A stretch of DNA of 64,000 nucleotides from Pedobacter steynii (GTDB lineage Bacteria > Bacteroidota > Bacteroidia > Sphingobacteriales > Sphingobacteriaceae), in assembly GCF_900103665.1 (NCBI RefSeq), contig NZ_FNGY01000009.1, positions 124,001-188,000 of the forward strand. The letters are read 5' to 3'. The notes under the pieces were generated by a model. That model was given only the letters and a program-made list of their open reading frames with translations, was not told the origin of the DNA and ran no database searches. The stretch's first letter is position 1. Each line of letters begins with the position of its first letter. The position numbers and the translations under genes are program-made. Positions 1 to 64,000 of this stretch are shown here, piece by piece.

Positions 1-14
1 TATCGACTATAGCA

Positions 15-45
15 AAAGCCCATCGAAATGCGTCCAATGGGCTTT
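15..45 (-). terminator. Hairpin terminator after the crotonase gene
   Basis: A perfect 9-bp stem (AAAGCCCAT pairing with ATGGGCTTT) encloses a 13-nt loop, with A/T-rich flanks on both sides. It lies 20 bp past the stop codon of the minus-strand crotonase gene, so it most likely ends that transcript. The near-symmetrical A and T flanks mean it could also act on a plus-strand transcript arriving from outside the window. Confidence 0.7.
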
Positions 46-65
46 AAATACGTGATAGACAAGGT

Positions 66-848
66 TTATTTACCTAAAAATGCGGGTTTCCTTTTTTCTA
101 AAAAAGCAGTAGTACCTTCTATAAAATCATTTGTATCAAAACACTTACCAAATTCTTTGATTTCGGCTTCAAAACCGTCTTCATCAAAAAGAAGTGATGC
201 GTTTACAGCGCGGATTGCACTTGCGACTGCCAACGGTGCGCGCAATTTTATCTTTGCCAGAATTTCTTCCACTTTAGACAAAAGTTCTGCTGCAGGAACT
301 ACATAATTGACCAGTCCGATTTTTTCTGCATGTGCTGCAGTGATCATATCCGCAGTGGTGATCATTTCAATCGCTCTTCCTTTTCCAACCAGCTGTGTCA
401 GTCTTTGTGTACCGCCATAACCAGGTATCAGACCAAGGGAAACCTCAGGCAATCCGAGTCTGGCATTCTCTGATGCCACACGGATATGACAGGCCATAGC
501 CAGCTCTAATCCTCCACCCAAAGCAAAACCATTGATCGCTGCAATCACTGGCTTCGGACAGTTCTCTATGGCATCAAACACCGTATGCTGTCCCTTTCTG
601 GCCAGGTCTTCTCCCTGTTCGCTGCGATAAGCCGCAAACTCCGAGATATCTGCTCCGGCAACGAAGGCTTTCTCTCCCGCCCCGGTCAATAACACCGCGC
701 GAACCTCTTCCGTCTGACCGGCAAAGGCAATCACCTCTGCCAATTCCGTTAATGTTTCTTTATTTAAAGCATTTAGCTTTTGCTCCCTGTTGATGGTTAC
801 ATAAAGCACCTGCGCTCTTATTTCTGATAAGATATTCTGATATGCCAT
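66..848 (-). CDS. Enoyl-CoA hydratase/isomerase (crotonase family)
   Basis: This is a 260-residue crotonase-fold protein, the usual length for a soluble enoyl-CoA hydratase, which adds water to trans-2-enoyl-CoA in fatty acid or amino acid breakdown. The CoA/oxyanion segment AAINGFALGGGLELA is intact. Both glutamates that act in classical hydratases are present, one in GGGLELA and one in LPEVSLG, followed by IPGYGGTQRL. The gene starts 3 bp after the B12-binding gene, so the two are surely co-transcribed. The exact acyl substrate cannot be told from sequence, but the neighbour hints at a branched or dicarboxylic acyl-CoA route. Confidence 0.9.
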   Translation of the reverse strand: MAYQNILSEIRAQVLYVTINREQKLNALNKETLTELAEVIAFAGQTEEVRAVLLTGAGEKAFVAGADISEFAAYRSEQGEDLARKGQHTVFDAIENCPKPVIAAINGFALGGGLELAMACHIRVASENARLGLPEVSLGLIPGYGGTQRLTQLVGKGRAIEMITTADMITAAHAEKIGLVNYVVPAAELLSKVEEILAKIKLRAPLAVASAIRAVNASLLFDEDGFEAEIKEFGKCFDTNDFIEGTTAFLEKRKPAFLGK

Positions 849-851
849 AAT

Positions 852-1271
852 CTAAAAGTTTCTGTTTTCGACCACCCAGCCTTTGATATAATTTACGATC
901 GTTTCCATGGTGGTTCCCGGCGCAAACAATTCCCCTACACCGATCTCTTTGAGTTTCTTCATGTCATTTTCCGGAATAATTCCACCACCGGTAAGCAATA
1001 CATCTTTGACCTCTTTCTGCCTCATGATTTCCACTATTTTAGGAAAGACAGTCATGTGTGCTCCGGATAGGATCGAGACACCTATGGCATCAACATCTTC
1101 CTGTAAGGCTGTGTTTACCACCATCTCCGGGGTCTGACGTAATCCGGTATAGATCACTTCCATCCCGGCATCTCTCAGAGAGGTTGCAATTACTTTAGCC
1201 CCTCTGTCGTGCCCATCCAATCCAACTTTAGCCACTAAAACCCTAATGGGCCTGTTTAATGTCTTGCTCAT
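852..1271 (-). CDS. Stand-alone cobalamin-binding domain protein (methylmalonyl-CoA mutase C-terminal type)
   Basis: This 139-residue protein is only the B12-binding Rossmann-like domain seen at the C-terminus of methylmalonyl-CoA mutase. The base-off cobalamin motif D-x-H-x-x-G is present as DGHDRG with the cobalt-ligating histidine at residue 21, followed by the SILSG and GGGIIP loops. No catalytic TIM-barrel half is in the window, so it is either the small subunit of a two-part acyl-CoA mutase encoded elsewhere or a B12 carrier/sensor. It is the first gene of a two-gene unit with the crotonase and is divergent from glnS. Confidence 0.85.
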
Positions 1272-1322
1272 AAAATATACGAATAGTAGGCTGTAAATGT
1301 AAGTAAATTAGCGCTTTTATGT

Positions 1323-1330
1323 TAACTTTG
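1323..1330 (+). promoter_or_regulatory. -7 box of the glnS promoter
   Basis: TAACTTTG matches the Bacteroidota -7 consensus TAnnTTTG exactly. No clear TTTG -33 element lies 19-21 bp upstream. The box covers the bases just after an upstream ATG at 1319, so transcription would begin around 1337 and only the ATG at 1352 could be used. Confidence 0.55.
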
Positions 1331-1351
1331 AAGACTAAATTTACAGTTTTT

Positions 1352-3013
1352 ATGAGTGAGGAAAGATCATTGAACTTTATTGAGGAGATCATTGAGAACG
1401 ATTTAAGCAGCGGAAAATATGAAACGTTAATTACCCGTTTCCCGCCTGAACCCAATGGATATTTGCACATCGGACATGCGAAGGCAATATGCCTGAACTT
1501 TGGTCTGACCAAGAAATATGGTGGCTATACAAACCTGAGGTTTGATGACACCAACCCGATAACGGAAAAAACCGAATATGTAGACAGTCAGCAGCAAGAC
1601 ATTAAATGGCTTGGGTTTGAATGGAAAAATGAGCTTTATACCTCAGATTACTTTGATACTTTATACGATTTCGCAGTAAAACTGATCGAAAAAGGCCTTG
1701 CTTATATAGACGACAGCAGTGCTGAAGAAATTGCAGCATTGAAAGGTACGCCTACGGAGGCAGGGACAGACAGTCCATACCGTTCCCGCAGCATTGCCGA
1801 AAACCTGGACCTTTTTGCCCGCATGAAAGCAGGCGAATTTGCAGATGGCGCCCGTATTTTAAGAGCAAAAGCGGATATGTCCAGTCCGAATATGATCATG
1901 CGTGATCCGATTATTTATCGCATCAAACATGCAGAACATCACCGTACAGGCAACAAATGGTGCATCTATCCGATGTATGATTTTGCACATGGACAAAGTG
2001 ATAGCATTGAAACCATTACCCATTCCATCTGTACCCTGGAATATGTATCTCACCGGGAGTTGTACGACTGGTTTATAGAACACCTGGACATCTTCCCATC
2101 TAAACAATACGAATTTGCCCGTCTAAACCTTTCTTATACCGTAATGAGTAAAAGAAAATTACTGCAACTGGTAAATGAAGGTGTGGTTAGCGGCTGGGAT
2201 GACCCACGCATGCCTACCATCAGCGGATTGAGAAGAAGAGGATATACTCCTGAAAGTATCCGTGAGTTCTGTGAAAGAATCGGGATTGCCAAAAGAGAAA
2301 ATCTGATCGAGCTGAGTTTACTGGAATTCTGTGTTCGCGAACACCTGAACAAAACAGCAAACAGGGTAATGGCGGTATTAGACCCGATAAAGCTGGTGAT
2401 TACCAATTATCCTGAAGGACAGGAAGAAGTACTTCATGGAGAAAACAATCCGGAAGCAGAAGATAAAGGCGGCATCAGGGAGATTCCTTTCAGCAATGAA
2501 TTGTGGATTGAACGTGAGGATTTTATGGAAGAGCCTGCAAAAAAATGGTTCAGACTGGCTCCGGGAGCAACCGTAAGACTCAAACATGCTTATATTGTAA
2601 AATGTGAAGATTTCCGTAAGGATGCAGAAGGAAATGTAACTGAAGTACATTGTACTTACATCCCTGAATCTAAAAGCGGCGAAGATACCAGCGGTATTAA
2701 CGTGAAAGGAACGATACATTGGGTAAGCACTAAACATGCAAAAAGCGCAGAAATCAGGACTTACGATCGTTTGTTTACCGTAGAATCTCCGGATTCTGAA
2801 GAAGGGGATTTTAAAGATTACCTGAACCCAAACAGTGTTGATGTCATTAAACAAGCTTATATAGAGCCTTATCTGGCAAATGCTGATATCGATTCAAGAT
2901 ATCAGTTTATTAGAAAAGGATACTATTGTGTAGATAAGGATTCAACTCCTGAACACCTGGTATTTAACCGTACCGTTGGCTTAAAAGATGCCTGGACTAA
3001 AGGAAATAAGTAA
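1352..3013 (+). CDS. glnS: Glutamine--tRNA ligase
   Basis: This class I aminoacyl-tRNA synthetase charges tRNA-Gln with glutamine. The signature HIGH is intact in PEPNGYLHIGHAKAIC near the N-terminus, the second ATP motif reads VMSKRKLL, and a C-terminal beta-barrel anticodon-binding half follows. From the ATG at 1352 the protein has 553 residues, normal for bacterial GlnRS. An ATG 33 bp upstream is in frame, but it sits against the -7 box at 1323-1330, so I prefer 1352. The gene stands alone and ends at a strong terminator. Having GlnRS implies direct charging rather than sole reliance on GatCAB. Confidence 0.96.
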   Translation: MSEERSLNFIEEIIENDLSSGKYETLITRFPPEPNGYLHIGHAKAICLNFGLTKKYGGYTNLRFDDTNPITEKTEYVDSQQQDIKWLGFEWKNELYTSDYFDTLYDFAVKLIEKGLAYIDDSSAEEIAALKGTPTEAGTDSPYRSRSIAENLDLFARMKAGEFADGARILRAKADMSSPNMIMRDPIIYRIKHAEHHRTGNKWCIYPMYDFAHGQSDSIETITHSICTLEYVSHRELYDWFIEHLDIFPSKQYEFARLNLSYTVMSKRKLLQLVNEGVVSGWDDPRMPTISGLRRRGYTPESIREFCERIGIAKRENLIELSLLEFCVREHLNKTANRVMAVLDPIKLVITNYPEGQEEVLHGENNPEAEDKGGIREIPFSNELWIEREDFMEEPAKKWFRLAPGATVRLKHAYIVKCEDFRKDAEGNVTEVHCTYIPESKSGEDTSGINVKGTIHWVSTKHAKSAEIRTYDRLFTVESPDSEEGDFKDYLNPNSVDVIKQAYIEPYLANADIDSRYQFIRKGYYCVDKDSTPEHLVFNRTVGLKDAWTKGNK

Positions 3014-3041
3014 TTTTATTCTATAAAGCCGGATATAAACG

Positions 3042-3077
3042 AAAAGCCGGATCAGCGTTATGTTGATCCGGCTTTTT
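3042..3077 (+). terminator. Rho-independent terminator of glnS
   Basis: A perfect 13-bp stem (AAAAGCCGGATCA with TGATCCGGCTTTT) with a 9-nt loop is followed by a T-rich tract. It begins 29 bp after the glnS stop codon. The A-run at the 5' side would let it also stop transcription from the minus-strand amidase gene, though that gene ends 180 bp away. Confidence 0.85.
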
Positions 3078-3258
3078 ATATTTTATTTCGCTTGCTTTTC
3101 TGTTTAAAATGTCTTATCCTTCAATTGATCAGCCATTGATCAGCAATAGGGGGTTGATTGATCCCTGACAGATCCTGCGGTCCTATAAATGGTCTTTTAT
3201 AAATCAACCGCCGGTTCCAAAAACAGTAAGGCAATTCGCAGTCAACCGAAACGCAAGG

Positions 3259-4092
3259 TTACAGATATTTCGTATACAAATTATATAAGATCAGCTGATC
3301 TGTCGGCGTCAGTACCGGAGTAATATCCGTTTGTACAAAATGGATTTTAAAGGCAACAATTGCAGAAGTAGGATTACTTACATCGTAACCGATCACCCTT
3401 AATGCCAGCTCTGCATTAAAATCTACGGGTGGCATTTTCAGCACATCGTCATACCATAAACCAAAGCCCTTTTTGGCCAGAACTTTCCATGGGAAATTTA
3501 AAGGATCTATTTTTCGCCTTGGTGCAATGTCTGAATGGCCTATAAAATTGGCGGTAGGGATGTTGTATCGCTTTTTCAGCGCTCCAAGTAACTCTACCAA
3601 ACTTCTCAGCTGGGCATCAGCAAAAGGTTCTTTTCCATTGTTATCCAGCTCAATCCCTATAGAAGAAGAATTCAGGTCGGCATCGTTGCCCCATTTCCCA
3701 ACACCTGCATGGTTTGCCCTCAGGTAGTCGTTTACCATCTGAACCACCTTACCATCTCTTCCCACGACATAATGTGCACTCACTCCTGCCTTCTTGTTGA
3801 TAAAAGTTTTTACCGTTTGATTCAAAGAATCCTGGGCCGTATGGTGAATAATGACAAAATTAGGACGGCGGATGCCAAAGTTGACCGAACCAATCCAGGA
3901 TTGCTGTTCGGGGGTTAAGGTCGCGACAGTTTGATTGGCCGGAGGAGTGGCCTTTACCGTTTCTGCAAAGCCATTTGCCTGATCCTTATATATTTTATTC
4001 GTTGCGGCGTACTTATTCGAGGAACATGCGGCCAGCAGGAACATAGAGAAAATAAATAAGCTGTTCCGGATAAATTTATGCTGTTGTATCAT
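3259..4092 (-). CDS. N-acetylmuramoyl-L-alanine amidase lipoprotein (Amidase_2)
   Basis: This 277-residue protein has a lipoprotein signal peptide with cysteine 23 in the lipobox LLAAC. The Amidase_2 (PGRP/AmpD-like) domain spans about residues 75-215. Expected zinc ligands are visible: histidine 83 or 84 in VIIHHTAQ, histidine 186 in FIGHSDIAP and aspartate 196 in RRKIDP. It should cut the bond between N-acetylmuramic acid and L-alanine in the periplasm, like the outer-membrane lipoprotein AmiD, in wall-fragment recycling or turnover. A C-terminal stretch of about 60 residues has no function I recognise. The gene is monocistronic and divergent from the M49-like gene. Confidence 0.88.
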   Translation of the reverse strand: MIQQHKFIRNSLFIFSMFLLAACSSNKYAATNKIYKDQANGFAETVKATPPANQTVATLTPEQQSWIGSVNFGIRRPNFVIIHHTAQDSLNQTVKTFINKKAGVSAHYVVGRDGKVVQMVNDYLRANHAGVGKWGNDADLNSSSIGIELDNNGKEPFADAQLRSLVELLGALKKRYNIPTANFIGHSDIAPRRKIDPLNFPWKVLAKKGFGLWYDDVLKMPPVDFNAELALRVIGYDVSNPTSAIVAFKIHFVQTDITPVLTPTDQLILYNLYTKYL

Positions 4093-4196
4093 AATAGAAG
4101 TATAGAAGCGGTGAAATTACTATTTTTTACTAATTTAGTTGCCATCTTATTAGGAGATCAACCAAAGGAGAGCGACGAAAATGCCTGCATTTGACG

Positions 4197-4204
4197 TAGC
4201 TTTG
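4197..4204 (+). promoter_or_regulatory. -7 box upstream of the M49-like peptidase gene
   Basis: TAGCTTTG fits TAnnTTTG and lies 26 bp before the ATG at 4231, a normal distance for Bacteroidota genes. No good -33 TTTG is seen at the expected spacing, so confidence is moderate. Confidence 0.45.
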
Positions 4205-4230
4205 CATCGATAAAAAAACAAAAATTCAAT

Positions 4231-5913
4231 ATGAAAAACTTAAGCAAGTTAACGCTTATTATTGCCGGATGTGCCCTGGTTACAGGAATTTCTTCTTGTA
4301 GCAACCCCAATGGAAACACGAATACTACTGCTAAAGATACCAGTTCAGGTGAAGATAGTTTGCAACATTATGTAAATGACCGGATCGCGATTTACGAAAA
4401 GGTGAAACTGAGTACCAACCTGAATGAATTATCTGCCAATGAACGTAAGATTTTACCTTTATTGATCCAGGCCGCCCAAATTATGGATGAGCTTTTCTGG
4501 AAACAGGCATATCCACAGCGCGACAGCTTATTAAGTACCATAAAAGATGAAAAAACAAAAGCTTTTGTATGGATCAATTACGGACCATGGGATCGCTTAA
4601 ACGGAGATAAACCATTTATATCGGGCATTGGTGCTAAACCGGATGCCGCCAGCTTCTACCCTGCCGGAATGACCAAAGCTGAATTGGAGAAATCAGATGT
4701 AAAAGATAAACTAGGTCAGTATTCCGTGGTGAAAAAAGACAGCACCGGAAAACTGAGCTCCGTTCCTTACCATATTTTGTATGCTTCAGAATTACAAAAT
4801 GCATCAGCCTTGCTTAAACAGGCGGCATTACTTGCCGAAGATGCAGGATTCAAAAAATACCTGACCCTACGCGCAGACGCCCTGGTTTCTGATGATTATA
4901 CGGCCAGTGACTATGCCTGGCTGGATATGAAAACCAATAACCTGGACATTATTATCGGCCCGATTGAGAATTATGAAGACAAATTGTTCAATGCCAGGGC
5001 TTCTTATGAGGCTTATGTATTGGTAAAGGATAAAGTATGGAGCAAACGCCTTGCAAAATATGTAAGCATGTTGCCTCAACTACAGGAAGGACTACCCGTA
5101 GATGCTAAATACAAAAAAGAAAAACCGGGAACAGACTCAGAGTTAAATGCCTACGATGTCGTTTATTATGCCGGAGATTGTAATGCAGGATCAAAAACCA
5201 TCGCTGTAAACCTACCTAATGATGAGATCATTCAGCAAAAGAAAGGAACCAGACGCTCCCAGTTAAAAAATGCCATGAAGGCAAAGTTTGACAAGATTCT
5301 TGTTCCAATTGCAAAAGAACTGATCGATAAAGAGCAGCAACAATACATTAATTTCGACGCTTTCTTTTCCAACGTGATGTTCCATGAAGTTGCACACGGT
5401 TTAGGAATCAAAAAAACAATTACCGGAAAAGGCTTTGTAAAGGAAGCTTTGCAGGAGCAATATTCGTGGTTAGAAGAAGGTAAAGCAGATGTGTTGGGCT
5501 TATATATGGTTACCGGATTGCTTAAAAAAGGCGAACTGGAAGGTGATATCAAAACCTTTTACACCACTTACATGGCTGGAATCCTTCGTTCAGTAAGATT
5601 TGGTGCAGCGAGTGCACATGGGAAAGCAAATATGCAATGTTTCAACTTCTTTAAGGAGAACGGAGCATTCATCCGCAATGAAAATGGCACGTATAAAGTA
5701 GATTTCGCTAAATTTGAAACGGCAATGAACAAGTTAAGCAAACTGATCATTACGCTTCAGGGTAACGGTGATAAAGCCGCAGTAGAGAAAACACAAAAAG
5801 AGAAAGCAGTAATTACTGCAGAACTTCAAAAAGATTTAGACCGTCTGACTCAAAAGGGCATTCCTGTGGATGTCATCTTTGAACAGGGCGTAGATGTTCT
5901 TGGCGTGAAATAA
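4231..5913 (+). CDS. M49-like zinc metallopeptidase lipoprotein (dipeptidyl-peptidase III family)
   Basis: The 560-residue product begins with a lipoprotein signal peptide; cysteine 23 follows GISS. The zinc site is HEVAHGLG (H385, E386, H389) with the downstream ligand motif EEGKAD at residues 415-420, which is the M49 pattern of HExxH or HExxxH followed by EExxAD/E. Classic DPP III has HELLGH with one extra residue; the HExxH form here is the shorter bacterial variant. It probably removes dipeptides from oligopeptides at the outer membrane or in the periplasm. No partner gene is adjacent, and a strong terminator follows. Family assignment is good; substrate is unknown. Confidence 0.82.
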   Translation: MKNLSKLTLIIAGCALVTGISSCSNPNGNTNTTAKDTSSGEDSLQHYVNDRIAIYEKVKLSTNLNELSANERKILPLLIQAAQIMDELFWKQAYPQRDSLLSTIKDEKTKAFVWINYGPWDRLNGDKPFISGIGAKPDAASFYPAGMTKAELEKSDVKDKLGQYSVVKKDSTGKLSSVPYHILYASELQNASALLKQAALLAEDAGFKKYLTLRADALVSDDYTASDYAWLDMKTNNLDIIIGPIENYEDKLFNARASYEAYVLVKDKVWSKRLAKYVSMLPQLQEGLPVDAKYKKEKPGTDSELNAYDVVYYAGDCNAGSKTIAVNLPNDEIIQQKKGTRRSQLKNAMKAKFDKILVPIAKELIDKEQQQYINFDAFFSNVMFHEVAHGLGIKKTITGKGFVKEALQEQYSWLEEGKADVLGLYMVTGLLKKGELEGDIKTFYTTYMAGILRSVRFGAASAHGKANMQCFNFFKENGAFIRNENGTYKVDFAKFETAMNKLSKLIITLQGNGDKAAVEKTQKEKAVITAELQKDLDRLTQKGIPVDVIFEQGVDVLGVK

Positions 5914-5934
5914 ACCCATTAAAATTCCTGAAAG

Positions 5935-5976
5935 AGGGCTTCAGTGTTGCGAATTACACTGAAGCCCTTTTCTTTT
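5935..5976 (+). terminator. Rho-independent terminator of the M49-like gene
   Basis: A perfect 13-bp stem (AGGGCTTCAGTGT with ACACTGAAGCCCT), 8-nt loop and T-rich tail lies 22 bp after the stop codon. The remaining 190 bp up to the next gene hold no recognisable element. Confidence 0.85.
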
Positions 5977-6169
5977 ATCCGCCCTCTTCAACCAATTTAT
6001 TTACAATAAAATCAATTAATTGTAACGTTTGAGTTTTGTTCCTGTCTTATCTATAGCAGCACCAGGAACCCTCTGATTTTCAGACAGCCCTAACTTTTCT
6101 TCATTAATATGGAGTGTGATTTTACGCTATAGGGATTTTCATGTGCTTTTTTTAAACAGACCAGAACTC

Positions 6170-6577
6170 ATGAAAACATTTTACTTAAACCTATTTTTTC
6201 TTTTTATCGGCTCAGGAATAGCTTTAGCACAGGATACTGAGGTTCAGGCTACCGTTATAGGAGCAGTTACCGATGAACAAAAAAAACCGTTGGACTATGC
6301 CACAGTTGCCTTGTTTAACCAGGCAGATTCCTCCCTTGTGAAGTCAGCCATTACAGACGCTTCCGGAAAATTTCAGTTTCTGCAAATCAAACCTGGAAAT
6401 TATTATGTAAAGTCATCCCTGATGGGTTATTCTACGTCAAAAAGCAACCTTTTTAAAATAGATGCCAAAAACCTTCATATCACGCTCCGGGACCTCCGTT
6501 TAAATTCAGGGAAGACCTCAGCGAGGTTAAAATCACCGCTACAAAGCCTTTATTTGAGCGAAAAACAGACAAACTGA
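6170..6577 (+). CDS. N-terminal fragment of a frameshifted TonB-receptor-like outer membrane protein
   Basis: From the ATG at 6170 this reads a signal peptide (MKTFYLNLFFLFIGSGIALA) and then a carboxypeptidase-regulatory-like beta-sandwich (about residues 28-105) of the kind that begins many Bacteroidota TonB-dependent and OMP_b-brl_3 barrels. After ITLRD the frame turns into non-family sequence and stops at 6577. The expected continuation (VKITATKPLFERKTDKLI) is found in the next frame just before 6580, so about 30 residues are lost to a one-base shift near 6485-6500. Alone, this fragment would be a small secreted domain without function that I can name. Confidence 0.6.
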   Translation: MKTFYLNLFFLFIGSGIALAQDTEVQATVIGAVTDEQKKPLDYATVALFNQADSSLVKSAITDASGKFQFLQIKPGNYYVKSSLMGYSTSKSNLFKIDAKNLHITLRDLRLNSGKTSARLKSPLQSLYLSEKQTN

Positions 6578-6579
6578 TC

Positions 6580-8607
6580 ATGAATGTAGAGAACAGCAGC
6601 TTAATGACAGGAAGCAACGCTCTGGAAGTTCTCCAAAAGGCTCCGGGTGTCACTGTAGATCAGAATGACAACATCTCTATGCAAGGTAAACAGGGGATAA
6701 TGATTCAGATCGATGGAAAGCAAACTTATATGAGCAACGCGGATGTCAGCAACCTGCTGAGAAGCATGCAAAGTTCGCAAATAGAAAGTATTGAACTGAT
6801 TACCAACCCATCTGCAAAATATGAAGCTTCAGGAAATTCGGGCATCATCAATATTAAAACCAGGAAAAGTAAAAATGGGGGAACCAATGGAAGCCTTTCC
6901 GGAACCTTAGGCTATGGTCAAAATCTGAATGAAAATGCCAGTTTAAACTTAAACCACCGTTCGGAAAAGGTAAATCTTTTTGGAAACTATAATTTCGGAG
7001 GAACCAAAAGGAACCAGGATATGACCATCGACCGTATTTCCGGAAAGGAGGGTGCTCCAAAAACCTATTTTGCACAATCATCGACCGATCTGCGGAAGAA
7101 TGACAGTCATAATTTTAAGGCTGGAATGGATATTTTCCTGAATAAAAACAATACACTGGGGGTTTTATTCAGTGGTTATGCCAATACCTCGGATGACCTG
7201 ATGGACAATAATACCTGGATTGGGCGCTCTTTCAGTCAGCCTGATTCTGCGGTACTCGCCAAAAACGTCATTCACAGCAATTATCAGAATTATGCTTATA
7301 ACCTGAATTACAAATCTGTCCTGGATACCTCCGGACAGGAAATTACTGCGGATCTGGATTATTCACGTTACCACTCCGGCGACGATGCCAATTATGTCAA
7401 CCGATTTATATACGCCGATGGGGCAGAACTTAAGCCAACCAGTTTTCTGAGGAACCAAAGTCCTTCAAGGATTAACATTAAAGCGGTTAAAGTGGATTAT
7501 ACACTCCCCCTCAATAAGACCCTGAAACTGGAAACCGGAATTAAAAGCAGCTCGGTAGAAACGGACAATAATTTTATCGCGGAAGAGCTGAAAGGCAGTG
7601 AATGGAAAAATGATCCGCTCCGCAGCAATCAGTTCATCTATGACGAGAACGTGAATGCAGCCTATTTTAACCTGAGCAAACAATTTAAATCCACCAGTGT
7701 TCAATTGGGATTAAGAGCAGAACAGACCAATTCCAAAGGGAATTCCATTACAGAAAATAAGGTTACCAAAAGATCATATCTGGACTTTTTTCCCAGTATA
7801 TTCGTCAATCAAACGCTGACTAAAGACCAGACAATCGGTATATCTTACAGCAGAAGAATAGACCGTCCAAGCTATGACGCCCTGAACCCATTTATCTATT
7901 ACCTTGACCAGTATACTTATAACCAGGGAAATCCCTTCCTTAACCCTCAGTATACCCACAATTTTGAAGCAAATTACACGCTTAAACGTTATGCTCTTAG
8001 CCTGAATTATAGTGTAGTGAAAGATGTCATTACGGAAGTACTCTTGCCCAATGAAGAAAAAAAGGCGTTGTTCCAGACCAATGCCAACCTTGCCAGGAAC
8101 ATTGTTTACGGAGCGAATTTCAATATGCCCATTGGCCTGTTTAAATGGTGGCAAACCAATAACAACCTCAATCTGTTCCATTTGAAATTTAGTACTCCGG
8201 ATCTGGCAGGGAAACCCTTAAATACCTCCAAAAGCTCTTTTGTCATTAAATCACAGCATACTTTTATCATCAATCCGGATCTGAATGCAGAACTGAGTGT
8301 GAGGTATGAATCTCCATTGGAATACGGAACCTTATCGATTGGAGAACGTCATGGCATTGACATTGGCATGAGCAAGTCATTGATGGATAAGAAAATCAAT
8401 ATTAAACTTGCTTTAAGTGATGTTTTTAATACCCAGGTTACGCGCTTAGGCAGTACCTATCCGGGACTCAGCTACAAGCTTCACCAGAAAAATGAAACCC
8501 GTGTGGCGAGAATCACCTTGTCCTACAAATTTGGCAAGAATGAGCTTAAACCCGCAAGGAAAAGGGCTACCGGAGTAGAAGAAGAAAAAGGTAGAATGAA
8601 GAATTAA
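6580..8607 (+). CDS. TonB-receptor-like outer membrane beta-barrel protein (plug and barrel, frameshifted from its N-terminus)
   Basis: This 675-residue open frame carries a plug-like region (LEVLQKAPGVTVDQNDN to about residue 100, including the IDGKQTYMSN and NPSAKYEASG segments) and a long beta-barrel of the OMP_b-brl_3 type. It lacks a signal peptide of its own, because that and the regulatory-like domain lie in the preceding frame at 6170-6577. The open frame extends upstream of 6580 through PFKFREDLSEVKITATKPLFE, showing one ancestral gene of roughly 800 residues. The family usually sits in the outer membrane; its ligand is unknown. Either the gene is a pseudogene or the shift is a sequence error. 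There is no SusD partner. Confidence 0.75.
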   Translation: MNVENSSLMTGSNALEVLQKAPGVTVDQNDNISMQGKQGIMIQIDGKQTYMSNADVSNLLRSMQSSQIESIELITNPSAKYEASGNSGIINIKTRKSKNGGTNGSLSGTLGYGQNLNENASLNLNHRSEKVNLFGNYNFGGTKRNQDMTIDRISGKEGAPKTYFAQSSTDLRKNDSHNFKAGMDIFLNKNNTLGVLFSGYANTSDDLMDNNTWIGRSFSQPDSAVLAKNVIHSNYQNYAYNLNYKSVLDTSGQEITADLDYSRYHSGDDANYVNRFIYADGAELKPTSFLRNQSPSRINIKAVKVDYTLPLNKTLKLETGIKSSSVETDNNFIAEELKGSEWKNDPLRSNQFIYDENVNAAYFNLSKQFKSTSVQLGLRAEQTNSKGNSITENKVTKRSYLDFFPSIFVNQTLTKDQTIGISYSRRIDRPSYDALNPFIYYLDQYTYNQGNPFLNPQYTHNFEANYTLKRYALSLNYSVVKDVITEVLLPNEEKKALFQTNANLARNIVYGANFNMPIGLFKWWQTNNNLNLFHLKFSTPDLAGKPLNTSKSSFVIKSQHTFIINPDLNAELSVRYESPLEYGTLSIGERHGIDIGMSKSLMDKKINIKLALSDVFNTQVTRLGSTYPGLSYKLHQKNETRVARITLSYKFGKNELKPARKRATGVEEEKGRMKN

Positions 8608-8613
8608 AGGTTT

Positions 8614-8982
8614 CTAGATTCCCAGGTGTTTGTTGATGATGTTCTCCAGCTCCTGGATGTCAAATGGTTTCGATAAATAGCCATCAGCTCCCGCCTGTTC
8701 GGCCAATGACTTTACATCGTTGTTGGCCGTAAAATAAATCACAGGAATGCCTTTTAAAGTCGGATTTCCTTTCAGCTCCCTGGTGGCATCAATTCCTCCG
8801 ACATCGGGCAACCAATTGTCCATAAAAATGATATCCGGCATATAGGCCATCACCTGATCTACAATCTGATTAGAAGTGGATGATGTTTTAATCTCAAATC
8901 CTGCATCTTCCAGGATAATCGTGCATAACTCTAATATGTCAGCGTTATCATCAAATACAAAAACCTTTTTTGAGTTCCCCAT
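8614..8982 (-). CDS. Single-domain response regulator (receiver only)
   Basis: A 122-residue CheY-like receiver: acidic pocket FDDN at residues 10-13, phospho-acceptor aspartate 55 in IFMDNWLPD, and the switch lysine in LSKPFD. It has no output domain, so it must work by protein contact or as a phosphate relay. It is the last gene of the six-gene signalling operon, 15 bp after CheB, and would receive phosphate from one of the operon's kinases. Confidence 0.9.
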   Translation of the reverse strand: MGNSKKVFVFDDNADILELCTIILEDAGFEIKTSSTSNQIVDQVMAYMPDIIFMDNWLPDVGGIDATRELKGNPTLKGIPVIYFTANNDVKSLAEQAGADGYLSKPFDIQELENIINKHLGI

Positions 8983-8997
8983 TTATTTTTTTATAAT

Positions 8998-9561
8998 CTA
9001 GCGCAGTAAATTTATAAATTCTGCAACATCTTCTATGCGCAAAATGCGATCTATTTCAACGTGTTTCTTTGCCTGTTCAGGCATGTAAGCAACTTGTGCG
9101 GAGTCCGGATCCTGAATAACCGCCTTTCCAGCCCATGCTTTCACTGTTTTCAGCCCTTTTACACCATCGGCGTTTGAACCGGAAAGCAACAGGCAGACCA
9201 GTTTATTTTTATAGGCTTCCGCAGCAGTTTGAAAGGTAACGTCTATTGCCGGCCTGGAATAATTTACTTTTTCAGAGTAATCCAAAGAAAAGGTACGGTC
9301 CATTTCGATCAAAAGATGATAATCTGAAGGCGCAATATATATTGTTCCTGCAACAATTTTTTCCTTCTCATCTGCTTCTTTTACAATGAGCTTGGTCCGG
9401 GAAGACAGCAGATCAGGCAATAGCGAATCTGCACCATGCTTTCGGTGGATCACAATGATTATTGGAAAAGGAAGATCAGGACGAATCTCCGGAAGGACTT
9501 TTAACAGTACATCCAGGCTTCCCGCAGAACCTCCTATAATAAATGCGTCACAGGTGCTCAT
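8998..9561 (-). CDS. CheB-type protein-glutamate methylesterase without receiver domain
   Basis: The 187-residue protein is only the catalytic half of CheB. The serine-histidine-aspartate triad is visible: serine 12 in GGSAGS, histidine 39 in VIHRKHG and aspartate 132 in LLSGSNADG. Classical CheB has an N-terminal receiver that controls activity; here control may come from the stand-alone receivers next door. The start codon overlaps the CheR stop (TGATG), so the two are translationally coupled. In chemotaxis CheB removes methyl groups from receptors, but no receptor gene is in the window. Confidence 0.9.
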   Translation of the reverse strand: MSTCDAFIIGGSAGSLDVLLKVLPEIRPDLPFPIIIVIHRKHGADSLLPDLLSSRTKLIVKEADEKEKIVAGTIYIAPSDYHLLIEMDRTFSLDYSEKVNYSRPAIDVTFQTAAEAYKNKLVCLLLSGSNADGVKGLKTVKAWAGKAVIQDPDSAQVAYMPEQAKKHVEIDRILRIEDVAEFINLLR

Positions 9562-10382
9562 CAGCTAACTTTCCTCCATATTTTATGAGCAGGCAGTCGT
9601 TTATATTTCTTGTTGACCGGCGAAAAGTCTATCGTTTCCTTTGTTCCCAAGGCCAGATAGCCCAGATCTTCCAGACTTTCGTCGAATAATTCCAGTACAT
9701 TGTTCTGAAGGTCCCGGTCAAAATAAATCAGAACGTTCCGGCAAAGGATCAGCTGAAATTCATTAAAGGAATGATCCGAAACCAGGTTGTGTGTAGAGAA
9801 TATGATTTTGCGCCTCAGCTCATCGTCAAACTTTGCAAGGGAATAATTCGCACTGTAATACCCGGAGAAATCCATTGTTCCGCCGGCAGCAATATAGTTT
9901 TCGGAATATTGTTTCATCTGCCCCAATGCAAACATTCCCTGAGCAGCCTTTTCCAGGACTGAGGGATTTAAATCTGTCGCATAGATCAGTGATTTATGCA
10001 GGAGGTTCAGTTCCTTTAAAACGATGGAAATGGAATACGCTTCTTCCCCGGTCGAACAGCCCGCAAGCCAGATTCTGATAAAAGGATAAGTTCCAAGCTT
10101 CGGAAGAACGGTTTCTCTCAATGTTTTAAAGAACTGAGGATCGCGAAACATTTCGGTCACGTTTACCGTGATCTGTTCTACAAAACGCTTAAAATAGGCA
10201 GGATCGTTGTTCACCTTATATCGAAATTCGGCAAAACTAAGGGCCTTATCCAGGGAATAAAGCCTGATGATCCTTCTTTTTAATGATGCTCTGGAATATC
10301 CGGTAAAGTCGTAACCATATTGTTCCAGAAGATCGGAAAGCAGGATTTCGACTTGTTCATCATTCACAACAGGTAATTCCAA
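9561..10382 (-). CDS. CheR-type SAM-dependent protein methyltransferase
   Basis: The 273-residue product has the helical CheR N-domain followed by the SAM-binding Rossmann domain with WLAGCSTGEEAYSI and the NVTEMFRDP segment seen in CheR enzymes. It should methylate glutamates on a receptor-like partner. The start appears to be TTG at 10382, because an in-frame TAA lies three codons upstream and no ATG is near; a GTG five codons further in is the alternative. It sits 6 bp after the receiver gene and overlaps cheB by one base. Confidence 0.9.
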   Translation of the reverse strand: MELPVVNDEQVEILLSDLLEQYGYDFTGYSRASLKRRIIRLYSLDKALSFAEFRYKVNNDPAYFKRFVEQITVNVTEMFRDPQFFKTLRETVLPKLGTYPFIRIWLAGCSTGEEAYSISIVLKELNLLHKSLIYATDLNPSVLEKAAQGMFALGQMKQYSENYIAAGGTMDFSGYYSANYSLAKFDDELRRKIIFSTHNLVSDHSFNEFQLILCRNVLIYFDRDLQNNVLELFDESLEDLGYLALGTKETIDFSPVNKKYKRLPAHKIWRKVS

Positions 10383-10388
10383 ATTTCG

Positions 10389-10757
10389 TTAGATATACTG
10401 GGTGAGTAACCGGGTTAATTCCTCTACATTTATTGGCTTAGAGACATAGCCAACTGCACCTGCATTGATACAGCGCTCTCTATCGCCCACCATGGCCTGT
10501 GCCGTCACGGCGATCACCGGAATGTCTTTCAGTTCAGGATGGTCATTCATTTCTGCCATCGCCTGATATCCGTCCATTCCCGGCATCATCATGTCCATCA
10601 GCACCACTGCGATACCTTTCTCTTTTTTCAAAAGATCAAGGCCTTCTTCACCTCCGGTTGCAGAGACACATTTATATCCTTTTGACTTTAATACAGCTGA
10701 CAGGGCAAAAATGTTCCTGTTATCGTCGTCTACTATTAGTATTTTATTATCGGCCAT
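10389..10757 (-). CDS. Single-domain response regulator (receiver only)
   Basis: A 122-residue receiver starting at the ATG at 10757 (MADNKILIVDDD). The acidic triad, phospho-aspartate in VVLMDMMMPGMDGY and the SKPIN lysine are all present. It closely resembles the last receiver of the adjacent hybrid kinase (shared DDDxRNIF and VLMDMMMPxMDGY), suggesting a duplication that split off one receiver. It lies between the hybrid kinase and CheR in the same operon. Confidence 0.9.
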   Translation of the reverse strand: MADNKILIVDDDNRNIFALSAVLKSKGYKCVSATGGEEGLDLLKKEKGIAVVLMDMMMPGMDGYQAMAEMNDHPELKDIPVIAVTAQAMVGDRERCINAGAVGYVSKPINVEELTRLLTQYI

Positions 10758-10785
10758 ATATTTCAAAATACGGTGAATATTCTAT

Positions 10786-13700
10786 TTAAATTTTATCGTA
10801 AAGCCAAACCCTGAGCAAAGAAATCAACTGGTCGATGTCTACGGGCTTAGAGATATAATCGGAGGCTCCTGCTACAATACATTTCTCCCGGTCTCCCATC
10901 ATTGCTTTGGCTGTAACAGCTAAAACAGGCAAATGTTTGTAAGCACTGATCTTTCTGATTTCCCTTGTGCTCTCGTATCCGTCCATCTCCGGCATCATCA
11001 TGTCCATGAGCACAATATCTACCAATGGGTTTTCTTTGAGGATCTGGAGGGCTTCTTTTCCATCTGTAGCGGCCAGCACTTTCATTTTATGTTGCTCGAG
11101 AGCTTTGGTGAGCGAAAAGATATTCCGGACATCATCATCGGCAATCAGTACTGTTTTATTGTTCAGCACTTCATACAGGCCGCCAAGCCGGTCGGATATT
11201 GGTTTTTTAGCCTTTCCTTCCGTCTGTTTTTCCTCTACCAGATGTAGAAAAAGCCCTGCTTCATCCAGAATTCTCTGATAAGAATGTGCGGTTTTTACGA
11301 CAATAGAGTCGGCATATTGTTTGATTCTGATTTCTTCCCCTTTAGAAAGGTTTTTACCGGTAAAAATGATGATAGGCAGGTTTTCCAGTCCTTCGCTCTT
11401 TTTGATCGTTTCCAAAGTTTCATAAGCATTCTTATCCGGAATGCCCATGTCCAGAATGACACAGTCTACTTCCTTTTTATGGAGTGCGCCGATGCTTTGT
11501 CCGACATTATTGACCACTTCTGTCTGAATGTTATAATTGCTTAAAAAGTAACTCAATGCCTCCGCATGTTGTTTGTTTTCTTCCACAATCAGCACTTTTT
11601 TCGGGGAACGGCTCAAGGCGTCTTCCAGTTTCTGAAAGATATTCTTCATCTGCTCCAGTGCAACTGGCTTATTGATAAAATCAACCGCCCCTTTCAGGAG
11701 GCTTTCTTTCTTTACTTCCAGCGAAGACATGATGTGTACCGGAATAGGTTTCGTTGCCGGATTAGACTTTAATTCTTCCATCACCTGCCAACCGTCTTTA
11801 ATGGGCAACTGAATGTCTAATAGTATGGCCAAAGGTTTGTATAAGTTGGCCAGCTCAATACCTGCATCCCCTCTTACGGCTACAATTCCTTTATAATTTC
11901 TTTTTCTGGTGAAACTTAAAAGCGTTTTGGCAAAATTGGTATCATCTTCAATGATCAGAATCACCTTATCTCCCGGTTGAATGTCATGCCTGTCGTCTTC
12001 AATTTCCTGAGGAATCTTATCGACAGTAAATCTTTCTTCCTTCGCTTCCACGACGGCTTCGATATAAGGTGCCGGGCTGACCAGCTCTTCCTCCAGGACA
12101 TTTTTGATGGCATCCACCTGTTTTACAGGTAAAGTAAGGGTAAACTCACTTCCTACATGCTCCTTGCTGCTCAGTTCAATCTCACCGCCCAATAGCTTGG
12201 CCAGCTCCCTGCTGATAGACAAGCCCAGACCTGTACCACCAAAATTGCGACGGGTAGAGCCATCTGCCTGCTGGAAAGCCTCGAAGATTAACCCCTGTTT
12301 ATCTGCAGGAATACCAATTCCGGTATCCGTAACCTTAAAGAGCATGAACTTACTGGAATCGTCTTTTTTAATGGTCAAACTTACCTTTCCCTGGCTGGTG
12401 AACTTAATCGCATTGGAAAGCAGATTTTTCAACACCTGCTCAAGGCGCATTTTATCGGTATGGATGTTTGGCAGGTTTTCTGCTATTTCCACCATCAACT
12501 GCAGCTTCTTATGCTCGGCCACTGGTGCAAAAAGCGACCGCATGTCGGTAGAAACTTCCCTCATACTAACTTCTGCAAACTCGAGTTTCATTTTACCAGC
12601 CTCTATCTTGGAAAGGTCAAGGATTTCATCGATCAATGCCAATAATCCCTGGCCGGAGCTCTGAATCACTTCCGCATATTCAATGTATTCTTCATCCAGA
12701 TCTTTATTATCTGACATCAGCTTAGAAAGCAACAGGATCGAATTTAAAGGTGTTCTCAGCTCATGAGACATATTGGCCAAAAATTCGGATTTGTATTTTG
12801 TACTCTGTTGCAGCTGCTCAGCCTTATGCTGAATGTCCATATTTCTTTCCTGGATCAGCTGGTTCTTCTCTTCCAGCAGGCTGGTCCGTTCTTCCAGCTC
12901 CTGATTGCTTTGCAAGAGCTCTTCCTGCTGTACCCTTAATTCTTCTTCAGAAGTCTGAATCTTTTGAGTTTGCGCTTCCAGTTCTGCATTCAGTCCTTCC
13001 AGTTCCGTGTGTTGTGCCTGTAATTCCTCTGCCTGTGCCTGGGTTTCTTCCAGAAATTCCTGTAGTTTTTTCCGGTTTTGGGAAACATGGATAGCGATTC
13101 CGATATTGACAGAAATGTTGTGCAGAAATTCAAGTTGCAAAGGACTAAAGGTATTCAAAGAGCCTAACTCTATTACGCCGACCACTTGCTCATTGCGAAA
13201 TACGGGTACGGCAACCACGTTCTTTGGCCTGGTATTCCCGGCGGCATAACTGATCGTCAGCTCTTCATCAGGAATGTCGTTGATCAGGATCTGTTTTGCA
13301 GATTTCCAGGCCTGTCCGGCGAGGCCTTCTCCCTCTTTCAGCAGTTTTTTCTTCTCCCGATTCAACAGCGCATAACCCGCAATCAGCTCCAGCCGGGTTT
13401 CCTCTTCCAACAAGTAGAAGGCAGCTACATGGCTTCGCGTATGCGCAACAATGCTTTCTAAAATATCATTTGCAAGTTCAGGAACACTCTTTTCACCCAC
13501 CATCTGATCGTTCAGGCTTGCAATTCCTGATTGCAACCATTCTTTATCCTCCAGCAAAGCGAAAGAATATTGCAGAGATTCTGCCATGGAATTCAGCGAA
13601 ACGGCTACTTTTCCAAGGTCATCTTTCTGATCCTGATCCAGTCTGACGTGGTAATCTCCTTTTGAAATCTGTGCGGCAAGATCACGGATCATCTTCACTC

Positions 13701-14382
13701 TCCGTTCAATTTCCTTATTGATCTCTTTCAGCTCATCTTCCAGTTTCAGTCTTTCATTGAAGTCGGTAGAAACCCTGCGGTAAAAGAAAATGGTAATCAG
13801 AATGGCCAATAGCGCAGCAATGGCAATGAGGATTGGGGTATAACCAGCCAGTTTATTCAAATCGGAAGTACGGTCTTCCAGCAGTCGCTTTTCTTCCGTT
13901 TCCATGCTTTTGATCACTGCACGGGCACTGTCCATATAGGTTTTACCATTAAGCAGTTCTGCTACGGTGACGTTTCCTCCCCGTTTTTTGATCGCAATGG
14001 TATTTTCCAGGATTTTCATGCGCTCATTAATGAGCGCATTTAGCCTCGTTATCTTTTTTTGCTGAACAGGATTATCCCGGGTCAGGCTGCCCACATTTTC
14101 CAGCAGCGACACGGAGCGTTCTGTGGCTCCGTTATAAGGGTCTAAAAAAACCTGATCACCTGTTAAGAGGAATCCGCGTTGCCCCGTTTCTGCATCTTTC
14201 AGCGTGGAAATCACCTCTTCTAAGCCATTGATGACTTCATTGCTATGCTGCACCATTTCTGAGCTCCTGATCAGACTTCTGATGCTATTGTAAGAAGCCA
14301 GCGAGCTGATAAACAGTAAGAGCAGCGACAGCCCTAATCCAACGCGCAGGTTTCCTTTTAAAGATTTTTGCTTATTTTGCAT
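10786..14382 (-). CDS. Large hybrid sensor histidine kinase (CHASE3-HAMP-GAF-coiled coil-HisKA-HATPase-REC-REC-REC)
   Basis: This 1198-residue membrane sensor starts with a transmembrane helix (about 13-32), a CHASE3 periplasmic sensor domain (about 40-175, with DAETGQRGFLLTGD), a second helix (about 181-200) and a HAMP segment. A GAF domain (about 290-430), a Glu/Gln-rich coiled coil (about 435-530), HisKA with histidine 540 (MSHELRTP) and an ATPase domain follow. Three receivers end the protein, with likely phospho-aspartates 856, 978 and 1127. The middle receiver is the most divergent. It is the core of the operon, 17 bp after the upstream kinase gene, and probably feeds phosphate to the stand-alone receivers. 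Confidence 0.93.
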   Translation of the reverse strand: MQNKQKSLKGNLRVGLGLSLLLLFISSLASYNSIRSLIRSSEMVQHSNEVINGLEEVISTLKDAETGQRGFLLTGDQVFLDPYNGATERSVSLLENVGSLTRDNPVQQKKITRLNALINERMKILENTIAIKKRGGNVTVAELLNGKTYMDSARAVIKSMETEEKRLLEDRTSDLNKLAGYTPILIAIAALLAILITIFFYRRVSTDFNERLKLEDELKEINKEIERRVKMIRDLAAQISKGDYHVRLDQDQKDDLGKVAVSLNSMAESLQYSFALLEDKEWLQSGIASLNDQMVGEKSVPELANDILESIVAHTRSHVAAFYLLEEETRLELIAGYALLNREKKKLLKEGEGLAGQAWKSAKQILINDIPDEELTISYAAGNTRPKNVVAVPVFRNEQVVGVIELGSLNTFSPLQLEFLHNISVNIGIAIHVSQNRKKLQEFLEETQAQAEELQAQHTELEGLNAELEAQTQKIQTSEEELRVQQEELLQSNQELEERTSLLEEKNQLIQERNMDIQHKAEQLQQSTKYKSEFLANMSHELRTPLNSILLLSKLMSDNKDLDEEYIEYAEVIQSSGQGLLALIDEILDLSKIEAGKMKLEFAEVSMREVSTDMRSLFAPVAEHKKLQLMVEIAENLPNIHTDKMRLEQVLKNLLSNAIKFTSQGKVSLTIKKDDSSKFMLFKVTDTGIGIPADKQGLIFEAFQQADGSTRRNFGGTGLGLSISRELAKLLGGEIELSSKEHVGSEFTLTLPVKQVDAIKNVLEEELVSPAPYIEAVVEAKEERFTVDKIPQEIEDDRHDIQPGDKVILIIEDDTNFAKTLLSFTRKRNYKGIVAVRGDAGIELANLYKPLAILLDIQLPIKDGWQVMEELKSNPATKPIPVHIMSSLEVKKESLLKGAVDFINKPVALEQMKNIFQKLEDALSRSPKKVLIVEENKQHAEALSYFLSNYNIQTEVVNNVGQSIGALHKKEVDCVILDMGIPDKNAYETLETIKKSEGLENLPIIIFTGKNLSKGEEIRIKQYADSIVVKTAHSYQRILDEAGLFLHLVEEKQTEGKAKKPISDRLGGLYEVLNNKTVLIADDDVRNIFSLTKALEQHKMKVLAATDGKEALQILKENPLVDIVLMDMMMPEMDGYESTREIRKISAYKHLPVLAVTAKAMMGDREKCIVAGASDYISKPVDIDQLISLLRVWLYDKI

Positions 14383-14399
14383 ACTAAGGTTTTGTAGTT

Positions 14400-15524
14400 T
14401 TAATCCGTCTCGGAGGTAGACTGTAATGGAATACTAAAATAAAATTCTGATCCTTCCCCAGGGATACTCTGCACCCCTACTTCACCATTGTGTCTTCTGA
14501 TAATTTCGGCGGAGATATAAAGTCCGATCCCCAATCCCTGGAAGTGGATGGCCGTTTCTTCTACCCTATAGAATTTTTCAAATACATTCTTTTGCTGATC
14601 GGCATTGATGCCAATTCCAAAATCTTTAACACCAACATAGATGTGCTCTCCACGTTCTTCCACTTTGATATGGATCTCACTTGTTCCCGGAGAATACTTG
14701 ATCGCATTGGTTAAAAAATTAATAATTACCTGCTCGATTCGCATCTCATCAGCACAGATCTCCCTTTTGGCTGTTCCGGTTTTAATAATTTTAAATTCAG
14801 GGTTTGACTGATGAATGATGTCTGTGACACTATCCAGCAGAGCGTCCATCATAAATGGCTGTTTATTGAATTTCAGCTTGCCACTTTCGATCTTTGAGAT
14901 ATCGAGTAGATCTGTAATCAGCTCATTGAGCTTTTCCAGTTGTATCTGGGCTTTCAGCAAATGCTTTTTTAAGGTCGGAACATCGCCTTTATCAATACTT
15001 CTTTCGAGTAATTGGACATATCCTTTAACGCTGGTTAACGGGGTTTTCAGTTCATGACTGGCGATACTGATAAATTCGTCCTTTTTCCGCTCTGCCTGTT
15101 TCCGAAACTCAATCTCATCCAGCAATGCTTTCTGAATCTCAATCAGTTTCCGGCTTTGTTCATATATGCGATAAAAGGTTTTCACTTTTAAGAGCAGAAT
15201 GTCCATATCAACGGGCTTGGTAATATAATCAAGTCCGCCGGAGGAATACCCTTTGGTAATAAATTTATTCTCCGTATTGGCGGCAGAAAGAAAGATGATG
15301 GCTGTTTCCCTGGCTTTACTATAGCCGGAAATGGCCTCAGCTACCTCAAATCCGTCCATACCTGGCATCTGTACATCAAGAATGATCAGTACATATTCAT
15401 TTTTAAGAACTTTTTTTAAGGCCTCTTCTCCTGATGATGCGGTATCTACTTCAAAATTATTTTTCTCCAGAACCTTTTTTAATGAGATCAGGTTCTCGGG
15501 GGTATCATCTACAATTAGTATCAT
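14400..15524 (-). CDS. Response regulator-histidine kinase (REC-HisKA-HATPase)
   Basis: The 374-residue soluble protein has an N-terminal receiver (aspartate 50 in IILDVQMPGMDGF), a short coiled linker, then HisKA with histidine 157 in SIASHELKTP and an ATP-binding domain with NAIKYSPG, DFGIGI and GLGIGLYIS motifs. Such inverted-order hybrids usually pass signals between phosphorelays in the cytoplasm. It is the promoter-proximal gene of the six-gene signalling operon; the 220 bp upstream show no obvious operator. Confidence 0.92.
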   Translation of the reverse strand: MILIVDDTPENLISLKKVLEKNNFEVDTASSGEEALKKVLKNEYVLIILDVQMPGMDGFEVAEAISGYSKARETAIIFLSAANTENKFITKGYSSGGLDYITKPVDMDILLLKVKTFYRIYEQSRKLIEIQKALLDEIEFRKQAERKKDEFISIASHELKTPLTSVKGYVQLLERSIDKGDVPTLKKHLLKAQIQLEKLNELITDLLDISKIESGKLKFNKQPFMMDALLDSVTDIIHQSNPEFKIIKTGTAKREICADEMRIEQVIINFLTNAIKYSPGTSEIHIKVEERGEHIYVGVKDFGIGINADQQKNVFEKFYRVEETAIHFQGLGIGLYISAEIIRRHNGEVGVQSIPGEGSEFYFSIPLQSTSETD

Positions 15525-15748
15525 TATTAAAAATAAATAAGGCTGCTGAATCTCTCAGTTGCCAATGCATAATTGTGCAATAGTTTAATGCTAAAGTTAT
15601 ACAAGTTTGAAGAATAAAAGATGTTTAGACTTCCTTTATATCAAAAAACTTGCAAATAGCTTGCAGGTTCTCTTCAAATTAAACGCACAGGGAGGTATTA
15701 TATGATGAGCGCCCCGTCCTCATGTCCGTTTTATTTGAAAACAGGAAA

Positions 15749-16588
15749 TTAAAGCTGGCTTGAATTAAAAGTATCCCCTTGTTTGATGTCTCCGGTCTCA
15801 AAACCTTTCTTAAACCAGAACATTCTTTGAGCGGAGGTTCCATGCGTAAATGCATCGGGAACGACTTCACCTTGAGCTTGTTTCTGCAATTTATCGTCAC
15901 CGATTGCATTTGCAGCAGTGAGTGCTTCATCGATATCACCTTCCTCAAGCCTAAAGTCCTTTAAATTCTGTGCATGATTTGCCCAAAGTCCGGCAAAGAA
16001 ATCTGCCTGCAGCTCCAATTTAACTGATAAACGGTTGTATTCTTTTTCGCTGAGCTGAGCCCTCATGCGCTGCATTTTTTCTGAAATCCCCAGCAGGTTC
16101 TGGACATGGTGTCCAACCTCATGTGCAATGACATAGGCCTGTGCAAAATCTCCGGCAGCACCAAAGCGGTTTTGTAAATCCTGATAGAAGCTCAGGTCGA
16201 TATATACTTTATGATCCCCGGGACAATAAAAAGGGCCTACTGCAGCACTTGCATTTCCACAGGCAGAAGAGACACTATTTGTAAAAAGCCTCATTACCGG
16301 CTTCTCATAGGTTTTGCCCATTTCAGCAAACTGCTGTTCCCAAACCAGGTTGGTGGATTCTAACACCCCATTTACGAACTTCCCTTCTTTATCTGTAGGG
16401 TCGCCCTTTTTTATTTCTGTTTGGCCGACATCGCCCAAAGGCAACTGACTCACCAAACCTGTTAAGTCCTGCCCGAAGAAAAGGCCAACGATTACCACAA
16501 GGATACCTATTCCTCCTCCTATTACCCCACCACTGGGCTTCCCTCTCCCATCTTCAATATTTCCACTTCCTTTACCGAACCACTGCAT
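15749..16588 (-). CDS. ypfJ: YpfJ-type neutral zinc metallopeptidase
   Basis: The 279-residue protein has the hallmarks of the YpfJ/KPN_02809 zincin family: an N-terminal MQWFGKGSGNIEDGRG segment, one transmembrane helix (about 21-40) after a glycine-rich stretch, and the zinc motif HEVGHHVQ (H156, E157, H160) with downstream ELQADFFAGLWA. It is probably anchored in the inner membrane with the peptidase outside. The physiological substrate is not known for the family. It lies 72 bp after gltX on the same strand, and a long inverted repeat fills the gap and ends 5 bp before its start codon. Confidence 0.88.
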   Translation of the reverse strand: MQWFGKGSGNIEDGRGKPSGGVIGGGIGILVVIVGLFFGQDLTGLVSQLPLGDVGQTEIKKGDPTDKEGKFVNGVLESTNLVWEQQFAEMGKTYEKPVMRLFTNSVSSACGNASAAVGPFYCPGDHKVYIDLSFYQDLQNRFGAAGDFAQAYVIAHEVGHHVQNLLGISEKMQRMRAQLSEKEYNRLSVKLELQADFFAGLWANHAQNLKDFRLEEGDIDEALTAANAIGDDKLQKQAQGEVVPDAFTHGTSAQRMFWFKKGFETGDIKQGDTFNSSQL

Positions 16589-16593
16589 ATAAA

Positions 16594-16651
16594 TTTCGTT
16601 TAAATTGGTTTACAAAAATCTGGGACAATTGTTATACCAATTTAAACGAAA
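16594..16651. repeat. 16-bp perfect inverted repeat in the gltX-ypfJ gap
   Basis: TTTCGTTTAAATTGGT at 16594-16609 is the exact reverse complement of the bases at 16636-16651, with a 26-nt spacer. In the minus-strand transcript the stem would close 5 nt before the ypfJ ATG and begin 9 nt after the gltX stop. There is no clean T-run, so it is not a typical terminator. It could be a translation-controlling hairpin, an RNA processing site or a two-site protein-binding operator. Confidence 0.75.
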
Positions 16652-16660
16652 AACACCGGA

Positions 16661-18169
16661 TTATTCAAAAGCGGTTACCGCATTTTTTATTCTCCGGATC
16701 GTTTCTTCTGCTCCAAGTGCGACTGCAATGTCAAATACACCAGGTCCGAATTTACCACCAACCAACATAATTCTAAAAGGCAGCATTAGCTCTCCAGCTT
16801 TAAAATTATGCGTTGCAGCCAGTTCCTTGAACTTTTCTTCCAACGCTGTAGCCGGTAGTCCATCTGAAATCAGGCTGGTATAAGCGTTGAAAAATTCCGC
16901 TTTTTCGGCCGTCCATTTTGGTTTTACAGCAGGCAAATCATATTCCTGAGGTGCAATAAAAAAATAAGCACTCTGTGGAATAAAGTCGGTTAACAGGTGA
17001 CAACGATCTTTAATCAGGTCAATGACCTTCTCCAGATAGTCATCTTCGCTAATCTCCGTTCCCTGGGCAGCAAAAGCATCTTTTACAATTGGCAACAGCG
17101 TTTTTGCATCCGCATTTTTAATCCACTCATGGTTGTACCATTTGGCTTTCTCAAAGTCAAACTTAGCACCGGCTTTACTGATTCGTTCTACGGAGAACTT
17201 TTCTATCAGATCGGCCATAGAGAAAATCTCCTGATCCGTTCCATCATTCCAACCCAGCATGGCCAGTAAGTTCACGAAAGCTTCCGGCATAAAGCCCAGC
17301 TCTTTAAATCCTTTGGTCAGGTCGCCGGTTTTAGGATCAGTCCAGTTTTGCGCGTACACAGGGAAACCAAGACGGTCTCCGTCACGTTTACTTAACTTTC
17401 CATTTCCATCTGGTTTCAGGATTAAAGGTAAATGTACCCATTGAGGCATCACATCTTCCCAGCCCAGGTATCTCCAAAGCAAAATATGTATAGGTGCAGA
17501 TGGCAACCATTCCTCACCTCTGAAGATGTGACTGATTTCCATTGCTTTATCATCGGCAACAACAGCAAGGTGGTAAGTAGGCATTCCATCCGCTTTTAAT
17601 AAAACTTTATCGTCGACCAGGTTGGTGTCAAAACTAACATGTCCTCTGATCAGATCCGTAAAAGAAACCGTTTCGTTTGCAGGCATTTTTATGCGCACTA
17701 CATGAGGTGTATTTTCTGCTAAAAGCGCAGTCACTTCTGCCTCCGTTAAAGTCAGCGAGTTTCTCATTTCCCCACGTGTAGACAATCCATAAGTGAAATT
17801 AGGAATCTCCTTACGTTTGACATCCAGTTCTTCCGGCGTATCGAAAGCATAATAAGCATAACCATCAGCAATCAGCTGGTCTGCATATTGTTTGTAAGTG
17901 GCCTTACGCTCGCTCTGGCGATATGGCTCAAAGGGGCCTCCTGTCTGCGGACTTTCATCCGGCGACATGCCACACCATTTCAGACAAGAAACAATATATT
18001 CTTCTGCACCTTCTACAAAGCGCGTCTGATCGGTATCTTCTACCCTAAGGATGAAGGTTCCATTGTGTTTCTTAGCAAACAAATAATTAAACAAAGCGGT
18101 ACGTACACCACCCAAATGCAACCCGCCTGTTGGGCTGGGGGCAAATCTTACTCTTACTTTCTTTTCCAT
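16661..18169 (-). CDS. gltX: Glutamate--tRNA ligase
   Basis: This class I synthetase charges tRNA-Glu. The first ATP motif is in RFAPSPTGGLHLGG and the second reads KLSKRDG; length from the ATG at 18169 is 502 residues, normal for bacterial GluRS. A start 15 bp upstream would place the initiator 12 bp from the -7 box at 18182-18189, and MEKKVRVRFAPSPTG is the usual family N-terminus, so 18169 is chosen. With glnS also in this window, the organism has separate enzymes for Glu and Gln. Downstream lies ypfJ. Confidence 0.95.
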   Translation of the reverse strand: MEKKVRVRFAPSPTGGLHLGGVRTALFNYLFAKKHNGTFILRVEDTDQTRFVEGAEEYIVSCLKWCGMSPDESPQTGGPFEPYRQSERKATYKQYADQLIADGYAYYAFDTPEELDVKRKEIPNFTYGLSTRGEMRNSLTLTEAEVTALLAENTPHVVRIKMPANETVSFTDLIRGHVSFDTNLVDDKVLLKADGMPTYHLAVVADDKAMEISHIFRGEEWLPSAPIHILLWRYLGWEDVMPQWVHLPLILKPDGNGKLSKRDGDRLGFPVYAQNWTDPKTGDLTKGFKELGFMPEAFVNLLAMLGWNDGTDQEIFSMADLIEKFSVERISKAGAKFDFEKAKWYNHEWIKNADAKTLLPIVKDAFAAQGTEISEDDYLEKVIDLIKDRCHLLTDFIPQSAYFFIAPQEYDLPAVKPKWTAEKAEFFNAYTSLISDGLPATALEEKFKELAATHNFKAGELMLPFRIMLVGGKFGPGVFDIAVALGAEETIRRIKNAVTAFE

Positions 18170-18181
18170 AATTACGATCTG

Positions 18182-18189
18182 CAAAGATA
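18182..18189 (-). promoter_or_regulatory. -7 box of the gltX promoter
   Basis: Read on the minus strand this is TATCTTTG, an exact TAnnTTTG match, 12 bp before the gltX ATG at 18169. Transcription would start only a few bases before the start codon. No TTG is seen at the -33 position. Confidence 0.5.
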
Positions 18190-18259
18190 TATTTTTTACC
18201 GCGTTACCTTTCTATTCATCAATTTTTGAATGCTATTTTGTAATTTGCCCGGATAACTT

Positions 18260-19477
18260 ATGAATCCATACGAAAAAAAACGCCGCTGGAAATTCTTCTT
18301 ATTGTTCTTTGCCATCGTAATTGGCACGGCATCTGTTTTGTATAGCGACTTTTTCGTAAAAAAGATGGAACGGGAAGAGCGGATGCAATTCCAGTTATAT
18401 GTAAAGGTAACGGAGAAAACAATGGCCATGTACGATGATGAGAATACAACAGACCTCATCGACCTGATCCGAACCAATACTAAACTCCCGATCATGATTA
18501 TTGGTGCCGAAGGAAATATTCTGACCTATCAGGGTCTGGATTCTACGAAAACCAATTATGGCCTTCAAAAAAAGGATGGCCTAACCTATGATCCCGCATA
18601 TTTTGTCAGAGAGCTGAAGATTATGAAGGAGCAACATCCTCCTACACCAATTATTGGTCTTGACGGCAGCAGGTGGTATATTTATTATAAAGATTCGCCG
18701 ACCTTAACTCAGCTTCGCTATTTTCCCTATATACAATTAGGCGTGATCGGGTTGTTCTTACTCACTGCTTATGTGGCTTTCAGCTCGGCAAGAAAAGCCG
18801 AACAGGACCAGGTATGGGTCGGGATGGCCAAAGAAACTGCCCATCAGCTGGGCACGCCAATTTCTTCGCTCATGGCCTGGGTGGAATTAATGAAATCACG
18901 CTTTAATGCAGAAGATGACCCCCTGATTGCCGAAATGGAGAACGACATCAAACGACTGGAGGTCATCACAGACCGCTTTTCTAAAATTGGCTCTAAACCC
19001 ATGGTAGAGGATCATGTGGTGTACACCGTCATCTATAATTTTGTAGAATACTTTAAACTACGCACCTCGGATAAGATTATTTTTACCATCACCGGAGATG
19101 AGCAGGTACGGGCCTTGCTAAATGTTCCGCTTTTCGACTGGGTAATAGAAAATCTTTTGAAAAATGCAGCAAATGCAATTGAGAATGAAGGGTCGATCAT
19201 CATCAATATCATTGAAAACCTAACCAAAGAAGAGGTTTTTATTGATGTGACAGACACCGGAAGAGGTATTGCCCGATCAAAGTTCGATGCCGTATTCCAG
19301 CCTGGATACACCACAAGAAAGCGCGGCTGGGGTTTAGGACTCTCGCTTACCAAAAGGATTATCGAAAACTATCATAACGGACAGATTTTTGTCAAAGATT
19401 CCGAGATGGAAAAAGGGACAACTTTCCGAATCATCTTAAAAAGCAGCATTACTTATGAACCGACCTCAAACACATGA
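18260..19477 (+). CDS. Membrane sensor histidine kinase
   Basis: The 405-residue protein has transmembrane helices at about 11-29 and 156-175 bracketing a periplasmic sensor region of about 125 residues. The dimerisation helix holds the probable phospho-histidine 195 in AKETAHQLGTP, a variant of the H-box with Q-L-G instead of E-L-R. The ATP-binding domain has NLLKNAANAIE, DTGRGI and GWGLGLSLTKRI. No response regulator is adjacent, so it is an orphan kinase. The DinB gene overlaps its 3' end by 23 bp. The partner cannot be told from this window. Confidence 0.9.
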   Translation: MNPYEKKRRWKFFLLFFAIVIGTASVLYSDFFVKKMEREERMQFQLYVKVTEKTMAMYDDENTTDLIDLIRTNTKLPIMIIGAEGNILTYQGLDSTKTNYGLQKKDGLTYDPAYFVRELKIMKEQHPPTPIIGLDGSRWYIYYKDSPTLTQLRYFPYIQLGVIGLFLLTAYVAFSSARKAEQDQVWVGMAKETAHQLGTPISSLMAWVELMKSRFNAEDDPLIAEMENDIKRLEVITDRFSKIGSKPMVEDHVVYTVIYNFVEYFKLRTSDKIIFTITGDEQVRALLNVPLFDWVIENLLKNAANAIENEGSIIINIIENLTKEEVFIDVTDTGRGIARSKFDAVFQPGYTTRKRGWGLGLSLTKRIIENYHNGQIFVKDSEMEKGTTFRIILKSSITYEPTSNT

Positions 19478-19961
19478 GTATCCCGCATGGGCGGAAACTT
19501 ACATTAGTAAAATTTCAGGAGATGATATCCTTGGAATATTGGAAAAGCAGGCCACAGAATTCCCTGACTTCCTCAATGACCTCGTCGAAAAAGCAGACTA
19601 CGCTTATGCTCCTGGTAAATGGACTGTCAAAGAAATGGCAGGACATATTATTGATACAGAGCGGATTCTGGTTTACCGCTTAACTTGTTTCGCCCGAAGT
19701 GAACAGCATGCTTTACCTGGTTTTGAGGAAGATGATTATGTAGCCAATGCACATTTTTCTGACCGCAGCCTGCTGAGTTTCTCGGAAGAGTTTTCCTTGC
19801 TTAGGAAATCGAACATGTATCTTTTTAAGTCGCTAAATGAGCATGAACTGGACCGCAGCGGAACGGCCTCAGAGCGTCAGATTTCGGTAAGGGCTTTATT
19901 ATTTGTAATTGCAGGTCACCTGATGCACCATACCCTGATTCTTAAAGAAAGGTATCTATAA
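19455..19961 (+). CDS. DinB-family protein
   Basis: This 168-residue four-helix protein belongs to the DinB/YfiT-like superfamily. The likely metal-binding histidines are in KEMAGHIIDTE and in AGHLMHH near the end. Members include thiol transferases and damage-inducible proteins, but many have unknown roles. It begins inside the kinase gene (23-bp overlap) and its stop overlaps the next start (TAATG), so three genes form one unit. Confidence 0.82.
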   Translation: MNRPQTHEYPAWAETYISKISGDDILGILEKQATEFPDFLNDLVEKADYAYAPGKWTVKEMAGHIIDTERILVYRLTCFARSEQHALPGFEEDDYVANAHFSDRSLLSFSEEFSLLRKSNMYLFKSLNEHELDRSGTASERQISVRALLFVIAGHLMHHTLILKERYL

Positions 19962-20386
19962 TGTGGTTTTCAACATTTACCGCGGCGCAACTAAACAACC
20001 GGCCAAAAAACCATCTTGGCGGTTTACTGGACATTCAATTTACAGAAGTTGGTGAAGATTTTTTAACGGCTACCATGCCCGTGGACGAACGGACCCACCA
20101 ACCGGCAGGGATTCTTCATGGAGGGGCCTCTGTAGTCCTCGCAGAAACGCTGGGAAGCATCGCATCTTATATGTGTGTCGATCCTGAAAAATACATGGCT
20201 GTAGGCCTGGAGATTAACGCCAACCATTTGAGGCCTGTCAAAAGCGGCCTGGTTACCGGAATTTGTAAACCCCTGCATATCGGGGCAAAGACCCATGTTT
20301 GGGAAATTAAGATCTATAATGACAAGGGAAAAATGAATTGCATTAGCCGTTTAACGGTTGCTGTAATTCCAAAACCTCAGGGATAA
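19961..20386 (+). CDS. PaaI-type hotdog-fold thioesterase
   Basis: The 141-residue protein has the hotdog signature HQPAGILHGGASVVLAETLGS, in which the HGG segment and the following glutamate form the acyl-CoA thioesterase site of the PaaI/YdiI group. It should hydrolyse acyl-CoA or aryl-acyl-CoA thioesters in the cytoplasm. The YdiI-like subgroup includes the menaquinone-pathway DHNA-CoA thioesterase, which would suit a menaquinone user, but no men genes are nearby, so that role is inference. Start overlaps the DinB stop by one base. A terminator follows directly. Confidence 0.85.
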   Translation: MWFSTFTAAQLNNRPKNHLGGLLDIQFTEVGEDFLTATMPVDERTHQPAGILHGGASVVLAETLGSIASYMCVDPEKYMAVGLEINANHLRPVKSGLVTGICKPLHIGAKTHVWEIKIYNDKGKMNCISRLTVAVIPKPQG

Positions 20387-20387
20387 G

Positions 20388-20416
20388 GCCGGAAATTTTC
20401 CGGCTTTTTCTTTTTT
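20388..20416 (+). terminator. Rho-independent terminator after the thioesterase gene
   Basis: An inverted repeat GCCGGAAA/TTTCCGGC with a very short loop is followed by two T-runs. It starts one base after the stop codon. The 205 bp from here to 20622 hold no gene; a TATCTTTT stretch near 20509 is a weak promoter candidate for the next gene. Confidence 0.8.
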
Positions 20417-20622
20417 ACGGTTATTTTTTTCTCCATCTACCTTTTTTATATTTTGGCCATAAAAGCCTCTTAACTGCTTGATTATCCCTATTTTTAATCT
20501 CCGATTCATATCTTTTGTGTTTTTTTTCAGGAAGGCTGTAACCTGATTGATTTTCATGTGGTCATAGCTTACAGAACATCAGTTCAAATAAACAGATCAT
20601 TAACAATTAAATTGAAAATAAA

Positions 20623-20979
20623 ATGGGACCAGAAGTAATCGTACCGGTAACAATGTTTGTATGTACTACTGCATTAGTGTTCGGCCTCAGGTACATGTCC
20701 AACAAAGAAAAGATGGCGATGATTGAACGTGGTTTAGAGCCAAACGCTGCCAGGATAAGTGCACCAAAACCTTTCGTCAGCTTAAAGTTCGGATTGCTAC
20801 TTGTAGGGTTGGGATTAGGTTTGCTGATTGCACTCTTCACCGTAAGGGCAACAGGTTTAGATGAAGAAGAAGGAGTAGCGGTTTATTTCGGCTTCCTGAG
20901 TATCTGCGGAGGGTTAGGGTTGATCCTTTCCTATGTAGTAGAGAAAAACTGGTTGGATAAACAAAAAGACCTCAACTAA
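20623..20979 (+). CDS. Small two/three-helix membrane protein (DUF6249-like)
   Basis: The 118-residue product begins with a hydrophobic segment (about 4-23), then a charged cytoplasmic-like stretch with MSNKEKMAMIERGLEP, then two helices (about 52-70 and 83-103). This layout matches small membrane proteins of the DUF6249 type that are frequently encoded beside ECF sigma factors in Bacteroidota. It lies 59 bp before the sigma gene on the same strand. Function is unknown; a role in the same stress response is an inference from position. Confidence 0.65.
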   Translation: MGPEVIVPVTMFVCTTALVFGLRYMSNKEKMAMIERGLEPNAARISAPKPFVSLKFGLLLVGLGLGLLIALFTVRATGLDEEEGVAVYFGFLSICGGLGLILSYVVEKNWLDKQKDLN

Positions 20980-21014
20980 TTACCTTTCTCCTAACCTACT
21001 AACCTCTCTAAAAA

Positions 21015-21028
21015 AAGACGCGCGTCTT
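21015..21028. promoter_or_regulatory. 14-bp perfect palindrome before the sigma factor gene
   Basis: AAGACGCGCGTCTT is a perfect 14-bp palindrome set in an A-rich stretch, ending 10 bp before the sigma-factor ATG. Two copies of CTAACCT lie just upstream (20990-21005). Together these could be an operator and an ECF-type promoter element, or a short hairpin at the ribosome entry site. Confidence 0.4.
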
Positions 21029-21038
21029 AAAAAAATAT

Positions 21039-21620
21039 ATGCAGCACAAGCAATCGGATATCGATTTAATTACTGAAGTCCTGTCAGGCAATACCTCGGT
21101 GTACTCCGAACTGGTAAAACGTCATCAGCGCTTTGTATTTACATTGGCGATGCGTTTCTCCAAAAACAGAGAAGATGCGGAAGAGATTGCACAGGATTGT
21201 TTCATTAAAGCTTATCGCGCTCTTGGAACCTATAAACAAACTGCCAAATTTTCTACCTGGCTGTATACCATTACCTATACCACCTCCATGAGCTTTTTGC
21301 GTAAAAAGCGGGTGGATGTTCAATCTATTGATGAAGCCGACAGTATCATTCAACTGGAAAATCACATTTCTGATTTCAATGCAGACATCGTTGAAAAAAA
21401 ATCAGGATATGTATATCTAAATCAGGCAATAGCCTTATTATCTGCCGATGATGCCAGTATCATTACCCTGTTTTATCAGGGGGAACAAAGTCTGGAAGAA
21501 ATCGGCAAAGCATTAAAGATGGAAAGTAATACAGTGAAAGTAAAATTACACAGGGCCAGGATCAGGTTAAAAGAGAAATTACAATATTTGTTAAAAGATG
21601 AAGTAAAGGAGTTATTATGA
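21039..21620 (+). CDS. ECF-family RNA polymerase sigma factor
   Basis: The 193-residue protein has sigma region 2 (with RFSKNREDAEEIAQDCFIKA) and region 4 (with LEEIGKALKMESNTVKVKLHRAR), and no other sigma regions, which defines the extracytoplasmic-function group. It directs RNA polymerase to a small regulon in response to an envelope or stress signal. Its stop overlaps the next gene's ATG by 4 bp (ATGA), the usual arrangement for a sigma/anti-sigma pair. A palindrome and repeated CTAACCT elements lie in front and may mediate autoregulation. Confidence 0.92.
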   Translation: MQHKQSDIDLITEVLSGNTSVYSELVKRHQRFVFTLAMRFSKNREDAEEIAQDCFIKAYRALGTYKQTAKFSTWLYTITYTTSMSFLRKKRVDVQSIDEADSIIQLENHISDFNADIVEKKSGYVYLNQAIALLSADDASIITLFYQGEQSLEEIGKALKMESNTVKVKLHRARIRLKEKLQYLLKDEVKELL

Positions 21621-22102
21621 TAACGATGGAAGAAGAAATCTGGGATTATATAGACGGAAACAGCAGCCCTGAACAGGCCCTGTCCGTACAGGCTAAAATA
21701 GCCAGTGATCCTGCTTATGGTTCCTTATACGAGGAGCTTCTTGCAATTAACGGTCAAATGAACGAATTGGAGCTCGAAGAGCCTTCTATGTCTTTCAGCC
21801 GAAATGTGATGGAACAGGTAAAGCTGGAGATTGCGCCCGTATCGATGAAAACAAAGGTGGATACACGGATTATTTATAGCATTGCCGCATTTTTCATCTG
21901 CTTCATATTGGCTATACTAGGCTACATACTGAGCAATAGCACTTTCGATTTCACAGATATAAAATTCAATATGGGCTTCCAGATGGAGCATATTGACTTC
22001 GGAAAATATGTAACTCCTACCTCTATAAAAATATTCCTCTTTGTAGACCTTTTACTGGCTTTGGCATTCGTTGACAGTTACCTTAGGCGCAGAAGAGCAT
22101 AA
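21617..22102 (+). CDS. Probable membrane anti-sigma factor
   Basis: This 161-residue protein has a cytoplasmic N-terminal part of about 75 residues beginning EEEIWDYIDGNSS, which looks like a short anti-sigma domain, followed by transmembrane helices at about 85-106 and 135-155. The typical zinc-binding HxxxCxxC motif is absent. Position directly after, and overlapping, the ECF sigma gene is the main reason for the call. It would hold the sigma factor at the membrane until a signal arrives; the signal is unknown. Confidence 0.72.
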   Translation: MITMEEEIWDYIDGNSSPEQALSVQAKIASDPAYGSLYEELLAINGQMNELELEEPSMSFSRNVMEQVKLEIAPVSMKTKVDTRIIYSIAAFFICFILAILGYILSNSTFDFTDIKFNMGFQMEHIDFGKYVTPTSIKIFLFVDLLLALAFVDSYLRRRRA

Positions 22103-22121
22103 GCTGAAAAACCTTCAAATG

Positions 22122-22157
22122 AAAGAGGCCCGGTAGAAAATTACCGGGCCTCTTTTT
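22122..22157 (+). terminator. Strong terminator between convergent genes
   Basis: A 14-bp stem (AAAGAGGCCCGGTA with TACCGGGCCTCTTT) and 6-nt loop is followed by a T-run. It ends the sigma/anti-sigma transcript. Because of its A-rich 5' side it can also serve the DUF2911 gene, which ends at 22173 on the other strand. Confidence 0.88.
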
Positions 22158-22172
22158 ATATTTTATTCGTTT

Positions 22173-22727
22173 CTATTTAACAGTTACAGGGAGCTCAACT
22201 ATCGTTTTATCCCAGGCTATCACCAGATTAGCGCCTTCAGGCTGAGGCGTAAAAGTCATAGATAATGTTTCTACCGGTTGTGGTAAAGCTTTCACCGGAA
22301 CCTCAACCCTCACTACGTCTTTTGCGTCATTATAGGTATAAGCGCCCCAACGATCGGTTTGTTTATTTACAATGATTACCCATTTGTCTTTTTCCGGAAT
22401 GGCATATAAACTATAAGTTCCTGCCTTGATCTTCTTGCCTCCAATCAGTACATTTTTGAAGAATCTGATTTCAGTGCATTCATTAGCTCCTAAGCGCCAA
22501 ACCTTTCCATATTGCTCCAGTACGCCAAAAATTTCACGCCCTTTTCTGCTGGGTCTGGAATAAACGACCTTAATCGAAGGACTGGAGTCATCTTTTACTT
22601 TTGTCGCATTTAAGGGATAGTAAACGATGTCGGCCGGACTTGAATCTAGTGCAGGAAGTTTCATATCCTGTGCCTGAGCAAAGGCAGAAAACAATACAAA
22701 AGCAGCGATAAGGCTTAATTTTCTCAT
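22173..22727 (-). CDS. Secreted DUF2911 protein
   Basis: The 184-residue product has a signal peptide ending in AQA, then a single DUF2911 domain with the family segments VYSRPSRKGREIFG, WRLGANECTEI and AGTYSLYAIPEKDKW. The family is common in Bacteroidota as exported proteins of unknown function; no catalytic residues are agreed. It stands alone, converging on the sigma/anti-sigma operon. The 168 bp upstream hold no clear promoter match. Confidence 0.85.
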   Translation of the reverse strand: MRKLSLIAAFVLFSAFAQAQDMKLPALDSSPADIVYYPLNATKVKDDSSPSIKVVYSRPSRKGREIFGVLEQYGKVWRLGANECTEIRFFKNVLIGGKKIKAGTYSLYAIPEKDKWVIIVNKQTDRWGAYTYNDAKDVVRVEVPVKALPQPVETLSMTFTPQPEGANLVIAWDKTIVELPVTVK

Positions 22728-22895
22728 CAGTATATAATTTGATTTTTTTCGATCGTTTTATGGATTTTCAATGGTTCTCAAGAGCTCGTAAACTCGGTTT
22801 ATCGGTTATGAAGCTATCACAAGCAATGTATTTCTGTTTGTAAACAGTCTGCTTATGACGGTTTCATTGAAAAAGATTTATACGATAACCAGGAA

Positions 22896-23078
22896 CTAGT
22901 ACTCGCGACCTTTAACGATCGCATTCAAGAAAATAGCACCGAAAATAAATCCGATAATACCTCCTAAAACAGACCATAGAAAGCCACCTGATATTATTGC
23001 TGCAGTCAAAATGCCGAAAACCAGGCCTAAAACGTAATAAACCCAATCAAAACTGTTGTTATCTTCTTGTTTAGTCAT
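22896..23078 (-). CDS. Small two-helix membrane protein
   Basis: A 60-residue protein with a polar N-terminus (MTKQEDNNSFDW) and two glycine-rich hydrophobic helices (about 13-30 and 33-52), ending in KGREY. Glycine-zipper-like spacing (GGIIGFIFGA) suggests tight helix packing. A good -7 box stands 20 bp upstream, which supports it as a real gene. I do not recognise the family and cannot assign a role. Confidence 0.65.
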   Translation of the reverse strand: MTKQEDNNSFDWVYYVLGLVFGILTAAIISGGFLWSVLGGIIGFIFGAIFLNAIVKGREY

Positions 23079-23097
23079 CTTTTTAATACTTAGGCCT

Positions 23098-23105
23098 CAA
23101 AGATA
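23098..23105 (-). promoter_or_regulatory. -7 box for the small membrane protein gene
   Basis: On the minus strand this reads TATCTTTG, an exact TAnnTTTG match, 19 bp before the ATG at 23078. It lies between the end of the GH9 gene and the small gene, so the latter can be transcribed on its own. Confidence 0.5.
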
Positions 23106-23133
23106 TTGATTTATTTCAAAATAGGAAGTACCT

Positions 23134-25635
23134 CTACCTTAACAAATCAGGAACAGTGACGAGCTGGTACCCTTTTGCCTTTAGATATCGGATCAATTGC
23201 TCCAGGCGGTGATAAAACTTATCTGTTCTTTTTACATCTGTCCCTACGTGGGTCAGTAAGATAAAACCGTTTAAGGAAGACTTCTGCTCACGATCAAGGA
23301 TAGACTGATAAATTTCTTCGCTCCCCAGATAACGCAGCCCCATTTCCGGCCAGGTATAATCGGCATTGCTTCGAGTTCCCGGAGTATAATTGATCAATGT
23401 CAGCCCCATTTCCTTTGTCCAGTTGCTTATGGCCTGGTTGTGCCACTCGTATGGTGGTAAAAAGAATTTGGCCTGAGCCTTAGAAATGCCGAATTTGTCC
23501 ATCGCGGCATAATTATCCTTCAGGTCCTCTTCAAATGTTGCCTGATCGATTAACAGATGGTTTCGATCTTTCCAGTCGCAATACAATAAATGTTCATTGG
23601 AATGAGGCCCAAGGTAATGCTGTCGTTGCCGCAGGCGTTTAATCCCTTGGCTAAACCTGGGGTTGTTATAGAAAATTCCGGTAAAAAAGAAGGACCCTTT
23701 TACTTTGTTTTTTTCTAAAACGGTAGTGATTTGTTCCAGACCATCTGCAAATTCATGTCCTGTAAACACCAGTGCCAATTGTTTTTTTGCGCGATCCCCT
23801 CTAATGATGGCACCTTGATCTCTTTCAAATTGAGGATGGGGAGGCTGTGTCCGCTGGTCGTAGGCAGCCAACAGATAAACCAGTGAAGCCGTACCGTCCA
23901 TTGTCGGTTCATTGGTGCTGTAATCGCCAAAATCATCATGATAAACGACCAGATCCGACTGAAATCCGGCATATTCATCCGGTTGGTACAGCTTAATTCC
24001 GATCAGGTTTCTATAGATGCTTCCATAGACAGGTCCGTCAACCAATCCACCGTCAAGGGGATATCCCTTTAGATGGCTGAGGGCGGAATGCGGGTCTGCC
24101 GGGGTATCTCCCCAGCCTGGCAGGCCATACACCATGGATGTCCCCCATGGGTTACAGCCAAACAACCAATCAAAATTTGCCTGGGCAAGTTCCTCATAAG
24201 TTTCATCTCCAGTCAGGTTAAAATATAAATAACTCTGTATAGCAAAGGCGGTGGTCAGGTTGTTTGAACACCAGATAAAGGGAATTCCTCTATAAAAAGC
24301 ATTATTCTTCGCTTTGTTCCAGACCCGCTCCAATCCTTCTTTATAATACCCGCTCAGTACATTTTTTTGTGCCGGACTTCCCTTTATCGTTTCATAATGT
24401 CCAAAATTATGAAAGGGATACCATTGGTAATGCCTTGCGGTATCTGCACCCATCCAGGGACTTACTTTTTCTTTTTCGGAATATTCAATCGCCTGCCTGC
24501 CGTATTGTTGTTCTGCCGTCTGCTGATAAAGGCTGGCTGCGGCAAGTTCCATATCATCCGCCCAATTGTCTTCTTCGTAAAAATAGGGCGCTCTGTTTGG
24601 CGCCGTCTGCTGTACTCCTGGCTTTTTTACACCTAAAAGGTAGGCAGATCTCGATTTATCGAGTAGCAACTTCGCATATTGCCGATCTTTCTGATGAAAA
24701 AGTTTGCTTCCCAGCGCAAATGCGCTACTGAATTTCCCTGCAACAGAGGCCAGTCCGTTAGATCGGTTTTTAAATTTCCCCAGTCCCTGGGGTGCTCCTG
24801 TTGCAAAATAGACCGGTCTTTCGTTTCCCTTCCCATAAGAGACTTCGTCTTTATTTGGTAAACGCAGTCCCTTGTGGTCCCTGTCGTCCGCAATTTGATG
24901 AAACAACCAATCTTTTTTAGGGTGCATTTTAAGTAACCAGTCCAGACCCCATTTTGCTTCATCCAATACATCAGCCTGTCCGTTTCTTCCATCCAAACCA
25001 TTCGCCTGATGCCCGTCTTCGAAAACGGCAGGAAAATCACGGTATGCTGCCAGCAGGTGATAGGTCGCATTCGCGGAAGTGCTGGCGTACTGCAAATAGT
25101 CTGAGGCATCATGCCAGCCCCCACTTGCATCTATATGGGTACTGTCTGGCATAGGTCCATACATCGTATAACCATCAGTCGTATGACAACTGTCTTTCAG
25201 GTAAGGGTTAAAACCACTTCTTTGCTGACGCAGGTATCGTAAGGCAAAATCAGCAGTATGGCGATAAACTTGTTCGTTAATGATCACTTCCGGAGAATAA
25301 ACATCGCCTATGCGAATGAGGTAATGACCCGCCTTTTTAAATTCGCTGAAATCCAGGCGACAGGAATTCTTAAACGGTCCGTAGCCCCCAAAGCATTTCA
25401 GCTTATTGGAAGTATAAACTATTTCCTTACGCTCTTTGTCTATAATTTGAAAACCTTCAGGAACTGCTGCTGTTTTACTAACCCATACCGCTACCTTTTT
25501 CGATTCCTGCTGATACCCTATAAGATTTATTCTGATCCATGTTTCATTTTCCTGCAGCACCTCAATTTTATGAGATGAAAGCAGAATAAGTGTAATAAAA
25601 CAGCAAAAGAACCATAATAACACCTGATTTTTCAT
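23134..25635 (-). CDS. Secreted fusion of GH9 glycoside hydrolase and NodB-like polysaccharide deacetylase
   Basis: From the ATG at 25635 this is an 833-residue exported protein: signal peptide or anchor (about 1-22), an Ig-like cellulase N-terminal domain (about 30-125), a GH9 domain (about 130-595) and a C-terminal NodB-like domain (about 615-833). GH9 catalytic aspartates 176/179 are in GGWHDASDY and the acid glutamate 576 is in STNEPTMDG. In the NodB part the metal histidines 678 and 682 (HSNEH), the PPY motif and histidine 796 (LTHVG) are present, but motif 1, usually TFDDGP, is FTGHEFADG. It probably trims beta-glucans or chitin/peptidoglycan-like polymers outside the cell. The gene is divergent from the TetR operon. 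Confidence 0.88.
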   Translation of the reverse strand: MKNQVLLWFFCCFITLILLSSHKIEVLQENETWIRINLIGYQQESKKVAVWVSKTAAVPEGFQIIDKERKEIVYTSNKLKCFGGYGPFKNSCRLDFSEFKKAGHYLIRIGDVYSPEVIINEQVYRHTADFALRYLRQQRSGFNPYLKDSCHTTDGYTMYGPMPDSTHIDASGGWHDASDYLQYASTSANATYHLLAAYRDFPAVFEDGHQANGLDGRNGQADVLDEAKWGLDWLLKMHPKKDWLFHQIADDRDHKGLRLPNKDEVSYGKGNERPVYFATGAPQGLGKFKNRSNGLASVAGKFSSAFALGSKLFHQKDRQYAKLLLDKSRSAYLLGVKKPGVQQTAPNRAPYFYEEDNWADDMELAAASLYQQTAEQQYGRQAIEYSEKEKVSPWMGADTARHYQWYPFHNFGHYETIKGSPAQKNVLSGYYKEGLERVWNKAKNNAFYRGIPFIWCSNNLTTAFAIQSYLYFNLTGDETYEELAQANFDWLFGCNPWGTSMVYGLPGWGDTPADPHSALSHLKGYPLDGGLVDGPVYGSIYRNLIGIKLYQPDEYAGFQSDLVVYHDDFGDYSTNEPTMDGTASLVYLLAAYDQRTQPPHPQFERDQGAIIRGDRAKKQLALVFTGHEFADGLEQITTVLEKNKVKGSFFFTGIFYNNPRFSQGIKRLRQRQHYLGPHSNEHLLYCDWKDRNHLLIDQATFEEDLKDNYAAMDKFGISKAQAKFFLPPYEWHNQAISNWTKEMGLTLINYTPGTRSNADYTWPEMGLRYLGSEEIYQSILDREQKSSLNGFILLTHVGTDVKRTDKFYHRLEQLIRYLKAKGYQLVTVPDLLR

Positions 25636-25726
25636 GAAGATTGTTTTTAATTTAATTGATTTAAAAATACATAATCTGTCAGCATTTGGTAAATAATTTA
25701 AGAATATTTCAGGGAACAAGCACAAC

Positions 25727-25744
25727 TAATCAATCGATTGATTA
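25727..25744. promoter_or_regulatory. 18-bp perfect palindrome, likely TetR operator
   Basis: TAATCAATCGATTGATTA is a perfect 18-bp palindrome in the divergent gap between the GH9 fusion and the TetR gene, ending 23 bp before the TetR ATG. Its size and symmetry suit binding by a TetR-type dimer, so autoregulation of the efflux operon is likely; effect on the GH9 gene is possible. Confidence 0.65.
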
Positions 25745-25767
25745 ATTTTATCGCGTCAAATTTAAGA

Positions 25768-26388
25768 ATGGAAAAAATAGATAAAAAGGCAAATATTCTG
25801 GAAGCGGCTGAAAGGCTGTTTACGGAACTGGGTTACGAAGGGACTTCTACCCGTCAGATCGCAAAGGAATCAGGGGCAAACATGTCAATGATCAATTATT
25901 ACTTTGGGTCGAAAGAAGGCGTTTTTATGGAAATCATGTCACAAAGAATCATTGATTTTACCAACCAACTTACCAGTATTAGTCAGGATAAGCTCTCGGG
26001 AATGGAGAAATTATTGAAAGTGATTGAGGGTTATGCCAAACGTATCCTATGCAACCATGGCCTTCATAAAATGATGCACCGGGAACTGTCCCTTTCTCAA
26101 CGCCCTGAAATGTTTTTAAAAGTCAAAAATACGATGGCTAATAACCTTGTGGTTATTGAACAAATTATCAATGATGGTATTGAGGATGGCAGTTTCAGAC
26201 CTGTAGATGTACGAATGCTGATTGCCACCCTGATGGGAACGATCAGCCATGTCGCCATTTCCCCATCAAAGATCACTTATGGAACCAGTCTGGACATCAA
26301 TAATCCGGAAGACAGAGATCTCATCACGATTCGTCTGATCGCCCATTTGAACGACCTTCTTACGATGTATTTAACACCCCAAAAATGA
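25768..26388 (+). CDS. TetR/AcrR-family transcriptional regulator
   Basis: The 206-residue protein has the N-terminal TetR helix-turn-helix (AAERLFTELGYEGTSTRQIAKESG, about residues 13-50, then NYYFGSKEGVF) and an all-helical ligand-binding half. The ATG at 25768 is chosen because the open frame upstream runs through the palindrome and has only a TTG. It is the first gene of a four-gene drug-efflux operon and overlaps the TolC gene by 4 bp, so it is probably the repressor that responds to the exported compound. Confidence 0.92.
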   Translation: MEKIDKKANILEAAERLFTELGYEGTSTRQIAKESGANMSMINYYFGSKEGVFMEIMSQRIIDFTNQLTSISQDKLSGMEKLLKVIEGYAKRILCNHGLHKMMHRELSLSQRPEMFLKVKNTMANNLVVIEQIINDGIEDGSFRPVDVRMLIATLMGTISHVAISPSKITYGTSLDINNPEDRDLITIRLIAHLNDLLTMYLTPQK

Positions 26389-27698
26389 TAAGTAGAATTA
26401 AATTAAGTGCCATAGCATTGCTCCTGCCGGGAATGCTATACGCTCAAAGCACAAAAAACCTGAGCTTGGCCGAAGCCATACAGCTTGGCGTTGAGAACAG
26501 CAAGAACCTGAAGCGTTCGCAAAATAAGATCGACGAATCTGTTGCCAAGTTAAATATGGCTAAAGACAATGCGCTCCCAACGGCAGAAGCTTCGTTTCTT
26601 TACAACCATGCTGAGATTCCGACCAACCAGCTAAGTATCGGAGGCGCAGATCCAATACATCTCCCAAACCGTGCAGATGCATTTATAGGAACCCTTGGCG
26701 TTAAAGAATTGATCTATGGTGGCGGAAAATTAAGGTATGCGGAGGAATCTACCCGATTGCTTACTGAAGTTGCGCGTCTGGATGCAGATAAGGACAAAGA
26801 AGAGATCAGCTACGCGGTGATCAATACTTATTATTCCTTGTTTAAGGTTCTTCAAAGCAAAAAGGTGGTTGCACAAAACCTGGAATCTATTGCCAGTCAG
26901 TTGAAACAGGCAGAAAGGTTTTTCAGCCAGGGCATCGTGACAAAAAATGATGTATTGAGGTTCCAGCTACAGCAGGCTAACGTTTCCTTAACGGAAATGG
27001 AGATTGAAAACAACAGAAAGATCCTCAATTACAACCTGGATATTCTCTTAGGCATTAATGAAGATACTGAGGTCCTTCCTGCAGATCCTGCTGACAACCT
27101 TAAAACGGTGGGCACACTGACCAGCTATATGGACATTGCATTCGCCAATCGTCAGGAGATGAAACAGTTTGACATCAGAAATAAAGTTGCAGATGTAAAC
27201 ATCAAATCGGTAAAAGCGAATACTTTACCTACCGTAGGTCTGGGAGCTGATTTATATTACATCAACCCGAGCGGAAAATTTATCCCGCCAAGCAGTCAGT
27301 TTATTGTTCCAATGACGCTTTCGGCAAATGTTTCCTGGAATATCGGTACACTGTGGACCAATAAACATAAGATTACTGATGCAAGGATTCAACAAAAAGA
27401 TGTTGAAATTCAAAAAGATATCTTTTCCGATCAGGTAAAGACAGAGATCAACAGAAATTATCAAAATTATCAGCTGGCAATCAATAAGATTAAGGTCCTC
27501 GAAACCTCTATTGCACAGGCAACGGAGAACGACAAATTACTGGCTTCCAAATACAAAAACAACGTGGCTTCGGCAATCGACAGGATCGATGCAGAGACCC
27601 TGTTATACCAGGCAAAGATCAATCTTGAGCTTGCAAAAGCGGATGCCGGACTTGCCTATTATACCCTATTAAAATCCACAGGAAAAATTTCCCAATAA
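26385..27698 (+). CDS. TolC-family outer membrane efflux protein
   Basis: The 437-residue protein has a signal peptide (about 1-20, ending LYAQS) and the two repeated long-helix regions of outer membrane efflux channels. It forms the exit duct for the HlyD/EmrB pump encoded just downstream. Start overlaps the TetR stop (ATGA), and 20 bp separate it from the HlyD gene. The repeat structure and length are typical of TolC. Confidence 0.9.
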   Translation: MISRIKLSAIALLLPGMLYAQSTKNLSLAEAIQLGVENSKNLKRSQNKIDESVAKLNMAKDNALPTAEASFLYNHAEIPTNQLSIGGADPIHLPNRADAFIGTLGVKELIYGGGKLRYAEESTRLLTEVARLDADKDKEEISYAVINTYYSLFKVLQSKKVVAQNLESIASQLKQAERFFSQGIVTKNDVLRFQLQQANVSLTEMEIENNRKILNYNLDILLGINEDTEVLPADPADNLKTVGTLTSYMDIAFANRQEMKQFDIRNKVADVNIKSVKANTLPTVGLGADLYYINPSGKFIPPSSQFIVPMTLSANVSWNIGTLWTNKHKITDARIQQKDVEIQKDIFSDQVKTEINRNYQNYQLAINKIKVLETSIAQATENDKLLASKYKNNVASAIDRIDAETLLYQAKINLELAKADAGLAYYTLLKSTGKISQ

Positions 27699-27718
27699 AA
27701 ACCTTAAGACAAACTCCA

Positions 27719-28762
27719 ATGACAACTGAAAAGAAAAAAAAGAATATAGTAATCCCCATCATATTAGCGGTATTAATCGTAATCGGGGCAGTATTTGGCA
27801 TCAAAGAATACATCTATTACAGCAAACACGTAGACACTGATGATGCGCAGATTGACGGAGACATCAGCCCTGTGGTAGCACGTGTTGGTGGATATGTTAA
27901 GGACATCAATTTTGAAGAAAACACCCTTGTAAATGCAGGAGACGTACTTGTTAAGCTGGACGACAGCGATTATAAAGTAAAATTAGAACAAGCTCAGGCA
28001 GGGCAATTGGGTGCAAGTGCCGGTGTTGGGGTTTCACAATCACAAATTGCCGCTACTGCAGCAAATACCAGTACCGCTAAAGCCAACATCGAGGCAGCAA
28101 GAGTAAAACTCTCACTGGCCCAAAAGGACTATGTGCGTTATGCCAACCTGGTAAAAGACGGATCGATTACACAACAACAATTCGATCAGGCAAAAGCGCA
28201 AAAAGAATCTGCTGAGGCTGCTTTCGCTGCCGCAAATGATCAATACACAGCCGCAGTGAAACAAGTTGGAACAACTCAATCTCAATTGGCAGTAAGCCAT
28301 AATGGGGTTACTCAACGCCAGTCGGATGTAGATTTTGCCAAATTGCAATTGTCTTATACGGACATCAAAGCGCCTTCAACAGGAATTGTGTCTAAAAAGA
28401 ATGTTCAAAAAGGCCAGCTTGTTCAGGCTGGTCAGTCGTTGTTTTCTATTGTTAACGACAACAGTATTTATGTCACGGCCAATTTTAAAGAAACTCAGCT
28501 AGAAGATATCAATCCGGGATTAAAAGTTAAAATAGAGATAGATGCCTATCCAAAAGCAGATGTTCAGGGTGAAGTCTACAATTTCGCTCCGATTACAGGC
28601 GCAAAAGGATCTCTTCTTCCTCCCGATAATGCTACAGGTAACTTTGTGAAAGTAGTTCAACGCGTTCCGGTAAAAATTAAGATCACCAATGCACCAAAAG
28701 ATGTTCTGGCCAAGTTACGTCCGGGAATGAGTGTTAAGGTTTCCGTTTCTATAAAAGACTAA
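27719..28762 (+). CDS. HlyD/EmrA-family periplasmic adaptor
   Basis: The 347-residue protein has one N-terminal transmembrane helix (about 10-29), a biotinyl-lipoyl-like half with DTDDAQIDGDISPVVARVGG, a coiled-coil hairpin rich in Ala/Gln (about 90-205), the second lipoyl half with APSTGIVSKKNVQKGQ and a beta-barrel end. This is the EmrA type of membrane fusion protein that joins an MFS pump to TolC. It lies between the TolC and EmrB-like genes, 5 bp before the latter. Confidence 0.92.
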   Translation: MTTEKKKKNIVIPIILAVLIVIGAVFGIKEYIYYSKHVDTDDAQIDGDISPVVARVGGYVKDINFEENTLVNAGDVLVKLDDSDYKVKLEQAQAGQLGASAGVGVSQSQIAATAANTSTAKANIEAARVKLSLAQKDYVRYANLVKDGSITQQQFDQAKAQKESAEAAFAAANDQYTAAVKQVGTTQSQLAVSHNGVTQRQSDVDFAKLQLSYTDIKAPSTGIVSKKNVQKGQLVQAGQSLFSIVNDNSIYVTANFKETQLEDINPGLKVKIEIDAYPKADVQGEVYNFAPITGAKGSLLPPDNATGNFVKVVQRVPVKIKITNAPKDVLAKLRPGMSVKVSVSIKD

Positions 28763-28767
28763 AAAAA

Positions 28768-30315
28768 ATGGCCGAGAAAGGTTTAAAAAAATGGGTTATC
28801 ACGTTTACGGTGATCACAGCCTCCTTATTGGAGCTGATTGATACCACCATTGTAAACGTTGCTATACCCCAAATACAAGGTAACTTAGGCGCAACCCTGG
28901 AGGATGTGGCCTGGTTATCTACCGGTTATGCGGTTGCCAACGTAATTATACTGCCCATGTCGGGCTGGCTGGGCAGTCGTTTCGGACGAAAAAATTATTT
29001 CCTTTTTTCCATCATTCTGTTTACTATAGCCTCATTTCTCTGTGGAAATGCGACAAACCTGGAAGAGCTGATCGCCTTCAGAATCCTGCAAGGACTCGCC
29101 GGAGGTGGATTAATCTCAACTGCACAGGCCATCTTAATCGAAACCTGGCCGCGTGAGGATGTGGGTATTGCTACCGCCTTATTTGGACTCGGTGCCGTTG
29201 TTGGTCCTACTGTTGGTCCAACGATTGGAGGTTATCTTCTGGAAATCAGTTCCTGGCCATGGATCTTTTACGTAAATATTCCGATAGGGATTCTCGCAGC
29301 CTACTGTACCTACGCCTTTGTCAGGGAAACGCCAAAAGATGGAAAAGGAATGCCGGTAGACTGGTGGGGTATCGTTTTGCTGGCCTTAGCAGTGGGCAGT
29401 TTACAAACGGTACTGGAAAAAGGAGAAAGTGAAGATTGGTTCTCCACACCATACATCACGGCACTTGCTGTGACTTCAGTGCTGGGGGTACTGCTGTTTA
29501 TCTGGAGAGAACTGAGTACAGACCATCCCATTGTGAATTTTAAGATCATGCGCCACCGGAGTTTTTCTGTGGGGATGTTCACCTCCTTCATTCTGGGCTT
29601 CGGTTTATACGGATCGGTATTCGTATTCCCAATCTTTTGTCAGAATTTATTAGGTTTTTCTGCTCTTCAAACGGGAGAATTACTCTTCCCTGGAGGTCTG
29701 TGTACGATTGTAATGATGCCTTTTATCGGAATTATGCTGAAGAAAAATGTCCCGGCACAGTTTATGGCCACCATCGGGATGTTCCTCTTCTTCGTCTTCT
29801 GTTCTATGCTGAGTAAGTCGACCTTACAATCAGGAACCGGAGATTTCTTCCTGCCACTGGTGATCAGAGGAGTTGGTATGGCTTTACTGTTTGTACCATT
29901 AACAACCCTGGCTATCCAGGACCTTAAAGGTGCAGAGATCGGACAAGGATCGGGCCTGAACAACATGATGAGACAATTGGGAGGTTCCTTCGGTATCGCT
30001 GCTTTAACGACCCTTATCCATGTTCGTCAGGGCTTTCACCGCAGTAATTTGCTGGTTAATGTGAATGAATACAATCCGGCATTTACGGATAGGTTCAATG
30101 GCTTTATCCATAATTTCATGGCAAAAGGATACAATTACCTGGATGCTAAAGTTCTGGCCACCAAAGCCATCGAAGGTACGGTAACGAAACAAAGCTTATT
30201 ATTGACTTATAGTGATGCTTACTGGGTAGCAGGATTGGTCCTGTTGTGTTCAATTCCGCTGCTATATTTACAGAAATTTAAGAAAAATGTCGCCATTCCG
30301 GCTGACGTACATTAA
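28768..30315 (+). CDS. DHA2-type MFS drug efflux transporter (EmrB-like)
   Basis: The 515-residue protein shows about 14 hydrophobic helices, the DHA2 layout. Typical motifs are present: LDTTIVNVAIP-like ELIDTTIVNVAIPQI in helix 1, GWLGSRFGRKN in the first cytoplasmic loop and GLGAVVGPTVGPTIGG in helix 5. With the adjacent HlyD and TolC proteins it forms a three-part pump that expels hydrophobic drugs across both membranes. A perfect palindromic terminator ends the operon. Confidence 0.93.
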   Translation: MAEKGLKKWVITFTVITASLLELIDTTIVNVAIPQIQGNLGATLEDVAWLSTGYAVANVIILPMSGWLGSRFGRKNYFLFSIILFTIASFLCGNATNLEELIAFRILQGLAGGGLISTAQAILIETWPREDVGIATALFGLGAVVGPTVGPTIGGYLLEISSWPWIFYVNIPIGILAAYCTYAFVRETPKDGKGMPVDWWGIVLLALAVGSLQTVLEKGESEDWFSTPYITALAVTSVLGVLLFIWRELSTDHPIVNFKIMRHRSFSVGMFTSFILGFGLYGSVFVFPIFCQNLLGFSALQTGELLFPGGLCTIVMMPFIGIMLKKNVPAQFMATIGMFLFFVFCSMLSKSTLQSGTGDFFLPLVIRGVGMALLFVPLTTLAIQDLKGAEIGQGSGLNNMMRQLGGSFGIAALTTLIHVRQGFHRSNLLVNVNEYNPAFTDRFNGFIHNFMAKGYNYLDAKVLATKAIEGTVTKQSLLLTYSDAYWVAGLVLLCSIPLLYLQKFKKNVAIPADVH

Positions 30316-30317
30316 TC

Positions 30318-30353
30318 AAAACGGGCGTTAAGATTAATCTTAACGCCCGTTTT
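30318..30353 (+). terminator. Perfect 18+18 palindromic terminator of the efflux operon
   Basis: Bases 30318-30335 are the exact reverse complement of 30336-30353, starting AAAACGGGCG and ending CGCCCGTTTT. It starts 3 bp after the transporter stop codon. Being symmetrical, it works in both directions. The 200 bp from here to ppc contain only a 13-bp GC palindrome at 30390-30402. Confidence 0.85.
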
Positions 30354-30557
30354 ACCCAAAAAAATAACAATTAATTTTACTTCATTTATGGCCCCTGGGG
30401 CCTTAAAATCCGCACATACTTTTAAAAGGATTTGTTTAACCTCTATGAATCTAAGTTACAGATTCCTGCGAAAAATATCAAATTAATTAATTGAGTCTTT
30501 TCGCAGTTTTTTGGATCATTTTTGGTACTTTAAGCGCGAAAAAATGATCTAAAAAAA

Positions 30558-33146
30558 ATGATGCAGAAACAACGCGCAAAAGGTCAGAGAGAATCTGTTT
30601 TTAACAATGAAGTTGTATCCAGATTTGAACTTTATAACAGCCTTTTCCTTACCCTACCCTTCTACAAAGTAAAAGATACCGGAACCCTACTTCCACTCTT
30701 CATTAAATATTGTGAAGACGGTGTCAAGAACCACGAAACGCCAGCAGGAATCATCAATGCATTTTTTGAAAAGTACACTCAAAATAATTCTAAAAAAGAC
30801 ATTATAGACTTACTTTTCCGCTTCATTCAATATATAGAACGTCAGGTCGTATTGTTTGATGCTGTTGAAGATGCCTCCTTCAATAAACTAAATGCAGATG
30901 AAGAACACAGTGCTTTACTGGTTTATCTGAAGAAGGGGATCGACAACAAAGCCCTGAACGAAAAAATAGAAAAGCTGATCGACGAGTTTTCCTTACGGTT
31001 GGTCTTAACTGCTCACCCGACCCAGTTTTACCCGGGAAGTGTGCTGTCGATCATTACCGACCTGACCTCGGCGATTAAAACCAACGACATCTCTACCATC
31101 AATCAATTGCTGCAACAGCTGGGAAAAACGCCTTTTTTCAATAAAAAATCGCCAACCCCTGTGGATGAAGCATTGAGTCTGGCCTGGTATCTTGAGAATG
31201 TGTTTTATTTTGCCGCCGCAAACATTCAATCGGAAATCGACCAAAGCTTAAATGACTATAACCTGGAGTCCAAAAAGATCATAGAACTTGGCTTCTGGCC
31301 GGGTGGAGATCGCGACGGAAATCCAAATGTGCATACAGATTCGACCATTCAAGTGTCTAAAATGCTCCGTCAGATTCTCTTCAGGTGTTATTACAGGGAT
31401 TTCAGAAATCTAAAACGCCGCATTACCTTCAGAGGAGTAGAAGACAATATTTCTCTTATTCATGATGTCCTGTACAAAAATGCCTTTGACCCCAACATTG
31501 AAACCGAAAATATTGCAGATTTCTTAATCGAAAATCTAAATAAAATAAAAACGACCCTTGTAGAAGACCATGATGGCCTGTTCTCCGACCTCGTTTCAGA
31601 CCTGATCCGTAAAGTAGAGCTTTATGGCAGTCATTTCGCCTCTCTGGACATCAGACAAGACAGCAGGGTACTAAGAGATGTTCATGCTTATTGCAGGAAT
31701 AACAAACCAATCAGCGCTTTATATCCTGAAAACTACGATACCCTTAGCGAAGAACAAAAGATCAAAGCTTTGATCTTTAAAAGCGCAAAGGTAAATTATA
31801 CGGAACAACCGGATTCTTTAACACAGGATACCCTGGAAACCATTGCCGAGATCAAACAGATCCAGCAAAGCAACGGAGAAATGGCCTGCCACAGGTTCAT
31901 TATCAGCAATTGTCAGCAGGCAAGCGATATCTTACAACTGATGGAGCTTTTTCTATGGAACGGCTGGACAGAAGATAATCTAACGGTAGATTTCGTGCCT
32001 CTTTTTGAAACAGTTCATGATCTTGCCGATGCTGCAGAAATTATGGAAACCTTATACAGCCATCCTTTCTATAAAAAGCACCTGGCCTATAGAGGAGGAA
32101 AACAGCACATCATGCTGGGTTTCTCTGACAGCACCAAAGATGGTGGTTATTTGATGGCCAACTGGTCGATTTTTAACGCCAAAGTAGCCCTTACCGCTAC
32201 TGCAGATAAACACAACATCCAACTGGCATTTTTTGATGGCAGAGGAGGCCCTCCATCAAGAGGAGGAGGTAAAACTCATCGCTTCTATGCTTCTATGGGT
32301 AAAGAAATTGCCAATAAGAACATTCAGCTGACCATTCAGGGGCAAACCATCAGCTCTCAGTATGGTTCCATCGACAGTGCAGAATTCAATATAGAGCAAT
32401 TAATCAATGCCGGGATCTCTGCGGGAATGAAAGAGAAACACAATGTTTTATTGGATTCCTTACATAAAAACTTATTGGATGAAATGGCTACCGACAGCTA
32501 CGAATCTTATGTGTCTTTACGTAAACATCCTCTATTCCTGAGCTATCTGGAGAAATTCTCCCCTTTAACGCTGCTTTCAAAAATTACCATCAGTAGCAGA
32601 CCGGTAAAAAGAAATTCAGGAGGGTCGTTAAAACTGGAAGACCTCAGGGCAATCAGCTTTGTGACTGCATGGAGTCAGTTAAAACAGAACATTCCGGGCT
32701 TCTATGGGATAGGTACGGCATTGAAAAATCAGGAAAACCAAGGAAACTGGGATAAAGTAGTTAAGACTTATCAGGAGTCAGGATATTTTAAAACCATTAT
32801 CGACAACTGTATGATGTCTATGAGCAAGGCTGATTTCTCTATTACAGCCCATTTTGCGAATGACAAAGAATATGGTGCTTTCTGGAAAATGCTTTACGAC
32901 GAGTTTGAGCTATCTAAGGCACTCTTATTAAAGCTGTCCGGACATGAGACCTTAATGGAAAATTACCCCGTTGAGAAGCGCTCTATTTCGGTTAGAGAGA
33001 AGATCGTCCTTCCATTGGTGCTCATCCAGCATTATGCATTAGAACAGCTTCAAAGTGAAATTACAGAAGAAGAACAACAATCTCTGGAAAAACTATCCAT
33101 CAGAACGGTCTATGGCATCGTAAATGCGGGTAGGAATCTCGCTTAA
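30558..33146 (+). CDS. ppc: Phosphoenolpyruvate carboxylase, divergent bacterial type
   Basis: The 862-residue enzyme adds bicarbonate to PEP to give oxaloacetate and replenish the TCA cycle. Catalytic histidine 153 is in LTAHPTQF, where most enzymes read TAHPTE. GGDRDGNPNV is intact, while other signatures are altered: GFSDSTKDGG for GYSDSGKDAG, FDGRGGPPSRGGG for FHGRGGxxGRGG, and SSRPVKR for GSRPxKR. The usual C-terminal QNTG is absent; the protein ends VNAGRNLA. Key basic residues remain, so activity is likely, though allosteric control may differ. The gene stands alone. Confidence 0.88.
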   Translation: MMQKQRAKGQRESVFNNEVVSRFELYNSLFLTLPFYKVKDTGTLLPLFIKYCEDGVKNHETPAGIINAFFEKYTQNNSKKDIIDLLFRFIQYIERQVVLFDAVEDASFNKLNADEEHSALLVYLKKGIDNKALNEKIEKLIDEFSLRLVLTAHPTQFYPGSVLSIITDLTSAIKTNDISTINQLLQQLGKTPFFNKKSPTPVDEALSLAWYLENVFYFAAANIQSEIDQSLNDYNLESKKIIELGFWPGGDRDGNPNVHTDSTIQVSKMLRQILFRCYYRDFRNLKRRITFRGVEDNISLIHDVLYKNAFDPNIETENIADFLIENLNKIKTTLVEDHDGLFSDLVSDLIRKVELYGSHFASLDIRQDSRVLRDVHAYCRNNKPISALYPENYDTLSEEQKIKALIFKSAKVNYTEQPDSLTQDTLETIAEIKQIQQSNGEMACHRFIISNCQQASDILQLMELFLWNGWTEDNLTVDFVPLFETVHDLADAAEIMETLYSHPFYKKHLAYRGGKQHIMLGFSDSTKDGGYLMANWSIFNAKVALTATADKHNIQLAFFDGRGGPPSRGGGKTHRFYASMGKEIANKNIQLTIQGQTISSQYGSIDSAEFNIEQLINAGISAGMKEKHNVLLDSLHKNLLDEMATDSYESYVSLRKHPLFLSYLEKFSPLTLLSKITISSRPVKRNSGGSLKLEDLRAISFVTAWSQLKQNIPGFYGIGTALKNQENQGNWDKVVKTYQESGYFKTIIDNCMMSMSKADFSITAHFANDKEYGAFWKMLYDEFELSKALLLKLSGHETLMENYPVEKRSISVREKIVLPLVLIQHYALEQLQSEITEEEQQSLEKLSIRTVYGIVNAGRNLA

Positions 33147-33161
33147 ACTTATAAAAAAATG

Positions 33162-33236
33162 GAACTACTCTTTTCATCCCCGAATCTTTGCTGAAGGGCA
33201 AATATTCGAATGTCTTCAAAGGGTAGTTCTTTTTTT
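33162..33236 (+). terminator. Long-loop terminator after ppc
   Basis: GAACTACTCTT at 33162-33172 pairs with AAGGGTAGTTC at 33219-33229 (one G-T pair), followed by seven T. The 46-nt interior can form a smaller CGAAT/ATTCG stem. It begins 15 bp after the ppc stop and probably ends that transcript. Confidence 0.65.
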
Positions 33237-33402
33237 ATAAAAATCCTGCTCCATCGGTTGGGGTGCTAGATAAAGGCAAGGTGGCGATCTAAACCGTCGG
33301 GTTAGTTTGCACAATCCAGATATGAAGCTGATTTGCTTTTTGAGATGGTCATTATGTATCAAATCTTCCGGGTAAGCATCCTGCAGGGAACTTCATTTCA
33401 TA

Positions 33403-33493
33403 AAAAAAGAAGCGTTCTATGAAAAGGCCTAGAAAATTTTGGGCTTCTTCAGCGCAAAAGGTTTCAGCCTTTGAATAGTAATGCTTCTTTTTT
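33403..33493. repeat. Wide inverted repeat in the ppc-ahpD gap
   Basis: AAAAAAGAAGC (33403-33413) is the reverse complement of GCTTCTTTTTT (33483-33493), closing a 69-nt interior. On the minus strand it would follow ahpD by 38 bp with a T-tract at its far side, so it may be the ahpD terminator. The rest of the 385-bp gap (33237-33402) shows no gene or known motif. Confidence 0.5.
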
Positions 33494-33531
33494 AAGTAAG
33501 ACCTACATTATTCAGGTCCTAAAGCGGAATA

Positions 33532-34116
33532 TTAGTAAATGACTTTACCTGCAGAAGTAACGATAGAGGCGATACGCACGGCATCAAATACTCTTTCTTC
33601 TGTTGCTCCCAGAGCAAGGATAGATTTCTCATGTGCATTTACACACATTTCGCAGCCGTTAACCGCTGAAACAGCAATACTCATCAACTCAAAGAACTCT
33701 TTCCCTGTTACAGGACTGCTCATGATTTGCATGCGTACACGGGCAGGGATTTGCGTATATTTCTCTTTTCCTGTAAAATGACGGAAACGATAAAACACAT
33801 TGTTTAAGGCCAATAGTGAGGCACATCCTACTGCTTCAGCAACCTCTTCTGCGGTTGCTTCTTTCGTTACAGCCAGTTTCTCAAAGAAATCAGTAAGGAC
33901 TTTATTGTTATTGTTTACAGCGATGCTTAAAGCGATCAGGGCACATTCTTTATCTGTCAGGTGTCCTGAAGTAAAAGTGCTGCTAAAATTTAGCTTTAAA
34001 TCGCGTACATATCTTGAATTTCCCTTTTCTAAAAGGATCAGGCTTTCATTTCTATAATCAGCATCAAGGCCTACAACAGCTAGTAATTCCTGGATGGTTT
34101 CTGTCACTTCACTCAT
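33532..34116 (-). CDS. AhpD-type alkylhydroperoxidase (carboxymuconolactone decarboxylase fold)
   Basis: From the ATG at 34116 this is a 194-residue AhpD-like protein. The redox pair is in VNGCEMCVNAHEKSI, the CxxC(x3)H motif of the family. It is thought to reduce the disulfide that forms in AhpC after peroxide attack, or to act as a weak peroxidase itself. A longer frame starting at 34161 would run across the hairpin that follows ahpC, so I reject it. It lies downstream of ahpC on the same strand. Confidence 0.9.
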   Translation of the reverse strand: MSEVTETIQELLAVVGLDADYRNESLILLEKGNSRYVRDLKLNFSSTFTSGHLTDKECALIALSIAVNNNNKVLTDFFEKLAVTKEATAEEVAEAVGCASLLALNNVFYRFRHFTGKEKYTQIPARVRMQIMSSPVTGKEFFELMSIAVSAVNGCEMCVNAHEKSILALGATEERVFDAVRIASIVTSAGKVIY

Positions 34117-34142
34117 GATATTCAAATTTTTAGGGTAAAAGA

Positions 34143-34173
34143 AATCCCTGCAAAAATGCATTTTACAGGGATT
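34143..34173 (-). terminator. Hairpin between ahpC and ahpD (terminator or attenuator)
   Basis: AATCCCTG (34143-34150) pairs with CAGGGATT (34166-34173), extended by an AAAA/TTTT stem past one mismatch. On the minus strand it stands 21 bp after the ahpC stop and is followed by a TTTCTTTT tract. It probably stops most ahpC transcripts, with partial read-through into ahpD. Confidence 0.6.
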
Positions 34174-34194
34174 CTCATTATTTGGAACAGTAAA

Positions 34195-34740
34195 TTATAC
34201 AGTTAAAGTCTCCTGACCTTTTTCCCAGTTACAAGGACAAAGTTCGTCAGTTTGCAAAGCATCAAGTACTCTGATTACTTCTTTAACGTTACGGCCAACG
34301 CTTAAATCATTTACACTAGCCCAACGAACGATACCTTGAGGATCGATGATGAAAGTAGCACGGTAAGCGATTTTTTCATTTGGCTCTAAAATATCTAAAG
34401 CTTCAGCTAAAGATTTAGAAGTATCTGCTAACATTGGGAATTTCAAACCACGTAAATCATCATGATTGTTTCTCCAGGCAGCGTGAACAAACTCAGAATC
34501 CGTAGATGCACCGATTAAGGTAGTATCACGGTCACGGAATTCGCCATAGTTGTTGTTAAATTCAGCAATTTCTGTAGGGCAAACGAAAGTAAAATCTTTT
34601 GGCCACCAGAACATACAAGTCCATTGGTTGTTATCGTTGATTAAAGAATCTGAAGTTAAAGTTTCGAATTCTTTACCTTTTTCTATGCTTACTACAGCTG
34701 TTTTCGAGAATGATGGAAATTGTTGACCTATATTTATCAT
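34195..34740 (-). CDS. ahpC: Peroxiredoxin AhpC (typical 2-Cys)
   Basis: From the ATG at 34740 this is a 181-residue peroxiredoxin. The peroxidatic cysteine 54 is in FTFVCPTEI and the resolving cysteine is one of residues 168/170 in ELCPCNWEKG. It reduces hydrogen peroxide and organic hydroperoxides in the cytoplasm. The start at 34740 is supported by a full promoter (TTG, 20 bp, TACCTTTG) that covers the longer possible N-terminus. AhpD downstream is the likely electron donor; no AhpF is in the window. Confidence 0.95.
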   Translation of the reverse strand: MINIGQQFPSFSKTAVVSIEKGKEFETLTSDSLINDNNQWTCMFWWPKDFTFVCPTEIAEFNNNYGEFRDRDTTLIGASTDSEFVHAAWRNNHDDLRGLKFPMLADTSKSLAEALDILEPNEKIAYRATFIIDPQGIVRWASVNDLSVGRNVKEVIRVLDALQTDELCPCNWEKGQETLTV

Positions 34741-34760
34741 AATATTTTTTTTTCGTTGCA

Positions 34761-34791
34761 CAAAGGTAAGGCTATATCCCCTCAAATGCAA
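34761..34791 (-). promoter_or_regulatory. Promoter of ahpC
   Basis: On the minus strand TTG (34791-34789) is followed after 20 bp by TACCTTTG (34768-34761), matching the Bacteroidota -33/-7 layout. The ahpC ATG is 20 bp further on. The same spacing and the same -7 box occur before efp. Confidence 0.65.
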
Positions 34792-34879
34792 CCAAATTTA
34801 AGAGATAACAGATACTTAATACTGATAGACATATAGATAAAAACTATAGTTATATCTTTGACATTTAGTTTCCCTCTAT

Positions 34880-37246
34880 TTACTTTTTCAATGTCGTTTC
34901 AAACAGTTTAAAGATCCTTTTATACTCATCTGTCCAGCTCGATGGCTCAACAAAACCGTGGTCTTCAACTGGGTAAACGGCCAGCTCCCAGTTATTTTTC
35001 CCCAATTCTATCAGTCTTTGGGAAAGTCTTACGATATCCTGGAAGTGCACATTTACGTCTACCATGCCATGGCACATCAGTAAATCCCCCTTTAAACCAT
35101 TAGCAAAATAGATCGGCGAACTGCGTTTATAAGCCAGCTCATCATTATAAGGTTCATTTAAAATATTTGAAGTATAGCCGTGGTTGTAATGTGCCCAGTC
35201 CGTAACCGACCTCAGCGCCCCTCCACTCGCAAAAACCTCCGGTTCGTTGAATAAGGCCATCAAGGTAATGAAACCGCCGTAGGAGCCGCCATATAAGCCC
35301 ACATGCTTAGGATCTACATTGTACTTCTCTATCAACATTTTCACCCCATCGACCTGATCTGTCAGGTCTTTTCCTCCCATATGTCTGTAAATCCCTGTGC
35401 GGTGATCTCTTCCATATCCGGAACTTGCCGTATAATCGATGTCAATCACCGTGTATCCATTATCTGCCAGCAAGTTATTAAACATGTATTCCCTGGAATA
35501 CTGACTCCACCAATAGTGCACATTTTGTAAATATCCGGCCCCATGTACAAATACAACTGCAGGGCGATTTGGATGCGGCTTTGATGTAGGGTAGACTCTG
35601 GCATAGACATCCGCGCCATACCGGTTCTTGAAAGAAACCAGATCTGGCTCCCTCCACTGATAAGAATTGAACTCCTTAGAAGAAGAATTTGTCACCTGCA
35701 CAGCCTTTGCTCCTGGTTTATTGGCTTGCAGGTACAACTCCCAGGGCTTGTTCATATACGAATAGTTAATGGCCAGCCATTTTTCATCGGGTGAAAGCGT
35801 CACTTCGTTTCCACCTTTCAAACTCGTGAGCTGTATCAGATTCCCTCCGTTTACGTCAAGTTTGTAAAAATGGGTAATTCCAGGATGCGTTTTATTGCCA
35901 CTGATATAAAATGTCTTTTTGTCTTTGGAAAGTTGTAGTTTTTGCACCTCCCATTTACCGGAAGTCAGCTGTTTCTTTTCTCCTGTTGTGATATTGGCCA
36001 GGTAAACGTGGCTATATCCGCTGGCTTCACTTTGAAAATAAAAGCGGTTTTGATCTACCCATCCGATATTTCTTGGTCCGATGCCAGGCCCGCCAATCCA
36101 GGCTTCATCTCTTTGGCGGTCTATGATGCTGAGGTTACCTGTTGCCGCATCCAGTTTAAGAATCCAAAGGTCCTTATTGTCCAGCGCATCGGCAACCAGG
36201 ATTGCCGCACTTCCTGATTCATTCCAGAAAGGACCACTTAGGTTTACCTGTCGGTCTTCATTCTTTTTCTTACGTTCTTCCAGTTGTTTAGGATAGTCCT
36301 TTACGTAGTCCGGAAGGTCTTTTATTCCAGGAATTTGCTCCGTATGCACGCTATATACCGTATCCCGTTGCTGATCGTAAATAAAGCTTTCATAAGTCGG
36401 TATGGGTTCCCCGACTTTAGTCCGTCCGGCAATATCTTCCGTATATCCGGAGGAAGTTACATAATTGGGAACGATGGTATTTGTTCCACCTGAAGGGGGA
36501 GTGATCAATTTATAACTTACATACCTCGCATCCGGACTGATTACCAGTCCCGTCAAAAACTTTTCTCCAAGATATAGTGCCCTTAAAGGTTTCTCTTTTG
36601 GAGAATCGTTAACCTTATCAAAGATTCCTTTGGCTGGGTTATTTTCTTTATTTTTCTTTTTTATAATGTCAAACAGATTTGTCTGATCTTCTTTTAACCA
36701 GTTACCCTGTACCAAAAGTTTCTTTTTATCCGCAGCTGCGCCTGGTTTTCCTTTCACAAAATTCGTCACCTGACGAATTTCACTGCTGTTCAGGTCCAGT
36801 AGAAAGAGGTTTTCGCCACGTTGAAAAACCACATTCCCATTTTTAAGAAAACCGGCGTTGCTTTCTCTTTCCATCGTACGGGTTAGACGCTGCTCTTTCT
36901 TTGTTTTTAAGTTGTAGAGGTAGATGTCTCCTTCTTTTTCGGCAATTCCCCTGCTGCCATTGTCGGCATACATATAACTCATCCCAATTGAGGACTCTTT
37001 AAGTTTTTCGCTGGCCTTCTCTATTTTTCCTGAAGAGACATTTACCTGATATCCTTCATTTTTCTCTTTATTTTCAGGATTCCAGTCAAAGAATACTGTT
37101 TTGCTATCGGCAGCCCAACGAAAATTGGAAGGAGCTACCCCAAGCCACTTCTGATCCCGCATGATCTTTTCAACGGTAAGAGGGGCAACTTGCTGTGCCT
37201 GTGCAGCAGTGCCTAAAAGCAGAAATAATGCAATTGATTTTTTCAT
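34880..37246 (-). CDS. S9-family serine peptidase (DPP IV/prolyl oligopeptidase-like), secreted
   Basis: The 788-residue protein has a signal peptide ending AAQAQ, a long beta-propeller region and a C-terminal alpha/beta-hydrolase. The catalytic serine is in GLYGGSYGGF, the aspartate in HGMVDVNVHF and the histidine in VEDHGF. It should cleave short peptides, probably after proline or alanine, in the periplasm. Its ATG directly abuts the stop codon of the M14 gene, so it is the third gene of a peptidase operon. Confidence 0.92.
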   Translation of the reverse strand: MKKSIALFLLLGTAAQAQQVAPLTVEKIMRDQKWLGVAPSNFRWAADSKTVFFDWNPENKEKNEGYQVNVSSGKIEKASEKLKESSIGMSYMYADNGSRGIAEKEGDIYLYNLKTKKEQRLTRTMERESNAGFLKNGNVVFQRGENLFLLDLNSSEIRQVTNFVKGKPGAAADKKKLLVQGNWLKEDQTNLFDIIKKKNKENNPAKGIFDKVNDSPKEKPLRALYLGEKFLTGLVISPDARYVSYKLITPPSGGTNTIVPNYVTSSGYTEDIAGRTKVGEPIPTYESFIYDQQRDTVYSVHTEQIPGIKDLPDYVKDYPKQLEERKKKNEDRQVNLSGPFWNESGSAAILVADALDNKDLWILKLDAATGNLSIIDRQRDEAWIGGPGIGPRNIGWVDQNRFYFQSEASGYSHVYLANITTGEKKQLTSGKWEVQKLQLSKDKKTFYISGNKTHPGITHFYKLDVNGGNLIQLTSLKGGNEVTLSPDEKWLAINYSYMNKPWELYLQANKPGAKAVQVTNSSSKEFNSYQWREPDLVSFKNRYGADVYARVYPTSKPHPNRPAVVFVHGAGYLQNVHYWWSQYSREYMFNNLLADNGYTVIDIDYTASSGYGRDHRTGIYRHMGGKDLTDQVDGVKMLIEKYNVDPKHVGLYGGSYGGFITLMALFNEPEVFASGGALRSVTDWAHYNHGYTSNILNEPYNDELAYKRSSPIYFANGLKGDLLMCHGMVDVNVHFQDIVRLSQRLIELGKNNWELAVYPVEDHGFVEPSSWTDEYKRIFKLFETTLKK

Positions 37247-38986
37247 TTAGTTTGTTTTTGAGGCCAGGCCTCCTTTTTTACTGGACACGTTTACCGTAAA
37301 TTTTGTTCCTCCTTTTACAATCCAGCGGACTGTGACATAGCCATTTCCGGGAATGTTATCGACTTTCACATTTGCGACATCTCTTTTTTGCTCTGTGCTG
37401 ATATTCAAATCTCTGTTCTCTACGATCATACCTGCAACCACATTTCCTCCGGTTAAAGATACGACATCCGGGACTTCAATATTATTTTTGATATCCTGAC
37501 TGGAATGGGTAGGAATCATCCGCTCATTGGCGACCACCGCAGTGACCTGCGAAAGACCTCCGCCAAGCTCCTTCACTTCCAACTCTGTGACCTTTAATTT
37601 TGGCGTATGGTAAGCATGATACACGCTGAATGCCATATTCCTGTGGGCATCACTTTCCAGTAAAAAGCCCGGATGTAACCGTGTGTAGGTCTTTTTGAAA
37701 CCACCAATTTCGATATCTCCATATTGAGGGTGTTTGAAAGGATGCCAGTCTACAAAAGCATCCTTCATCAGCAGGTCTTTATCAAAGGTATATTGCTGTG
37801 CCTGAGCTTTGTCATAATCCCCTTCTGTTTTGTTGTAAAGCGAATAATTTGTCCAGAGTTCATTGGAGAAAGTATAAATCCCACGACCGCCATAAAACCA
37901 ATCCAGCTCTCCTCCAAATACAGAATACATGTCCTTATACACAACCAGATAGCGATATCCCGGAAGCAATTCCTCTCCTTTCTTTCCGAGTGCATCATAC
38001 ACCCTGGCATCAAGCGCATTATAGGTATCTGCATCCTCTATTGCCCCTGGTCCTCTCAGGATCATTCCTCCGTTATTGTGATAGGATTGTGCGGCCGCTA
38101 TATTAGGATGTTTCATGGCAAATTCTGCTACGGCACGGTTTTCAGGGATAGAAAAAGGGTATTTATAAGCACCCGACTGCACATAATTTGACTGCCAGTT
38201 CCAACCCCAGTCGCGATTTGGGTCATAAAACCCCTCTCCGTCCTCATTCACCAGTCCGTCGCCGTCGTTATCAGTTCCTTCCTGCCCCAGCAATTCGTAT
38301 TCACCCTGTTCATCTGCCCCAACCAGGATCATCCTGCGGGGATCTGCAACATCAGCTCTAAACCGTCCGTTTACATTTTTTCTGCGCATCATCACAATGT
38401 GGCCATCGCCGTCGAGGTCATCAAATCCATCCTCATTTACCGAACCATCACGATCATTATCGATCGGCAACAATCCTGACCTTGGAGAATGGGCTGTATT
38501 TGCTTTATGAATAAAGCTATCCCTTGCATCCGGATTGATGGTTGGTGCAATATAAAAGGTCTTTTCTGTCAGCAAAGCCTTCACCGCGGGGTTTCCCTGC
38601 TGGAACATTTCCGCCAGATACCAGGCCGTATAAAGGGCAAATTCTGCCCCCTGAATCTCATTGGAATGAATGTTCCCATCAATATACATCGCCGGTTTTT
38701 GATCCGGGTTTCCGGATTTATGGTCTGTAATTGTCATCACCCATAGGTCTTTTCCTTCAAAGGACTTCCCCATTGAGCCCAGCTTTACCAGATCGGGATG
38801 CGCTTGCGCCAATTTTTTGCAGAGGTCTGTTAAAGCGGTATAATCGTAATATCTGTTCCAGCTAATCGGAACTTTAGGGTTCGACGGGCTACCTACCGCA
38901 GCAATAATATTTTCTGGTTTTTGAGCTTTTACCAAAGTGCTGCAAATCATTCCTGCAGCCATCAGCATTATATATTTCATCTTCAT
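37247..38986 (-). CDS. M14-family zinc carboxypeptidase, secreted, active-site intact
   Basis: From the ATG at 38986 this is a 579-residue exported protein. The M14 zinc ligands H107 and E110 lie in DGNIHSNEIQGAE; the third ligand is in QSYHNNGG and the catalytic glutamate in YTFSNELW. An acidic insert with repeated DxDxDG-like loops (DRDGSVNEDGFDDLDGDG, then DNDGDGLVNEDGEG) probably binds calcium. A C-terminal beta-sandwich follows. It should remove C-terminal residues from peptides. It lies between its degenerate paralogue and the S9 gene with gaps of 10 and 0 bp. Confidence 0.92.
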   Translation of the reverse strand: MKMKYIMLMAAGMICSTLVKAQKPENIIAAVGSPSNPKVPISWNRYYDYTALTDLCKKLAQAHPDLVKLGSMGKSFEGKDLWVMTITDHKSGNPDQKPAMYIDGNIHSNEIQGAEFALYTAWYLAEMFQQGNPAVKALLTEKTFYIAPTINPDARDSFIHKANTAHSPRSGLLPIDNDRDGSVNEDGFDDLDGDGHIVMMRRKNVNGRFRADVADPRRMILVGADEQGEYELLGQEGTDNDGDGLVNEDGEGFYDPNRDWGWNWQSNYVQSGAYKYPFSIPENRAVAEFAMKHPNIAAAQSYHNNGGMILRGPGAIEDADTYNALDARVYDALGKKGEELLPGYRYLVVYKDMYSVFGGELDWFYGGRGIYTFSNELWTNYSLYNKTEGDYDKAQAQQYTFDKDLLMKDAFVDWHPFKHPQYGDIEIGGFKKTYTRLHPGFLLESDAHRNMAFSVYHAYHTPKLKVTELEVKELGGGLSQVTAVVANERMIPTHSSQDIKNNIEVPDVVSLTGGNVVAGMIVENRDLNISTEQKRDVANVKVDNIPGNGYVTVRWIVKGGTKFTVNVSSKKGGLASKTN

Positions 38987-38996
38987 GACCTGCAAA

Positions 38997-40640
38997 TTAG
39001 AGGGATACGTCAATCATCTTACTTCCCGAAGAAGGGCTTCCTGCTTCGATACTTATTTTACCGGAACCTTTAATGAGCCAGCTCAGTTCTGTAAACCCCT
39101 TGCCCGGAATAGCCTCCAGTAATTGGCTCTTCCTGCCAGACAGAACAACCTGACCGGTACCCGTATTTATTTTTAGTGCAATTTTTTTAAGGAAATAGCT
39201 CTTTTCCCCAATTTTGGTTAACGTAGGTAAAATGCCCGTATTGACCACTTTTACAGAAACGCGGCTTAATCCCCCCTCCATCTTCTCGGTTTTAAGGCCA
39301 ATCAGATCAACCTGAGGTGCCATCGCCGCAAGAGACAGCAAAAAGTCTGTATGTTTCTTTACTATCCCTTCTACCAGCTGATAGGGAGGATTTGTCAAGA
39401 CAAAAGGATCAAGCCCTCCTACTTCTACCGTTTGTCCGGGGAAATCAGGATGGTTTAGCACTTTCCATTCTGTAAACGTGTTGGTAATGCCCTTACTCTT
39501 TGCCCAGCGCAGGTATTCTGCCGTAGGATCGTCAATCGTAAATGCTTTTTGTTTCGCTGCGCTATCTGGTTTTGCTTTAGGCAACCACCATCCCGGAGTA
39601 CTAAAACTCAACCTGCCATAATGAAAGTAAGCCCATTGGGAAAAATCACCACTTTCCGCAGCAGTTTTAGGCGCATCTTTAACCCCAATAATTTTATTGT
39701 ATTTTTCAGAAACCAATGTATTTACTTTCGCATCAGATTCAGACCAACTGCTAATGATCCTTTTTGACAATCCTGCCGGATTAACCTGTACCGGCCATGA
39801 AAGGTTATTTTGAGGACCAAAAGTAACCACAGCATATACATTAAAGGCATCATAGAGGAAATCAAACAAAGCACGGTTTTCCAATTCGGAGACCGCAAAT
39901 TCGCCTGCTCCCGGAATAAAATTCTTATAATTATAACTGGAATTTCTATTAAAATGTACACCCTCGCCTCCATCTTCATTAAAAGCCCCATCTTTATCAT
40001 TATCCAGTCCTTCCTGCATTAAAAGGTATTGTCCGGTCTCCCCCTTTGCGGCATCCGCAGGAATCAGCGCACGTGGATCTTCAGGATTGAGCCGAAAAGT
40101 GCCTGTAGGATCTGCGATTCGCATCCAGCTGATCTTTCCGTCACCATTAAGGTCATCAAATCCATCTTCTCCGCTTTTACCATCCCGGTCTCTGTCTATC
40201 ACCCTGGCATTTCCACTTCGTCCGTACTTTACTTTCGCAAAATATTGTTCCGTTGCGTCGGGGCTCATATTTGGGAAGACATAAAACGTCTGTTTATTCA
40301 AAAGATTTTTAACGCTATCTGTGCCCGAAGCAGCCAACAACTGTTCTGCAAAGCCTATTGCCAGCTCTACGCCCAGCAAATGAGTTCCCTCAACACCTCC
40401 AACCACCGCAATAGCGGGCTTCTGTTCTACTTTTCCGGTTCCAATGGTCATCATCCATACCTCTTTTCCCGAAATGGTCTTCGTTAGAGATCTGGATTTA
40501 ACCAGCGCAGGATATGTTTTAGAAAGCGCTGTAATTCTTTGCGCCAGGCGGTCGTTACTGCTGTAATCTGCCTGCGCAAAAGCCATCTGCTGGCCGGCAA
40601 ACAAGAGCAGAAACCCATTTAAAAGGTAAAGTTTCTTCAT
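38997..40640 (-). CDS. M14-fold carboxypeptidase-like protein with lost catalytic residues
   Basis: The 547-residue protein has a signal peptide ending MAFAQ and aligns throughout with the next gene's M14 enzyme, including the DRDGKSGEDGFDDLNGDG calcium-like insert and the C-terminal sandwich. Where the paralogue has HSNE, this one has EGTH (E84, H87): the two ligand types are exchanged. The third histidine region reads FGPQNN instead of YHNN, and the catalytic glutamate segment reads FSTPGW instead of FSNELW. Peptidase activity is therefore doubtful; it may bind peptides or help its partner. It is first in the three-gene peptidase operon. Confidence 0.85.
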   Translation of the reverse strand: MKKLYLLNGFLLLFAGQQMAFAQADYSSNDRLAQRITALSKTYPALVKSRSLTKTISGKEVWMMTIGTGKVEQKPAIAVVGGVEGTHLLGVELAIGFAEQLLAASGTDSVKNLLNKQTFYVFPNMSPDATEQYFAKVKYGRSGNARVIDRDRDGKSGEDGFDDLNGDGKISWMRIADPTGTFRLNPEDPRALIPADAAKGETGQYLLMQEGLDNDKDGAFNEDGGEGVHFNRNSSYNYKNFIPGAGEFAVSELENRALFDFLYDAFNVYAVVTFGPQNNLSWPVQVNPAGLSKRIISSWSESDAKVNTLVSEKYNKIIGVKDAPKTAAESGDFSQWAYFHYGRLSFSTPGWWLPKAKPDSAAKQKAFTIDDPTAEYLRWAKSKGITNTFTEWKVLNHPDFPGQTVEVGGLDPFVLTNPPYQLVEGIVKKHTDFLLSLAAMAPQVDLIGLKTEKMEGGLSRVSVKVVNTGILPTLTKIGEKSYFLKKIALKINTGTGQVVLSGRKSQLLEAIPGKGFTELSWLIKGSGKISIEAGSPSSGSKMIDVSL

Positions 40641-40750
40641 GCTGAGGTTTAGGTTATCCCCTGCAATTTATAGAAAAAAGAAATCACATAAACCAAAGCA
40701 CAATAAGGTTTTATAAATGTTACAAGGCTTCCCTGATGCCCATAGCGCAT

Positions 40751-41965
40751 TTACCTGACCACTCTCCCTTTTGAATCGACGTTTACATTAAAAGGATTCA
40801 GATATTCATAGACCAATACCGCAAATTCTCTTCGGGTAATGTTACGTGATGGCTCAAATTCTGTCTTAAATCCATACGTGGTCTTCCATTTCTTTTTCAC
40901 CTCAGTCAGTGTATTTTCCGGGGACTTATTCCCGATTTTACTAACGAGATCCAAGGTGGAAGAGATCGTCATTTGTGATCCTTTATAATCTTCAAACCAG
41001 ATCTGGGCTTTATAGAAGTATTCTTTTATTGGTTCTTTGATCTCCTCAGTACTCACCTCCCTGTTTGGCACAAATGTCAGCAGCCCTGAAGAAATGGCTC
41101 CTTTTAAAAAGCCTGATAAGCCAATAAACTGAACAGCCTTCCAGTTACTGTCTGCAGCCACCACATCTTCGAATGGCAGGATAGAAAGCCGATAACTGAT
41201 CAATTCCCCCTGAATCTTTTTCAGGTTAGACTGCGAAGTCTTCAAGTCAAAAAAAGCCGCATACGCGGCCGTAGCGCCCGCCGATTGTCCCGCAGCAATA
41301 CTTTGCTGATCAGGGTTTAACACGACCAGGTTTTCCTGCCCAGGAATCAGTAAATTATATAATGGAAGGACATTTGAGCTGGAATTGTCAACGGAAAATC
41401 CAGAAGAAATGCTTGTTCTGTACAAATTATCCTTATAGTCCAGCGCTTTCCATTGTTTTTCCTTCATTTTAGGCAACAAGAGCGCTTCGTTAACTTTCCC
41501 GGAAGCATCGGCATGAACCAGTACCGCTGCCCTGATCGTCCGTCCGTCACTCAACTGGATGCTCCAGCCACCTCCTGCTCTTTTCAGTTTTGACCACTCC
41601 CTGGCCCTGATAATCGTCAGGTTTTTGGTGCTGTCGGCCCAGGTTTTAATGACCGCATTGGCACTGGTCTGGTCAATGTAGACCTTACTCGTATCCTTGA
41701 TTCCCTTCGCTTTTCTCATTCTTTTCAGAAATTCAGCTTCCAGGCCGGAGGAGAGGTTTTTATCCAGGGGATGAACTTCACTCATTTCAAAGTTTTGATT
41801 TTCCATCAACAAAATGGTCTTCACTCCTGATACCGCAGACTGAAAACCCGCACCTAAGGCATTATTCCCATTTCCAATCACCAAAACGCCCGTTTTAACC
41901 TTCTGTCCATATCCGAACTGCACCGTTAAAACAAGTATAAAAACAACAAACCATTCTTTTTTCAT
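40751..41965 (-). CDS. Secreted FAD-dependent-oxidoreductase-like protein
   Basis: From the ATG at 41965 this 404-residue protein has a signal peptide ending GYGQ, then a Rossmann-like start VLVIGNGNNALGAG followed by an acidic-ended strand (ILLMENQN), as in FAD-dependent oxidoreductases of the PF12831 type sometimes labelled xanthan lyase. The glycine motif is loose, G-N-G-N-N-A in place of GxGxxG, so cofactor binding is uncertain. AAGQSAGATAAYAA resembles the second FAD contact. The C-terminus (NITRREFAVLVYEYLNPF) looks like one S-layer-homology-type repeat. The substrate is unknown. It is divergent from the aldehyde dehydrogenase gene. Confidence 0.6.
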   Translation of the reverse strand: MKKEWFVVFILVLTVQFGYGQKVKTGVLVIGNGNNALGAGFQSAVSGVKTILLMENQNFEMSEVHPLDKNLSSGLEAEFLKRMRKAKGIKDTSKVYIDQTSANAVIKTWADSTKNLTIIRAREWSKLKRAGGGWSIQLSDGRTIRAAVLVHADASGKVNEALLLPKMKEKQWKALDYKDNLYRTSISSGFSVDNSSSNVLPLYNLLIPGQENLVVLNPDQQSIAAGQSAGATAAYAAFFDLKTSQSNLKKIQGELISYRLSILPFEDVVAADSNWKAVQFIGLSGFLKGAISSGLLTFVPNREVSTEEIKEPIKEYFYKAQIWFEDYKGSQMTISSTLDLVSKIGNKSPENTLTEVKKKWKTTYGFKTEFEPSRNITRREFAVLVYEYLNPFNVNVDSKGRVVR

Positions 41966-42109
41966 CCGTCTATTTCTATTTTTCAATCCCAAAAACAGCA
42001 GAAGTTTCTGAGGCTTTCATTAATCTATAATTTTTTAGATGCCGGGAAAGCTTTCTTATAGCATTAGATCGTTTCATTTTGTATCTTTAAATAAACCTAA
42101 AGCCTTTCT

Positions 42110-43510
42110 ATGATACAAACGATCCATTCCGTTTTTAAAGCTCAGCAAGCGCATAAATATACACTTAGAAATAGTAATGCCACACAACGAATAAATAAAT
42201 TAAGTGCATTAAAAAGCAGCATAGAGAAGCATGAAAAGGACATTTATACGGCCTTACAGAGCGACTTGCGCAAAAGTGAGTTTGAATCTGCAGTAACGGA
42301 AGTCATTTTTATCTATAGCGAGATTGACTTCGCCATAAAAAACCTAAGCAGCTGGATGAAGCCTCAGAAGGTGGGGAAAACCATTACAGGCTTAATGGCA
42401 ACCAACAGAATTTATTACGAACCAAAGGGGCTTTGTCTGATTATTTCCCCATGGAATTACCCCTTTCAGCTCATGATGGCCCCCTTGATCTCTGCTATTG
42501 CAGCCGGGAACTGTGCCATTCTTAAACCTTCAGAATTAAGCTCAGAAACCAGTTCCATTATTTGCAGGATTATTGACGACTGTTTCAGCGAGGAGGAGAT
42601 TTGTTGTTTTGAGGGCGATGCATCACTCTCTACGATTCTTTTGAGCCTCCCCTTTGACCATATCTTTTTTACCGGCAGCACCGCCATCGGCAAGGTTGTG
42701 ATGGAAGCTGCAGCAAAAAATCTGAGCTCCGTTACCCTCGAACTGGGCGGAAAGTCGCCCACCATCATTGATGATACTGCTGATCTGGAACAGGCTGCCG
42801 CGAAGATCGCCTGGGGGAAGCTGACCAATGCAGGTCAAACCTGTATTGCGCCCGATTATATCTTAATTCCAGCAGCCAGACAGGATTCTTTCGTTGAACA
42901 CTATAAAAATGCCGTTACCCGGATGTTTTTTCTCACAGATGGGGAACTTGATCTATCGAGTTATGCAAAGATCATCAATAAAAAACATTTTGAAAGGATT
43001 GAAGGCCTGATTCAGGATGCGTTAAGCAAAGGAGCCTCTATTCCTTTTGGCGGTAAGAAAAAAGCTTCCATTCAAACCATATACCCAGCAGTACTCACCG
43101 GACTTTCAGCCGATTCTGAGATCATGAAAGAAGAAATTTTCGGTCCCGTATTGCCCATCGTCACCTACCAGACAATAGAAGAAGCAATTGAACTGGTGAA
43201 CAGGATGAGCAAGCCTTTAGCACTTTACATCTTCAGTAAGAACAAAAAGAATATCCATCAGATCATAAAAAACACGAGTGCCGGAGGAACCTGCGTAAAC
43301 GATGTGCTCATCCACATCAGCAATCCAAAATTACCTTTTGGTGGCGTAAATGCAAGTGGAATGGGAAGCTGTCACGGGCAATTTGGATTCAAAACCTTTT
43401 CTCACGAAAGAGCCGTTGTGTTTCAATCCAGCCTGGACATGAGCAAGTTAATTTATCCCCCTTATGAGAAGAAAGGCTGGGTATTAAAATGGCTGAGAAA
43501 ATTGATGTAA
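42110..43510 (+). CDS. NAD(P)-dependent aldehyde dehydrogenase (ALDH3-like)
   Basis: The 466-residue protein oxidises aldehydes to carboxylic acids. The catalytic cysteine is in NAGQTCIAPDY and the general-base glutamate in TLELGGKSPTII; the cofactor loop reads FTGSTAIGKVV. Length and the short N-terminus fit the ALDH3 group, which acts on fatty or aromatic aldehydes. The gene is monocistronic; a TATCTTTA near 42081 resembles a -7 box. It converges on the YgiD-type dioxygenase gene. Confidence 0.92.
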   Translation: MIQTIHSVFKAQQAHKYTLRNSNATQRINKLSALKSSIEKHEKDIYTALQSDLRKSEFESAVTEVIFIYSEIDFAIKNLSSWMKPQKVGKTITGLMATNRIYYEPKGLCLIISPWNYPFQLMMAPLISAIAAGNCAILKPSELSSETSSIICRIIDDCFSEEEICCFEGDASLSTILLSLPFDHIFFTGSTAIGKVVMEAAAKNLSSVTLELGGKSPTIIDDTADLEQAAAKIAWGKLTNAGQTCIAPDYILIPAARQDSFVEHYKNAVTRMFFLTDGELDLSSYAKIINKKHFERIEGLIQDALSKGASIPFGGKKKASIQTIYPAVLTGLSADSEIMKEEIFGPVLPIVTYQTIEEAIELVNRMSKPLALYIFSKNKKNIHQIIKNTSAGGTCVNDVLIHISNPKLPFGGVNASGMGSCHGQFGFKTFSHERAVVFQSSLDMSKLIYPPYEKKGWVLKWLRKLM

Positions 43511-43523
43511 GCAATTGGTCTTC

Positions 43524-44351
43524 TTAACCAATTCTCACCGAAGTCATCGTTAATGATCCTCCTACCGCTTTATCGTTAAAAAGAGAAACGGCCTCCTGCT
43601 CCTTTTTTAGCCCCAATGTATACATCAGGGGCAGATAATGTTCCGGCGTTGGAATCGCCAGCATTGCTTCTTTTCCTAGAGTCTCGTAAGCCATTAAAGG
43701 CTGATGCAGGTTATTTAAGATCAGTGATTTAAATTTATCATTGATTTCCAATGCCCAGTCATAACCGCCCCCATTGATCATCTCCCAGCTCATCATCCTA
43801 AGATTATGGACCATATTTCCACTCCCAAGGATCAATACTCCTTTTCTTCTCAGGTCATAAAGCTCCTTTGCAAGGTCATAGTGATACCTCGCATCTTTTG
43901 TATAATCTATGCTCAGCTGAAGTACAGGAATATTGGCCTCAGGATACATATGCCTTACGACCGTCCATGCGCCATGATCCAGACCCCAATCGTGGTCTAA
44001 ACCTACATCAGCACTATGGATTAGTTTTTTCGTTTCCAATGCCAATTCAACATTTCCGGGCGCCGGGTATTCCACATCAAATAAAGCTTTTGGAAAACCG
44101 CCGAAATCATGGATAGTTTTCGGAAAATCCATTGCCGTAATGTGTGTGCCCCTGGTAAACCAGTGTGCAGAGACCACAATAACTGCGGTAGGAACCGGAA
44201 TATCTTTGGCCATTGCCGCCCATTGCGCACTGAATTCATTGTCTTCTATTCCATTCATAGGTGAACCATGACCAATAAATAAAACCGGCATCAAATGGTC
44301 CTGAAAGGGCAAATTCCGGCTAAATGTCCTGAATTGAGTTAAGTTTGACAT
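43524..44351 (-). CDS. ygiD: 4,5-DOPA-type extradiol ring-cleavage dioxygenase (LigB fold, YgiD-like)
   Basis: The 275-residue protein (from the ATG at 44351) belongs to the class III extradiol dioxygenases. Metal-site histidines are visible in FIGHGSPMNGIEDN, VSAHWFTRGTH and VEDHG-like positions near LILGSGNMVHNL. It opens catechol rings with non-haem iron or zinc; bacterial YgiD acts on L-DOPA. An ATG 15 bp upstream (44366) directly touches a TAACTTTA box, so 44351 is preferred; a third ATG at 44291 precedes PVLFIGHGSP. The gene is monocistronic. Confidence 0.88.
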   Translation of the reverse strand: MSNLTQFRTFSRNLPFQDHLMPVLFIGHGSPMNGIEDNEFSAQWAAMAKDIPVPTAVIVVSAHWFTRGTHITAMDFPKTIHDFGGFPKALFDVEYPAPGNVELALETKKLIHSADVGLDHDWGLDHGAWTVVRHMYPEANIPVLQLSIDYTKDARYHYDLAKELYDLRRKGVLILGSGNMVHNLRMMSWEMINGGGYDWALEINDKFKSLILNNLHQPLMAYETLGKEAMLAIPTPEHYLPLMYTLGLKKEQEAVSLFNDKAVGGSLTMTSVRIG

Positions 44352-44439
44352 GAGAATTGGCTGCATTAAAGTTAAGGTTTGGGTATTTCTAAACGCGACC
44401 GCTTAGCCCCGCCCAAACCTTATTTAAGATGGGAATTGA

Positions 44440-45012
44440 TTATTTTGCCTGGGTAAATTCAAGATTCAAGGAAATTTTAATGTCTTTTCCTACACCCATA
44501 CCTGTTGGATCAAATTTGATGTTATAGTCCAAACGGTTAATCGTTGTATTTGCAGAAAATCCGGCTTTGGTATTTCCCTGCTGATCTTTGGTCGTTCCAC
44601 CAAAAACAACATTAAATTTCACCTCTTTAGTTACATCGCGAATGGTCAGCTTTCCGTTGAGCTCATAGTTATTTCCTTTCCCTTTTTTGAAAGAAGTGCT
44701 TTCAAAAGTCATTTTTGGATACTTTTCAGCATTGAAGAAATCGTCTGTTTTCAAATGGTTATCACGAGGTTCTACACGAGTATCGACACTGTTTACGTCA
44801 ACTGTAAAATTAATTTTAGCATCTGTTAAGTCTGCTTTGGCCGCTTCTACAGCTCCATCAAATTTATTGAATGAACCGTCTACAAAAGAGATTCCCATGT
44901 GTCTTACGGAGAAATTCACGAAAGAGTGCATTGGATCAACCGTCCATTTGGTTTGTGCGAAAGACGCAACGCTGATTGAAATCGCAACCAGGAATAAAAA
45001 TACCTTTTTCAT
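44440..45012 (-). CDS. YceI-family periplasmic lipocalin-like protein
   Basis: The 190-residue protein has a signal peptide ending ASFAQ and one YceI domain (WTVDPMHSFVNFSVRHMGIS at the start, FKKGKGNNYELNGKLTIRD later). YceI proteins form a lipocalin-like barrel that binds polyisoprenoids such as long-chain quinone precursors in the periplasm, and are often induced by acid or osmotic stress. A TAGATTTG box stands 22 bp upstream. No quinone genes are adjacent. Confidence 0.92.
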   Translation of the reverse strand: MKKVFLFLVAISISVASFAQTKWTVDPMHSFVNFSVRHMGISFVDGSFNKFDGAVEAAKADLTDAKINFTVDVNSVDTRVEPRDNHLKTDDFFNAEKYPKMTFESTSFKKGKGNNYELNGKLTIRDVTKEVKFNVVFGGTTKDQQGNTKAGFSANTTINRLDYNIKFDPTGMGVGKDIKISLNLEFTQAK

Positions 45013-45034
45013 AATTTTATTTGTTAATGATTTA

Positions 45035-45042
45035 CAAATCTA
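45035..45042 (-). promoter_or_regulatory. -7 box of the yceI-family gene
   Basis: Read on the minus strand this is TAGATTTG, an exact TAnnTTTG match, 22 bp before the ATG at 45012. No -33 TTG is seen at 19-21 bp. Confidence 0.5.
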
Positions 45043-45095
45043 TAACGAATAAGACCGCCGATTGTTGATGTATGATAAGAAATATGCACCAACGC

Positions 45096-45908
45096 CTATT
45101 TCAATACATTGAAGAAGTTAAACTCAACTCTTGCCAGGTACATGTTCTTCGTATACCTGTTCGCCATGTTCCCTGCCACCTCAAAACGATACCCCAGGTC
45201 AATTCGGGTCCTGCTATTGAGCACCACCTGAACTGCTGGTGCAAGATCCAGGTACGAGTGTCCATTTTCAGGATTGGTTTTACCCAACACCTCGAAATAC
45301 AGATTCAGATTTGGCTGGTTATAGTTCTTGTAAACAAAAGGCAACATCAGGTAGCCCGAAGACAGGCTGTAACCCAGCATCTGATCCGGTTTCGGCATCC
45401 CTGTCAGCTGTTTGCTATCGCGCTCAAAGGCCTTTGAATAGCTCAATGTTGCCGATAAAGCCAGTTTATGCAATAACTGAGTAAAGATCAGACCTCCCTG
45501 CAAACCACTGTTATCCCCTTCAAGATTGATGTCTTCGGTATAGGTTGGCCTGCTGCTACTGCTGATCCGGGCAAATGCTGCTGCCCTGAAATGACTTTTC
45601 ACATCATCAACAGACAAAAAACGATATTTGCCATATAAACTTGCACCCTCGGCCTTATAGCTTCCATCCATATCTGAGAAAAAACCCTGCACGTGGATCA
45701 TCAGGTTTTTATTGAAGCCGATCATCATCTCCGGGATAGTTCTTGTTGCAAATTTAGGGTTAAATACCCCTTCGTTTGTCAACCTGATTCCAATCGATTT
45801 TGCGGGCATATTGCTGGCCGGTTCTGAGAACACATAGAGCTCCTGCGACTGCGCAGTAGTCCCCATAGCGATGGCTATGGGGATCAATAATAATTTAAGC
45901 AACCTCAT
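45096..45908 (-). CDS. Probable outer membrane beta-barrel protein of the metal-handling cluster
   Basis: The 270-residue product has a signal peptide ending TAQSQ and then alternating amphipathic strands (IGIRLTNEGVF, MIHVQGFFSD, ASLYGKYRFL, RIDLGYRFEV, YLARVEFNFFNVLK), ending in a C-terminal aromatic-rich strand as in outer membrane barrels. I do not recognise a named family. It starts 7 bp after the heavy-metal-associated protein gene, so a link to metal or copper handling is inferred from position only. Confidence 0.65.
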   Translation of the reverse strand: MRLLKLLLIPIAIAMGTTAQSQELYVFSEPASNMPAKSIGIRLTNEGVFNPKFATRTIPEMMIGFNKNLMIHVQGFFSDMDGSYKAEGASLYGKYRFLSVDDVKSHFRAAAFARISSSSRPTYTEDINLEGDNSGLQGGLIFTQLLHKLALSATLSYSKAFERDSKQLTGMPKPDQMLGYSLSSGYLMLPFVYKNYNQPNLNLYFEVLGKTNPENGHSYLDLAPAVQVVLNSRTRIDLGYRFEVAGNMANRYTKNMYLARVEFNFFNVLK

Positions 45909-45915
45909 AAAAACC

Positions 45916-46452
45916 TTAAATGCTCAGGTGATAAATGCGGGTTTTCTTACCGTTTACCAGTCCTGAACCATCGGCATAAGAAGCAGATTTAACCTGTGCA
46001 GCCTTTTTCTTAAAGGAAGACCCGGAGATAAAGTTTTTGTCTACCACACTCGCTTTTACGGCACCGTTTAACGTCTGATTTTTCGCGTTTAAAAACTGGT
46101 AAACATTAGTTCCCGCTACTGCAAGGCCCTGATCGTCTACTTTAGTATTGTTAAAATTGAACACTGCAGTCAGATTCCCAATGGAAAATCCAGCATCTTC
46201 CACTTTCTTCCTGATCTGGTCGATATTTACGGCTTTATCTTTCTTAAACGTGATTGCAAATAGGTTTTTGTTTAAATCTGGTGTTATTGCGCCAATAAAG
46301 TCAAGGGTTTTTAAAGACTTTTCTGTGGCCTGCGAGCACATAGAACAAGTTAAACCTGTTACCTGAAGTTCTGCAGAAGATATTTGTTGTGCAGAGACTT
46401 TGCCTGCAAATAAAACAATGGATATGATGATTAAATTTTTGATCGTATTCAT
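45916..46452 (-). CDS. Secreted heavy-metal-associated (HMA) domain protein
   Basis: From the ATG at 46452 this is a 178-residue protein with a signal peptide ending VSAQ and an HMA domain (about 25-95). The metal site is GLTCSMCSQATEK with cysteines 36 and 39, typical for Cu(I) or Zn(II) binding. The second half (about 100-178) is rich in Lys and Asn and has no clear family. It is the middle gene of a three-gene cluster, 100 bp after the HYC_CC_PP gene. Extracytoplasmic copper binding is the best guess. Confidence 0.8.
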   Translation of the reverse strand: MNTIKNLIIISIVLFAGKVSAQQISSAELQVTGLTCSMCSQATEKSLKTLDFIGAITPDLNKNLFAITFKKDKAVNIDQIRKKVEDAGFSIGNLTAVFNFNNTKVDDQGLAVAGTNVYQFLNAKNQTLNGAVKASVVDKNFISGSSFKKKAAQVKSASYADGSGLVNGKKTRIYHLSI

Positions 46453-46552
46453 GAGGATATAATTTATGTTTTTGTTAGACATCCGACGCAATAATGCATG
46501 CGTCAAAACCATCACAGAAAATTCCTGCAACGGTAAATAAATTATTCCTGGT

Positions 46553-46951
46553 TTAATTTCTGAAAACGCAGTTAAAAGCGTGGAGGGAAAGCACCGATGA
46601 AAGCGGCGGCGCCTTATTTTCGGCCTTACTGAACAGGTTTGGTAAGATGATGTGAAGTGCCTCTGAAATCAGCGGTCCTAAAAATAGCTTCAGGCTAAAA
46701 TCCTTAGGTACTGCAACTTTAAATCCCGCTTCATGGCTATCTTTAACTTTAGCCTCCACAGTGGTATTTTTACAGCAACTGCTGCTTTTCTTCATTTTTT
46801 CGGCCCCCTTACAAGCACCACATTTCGCGGTTTCCGTAAAACGGACAGAAGAAAGCTTCCCTCCACAAAAGTGCATATTCAGTGCAATCCCGATGATACT
46901 CATCAGGTAAAATGCACATAAGCCCAGTGTAAGTTTTTGTCGCAGTTTCAT
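46553..46951 (-). CDS. HYC_CC_PP-type small cysteine-rich protein
   Basis: The 132-residue protein starts with a hydrophobic helix (about 8-26) and then shows the three signature spots: MHFCGGKL (histidine 27, cysteine 29), CGACKG and SSSCCKN (cysteines 44, 47, 59, 60), and PP near residue 114. Proteins of this kind in Bacteroidota are usually found beside HMA-domain proteins and TonB receptors and are thought to handle copper; function is unproven. It heads the cluster. Confidence 0.8.
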   Translation of the reverse strand: MKLRQKLTLGLCAFYLMSIIGIALNMHFCGGKLSSVRFTETAKCGACKGAEKMKKSSSCCKNTTVEAKVKDSHEAGFKVAVPKDFSLKLFLGPLISEALHIILPNLFSKAENKAPPLSSVLSLHAFNCVFRN

Positions 46952-47045
46952 CTTTTCACAAAAATAAGCATAATTGTATGATAAAACGACTCGTCCTTTT
47001 AATAAAGCAGATTTACCTTAACTTAGCCCTAAATATCATTAAATA

Positions 47046-47774
47046 ATGAAGAGATTTTATACCCTGATCCTTTGTTTATGCTTTAGTGTAACCTTTGCAG
47101 CAAAGCCAAAACATCAATATGTAAGGATAAAAACAGACCTGGGAGAGTGCATTGTGATGCTCTATAACGAGACCCCATTGCATCGGGACAACTTCCTGAA
47201 ACTCACAAAAGAACGAATTTACAACGGGACCCTGTTTCACCGGGTGATCAAGGACTTCATGATCCAGGGAGGCGATCCTGATTCCAAAAATGCAAAACCT
47301 GGTACAGAGTTGGGAAACGGGACTGTAGGTTATACCGTTCCGGCAGAGTTTCGCGACAGTCTTTTTCATAAAAAGGGAGTCCTCGCAGCAGCCAGAGATA
47401 ATAATCCTGAAAAAGCATCCAGTGGAAGTCAGTTCTACCTTGTTCAGGGGAAAAAATTCACAGACGAACAACTTGATAACGTAGAAACCAACCGGTTAAA
47501 ATCTAAAATTCCGGCCTATCAGCGGGAGGTTTACAAAACCCTCGGCGGAACTCCTCACCTGGATAGAACGTATACCGTTTACGGAGAAGTTGTTCAGGGT
47601 ATTGAGCTAATCGACAAGATTGCAGAACTGGCTAAAGATGCGAATGACCGTCCGCTTAACGACATCAGCATGACCGTTACCACCTTAAAACGCCGCGAAG
47701 CAAAAAGATTGGAGAAAGAACTCCGGAATGCCACGGCAAACACGAATCTTTTGGAAAACGCCATCAGCCAATAA
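47046..47774 (+). CDS. Secreted cyclophilin-type peptidyl-prolyl isomerase
   Basis: The 242-residue protein has a signal peptide (about 1-18) and a bacterial cyclophilin domain with the active-site segments FHRVIKDFMIQGGDP, ASSGSQFYLVQGKKF and TVYGEVVQGIELIDKI. Between them is a family insert of about 30 residues (LKSKIPAYQREVYKTLGGTPHL) common in Bacteroidota. It helps fold exported proteins by proline isomerisation. It is the first gene of a run with xth, hutI and hutG, with a 10-bp gap to xth. Confidence 0.92.
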   Translation: MKRFYTLILCLCFSVTFAAKPKHQYVRIKTDLGECIVMLYNETPLHRDNFLKLTKERIYNGTLFHRVIKDFMIQGGDPDSKNAKPGTELGNGTVGYTVPAEFRDSLFHKKGVLAAARDNNPEKASSGSQFYLVQGKKFTDEQLDNVETNRLKSKIPAYQREVYKTLGGTPHLDRTYTVYGEVVQGIELIDKIAELAKDANDRPLNDISMTVTTLKRREAKRLEKELRNATANTNLLENAISQ

Positions 47775-47784
47775 ATAAACACAA

Positions 47785-48555
47785 ATGAAAATCATATCCT
47801 ATAACGTCAATGGCATACGCTCTGCGACGACAAAAAATTTTATCGGTTGGTTGCAAGCTACCGATGCCGACCTGGTTTGCCTGCAGGAAGTTAAAGCCCT
47901 GCCTTCACAGATTCCAGAAATTATCGGCTTAATTGAACAACTTGGTTATCACCATTACTGGTTCCCTGCAGAGAAAAAGGGATATAGTGGCGTGGCTATT
48001 TTTAGCAAAATAAAACCCAATCATGTAGAATATGGTTGTGGCGAAGAATGGATCGACAAGGAAGGCCGGGTTTTAAGGGCTGATTTTGACACTTTCTCCT
48101 TAATGAGCTTATACATGCCATCCGGATCGAGTGGAGACGAGAGACAGGTTAAAAAGTATGAATGTATGCGTTTTTTTGACACCTACATCGCTGATCTTCG
48201 TACACAAATTCCCAACCTGATCATTTCCGGTGATTATAACATTTGCCATACGGCGATGGATATTCACAATCCAAAATCAAATGCCAATTCTTCAGGCTTT
48301 CTTCCTGAAGAAAGAGAATGGATGGAATTGTTCCTCAATAACGGTTTTATTGACACTTTCCGACACTTTAATAAAGACCCTCATCATTATACCTGGTGGA
48401 GTTTCAGGGCAAATTCAAGAGCAAAGAACCTGGGCTGGCGCATTGATTATCATTTGGCAAGTCAGCCGATGCTGGAACGCCTAAAAAATGTAAGCATTCT
48501 TGCTGATGCGGTCCATTCCGATCACTGTCCTATTTTATTAGAGCTAAATCCCTAA
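47785..48555 (+). CDS. xth: Exodeoxyribonuclease III (AP endonuclease)
   Basis: The 256-residue enzyme cuts DNA at abasic sites and trims 3' ends in base-excision repair. The exonuclease/endonuclease/phosphatase fold is shown by SYNVNGIRSA at the start, LQEVKA with the metal glutamate, SGDYNICHTAMDI, and a C-terminal SDHCPILLEL with the catalytic histidine. It sits 10 bp after the cyclophilin gene and 3 bp before hutI, so it shares a transcript with functionally unrelated genes. Confidence 0.94.
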   Translation: MKIISYNVNGIRSATTKNFIGWLQATDADLVCLQEVKALPSQIPEIIGLIEQLGYHHYWFPAEKKGYSGVAIFSKIKPNHVEYGCGEEWIDKEGRVLRADFDTFSLMSLYMPSGSSGDERQVKKYECMRFFDTYIADLRTQIPNLIISGDYNICHTAMDIHNPKSNANSSGFLPEEREWMELFLNNGFIDTFRHFNKDPHHYTWWSFRANSRAKNLGWRIDYHLASQPMLERLKNVSILADAVHSDHCPILLELNP

Positions 48556-48558
48556 GTT

Positions 48559-49803
48559 ATGTCCTCACTTTTAATCACCCATATCGGAACCCTTGCCGGG
48601 CTTCATCCAAAGGAAACGCTCCTGCTTAAAGGAAAAGAGATGGCCAACCTGCCTCAGCTTCAGAATGCCTGGATCTTGTGTAAAGACGGCCTGATTGAAG
48701 ACTTTGGAACGATGGACCAATTGCCGGAACAGCTCCCAAATGAACTGGAAAGTATTTCTGCCAAAGGTGGTTTTGTATTCCCTTCCTGGTGTGATTCCCA
48801 TAGTCATATTGTCTTTGCCGCTCCGCGGGAGGAAGAGTTTGTAATGAAAATTGCAGGTAAAAGCTATGAGGAGATTGCTGCTGCCGGTGGTGGGATCCTA
48901 AATTCTGCAGGGAAACTTCAAAAAGCCACAGAAGAAGAATTGTTTGAAAGTGCTGCTCTGCGGTTAAACGATATGATCAAACAGGGAACAGGTGCCCTGG
49001 AGATCAAAAGTGGATATGGCCTTTCCCTGGAAAGCGAATTAAAAATGTTGCGGGTAATCCGAAGATTAAGAGAAAGTTTCCCTATTCCTATTAAGGCTTC
49101 ATTTTTAGCTGCACATGCTTTTCCATTAGCCTATAAAAATGATCATGCTGGTTACATCTCCCTCATTATCGACAAAATGCTGCCACAGATCGCAGCAGAG
49201 GGGCTGGCAGATTACATGGATGCCTTCTGTGAACAAGGTTTTTTCTCTGTAGAAGAGACCGATCAATTGCTGAGCGCCGCAGCAAAATACGGATTACGTC
49301 CTAAAATACATGCAAACCAGCTCTCAGTGTCTGGTGGAGTCCAGATTGGTGTAAAACATCAGGCAGTCTCTGTAGACCACCTGGAAGCAACAGATGAGGC
49401 TGCAATTGCAGCGCTAGCTGGCGGCCAAACCATAGCAACATTATTGCCATCCTGTTCTTTCTACCTGGGCATTCCTTTTGCAAATGCCAGGGCACTGATC
49501 CAATCCGACGTTCCTGTCGCCTTAGCCACGGATTACAACCCGGGCTCCACCCCTTCCGGAAATATGAATTTTGTAGTTTCCCTTGGCTGTATCAAATTAA
49601 AAATGTTACCCGAAGAAGCGATCAATGCCTGTACCTTAAATGGAGCGGCAGCAATGCAGTTAAGCGAACAAAGCGGAAGTATTGCAAAGGGGAAACTGGC
49701 AAACCTGTTTATTACCAGGTCAATGTCTTCTCTCGCCTACCTGCCTTACAGCTTCGGTCAATCACAAATTGAAACCATTATCTTAAACGGCAAAGTTCAA
49801 TAA
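48559..49803 (+). CDS. hutI: Imidazolonepropionase
   Basis: The 414-residue amidohydrolase opens imidazolone propionate to N-formimino-L-glutamate, the third step of histidine degradation. Metal ligands are visible in DSHSHIVFAAPR, AAHAFPL, KIHANQL and ATDYNPGSTPSGN. The last matches the HutI signature. It overlaps hutG by one base. hutH and hutU are not in the window, so the pathway is split on the chromosome. Confidence 0.95.
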   Translation: MSSLLITHIGTLAGLHPKETLLLKGKEMANLPQLQNAWILCKDGLIEDFGTMDQLPEQLPNELESISAKGGFVFPSWCDSHSHIVFAAPREEEFVMKIAGKSYEEIAAAGGGILNSAGKLQKATEEELFESAALRLNDMIKQGTGALEIKSGYGLSLESELKMLRVIRRLRESFPIPIKASFLAAHAFPLAYKNDHAGYISLIIDKMLPQIAAEGLADYMDAFCEQGFFSVEETDQLLSAAAKYGLRPKIHANQLSVSGGVQIGVKHQAVSVDHLEATDEAAIAALAGGQTIATLLPSCSFYLGIPFANARALIQSDVPVALATDYNPGSTPSGNMNFVVSLGCIKLKMLPEEAINACTLNGAAAMQLSEQSGSIAKGKLANLFITRSMSSLAYLPYSFGQSQIETIILNGKVQ

Positions 49804-50774
49804 TGGAAGGACTGAAAATATACGGAAAAGAGGACATCATGGCCCTGACAGGCCCACGTGAGGGAGAAACCAAGCTCGGTGAGCGGGTGCAGGTCATTTC
49901 TTCACTGGACCAGTTAAAGGCCTCCACAGCCCGCTTTGTATTACTGGGAATTCCCGAAGACATTGGCGTTAGGGCAAATCAGGGGATTGGAGGAGCTGCC
50001 ACAGCCTGGATCCCAGCGCTTAGAGCTTTACTAAATACACAGAGCACCTCTTTTTTAGCCGGCCCGGAATTATTAATTCTCGGGCATTTCCATTTTCAGG
50101 AACCTCTGGAACCTGACATTAAAGCCCTGGAGGCTGCAGTTGTTCAAATCGATGAGCAGGTATACCCGGTCATACGAGAGATCATTGAGGCGGGTAAGGT
50201 TCCCATTATCATTGGAGGAGGGCATAACAATGCTTATCCCATCATCAAAGGTCTTTCACTTGCGCTTCAAAAGCCCATTGATGTGTTGAATATCGATGCA
50301 CATGCTGATTTGAGACCTACAAATGGCAGACATAGTGGAAATGGGTTCAGTTATGCAATTAAAAATGGCTTTCTTAAGAAATATGCCATTTTTGGACTCC
50401 ATCAAAATTACAACAACACTGGGATCCTTGAGCAAATCAGCGAAAATCCAAATATCGATGCCCTCTTTTTCGATGACTTGTTAAAAAATAATCAGCCGGT
50501 TGTAGAACAGCTTCAGCCACTGTTGAAAAACTTAGCAAACGAAATTGGATTAGAAATTGATCTTGACTGCATAGAAAACCTCTTATCCAGCGCATTTACG
50601 CCCTCAGGATTCAATATTAATGACATCCGCAGGATAATCCTCGGTACGGAGAAGAAACTCGCTTATATGCACATTTGTGAAGGTGCAGTCCTTCTTCATG
50701 ACGGAAGACAGAGTATAGGAACTGCAAAGGCGATTGCCTACCTCGTTACCGATTTCATCAAGGCACAAAAGTAA
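49803..50774 (+). CDS. hutG: Formimidoylglutamase (arginase/agmatinase family)
   Basis: The 323-residue protein belongs to the ureohydrolase family. Manganese ligands are in IIGGGHNNAYP, NIDAHADLRP and the EIDLDCIEN segment. Placement one base after hutI makes N-formimino-L-glutamate the likely substrate, giving glutamate and formamide. The annotation as HutG rests on context; sequence alone would allow another ureohydrolase. The stop codon is followed at once by the ompA-side terminator. Confidence 0.9.
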   Translation: MEGLKIYGKEDIMALTGPREGETKLGERVQVISSLDQLKASTARFVLLGIPEDIGVRANQGIGGAATAWIPALRALLNTQSTSFLAGPELLILGHFHFQEPLEPDIKALEAAVVQIDEQVYPVIREIIEAGKVPIIIGGGHNNAYPIIKGLSLALQKPIDVLNIDAHADLRPTNGRHSGNGFSYAIKNGFLKKYAIFGLHQNYNNTGILEQISENPNIDALFFDDLLKNNQPVVEQLQPLLKNLANEIGLEIDLDCIENLLSSAFTPSGFNINDIRRIILGTEKKLAYMHICEGAVLLHDGRQSIGTAKAIAYLVTDFIKAQK

Positions 50775-50777
50775 AAA

Positions 50778-50801
50778 GGGGGCTGTCCCAGACAGGCCCC
50801 C
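50778..50801 (-). terminator. Terminator of the OmpA-family gene
   Basis: A GGGGGC-TGTC / GACAGGCCCCC hairpin with one bulged base is followed, on the minus strand, by five T (50777-50773). It lies 19 bp after the OmpA-family stop. On the plus strand no T-run follows, so it mainly serves the minus strand. Confidence 0.75.
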
Positions 50802-50820
50802 TATTGCAAAACTCCCCATA

Positions 50821-52605
50821 TTAATATTTTAAAACTTTAATTTCTGTTCTGCGGTTGGCCTCATGTTCTCCAGGGCTACATTTAATGCCATTCGCACACC
50901 GGTTCAGCAATTGTTTTTCTCCATATCCTTTAGCCACCAATCGACTGCGATCGATTCCTTTGGCAAGAAGGTAGTTTACAGCAGATGCCGCCCTTCTTTG
51001 AGAAAGCTTTTCATTGTAGTCGTCCTTTCCCCTGCTGTCTGTATGAGAAGATAGCTCGATCCTCAGGCTTGGATTTTTAGCCATAATGTTAACCAGATGA
51101 TCAAGAATAGGCGCGGCATCTGGCCGGATATTGGATTTATCGAAATCGTAATGAATATTTTTAAGGACAAAGGTTGCTCCAACACTGATATCACTTAATC
51201 CGAGTTTCAGCACCACATACAGTGTTTTACTACGATCCAACCCTTTAGTAGATACCAGCTCCGTCTGAGAGAACTTTCCTGCTTCGGTGGCCACGACCGT
51301 ATATTCAGATTCCTGCTCCAACTGGTAAGTAAACATAGCCTGCCCATCAGAGACCTGTCCCTGGCTTTCATTGCTAAAAGTATTGCTGAGGACCGTGCTG
51401 ATTCCTGGGAGCTTGCTATTGTCATTTGACCTGATTGTCTCTCCAATAAGCGTAAACCGGAGGTCATTAAGAAAAATTTCCTTGTAGATCACAGCCGCAT
51501 CGGTTTCAAAATCTGTTCGTTTTATCCCCACAGGATCAGCAACAACTCCATTCTTCTCTGCGGTAATCAAATAGCCCGATTTTATCGCTGATTTAACCCG
51601 TTCTGCCTCCCCGTTCACATTGCTATTGGAAACATATGCTTTCCCATTTCCCGAAATTTTCACCTTTACGCCACTTAATACCAGACCAGTCTGTTTATCT
51701 TTAACCACCACTTGGATGTCTTTTGAAATGGCCACAGGCACAACTATGACTGGCATTAACGGAAGTTTTTTGGGCTTCGCCCCGAGCTTTATTTTAATTC
51801 CTGCGGCAACATTCAATGCTTTTACATTGGTCTCACATGGACAGGGCCTGGACTCATAGAATTGATTGATATTGGTAATGATTCCATTCCTAACGATCAA
51901 TACGTCTTTGGGGCCAAGAGGATTCGTTGGCTTATAATTCATCACCTGAAATTTGCTGGAATCTCCCCCAAACCGTTTTCCAAAAGTACTGAGATAATCT
52001 GTCTGTAAAAACAGTCCAATATGATCACTGAGCTGATAAGTAACCCTGAAACCACCCAGCCCCATCCAGGCCTTGGTCTTATTTTTTTCATTATTGGTAT
52101 AATAGTCGTCGAACATTTTAACCGGGGCAGCGCCGGGAGCATCGACATAAATGGATTGCACATATTCAGGAAACTGTTGGAAGAGCAGGCCGGTTCTCAG
52201 AAAAGCTTCCAGCTCAACTTTCTTCCCCAGAGTCGCCTTATAAATTGGCCCTATGCTTATTCCAAAGTGCTTAAACACAGGTTCATTGAGGTAATTCGTG
52301 GCCAGATATCCGTTTGCAAAAGAAATCGATTCAAATTTCCGGCTTTCGTGTTTCAGAGAACGGACATCCAGGCCAATTCCCCATTGATTTCCATTGAAGA
52401 GCTGATCAATTGCCAGCCCATAAAAATAGCCATTTTTGGCCCGTCCGACATCATTTCTGTAGTCTTTTAACGGCGCGCTCAATCCGCCGAAGAGCGAAAA
52501 TTGTAATTGTCCGGTGGAATTAATGAGAGAAGGGTCTGTAGGTACCTGTGCCAGAGAAAAGCTGGTAAAAAGTGCGGAGATGAGGGTAAGGATGATCTTT
52601 TTCAT
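50821..52605 (-). CDS. OmpA-family outer membrane protein
   Basis: From the ATG at 52605 this 594-residue protein has a signal peptide ending FSLAQ, an N-terminal beta-barrel of about 270 residues, a middle carboxypeptidase-regulatory or Ig-like region (SGVKVKISGNGKAYVSNSN) and a C-terminal OmpA domain (about 480-594; HYDFDKSNIRPDA, LSSHTDSRG, LSQRRAASAVNYL, RRTEIKVL) that binds peptidoglycan. It links outer membrane and wall. It converges on hutG and is monocistronic. Confidence 0.9.
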   Translation of the reverse strand: MKKIILTLISALFTSFSLAQVPTDPSLINSTGQLQFSLFGGLSAPLKDYRNDVGRAKNGYFYGLAIDQLFNGNQWGIGLDVRSLKHESRKFESISFANGYLATNYLNEPVFKHFGISIGPIYKATLGKKVELEAFLRTGLLFQQFPEYVQSIYVDAPGAAPVKMFDDYYTNNEKNKTKAWMGLGGFRVTYQLSDHIGLFLQTDYLSTFGKRFGGDSSKFQVMNYKPTNPLGPKDVLIVRNGIITNINQFYESRPCPCETNVKALNVAAGIKIKLGAKPKKLPLMPVIVVPVAISKDIQVVVKDKQTGLVLSGVKVKISGNGKAYVSNSNVNGEAERVKSAIKSGYLITAEKNGVVADPVGIKRTDFETDAAVIYKEIFLNDLRFTLIGETIRSNDNSKLPGISTVLSNTFSNESQGQVSDGQAMFTYQLEQESEYTVVATEAGKFSQTELVSTKGLDRSKTLYVVLKLGLSDISVGATFVLKNIHYDFDKSNIRPDAAPILDHLVNIMAKNPSLRIELSSHTDSRGKDDYNEKLSQRRAASAVNYLLAKGIDRSRLVAKGYGEKQLLNRCANGIKCSPGEHEANRRTEIKVLKY

Positions 52606-52690
52606 AGTCGTTAATTTAAATTTCAACTAAAGTCTGAAGATAAATCACCCATGCCCTAGGGCTTGCCAGCCTATGGTCTGCAAATTTGCT

Positions 52691-53260
52691 TTATGTTACA
52701 GGAAAGACATATGTTCTATTTGGTGTAATGCATTTGTCCAGCCTGACGTCATGTTCATTTATATCATCAATCACATTTAGTTCATCAAAAAAAGACAGGC
52801 CAATCTTCTGCGTGGATATCCCCTGCAGAAACCTGTCATAAAACCCCTTTCCATAACCGATACGGTATCCATTCTTATCAAATGCCAATAAGGGCACAAT
52901 CACCATATCCACCTCCCCTGTATGAATTTTAGCCTTTTGGGGCTCCAAAATCTGGTAATCACTCATTTCAAGATCTTCCAGTCCGTCATAGTAATGGTGG
53001 GTCATTAACGCAGTATCAAAATCAGCTTTTGGAACGATGATCTTAACCTCTGGATGGTGTATTTTCAGCCAGTCGATCATTAGAAAAGTATCCGGTTCTT
53101 TCTTCTGTTTAATGGGTAGAAATATATGGACAATTTTCACGCTGGAAAGGTCCAGCAAGGCAAACTGTTCAACGAGTTTCACACTAAGTGTATGCACTTT
53201 TTCGGGCGACAATGACTGTCGTTGCTGCTGTGCTGATTTTCTGATTTCTGATTTGTTCAT
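52691..53260 (-). CDS. 5-formyltetrahydrofolate cyclo-ligase
   Basis: The 189-residue protein converts 5-formyl-THF to 5,10-methenyl-THF using ATP. The family patterns are present: an N-terminal KSEIRKSAQQQRQSL stretch, VPLLAFDKNGYRIGYGKGFYDRF with the phosphate-binding GYGKGFYD, and a C-terminal DVRLDKCITPNRTYVF. Length is normal. The gene stands alone between ompA and efp. The 200 bp upstream contain a terminator-like hairpin at 53398 but no promoter I can name. Confidence 0.92.
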   Translation of the reverse strand: MNKSEIRKSAQQQRQSLSPEKVHTLSVKLVEQFALLDLSSVKIVHIFLPIKQKKEPDTFLMIDWLKIHHPEVKIIVPKADFDTALMTHHYYDGLEDLEMSDYQILEPQKAKIHTGEVDMVIVPLLAFDKNGYRIGYGKGFYDRFLQGISTQKIGLSFFDELNVIDDINEHDVRLDKCITPNRTYVFPVT

Positions 53261-53397
53261 TGCTTTACACTTTATGTTCAGGCTGAAGAAATGATCCTAA
53301 GAGGAATGCGGAAGGGCGGTTGATGGCGCATAAATGTAGGCAATCCGGCGATCCTGATGATCAGGAGCCAAGGTAAAAAAAAGCGGGTAAAAAAAGA

Positions 53398-53423
53398 TGG
53401 CTTCGGGAACCACTCCGAAGCCA
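53398..53423 (-). terminator. Terminator of efp
   Basis: TGGCTTCGG (53398-53406) pairs with CCGAAGCCA (53415-53423), and on the minus strand the stem is followed by a T-rich tract (53395-53389). It stands 38 bp after the efp stop. On the plus strand the same hairpin is followed by an A/C-rich leader-like stretch and an ATG at 53452. Confidence 0.75.
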
Positions 53424-53460
53424 CAATCAACCTAAACCTAAAACTAAACTATGAAAATTC

Positions 53461-54021
53461 TTATTTTACTCTTTCTATATAGTCACCTGTACGGGTATCA
53501 ACTTTAACCTTGTCGCCTTGGTTGATAAACATTGGGACTTTTATTTCCACTCCTGTTTCCACAGTAGCGTATTTTAATGCATTTGTAGAGGTATCGCCTT
53601 TTACAGCGGGCTCTGTATAAGTAATCTCCAGTTCTACATGTGAAGGTATCTGTGCCATAATCGGCTCTTCACTTTCGAATGCGATGATTACATTCATTCC
53701 TTCTTTTAAGAATTTAACACTTTCGCCGAACAATGTTCTTGGAATGTTAAACTGCTCGAAGGAACTGATGTCCATTACTACCAAAAAATCGCCATCTTCG
53801 TATAAATACTGGTAATCATTGGTCTCAACACGACAAATTGTTACTTCCTCATCAGTGCGAAACCTATATTCTACCAGTTTCCCGGTTTTAATGTTTCGCA
53901 TTTTTGCCTGGTAAAAAGCTCTCAGGTTTCCAGGAGTCCGGTGTAGAAATTCTTCCACTTGAATTAATTCTCCGTTAAACCGAAGGATATTCCCACTTTT
54001 TACGTCCGATGCTTTTGCCAT
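53461..54021 (-). CDS. efp: Elongation factor P
   Basis: From the ATG at 54021 this is a 186-residue EF-P with its three beta-barrel domains; it frees ribosomes stalled on polyproline. The end is typical (GDKVKVDTRTGDYIERVK). The loop that reaches the peptidyl-transferase centre reads HRTPGNLRAF, with asparagine 32 where EF-Ps of related genera have lysine in PGKG. Thus the usual lysine modification by EpmA-like enzymes cannot take place at that spot. The start is set by a promoter (TTG, 20 bp, TACCTTTG) that overlaps the longer frame. Confidence 0.94.
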   Translation of the reverse strand: MAKASDVKSGNILRFNGELIQVEEFLHRTPGNLRAFYQAKMRNIKTGKLVEYRFRTDEEVTICRVETNDYQYLYEDGDFLVVMDISSFEQFNIPRTLFGESVKFLKEGMNVIIAFESEEPIMAQIPSHVELEITYTEPAVKGDTSTNALKYATVETGVEIKVPMFINQGDKVKVDTRTGDYIERVK

Positions 54022-54066
54022 TTTATTTGAAATTGCGTCTAACCATTTTGACCCTTTTTCGTGCCG

Positions 54067-54097
54067 CAAAGGTAAAGACTATTTTTCGATTACACAA
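54067..54097 (-). promoter_or_regulatory. Promoter of efp
   Basis: On the minus strand TTG (54097-54095), a 20-bp spacer and TACCTTTG (54074-54067) match the Bacteroidota promoter layout. The efp ATG is 45 bp past the -7 box, so efp does not depend on the lpx operon upstream. The remaining gap to 54178 shows only A/T-rich sequence. Confidence 0.65.
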
Positions 54098-54178
54098 TAG
54101 TAAATTAAAAAAATATTTTATTCCTTGAATTTCTTCGTTTAAACGGCATTCAAGGCCGATGACAAATATAAAAAATCG

Positions 54179-54793
54179 TTATTTATAATCCGTGATCTGG
54201 ATCAAATGTTGACAAAACGAATACTCAACTTCCTGATTTGACCCTACGATGACTAATCTTTTATCCGTAAAATTGTCAATTAAGTCCAAATACCAGCGTA
54301 CTCCCTGTTGATCGAGATTAGAAGTTGGTTCGTCTAATAATAGAATTGGGGTGTCTGCACAGAAAGCCAGTGCCAGTTTGGTACGCTGTTTCATTCCTGA
54401 AGAGAAGTATTTTAAAGCCTTATCCTGCGATTTCTCCAGTCCCAGCAACTCCAACACCGCAGCTTTGCTCATGTCCCTGTACAGGTTCTTAAATTTGAAA
54501 TGGAAATCTATTGTCTCTTCCAGCGTAAATTCTTCTATCAAATCCAGGTAAGGAGCCGCAAAACTCAGGTGCTTGTAGATATCATCCACAGCGATGTTTT
54601 TTTCACCCTGGTAGCTTATTTCTCCTTCCGAAGGGGATAAACTACCAAGGATTAAACTCAATAAGGTCGATTTTCCGGAGCCATTGGGGCCCAGGATCGC
54701 ATATTTACCAGGAGTATGGAATTCGTAATCAAAATTTCGAAAAATCCACTCCTGATTAAACCTTCTTCCGGCCTTATTTAAGTTGATCTTCAT
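54179..54793 (-). CDS. ABC transporter ATP-binding protein
   Basis: The 204-residue protein is a single nucleotide-binding domain: Walker A GPNGSGKST, Q-loop region, signature YFSSGMKQRTKLAL and Walker B PILLLDEPTS. No permease is next to it, so its partner lies elsewhere or it has a non-transport role. The short length without a C-terminal extension resembles CcmA-like and other small exporters. It starts 11 bp after lpxA and is probably the last gene of the lpx operon. Confidence 0.88.
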   Translation of the reverse strand: MKINLNKAGRRFNQEWIFRNFDYEFHTPGKYAILGPNGSGKSTLLSLILGSLSPSEGEISYQGEKNIAVDDIYKHLSFAAPYLDLIEEFTLEETIDFHFKFKNLYRDMSKAAVLELLGLEKSQDKALKYFSSGMKQRTKLALAFCADTPILLLDEPTSNLDQQGVRWYLDLIDNFTDKRLVIVGSNQEVEYSFCQHLIQITDYK

Positions 54794-54804
54794 GAAATTC
54801 CAGG

Positions 54805-55590
54805 TTAACTTCCTGAACCGAAGCCTTTCATTACACCCCTGTTAGAATTTCTAATGAAATCAACAATTTCATCACGGATTTCTGTTGGTGCAAACTCTGC
54901 TTCAATCATATCCAGTGCTTTGGTTACATTGTTATGCTTCACAAACAAAACTCTGTAGATCTCCTGAATTTCATTAATCTTCTCAGAAGAGAAGCCTCTT
55001 CTTCTCAATCCAACTGAATTGATTCCCGCATAGGAAAGTGGTTCACGAGCCGCTTTTACATACGGAGGAACATCTTTTCTTACCAATGAACCACCGGTTA
55101 CGAAGGCATGGGATCCAACTTTTACGAATTGATGAATGGCAACTAAACCCGCCAGAACCACATAATTTCCAATCGTAATGTGTCCAGCAAGGGTTGTACT
55201 ATTGGAAAAAATGCAATAATCACCTACTTCACAATCATGTGCAATATGAGAATAAGCCTGGATCAGGCAGTTACTGCCAATCACTGTCTTCCATTTATCT
55301 TTAGTTCCTCTGTTGATCGTTACACACTCTCTGATCGTCGTGTTATCGCCGATCTCTGCAGTGGTTACTTCCCCTGCAAATTTCAAGTCCTGGGGAACGC
55401 CTGAGATCACTGATCCAGGGAAAACCCGGCAGTTTTTACCAATCCTGGCGCCATCCATGATGACCACATTTGACCCGATCCAGGTCCCTTCACCAATTTC
55501 TACATCCTTGTGTATCACTGCAAAAGGCTCAATTACTACATTATCGGCAATTTTTGCCTGCGGATGTATATACGCTAAGGGTTGTATCAT
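54805..55590 (-). CDS. lpxA: UDP-N-acetylglucosamine acyltransferase
   Basis: The 261-residue left-handed beta-helix enzyme performs the first acylation in lipid A synthesis, moving a hydroxyacyl chain from ACP to UDP-GlcNAc. Hexapeptide repeats fill the first two thirds (IHPQAKIADNVVIEPFAVI onwards), the catalytic histidine is in AYSHIAHDCEVG, and the helical C-terminus carries GLRRRGFSSEKI. It overlaps the lpxC/fabZ gene by 4 bp (ATGA). Confidence 0.95.
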   Translation of the reverse strand: MIQPLAYIHPQAKIADNVVIEPFAVIHKDVEIGEGTWIGSNVVIMDGARIGKNCRVFPGSVISGVPQDLKFAGEVTTAEIGDNTTIRECVTINRGTKDKWKTVIGSNCLIQAYSHIAHDCEVGDYCIFSNSTTLAGHITIGNYVVLAGLVAIHQFVKVGSHAFVTGGSLVRKDVPPYVKAAREPLSYAGINSVGLRRRGFSSEKINEIQEIYRVLFVKHNNVTKALDMIEAEFAPTEIRDEIVDFIRNSNRGVMKGFGSGS

Positions 55591-56999
55591 GATACGGTTT
55601 CGCTTTCTTTAACTTTTACAATTTGGGCCATCATCTCTGCTTCCACAACAACTTTTCCTCCTACCATTCCCACACCTTTCATTTGTGCAATGCCTCTTCT
55701 GATTGGCTCCATCAAGTCACATCTGAAAACGATGGTGTCACCAGGTAATACCTGCGCTCTAAAGCGTACGTTATCTATTTTTAAGAATAAGGTCAGGTAA
55801 TTTCTTGGATCAGAAACGGTACTTAAAACTAAGATTCCGCCGGTCTGGGCCATGGCTTCAATCTGAATCACTCCAGGAAAAACCGGGGCACCAGGGAAAT
55901 GACCCTTGAAGAATTCCTCATTCATAGTTACATTTTTAACTCCTACAACATGCGTTTTAGACAGTTCTAAGATCTTATCAATGAACAGGAATGGTTGTCG
56001 GTGTGGCAGGATATCCATAATCTGTACCACATCATAAAGTGGCTTTACGGATGGGTCATAAACATGCTGCACCTTTTTATTTTTTTCTTTTTTTATCGCC
56101 GCTTTAATCTTTTTAGCAAAAGCAACGTTTGCGGCATGCCCTGGGCGGGCAGCCATAATATGTCCTTTTAAGTGAACCCCTACCAAGGCAAGGTCACCGA
56201 TCATATCTAATAATTTATGTCTGGCAGGCTCATTCTGATACCGCAGCTCCATATTATTTAAAATTCCCTGAGGAGCAACCTCCATAGCCGTCCGGTTAAA
56301 GATCTTAGCCAGGTGGTCCAGTTCTTCCTTAGTTACCTCTTTATCAACGATTACGATGGCATTATTCAAATCACCACCTTTAATCAGGTTATTTTGAAGC
56401 TGATATTCCAGTTCATGAAGGAAACAGAAGGTTCTGCAGGAAGCAATTTCCTTTTTAAACTCTGCAATACTTGAAATTCCTGCATGCTGGCTTCCCAATA
56501 CCGGTGAATTATAATCGATCATACAGGTAAACCTGTAATCATCTAAAGGCATAGCCACAATCTCCACCTTTCGGTCAGGCTCAGTATAGGTGATATTGTG
56601 AGGGATCTGAAAATATTCCCTGTCTACCTCCTGTGGCTGTACACCCACACTTTCCAGTGCTTCCAGAAACAACATGGCACTACCGTCCATAATTGGTGTT
56701 TCAGGCCCATCAAGCTTCATTAATACATTGTCCAGATCCATGCCCACCAATGAAGCCATTACGTGCTCCACAGTACTGATGCTGGCTCCGTTCTGAGAAA
56801 TAGTTGTTCCTCTTGCAGTATCTGTAACATTGTCACAATCAGCGTCAACAATCGGACTTCCCGGCAAATCGGTTCTTTGAAATTTAAATCCGTGATTTTC
56901 TGGTGCCGGACAAAAAGTAAGCGTCACATTCGCCCCGGTATGAAGGCCTACACCCTGCACTGAGACTTCGCTTTTTATAGTTTTTTGCTTAACATTCAT
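55587..56999 (-). CDS. lpxC/fabZ: Bifunctional UDP-3-O-acyl-N-acetylglucosamine deacetylase / 3-hydroxyacyl-ACP dehydratase
   Basis: The 470-residue fusion joins LpxC (about 1-310) to FabZ (about 325-470). LpxC zinc-site parts are STVEHVMASLVGMD and HKLLDMIGDLALVG; the FabZ part has LPHRQPFLFIDKI and FKGHFPGAPVFPGVIQIEAMAQ with the catalytic histidine and glutamate. LpxC commits the cell to lipid A; FabZ dehydrates 3-hydroxyacyl-ACP for fatty acid growth. Joining them in one chain is common in Bacteroidota and would keep the two pathways in balance. Its start overlaps the lpxD stop (TAATG). Confidence 0.95.
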   Translation of the reverse strand: MNVKQKTIKSEVSVQGVGLHTGANVTLTFCPAPENHGFKFQRTDLPGSPIVDADCDNVTDTARGTTISQNGASISTVEHVMASLVGMDLDNVLMKLDGPETPIMDGSAMLFLEALESVGVQPQEVDREYFQIPHNITYTEPDRKVEIVAMPLDDYRFTCMIDYNSPVLGSQHAGISSIAEFKKEIASCRTFCFLHELEYQLQNNLIKGGDLNNAIVIVDKEVTKEELDHLAKIFNRTAMEVAPQGILNNMELRYQNEPARHKLLDMIGDLALVGVHLKGHIMAARPGHAANVAFAKKIKAAIKKEKNKKVQHVYDPSVKPLYDVVQIMDILPHRQPFLFIDKILELSKTHVVGVKNVTMNEEFFKGHFPGAPVFPGVIQIEAMAQTGGILVLSTVSDPRNYLTLFLKIDNVRFRAQVLPGDTIVFRCDLMEPIRRGIAQMKGVGMVGGKVVVEAEMMAQIVKVKESETVS

Positions 57000-58072
57000 T
57001 ATTTTGCTATTGTGCTGTTTTGTTCAATTATTGCTTTTAGTTCCGAGATCGTCTGCTCTAATGTTGCAATCCGTTTCTCAACAGTTGGTAATTGTTTAAA
57101 TATCACTGAGGCACGCATCCAGTCTCTTAAAGGTTGAGCAGGGCTGCCATGCCATTGTTTATTTTCTATCGTTGTATTAAAGTTTATTCCTGCCTGCGCA
57201 CCGATCTGCGTACCTTTTGCAAGGCTAAGGTGACCGGCAATACCAACCTGTCCACCCACTACAGAGTTTTCCCCAAGCCTCGTGCTTCCGGAAATTCCCG
57301 TCTGTGCAGCAACAACGGTGTGTGCGCCAACATCCACATTATGGGCGATCTGAATCAGATTATCCAGCTTAACGCCTTTTCTGATAAAGGTAGAACCCAT
57401 TGTAGCCCTGTCTATTGTCGTATTCGCTCCAATTTCCACATCATCCTCAATCACTACATTTCCAATTTGTGCGATTTTCGAATAAGTACCATCTGGCTGT
57501 GGCGCAAAACCAAAGCCATCGCTGCCAATTACCGTATTGGAATGGACGTTTACATTGTCACCCATCACCGTTCTGTTGTAAATTTTTACACCAGGAAAAA
57601 CAAGGCAATTGTTTCCAATCTCACTATCGGCGCCAATAAATACCTGCGACTGGATCTTAGTTCCGTCGCCAATTACCACATTTTCACAAATATAGCTAAA
57701 GGCACCTATAAATACATTTTTGCCGATTTTTGCCGAAGGATGGATAAAACTGGGTTGCTCAATTCCGGACTGAATGTTCATTTGATTCACTACCTCATTG
57801 TACTTTTCCAACAAAACAGAAAATGCACTGTACGGATCTGCAACTTTAATTAAGGTGCTTTCGACGGCTTGCGCGGGGAAAAAGTCGTTCCCGACAATAA
57901 CGATTGAAGCTTTTGTTGAATATAAATAGCTTTCATATTTTCGATTAGACAGAAAACATAAAGACCCGGCAGTCCCGTTTTCTATCTTAGAAAGTTCTGT
58001 TACTTTAGCGTTTTCATCGCCTTCAATGGTGCCATCTATAAATTCGCTTATCTGCTTGGCAGTAAATTGCAT
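56999..58072 (-). CDS. lpxD: UDP-3-O-(3-hydroxyacyl)glucosamine N-acyltransferase
   Basis: The 357-residue enzyme adds the second acyl chain in lipid A synthesis. It has the N-terminal uridine-binding domain (about 1-100), a left-handed beta-helix of hexapeptide repeats (about 105-310) with the catalytic histidine in [12 protein letters not shown], and a C-terminal helix ([18 protein letters not shown]) that trimerises. It heads the lpxD-lpxC/fabZ-lpxA operon. A strong promoter ends only 4 bp before its ATG, so the mRNA may have almost no leader. Confidence 0.95.
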
Positions 58073-58076
58073 CGTA

Positions 58077-58107
58077 CAAAGTTAAGTGTTAAATTGATAT
58101 GAACAAA
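58077..58107 (-). promoter_or_regulatory. Promoter of the lpxD operon
   Basis: On the minus strand TTTG (58107-58104), a 19-bp spacer and TAACTTTG (58084-58077) fit the -33/-7 consensus in full; it is the best promoter seen in the window. The lpxD ATG starts 4 bp after the -7 box, which places the likely transcription start at or beside the A of the ATG. Confidence 0.7.
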
Positions 58108-58193
58108 TAAACCTATTTAGGTTATCATCCAATCATTAGATCTATGTAGAATCTAAAAACGGGATTAAAAGTTAATTATTTTGTTAAAAAATG

Positions 58194-59417
58194 CTAAATT
58201 ATTCGGGGATAGCATAGTATGTGCTTGGTTACGGTCTTATCTAAGGATTCTAAGTTAGATAAATCTGATGCTTTTGCAATATCAATAGTGGTATTGTTTT
58301 TTAGTAAAATATTAATATTCCCACTTCCAGCGTTGTATGCTCTATTTTCAATGACGTCGGTAAAAACAAAATAAGAGACCTCATGTTCATTAAGTTTCAT
58401 CAAATCAGCGGTATTCTCCCTGATCCTTTGAAGCCTGTCCAAATCAGGTGCCTCTGAGCTGATCTCTACTTTATAAAGGTTTCTACGGATAAACATCTGA
58501 CAAAGTTGCGCAAGTATGCGGTCAGAATGATCTGCCCAAACTTTAACCGAGGCAAAAATATCCTGGTCATCCAGCTTGGAAAACTGTGCCAAATGAATTT
58601 CGGAACTAAAGAACTCCTCCTCTTTGACTTCATTTCTCAGGAAATGCTGCAAGGCAGGAGTCGCAAAAAGGATTTCTCCATGCCCGGAAAGCTCTTTCGC
58701 ACGCTCCAGAATTTTAACCAGCAGGTATTCTCCGGCAACAACCGTTTTATGCAGGTAAACCTGCCAGTACATCAACCTTCTGGCAATCAGAAAATTTTCA
58801 ATGGAATAAATGCCCTTCTCTTCGATCACCAGCTGATCATCCAGAACATTAAACATTTTAATGATTCTGTCGAAACTGATCACTCCTTCGCTTACACCGG
58901 TAAAGAAACTATCGCGATTCAGGTAATCCATCCGGTCCAGGTCAAGTTGTCCTGAAACCAGTTGCGGAAGGAACTTTTTAGGATAATCGCCCTTAAAAAT
59001 ATTAATAGCTTCCGTTAGACGCCCGCCAAACTCGACATTTAGCTTCTGCATCATCAGCATAGAAATGTCCTCATGCTTGATCCCGTTAACCAGTGTATGC
59101 TCCAATGCATGTGAAAAAGGGCCATGTCCGATGTCATGTAAAAGAATGGCAATAGTGGCAGCCTCTTCTTCTTCTTTGCTAATCGGGTGACCTTTACTTC
59201 TAAGGACTTCAATGGCCAGACTCATTAAATGCATTGCACCCAGGGCATGATGAAACCTGGTGTGTAACGCGCCTGGATATACCAGATGAGTCATCCCCAA
59301 TTGCTTTATATACCTTAGCCTCTGAAAATAAGGATGTGAGATCAGGTCAAATACTAATTCAGAGGGGATATTAATGAAGCCATATACCGGATCATTTATG
59401 ATTTTCTTTTTGTTCAA
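58194..59417 (-). CDS. HD-domain phosphohydrolase (dNTPase-like)
   Basis: The 407-residue protein has an HD domain with the metal ligands H56/H57 in TRFHHALGAMH and H94-D95 in ILLHDIGHGPFSHALEH, plus DLDRMDYLNRDSFFTG, the pattern of dGTPase/SAMHD1-like enzymes. It may hydrolyse deoxynucleoside triphosphates; the substrate is unproven. The start appears to be TTG at 59417: an in-frame TAA lies two codons before and no nearby ATG keeps the conserved N-terminus. It is followed after 121 bp by lpxD with its own promoter. Confidence 0.85.
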   Translation of the reverse strand: MNKKKIINDPVYGFINIPSELVFDLISHPYFQRLRYIKQLGMTHLVYPGALHTRFHHALGAMHLMSLAIEVLRSKGHPISKEEEEAATIAILLHDIGHGPFSHALEHTLVNGIKHEDISMLMMQKLNVEFGGRLTEAINIFKGDYPKKFLPQLVSGQLDLDRMDYLNRDSFFTGVSEGVISFDRIIKMFNVLDDQLVIEEKGIYSIENFLIARRLMYWQVYLHKTVVAGEYLLVKILERAKELSGHGEILFATPALQHFLRNEVKEEEFFSSEIHLAQFSKLDDQDIFASVKVWADHSDRILAQLCQMFIRRNLYKVEISSEAPDLDRLQRIRENTADLMKLNEHEVSYFVFTDVIENRAYNAGSGNINILLKNNTTIDIAKASDLSNLESLDKTVTKHILCYPRII

Positions 59418-59521
59418 TCCTTAAAAATAAATTATACGGTACAAAAATTGCTATTTTTATCCATACTAAGAAAGGGAACTTTCTTTTTTGAAAGATTAAT
59501 TTATTTTATACAAATAACATA

Positions 59522-61078
59522 ATGCAGGAAACCAAAATTTTATGGGCCGACGATGAGATTAACTTATTAAAACCACATATATTACTACTGAACGAAAAAG
59601 GCTATCATGTGACCACCTTCACAAATGGTAATGATGCGCTGGAAGCCTTTGGTAAAGAGCATTTTGACCTGGTATTTCTGGATGAGAACATGCCTGGTCT
59701 AACCGGTCTGGAAACCCTTACTGCGATCAAAAATATCCGGAATGATGTCCCTGTAGTCCTGATCACTAAAAGTGAAGAAGAGAACTTAATGGAGGATGCT
59801 ATTGGTTCTAAAATTGACGATTATCTGATTAAACCAGTGAACCCAAAACAGGTTTTACTGACCATTAAAAAGATCATTGATAATAAACGCTTAGTCAGCG
59901 AAAAGACATCTATGGCCTATCAGCAAGATTTTCGCCGTTTAGGGATGACCTTAAACGACAAACTAAGCTATGAGGAATGGGTGGAAGTCTATAAAAAACT
60001 TGTTTTCTGGGAGCTGGAGCTGGAGAAATTGGATGATCCGCAAATGCACGAAATCCTTACCATGCAGAAATCTGAAGCCAATACACAGTTTTCCAAATTC
60101 ATTGAAGACAATTATCTCGGCTGGGTAAATGGAAAAGAAAAGGCACCTCTGCTTTCTAATGAACTCCTGAAGAAAAAAGCATTCCCGCTCATCAATGGCA
60201 ACAATACTCCGGTATTTTTTATCCTGATCGATAATTTGCGGTATGACCAGTGGCGGATTATAAACCCGCTGATCACAGAACATTTCCGTCTGGACGAAGA
60301 AGACACTTATTCCAGTATCCTTCCTACAGCCACCCAATATGCAAGAAATGCCATATTTTCAGGTTTAATGCCTTTGGAAATGGAAAAACGCTTCCCGGGA
60401 CTATGGCAGAATGATGACGATGAAGGTGGGAAAAACATGCATGAAGGGACGTTCCTCGCAGACCAGATTAAAAGAAGCCTGCGTAAAGATTGTAAATTCA
60501 GCTACAATAAGATCCTGACCTATGATGACGGAAAAGCGCTGAATGATCAAATTAACAACTTGCTCCAAAACGATTTTAACGCGATTGTATATAATTTTGT
60601 CGACATGCTTTCTCATGCCAGGACAGATATGCAAATGATTCGTGAGCTGGCCAATGACGACGCAGCTTACCGTTCCTTAACACTTTCCTGGTTTGAACAC
60701 TCTCCGCTAATGGAGCTGCTGAAAAAGATTTCCCAGAAGAAAGTGAAACTCGTGATTACCACGGACCACGGAACCATCAGGGTAAAACATCCGAGCAAAG
60801 TGATTGGCGACAGGAATACCAATACCAATCTGCGCTACAAACAAGGCAGAAATCTAAATTATAATGCCAAAGAGGTATTTTTAATCAAAAACCCTCATGA
60901 AGCGCAATTGCCTAAGATCAATATCAGCTCGAACTATATCTTTGCAAAAGAAGACCGTTATTTTGTATATCAAAACAACTATAACCAGTTCGTGAATTAT
61001 TATAATGAGACTTTCCAGCATGGAGGCATCTCCCTGGAAGAAATGATCATTCCTGTGGCGACCTATAGCTCCAGATAA
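59522..61078 (+). CDS. porX: PorX-type response regulator with PglZ phosphodiesterase domain
   Basis: The 518-residue protein has an N-terminal receiver (D10, D11, phospho-aspartate 54 in VFLDENMPG, lysine in LIKPVN), a helical linker (about 125-215) and a C-terminal PglZ domain of the alkaline phosphatase fold, with metal-site parts FILIDNLRYDQW, SILPTATQYARN and VITTDHGTIRVKHP. PorX controls type IX secretion genes in gliding or protein-secreting Bacteroidota, together with kinase PorY and sigma factor SigP. No other por or gld genes are here. A terminator follows. Confidence 0.92.
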   Translation: MQETKILWADDEINLLKPHILLLNEKGYHVTTFTNGNDALEAFGKEHFDLVFLDENMPGLTGLETLTAIKNIRNDVPVVLITKSEEENLMEDAIGSKIDDYLIKPVNPKQVLLTIKKIIDNKRLVSEKTSMAYQQDFRRLGMTLNDKLSYEEWVEVYKKLVFWELELEKLDDPQMHEILTMQKSEANTQFSKFIEDNYLGWVNGKEKAPLLSNELLKKKAFPLINGNNTPVFFILIDNLRYDQWRIINPLITEHFRLDEEDTYSSILPTATQYARNAIFSGLMPLEMEKRFPGLWQNDDDEGGKNMHEGTFLADQIKRSLRKDCKFSYNKILTYDDGKALNDQINNLLQNDFNAIVYNFVDMLSHARTDMQMIRELANDDAAYRSLTLSWFEHSPLMELLKKISQKKVKLVITTDHGTIRVKHPSKVIGDRNTNTNLRYKQGRNLNYNAKEVFLIKNPHEAQLPKINISSNYIFAKEDRYFVYQNNYNQFVNYYNETFQHGGISLEEMIIPVATYSSR

Positions 61079-61090
61079 ATAAATGACATC

Positions 61091-61132
61091 AGATGGAACC
61101 CGGGTCTGCAGATGCTGGTTCCATCTTTTTTT
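61091..61132 (+). terminator. Rho-independent terminator of porX
   Basis: A perfect 10-bp stem (AGATGGAACC with GGTTCCATCT), 16-nt loop and seven-T tail start 13 bp after the porX stop. It separates porX from tsaE. Confidence 0.85.
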
Positions 61133-61159
61133 AAACTATAAAATAACTATAACTCTCTG

Positions 61160-61576
61160 ATGAAACTTGAGGTTAATCATTTAGCGGACCTGGATCAGGC
61201 TGCTATAGATGTGCTGGCATTTGCCCCGGACGAGCGCATCTTTATTTTTGAAGGCGAGATGGGCGCAGGGAAAACCACCTTCATTAAGGCACTCGGCAAG
61301 GCCCTTGGCGTAAAAGAAGTCGTGTCCAGTCCAACCTTTTCTATTGTAAATGAGTATGAAGGAAGGGAAAAGAACATTTATCATTTTGACTTTTACAGAA
61401 TAAAAAATCTTCAGGAGGCTTATGATATTGGCTATGAAGAATACTTTTATTCGGACCATATCTGCCTGATCGAATGGCCGGAAAGAATCCAGGAACTCCT
61501 GCCGGATCATTACCTGAAAATAGAAATTACAGTCTCCGGAGAAAATGAAAGAGTACTGTCAATTTCTAAAATATAA
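61160..61576 (+). CDS. tsaE: tRNA threonylcarbamoyladenosine synthesis ATPase TsaE
   Basis: The 138-residue P-loop protein has Walker A GEMGAGKTTFIKALG, the SSPTFSIVNEY switch and the HFDFYRI and LIEWPERI segments that define TsaE. With TsaB and TsaD it places the t6A modification on tRNAs that read ANN codons. Length is normal. The partner genes are not in the window. It is followed by ald after 62 bp. Confidence 0.95.
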   Translation: MKLEVNHLADLDQAAIDVLAFAPDERIFIFEGEMGAGKTTFIKALGKALGVKEVVSSPTFSIVNEYEGREKNIYHFDFYRIKNLQEAYDIGYEEYFYSDHICLIEWPERIQELLPDHYLKIEITVSGENERVLSISKI

Positions 61577-61638
61577 ATTCCAAATGTACTTATTTTCAGG
61601 TATTTTGCTTAATTTCAGTCCAAATATTGATAAATAAA

Positions 61639-62865
61639 ATGGCTACAGGATTACGTGAAGGAATGGCCTCAATTGCTCAAAAAGGGCTGATACAGCCTAA
61701 AGAGACTTTGTCAGAAACCAATAAAAAAAACAACAGTCTTTACATTGGCATTCCGAAAGAGATTTCCTTTCAGGAGAATAGAATTGCATTGACACCTTTA
61801 TCTGTGGCCTTGTTGATCAACAATGGCCACAGGGTGATTATTGAAAGTGGAGCCGGTGTTGGAGCGAATTTCTCCGACAATGACTACAGCGAACAGGGAG
61901 CAACAATTTCATTCCATAAAAAAGATGTTTTTGAAGCAGATATCCTTGTTAAGATTGCCCCTCCAACATTGGAGGAGATTGCGATGATGCACAAAGGGCA
62001 AACATTGATCTCTGCCCTTCAAATGGGAGGCCTCAAAGAAAATTACCTTAAAGCACTCCTGAATAAAAAAATTAATGCACTATGTTTTGAGAACCTTCGT
62101 GATGAAGGAGGAATTTTAAGCGTTGTCCGTGCGATGAGTGAAATTGTCGGCGCAACGTCAATTTTCATCGCCGCCGAATATTTAAGCACTGCTACCGGAG
62201 GGAAGGGACTGATGCTTGGCGGCTTCACCGGAGTACCTCCAACCGAAATTGTCATTTTAGGGGCCGGAACGGTCGGAGAATACGCCGCGCGTACGGCATT
62301 ATCTCTGGGTGCGGAAGTAAAAGTGTTCGATAGCTCTATCTATCGCCTTAGAAGGCTTCAAAACAACTTAGGGAGCAGGGTGTTCACTTCGGTCATGCAA
62401 CCTATCGTTTTAGGCAAGGCAATTACCACTTGCGACGTCGTGATCGGCGCAATTCGCGCAACTCATGGCAGAAGCCCATGTATTGTCATGGAAGAGACCG
62501 TCACCAGGATGAAACCCAACTCGGTGGTGATTGATGTCAGCATTGACCAGGGCGGATGCTTTGAAACTTCTGAAGTGACCAATCACAGTAACCCTGTTTT
62601 CAGAAAACATGAGGTGATCCATTACTGCGTACCAAACATTGCTTCGAGGGTTCCCCGAACAGCATCTTATGCATTGACCAATATTTTTGCGCCGATCCTG
62701 CTGGACATCGGAGATATGGGTGGGCTAATGGGCGTGGTCTGGAATAAGCCCGGAATCCGGGAAGCGTTATACATCTATCAGGGACACCTCACGAATAAAG
62801 ATCTGGCCAACATGTTTAGTCTTCCTTACAAGGATATAGAGCTGCTGGTCGTTTCTAATCAATAA
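61639..62865 (+). CDS. ald: Alanine dehydrogenase
   Basis: The 408-residue NAD-linked enzyme interconverts L-alanine with pyruvate and ammonia. The N-terminal domain carries IGIPKEISFQENRIALTP with the substrate-site arginine and lysine region, and the Rossmann loop reads ILGAGTVGEYAARTALSLGAEV. About 30 residues precede the usual family start, a common extension in Bacteroidota. The ATG at 61639 is chosen over an in-frame TTG 12 bp upstream. A related activity, the pyridine-nucleotide transhydrogenase alpha subunit, is less likely because of length and lack of membrane helices. ddpX follows after 6 bp. Confidence 0.9.
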   Translation: MATGLREGMASIAQKGLIQPKETLSETNKKNNSLYIGIPKEISFQENRIALTPLSVALLINNGHRVIIESGAGVGANFSDNDYSEQGATISFHKKDVFEADILVKIAPPTLEEIAMMHKGQTLISALQMGGLKENYLKALLNKKINALCFENLRDEGGILSVVRAMSEIVGATSIFIAAEYLSTATGGKGLMLGGFTGVPPTEIVILGAGTVGEYAARTALSLGAEVKVFDSSIYRLRRLQNNLGSRVFTSVMQPIVLGKAITTCDVVIGAIRATHGRSPCIVMEETVTRMKPNSVVIDVSIDQGGCFETSEVTNHSNPVFRKHEVIHYCVPNIASRVPRTASYALTNIFAPILLDIGDMGGLMGVVWNKPGIREALYIYQGHLTNKDLANMFSLPYKDIELLVVSNQ

Positions 62866-62871
62866 ATAAGA

Positions 62872-63558
62872 ATGATAAAATTCCTGTCCCTTATTTTTCT
62901 TGGTCTCTCTTTTTTTTCTCTTTCCGCACAGGATAAAAAAAAATCGCCGGCTCCGATCAAAGTAATCAGCAATTATGAAGCTTACCTGAATTCTTGTCAG
63001 GAGGATCCGAAGAACAGACTTGTGGAACTTAAAAAAGAGATTCCAGATCTTGTTTTAGACATTCGGTATGCAGGCACGAATAATTTCATGAAACTGGCGG
63101 TTTATAAACAAGCCAGGGCTTTTGCCAGAAAACCTGTCAGCGATCAGTTAAAGCGCATCCAAAAGGAACTTCGCAAAAAGGGCTATGGCTTAAAAATTTA
63201 CGACAGCTACCGCCCTTATACCGCAACAAAAACCTTATACATTAAAGCTTCCAACAAGAATTTTGTGGCCAATCCCAAACAGGGATCCAGACACAACAGG
63301 GGCTGTGCAGTAGACCTTAGCCTCATTTACCTGAAGACAGGCAAAGATCTTCCCATGCCAACTCCATATGATAGTTTTTCCGAGAAAGCCGCTGCTGCTT
63401 ACACCGATCTGCCCGAACCGGTTAAGAAAAACAGAGACCTGTTAATCCGGGTCATGGAAGCACATGGCTTTAAGGTACTTCACAATGAATGGTGGCACTT
63501 CGACTTCAGGACCTGGGAAAATTATGCTTTAATGGACATTCCGTTCGAAAAATTATAG
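62872..63558 (+). CDS. ddpX: Secreted D-alanyl-D-alanine dipeptidase (VanX/DdpX family, M15D)
   Basis: The 228-residue protein has a signal peptide ending SLSAQ, then an M15D domain with zinc-site motifs SRHNRGCAVDLSL (histidine and aspartate) and NEWWHFDF (catalytic glutamate and histidine). It hydrolyses D-Ala-D-Ala. In vancomycin-resistant cocci VanX is cytoplasmic; here the signal peptide places the enzyme in the periplasm, which suits recycling of wall dipeptides. It is 6 bp after ald and overlaps the stop codon of the next, opposite gene. Confidence 0.9.
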   Translation: MIKFLSLIFLGLSFFSLSAQDKKKSPAPIKVISNYEAYLNSCQEDPKNRLVELKKEIPDLVLDIRYAGTNNFMKLAVYKQARAFARKPVSDQLKRIQKELRKKGYGLKIYDSYRPYTATKTLYIKASNKNFVANPKQGSRHNRGCAVDLSLIYLKTGKDLPMPTPYDSFSEKAAAAYTDLPEPVKKNRDLLIRVMEAHGFKVLHNEWWHFDFRTWENYALMDIPFEKL

Positions 63559-64000
63559 CTTTCCGTAATGCTTATGTTTTAGCTTCGCGTGGCCTCCCTT
63601 AATTTCCAGGAGAAAAAGATGGCTATACTCCTGCTCGGTGATCTCTTTTATAGGCGATACTGCGCCGAACGCCGCGATAATGCCCAATATTCTATTGGAA
63701 TGACTGCAAATCACCACATTTTGTCCCTTGTAGTTATTTAAAATCGTATCCACCAGGGCTGTATTCTCCTTTGAATTATAGAATTTTAAATCCAGATTCC
63801 TTTGTGTCGCCAGCGGTGTCAATGTTCCCCTGGTTCTTTTGTAATCCGTACTGAATAGTGCATCAATCTTCTTTCCTTTAAGGTATTTAACAAGTACTTC
63901 TGCCCGTTCTTTCCCTTCAGCACTTAGTTCCGGATCTTTTTCTTTCGGATCTGTGAGGTCCTTTTCTCCATGTCTTACAATCCAGATGCGGGTAGTCTCT
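63553..64000 (-). CDS. Histidine phosphatase superfamily protein (5' end outside window)
   Basis: The frame is open to the window edge, giving 148 residues of C-terminal and central sequence. The phosphatase signature with the phospho-histidine is WIVRHGEKD, and a second catalytic histidine is in VVICSHSNRI, as in SixA/phosphoglycerate-mutase-like enzymes. The true start and any signal peptide lie beyond 64000. Its stop (63553-63555) lies inside the end of ddpX, a 6-bp convergent overlap. The substrate is unknown. Confidence 0.85.
   Translation of the reverse strand, partial: ETTRIWIVRHGEKDLTDPKEKDPELSAEGKERAEVLVKYLKGKKIDALFSTDYKRTRGTLTPLATQRNLDLKFYNSKENTALVDTILNNYKGQNVVICSHSNRILGIIAAFGAVSPIKEITEQEYSHLFLLEIKGGHAKLKHKHYGKL

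Follow-up and report, generated by a model that had tools for sequence, protein, structure and literature searches.

A catalytically dead M14 carboxypeptidase homologue encoded beside an active M14 partner in several bacterial phyla

The 64,000-nucleotide stretch of Pedobacter steynii DNA analysed here (the window) contains two adjacent genes for homologues of the M14 carboxypeptidases, and only one of the two proteins carries the residues of a working active site. This raised the question of why a protein stripped of its catalytic residues is kept, and whether it is kept for the sake of its neighbour.

The M14 fold and the catalytic positions

The gene at 38997-40640 (minus strand, ATG start) encodes a pseudo-carboxypeptidase of 547 amino acids, consisting of a signal-like N-terminus, a dead M14 domain and a C-terminal beta domain. 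Its match to PF00246 (E-value 1.4e-15, 58.2 bits against a curated cut-off of 21.6) established its homology to the M14 family, and its predicted structure (pLDDT 90.8) was superposed on carboxypeptidase T (6f79) with a Z-score of 31.4 and an rmsd of 2.8 over 291 aligned residues. Foldseek matched the same model to 7aqp with an E-value of 4e-15. When the genome was searched with this protein at E 0.001, two matches were obtained, the protein itself and its neighbour at 37247-38986; neither M14 protein (547 or 579 amino acids) had a match in NCBIfam at E-values up to 1. The fold and a signal-like N-terminus were kept, in line with the preliminary description, together with the Asp-rich ("calcium-like") loops at residues ~149-163 and ~210-223, which are conserved in dead and active proteins. 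Residue numbers refer to the full protein, and alignment A1 starts at residue 2.

The active M14 carboxypeptidase partner (37247-38986, minus strand, 579 amino acids) is encoded directly downstream, after a gap of 10 nt, and carries H107, E110, H303 and E376. Its ATG start is probable; counted from an upstream TTG, the frame would reach 39013. It matched PF00246 with an E-value of 4.6e-38, and HMMER aligned two stretches of its profile with carboxypeptidase T, between them covering the HxxE motif, the third His and the catalytic Glu. Its predicted structure was weaker (pLDDT 77.2) and had the same fold as the 547-residue protein, with 1kwm as the best match (Z 26.2, rmsd 2.9, 266 residues aligned). 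Among the 132 partner rows, 129 had the whole catalytic quartet, namely 103 of 106 from the first two sources (the scan of genome contigs and the genomes of the window's phylum) and 26 of 26 from the Planctomycetota sample. The low-pLDDT loops of this active subunit were also considered as a hint to the partner and proved uninformative, their correlation with conservation being 0.04 over catalytic-domain blocks; the low-confidence blocks were slightly less conserved (0.69 vs 0.74).

In the joint alignment, the HSNE motif of the partner (H107..E110) is replaced by EGTH (E84..H87; 40380-40391, minus strand), the third zinc-ligand histidine H303 by G275 (39816-39818, minus strand) and the catalytic glutamate E376 by P349, exactly as had been read from the two proteins side by side. 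Of the 131 rows of the dead family in which all four columns are filled, counting that of the window protein, none kept the quartet. The first two sources supplied 105 pseudo-protein rows, 102 of them lettered at all four columns, and all 102 keep none of the residues; among the 29 Planctomycetota rows, 23 keep no catalytic residue, four a single one and two a pair. Glutamate was absent from the former catalytic column (P349) throughout the 131 rows, and the column of G275 held Gly 89, Ser 10, Thr 2 and Glu 1 in the 102 rows of the first two sources and Gly 21, Ser 4, Thr 2, Asp 1 and His 1 in the 29 Planctomycetota rows. The earlier statement that the third histidine and the catalytic glutamate are gone therefore applies to the window protein, and no row with the ordinary HxxE-containing quartet, the finding set beforehand as evidence against a pseudoenzyme, was encountered among the 131. 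Judged from these alignments, catalytic loss is a fixed trait of the family.

The exchange of the His and Glu ligands fared differently. It is present in the window protein, but E84 and H87 occur together in only 42 of the 131 rows (41/102, plus 1/29 in Planctomycetota), so that neither the swap nor the EGTH motif is conserved among orthologues. Other states at these columns were K..H, D..H, E..Q and S..H, and the exchange would thus be one state of a drifting position. Tyr354 of the partner, which by its spacing we take to correspond to CPA Tyr248, has also been lost from the dead proteins, 81 of 105 rows having proline in its column. Arg127 of carboxypeptidase A may correspond to R174, which aligns with partner R201, with R202 as an equally good candidate.

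The dead gene was under purifying selection: its dN/dS was 0.034-0.056 in six close comparisons, and that of the active gene 0.009-0.029 in the same number; two further comparisons per gene were saturated. With the fold kept, the residues lost and the gene held under selection, the protein would fit an M14 pseudopeptidase, and the preliminary reading of a pseudoenzyme, as a sequence-based statement on activity, was upheld. Counting bacterial carboxypeptidases by M14 annotation alone would give too high a number.

Two observations on individual rows may be added. The pseudo-proteins of loci L177 and L189 in the Planctomycetota sample retain two of the four residues, E110 with H303 in one and H107 with E110 in the other, and these are possible intermediates in catalytic loss. 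Loci L136-L139 contain another M14 subfamily, with open frames of 651-694 amino acids and the motif EGGRHSGE, in which no Glu was aligned at the catalytic position, probably through misalignment.

Pairing and gene order across genomes

Loci of the dead family were collected from three sources, namely 68 named loci from a scan of genome contigs, 395 genomes of the window's phylum and 199 genomes of Planctomycetota, the phylum of locus L094. Proteins were assigned as active or dead by the higher of two profile scores, the profiles including the catalytic columns. In 67 of the 68 named loci the dead gene is followed at once, on its own strand, by the active gene; the remaining locus, L067, is cut off by the end of its contig, which leaves 67 of 67 testable loci. 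These loci span Bacteroidota, Balneolota, Rhodothermota and one Planctomycetota record. Counted up to the first Met in the downstream frame, the gap within the pair was 50 nt or less in 55 of the 67.

In the 395 genomes, the active profile scored above 500 bits in 37, the next best score being 278. The dead protein was found in 36 of these 37 (own genome included), in 35 of them adjacent to the active gene; absences are soft here, because at most three candidates were scored per genome and because one dead gene is known to have been missed. That gene lies in G186, where a second, divergent active copy has its own divergent dead gene upstream that escaped the single-sequence search. The two genes of G286 lie on separate contigs. 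In G229, which has the active protein and in which no dead protein was found, the active gene begins at the contig end, and in G419 the dead gene is a piece at the contig start, beside the active gene. When 99 near relatives (own genome included) were searched with each protein, the same 13 had full orthologues of both, and no orthologue of either was found in the remaining relatives of this set; G067 carries a different M14 protein with 37-39% identity.

The order was the same in Planctomycetota, in all 27 testable pairs among the fetched loci. The 39 loci of this phylum came from 38 of 68 matching genomes and comprised 27 pairs, two dead genes cut by a contig end and 10 loci with nothing but M14 proteins from other, active subfamilies; the frequency of lone active genes is not readable from them, because they were picked by their match to the pseudo-protein profile. 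Homologous active and dead proteins are thus encoded as a conserved gene pair with near-perfect co-occurrence and gene order, and whether the dead gene always stands beside an active M14 gene, as the preliminary description suggested checking, can be answered: it does so in 67 of the 67 named loci that could be tested, in 35 of the 36 genomes sampled and in 27 of 27 testable Planctomycetota pairs.

Two active genes follow a single dead gene in L058, L064, L086, G210 and G419. The dead gene of G210 (L125, 3216-4864) is broken up into two overlapping frames and followed by two tandem active genes; the break may be a real frameshift or an assembly error. Additionally, a plasmid search returned one haloarchaeal M14 protein, from a Halomontanus rarus plasmid (L145, 7980-9641), which shares 25% identity with the dead protein, aligns over 93% of it and appears by eye to have intact catalytic residues.

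Two other neighbours were considered as parts of the unit and rejected. The S9 prolyl-oligopeptidase-type peptidase at 34880-37246 (minus strand; PF00326, 1e-40) begins 0 nt after the active M14 gene, and such a gene was present in 18 of the 68 loci, none of them from outside Pedobacter and its close kin; in 14 it lies directly downstream and in four about half a kb away. The FAD-dependent oxidoreductase-like protein at 40751-41965, with a signal-like N-terminus and a PF12831 match of 7.5e-07, has counterparts in 19 of the 68 loci, again from Pedobacter and close kin (directly upstream of the dead gene in 15, further upstream in four). Neighbouring families were clustered from open reading frames of at least 150 amino acids in flanks of up to 6 kb, with clusters retained if found in at least four loci. 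No listed cluster besides the pair was common to different lineages, each being confined to Pedobacter and its kin, Rufibacter, a Chitinophagaceae-type group or a Bacteroidales-type group. The genomic context described beforehand therefore holds for the active M14 gene, which is conserved beside the dead one, but not for the S9 gene, which is lineage-specific. Co-transcription of the three genes, also proposed, agrees with their tight spacing (10 nt and 0 nt), the common message itself being read from this spacing. A consensus for Bacteroidetes-type promoters was matched five times in the window, where 3.6 matches were expected, and never near the dead gene.

Origin of the pair

In two trees, of 107 and 100 rows, the dead and the active proteins each fell on one side of a branch, with support of 99 and 100. 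In the second tree, which included Planctomycetota rows, the dead and active clades were sisters with support of 84, other active M14 proteins lying outside; this sister relation depends on that support value and on a hand-chosen outgroup. Both trees came from quick searches with one rate matrix and hand-picked rows, with the catalytic columns kept and several long branches. The first took 27 of the 68 named loci, the second left out rows longer than 800 amino acids and locus L173, and the rows are partly non-independent, as those of L075 and L106 coincide in the first tree. Since the dead and active proteins are sister clades, the history with the fewest steps would be one duplication followed by catalytic loss in one copy, before the pair spread or diverged over the phyla.

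A proposed non-catalytic subunit

The dead cleft, too, is under selection. The most conserved 12-residue window of the dead protein, residues 338-349, had a mean modal fraction of 0.92, compared with 0.62 overall (69 rows). It lies in the former catalytic-Glu strand QWAYFHYGRLSFSTPGWW (residues 335-352; 39585-39638, minus strand), in which P349 stands in place of Glu. H340 was present in 99 of 105 rows of the first set and is often Gln or another residue in Planctomycetota. Furthermore, N231-R232 (39945-39950, minus strand) is the candidate counterpart of the Asn-Arg carboxylate anchor, a placement obtained by motif alignment and not by structure. In the first set these columns held Asn in 98 of 102 rows and Arg or Lys in 92 of 102, and in the 29 Planctomycetota rows Asn in 11, Asp in 12 and Arg or Lys in 24. 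In M14 enzymes such a pair binds the substrate carboxylate, as do Asn93-Arg94 of Csd4 (PMC4220969).

The retention of a dead M14 protein beside the same working M14 protein in several phyla suggests that the two act as a pair. In the reading that we favour, with a probability of about 0.6, two proteins make up an obligate secreted carboxypeptidase and the dead gene supplies its non-catalytic subunit. Both proteins, with their Sec-type signal-like N-termini, would be exported, and the pseudo-subunit, encoded first, would associate with the active M14 subunit. It would be unable to hold the catalytic zinc in the M14 manner or to activate water. Its fold is still that of M14, the Asn-Arg anchor has its candidate counterpart, and one wall of the cleft is newly conserved. 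With these features kept, the most likely ligand of the dead pocket would be either the C-terminus of a peptide or a loop belonging to the partner, and the pseudo-subunit could stabilise, regulate or feed the active one. From the genes we infer the contact between the two proteins, their common message and what the cleft would bind. The separation of the two genes in G286 speaks against this reading insofar as linkage is not absolute, as do the degenerate partners in two Rufibacter species described below, and conserved adjacency could also reflect a shared pathway without contact. A bolder version, which we put forward only tentatively and judge less probable than its opposite, is that of an ancient heteromeric carboxypeptidase, predating the split between the Bacteroidota group and Planctomycetota, whose reworked cleft and anchor capture peptide C-termini and pass them on to the active subunit, or else gate that subunit.

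The main rival would make the dead protein a separate factor of the same pathway, such as an inhibitor, a secretion chaperone or a guard, outside the working enzyme. The retained M14 fold would suit any of these roles, and the invariable first position of the dead gene, together with the short gaps, would suit a chaperone or guard in particular. We nevertheless regard this as unlikely, though worth serious attention, as both proteins have the full two-domain architecture and hydrophobic signal-like N-termini, which a crude test found in 97 of 101 and 108 of 108 rows of the pseudo-proteins and active proteins. Less probable again is an independent binder of peptides or matrix, merely co-regulated with the peptidase. 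Eukaryotic M14 pseudoenzymes do bind collagens extracellularly (PMC11266112), and the anchor counterpart and the reworked cleft would be in keeping with such a role, but the active gene was present wherever the dead one was found (36/36 sampled genomes, 13/13 near relatives).

A new enzyme, with a different metal or catalytic site built from E84 and H87 or else from new residues such as Y338, H340 and R343, appears very improbable. The strong conservation of the former active-site strand and the presence of E84 and H87 in the window protein would be expected of it, and a new metal site built from the exchanged ligands had been suggested beforehand. This suggestion was not borne out: the E84/H87 combination is confined to the minority of rows given above, H340 is often replaced in Planctomycetota, and among the columns filled in at least 70% of 134 rows no dead-specific His, Cys, Asp or Glu column reached a conservation of 0.88. 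Finally, a decaying pseudogene, which the loss of the catalytic residues alone might bring to mind, can practically be dismissed in view of the low dN/dS and of open frames in loci of several phyla.

The proposed non-catalytic subunit can be set beside several known systems. It shares its fold with the M14 carboxypeptidases T, A and B (PF00246) and differs from them in lacking the zinc ligands and the catalytic Glu. The combination of an M14 fold with lost catalytic residues recurs in carboxypeptidase D domain III, AEBP1/ACLP, CPXM1/2 and fungal Ecm14, to which the dead protein is likened by description; unlike these eukaryotic pseudopeptidases it is bacterial and a separate polypeptide in a two-gene unit. 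By analogy, the nearest precedent within M14 would be carboxypeptidase D domain III, which is dead, stands beside two active M14 domains and has been suggested to present substrate (PMC11266112). Csd4 of Helicobacter is likewise a bacterial M14 protein with an altered ligand motif (a QxxE..H metal site), but it keeps its metal site, catalytic Glu and activity (PMC4220969), whereas the dead protein has lost all four residues. Active and dead homologous subunits are also combined in TldD/TldE and in the M16B peptidases and mitochondrial processing peptidase, the prokaryotic M16B pairs being encoded in two-gene operons (PMC5810440 and PMC11266112). These are unrelated families with proven heterodimers, while a heterodimer of the M14 pair is proposed from its genes.

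In the first part of the M14 section of a 2024 review, the pseudopeptidases mentioned are four of vertebrates and one of yeast, and a search of the review's text for bacterial, prokaryotic or Bacteroidetes cases led only to M16B peptidases and unrelated references (PMC11266112). No bacterial pair of active and pseudo M14 proteins was found among the literature matches listed, as judged by title and beginning of the abstract, a scope outside which most subscription journals, MEROPS, CDD and InterPro lie. A bacterial dead M14 family that in our samples was never seen without its active sister offers a clean system for asking how a dead enzyme helps a live one, with the advantages of a partner known beforehand, natural variants over several phyla and, in two species of Rufibacter, a partner that is itself degenerating.

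These two species account for two of the three exceptions among the partner rows, Rufibacter glacialis having lost one catalytic residue and R. ruber three; the third is the first of the tandem partners in G419, with one residue lost. In R. glacialis (L084) Ile replaces H107, and in R. ruber (L088) Ser, Gly and Lys replace H107, E110 and H303, the frame being open in both. Because these residues are lost and no second active copy was found in either genome, a fully live partner would not be required in these species. The R. ruber pair also lies on longer branches than that of R. roseus (1.19 vs 0.25 and 0.56 vs 0.18), and it may be doubly dead, either kept as such or in the course of being lost.
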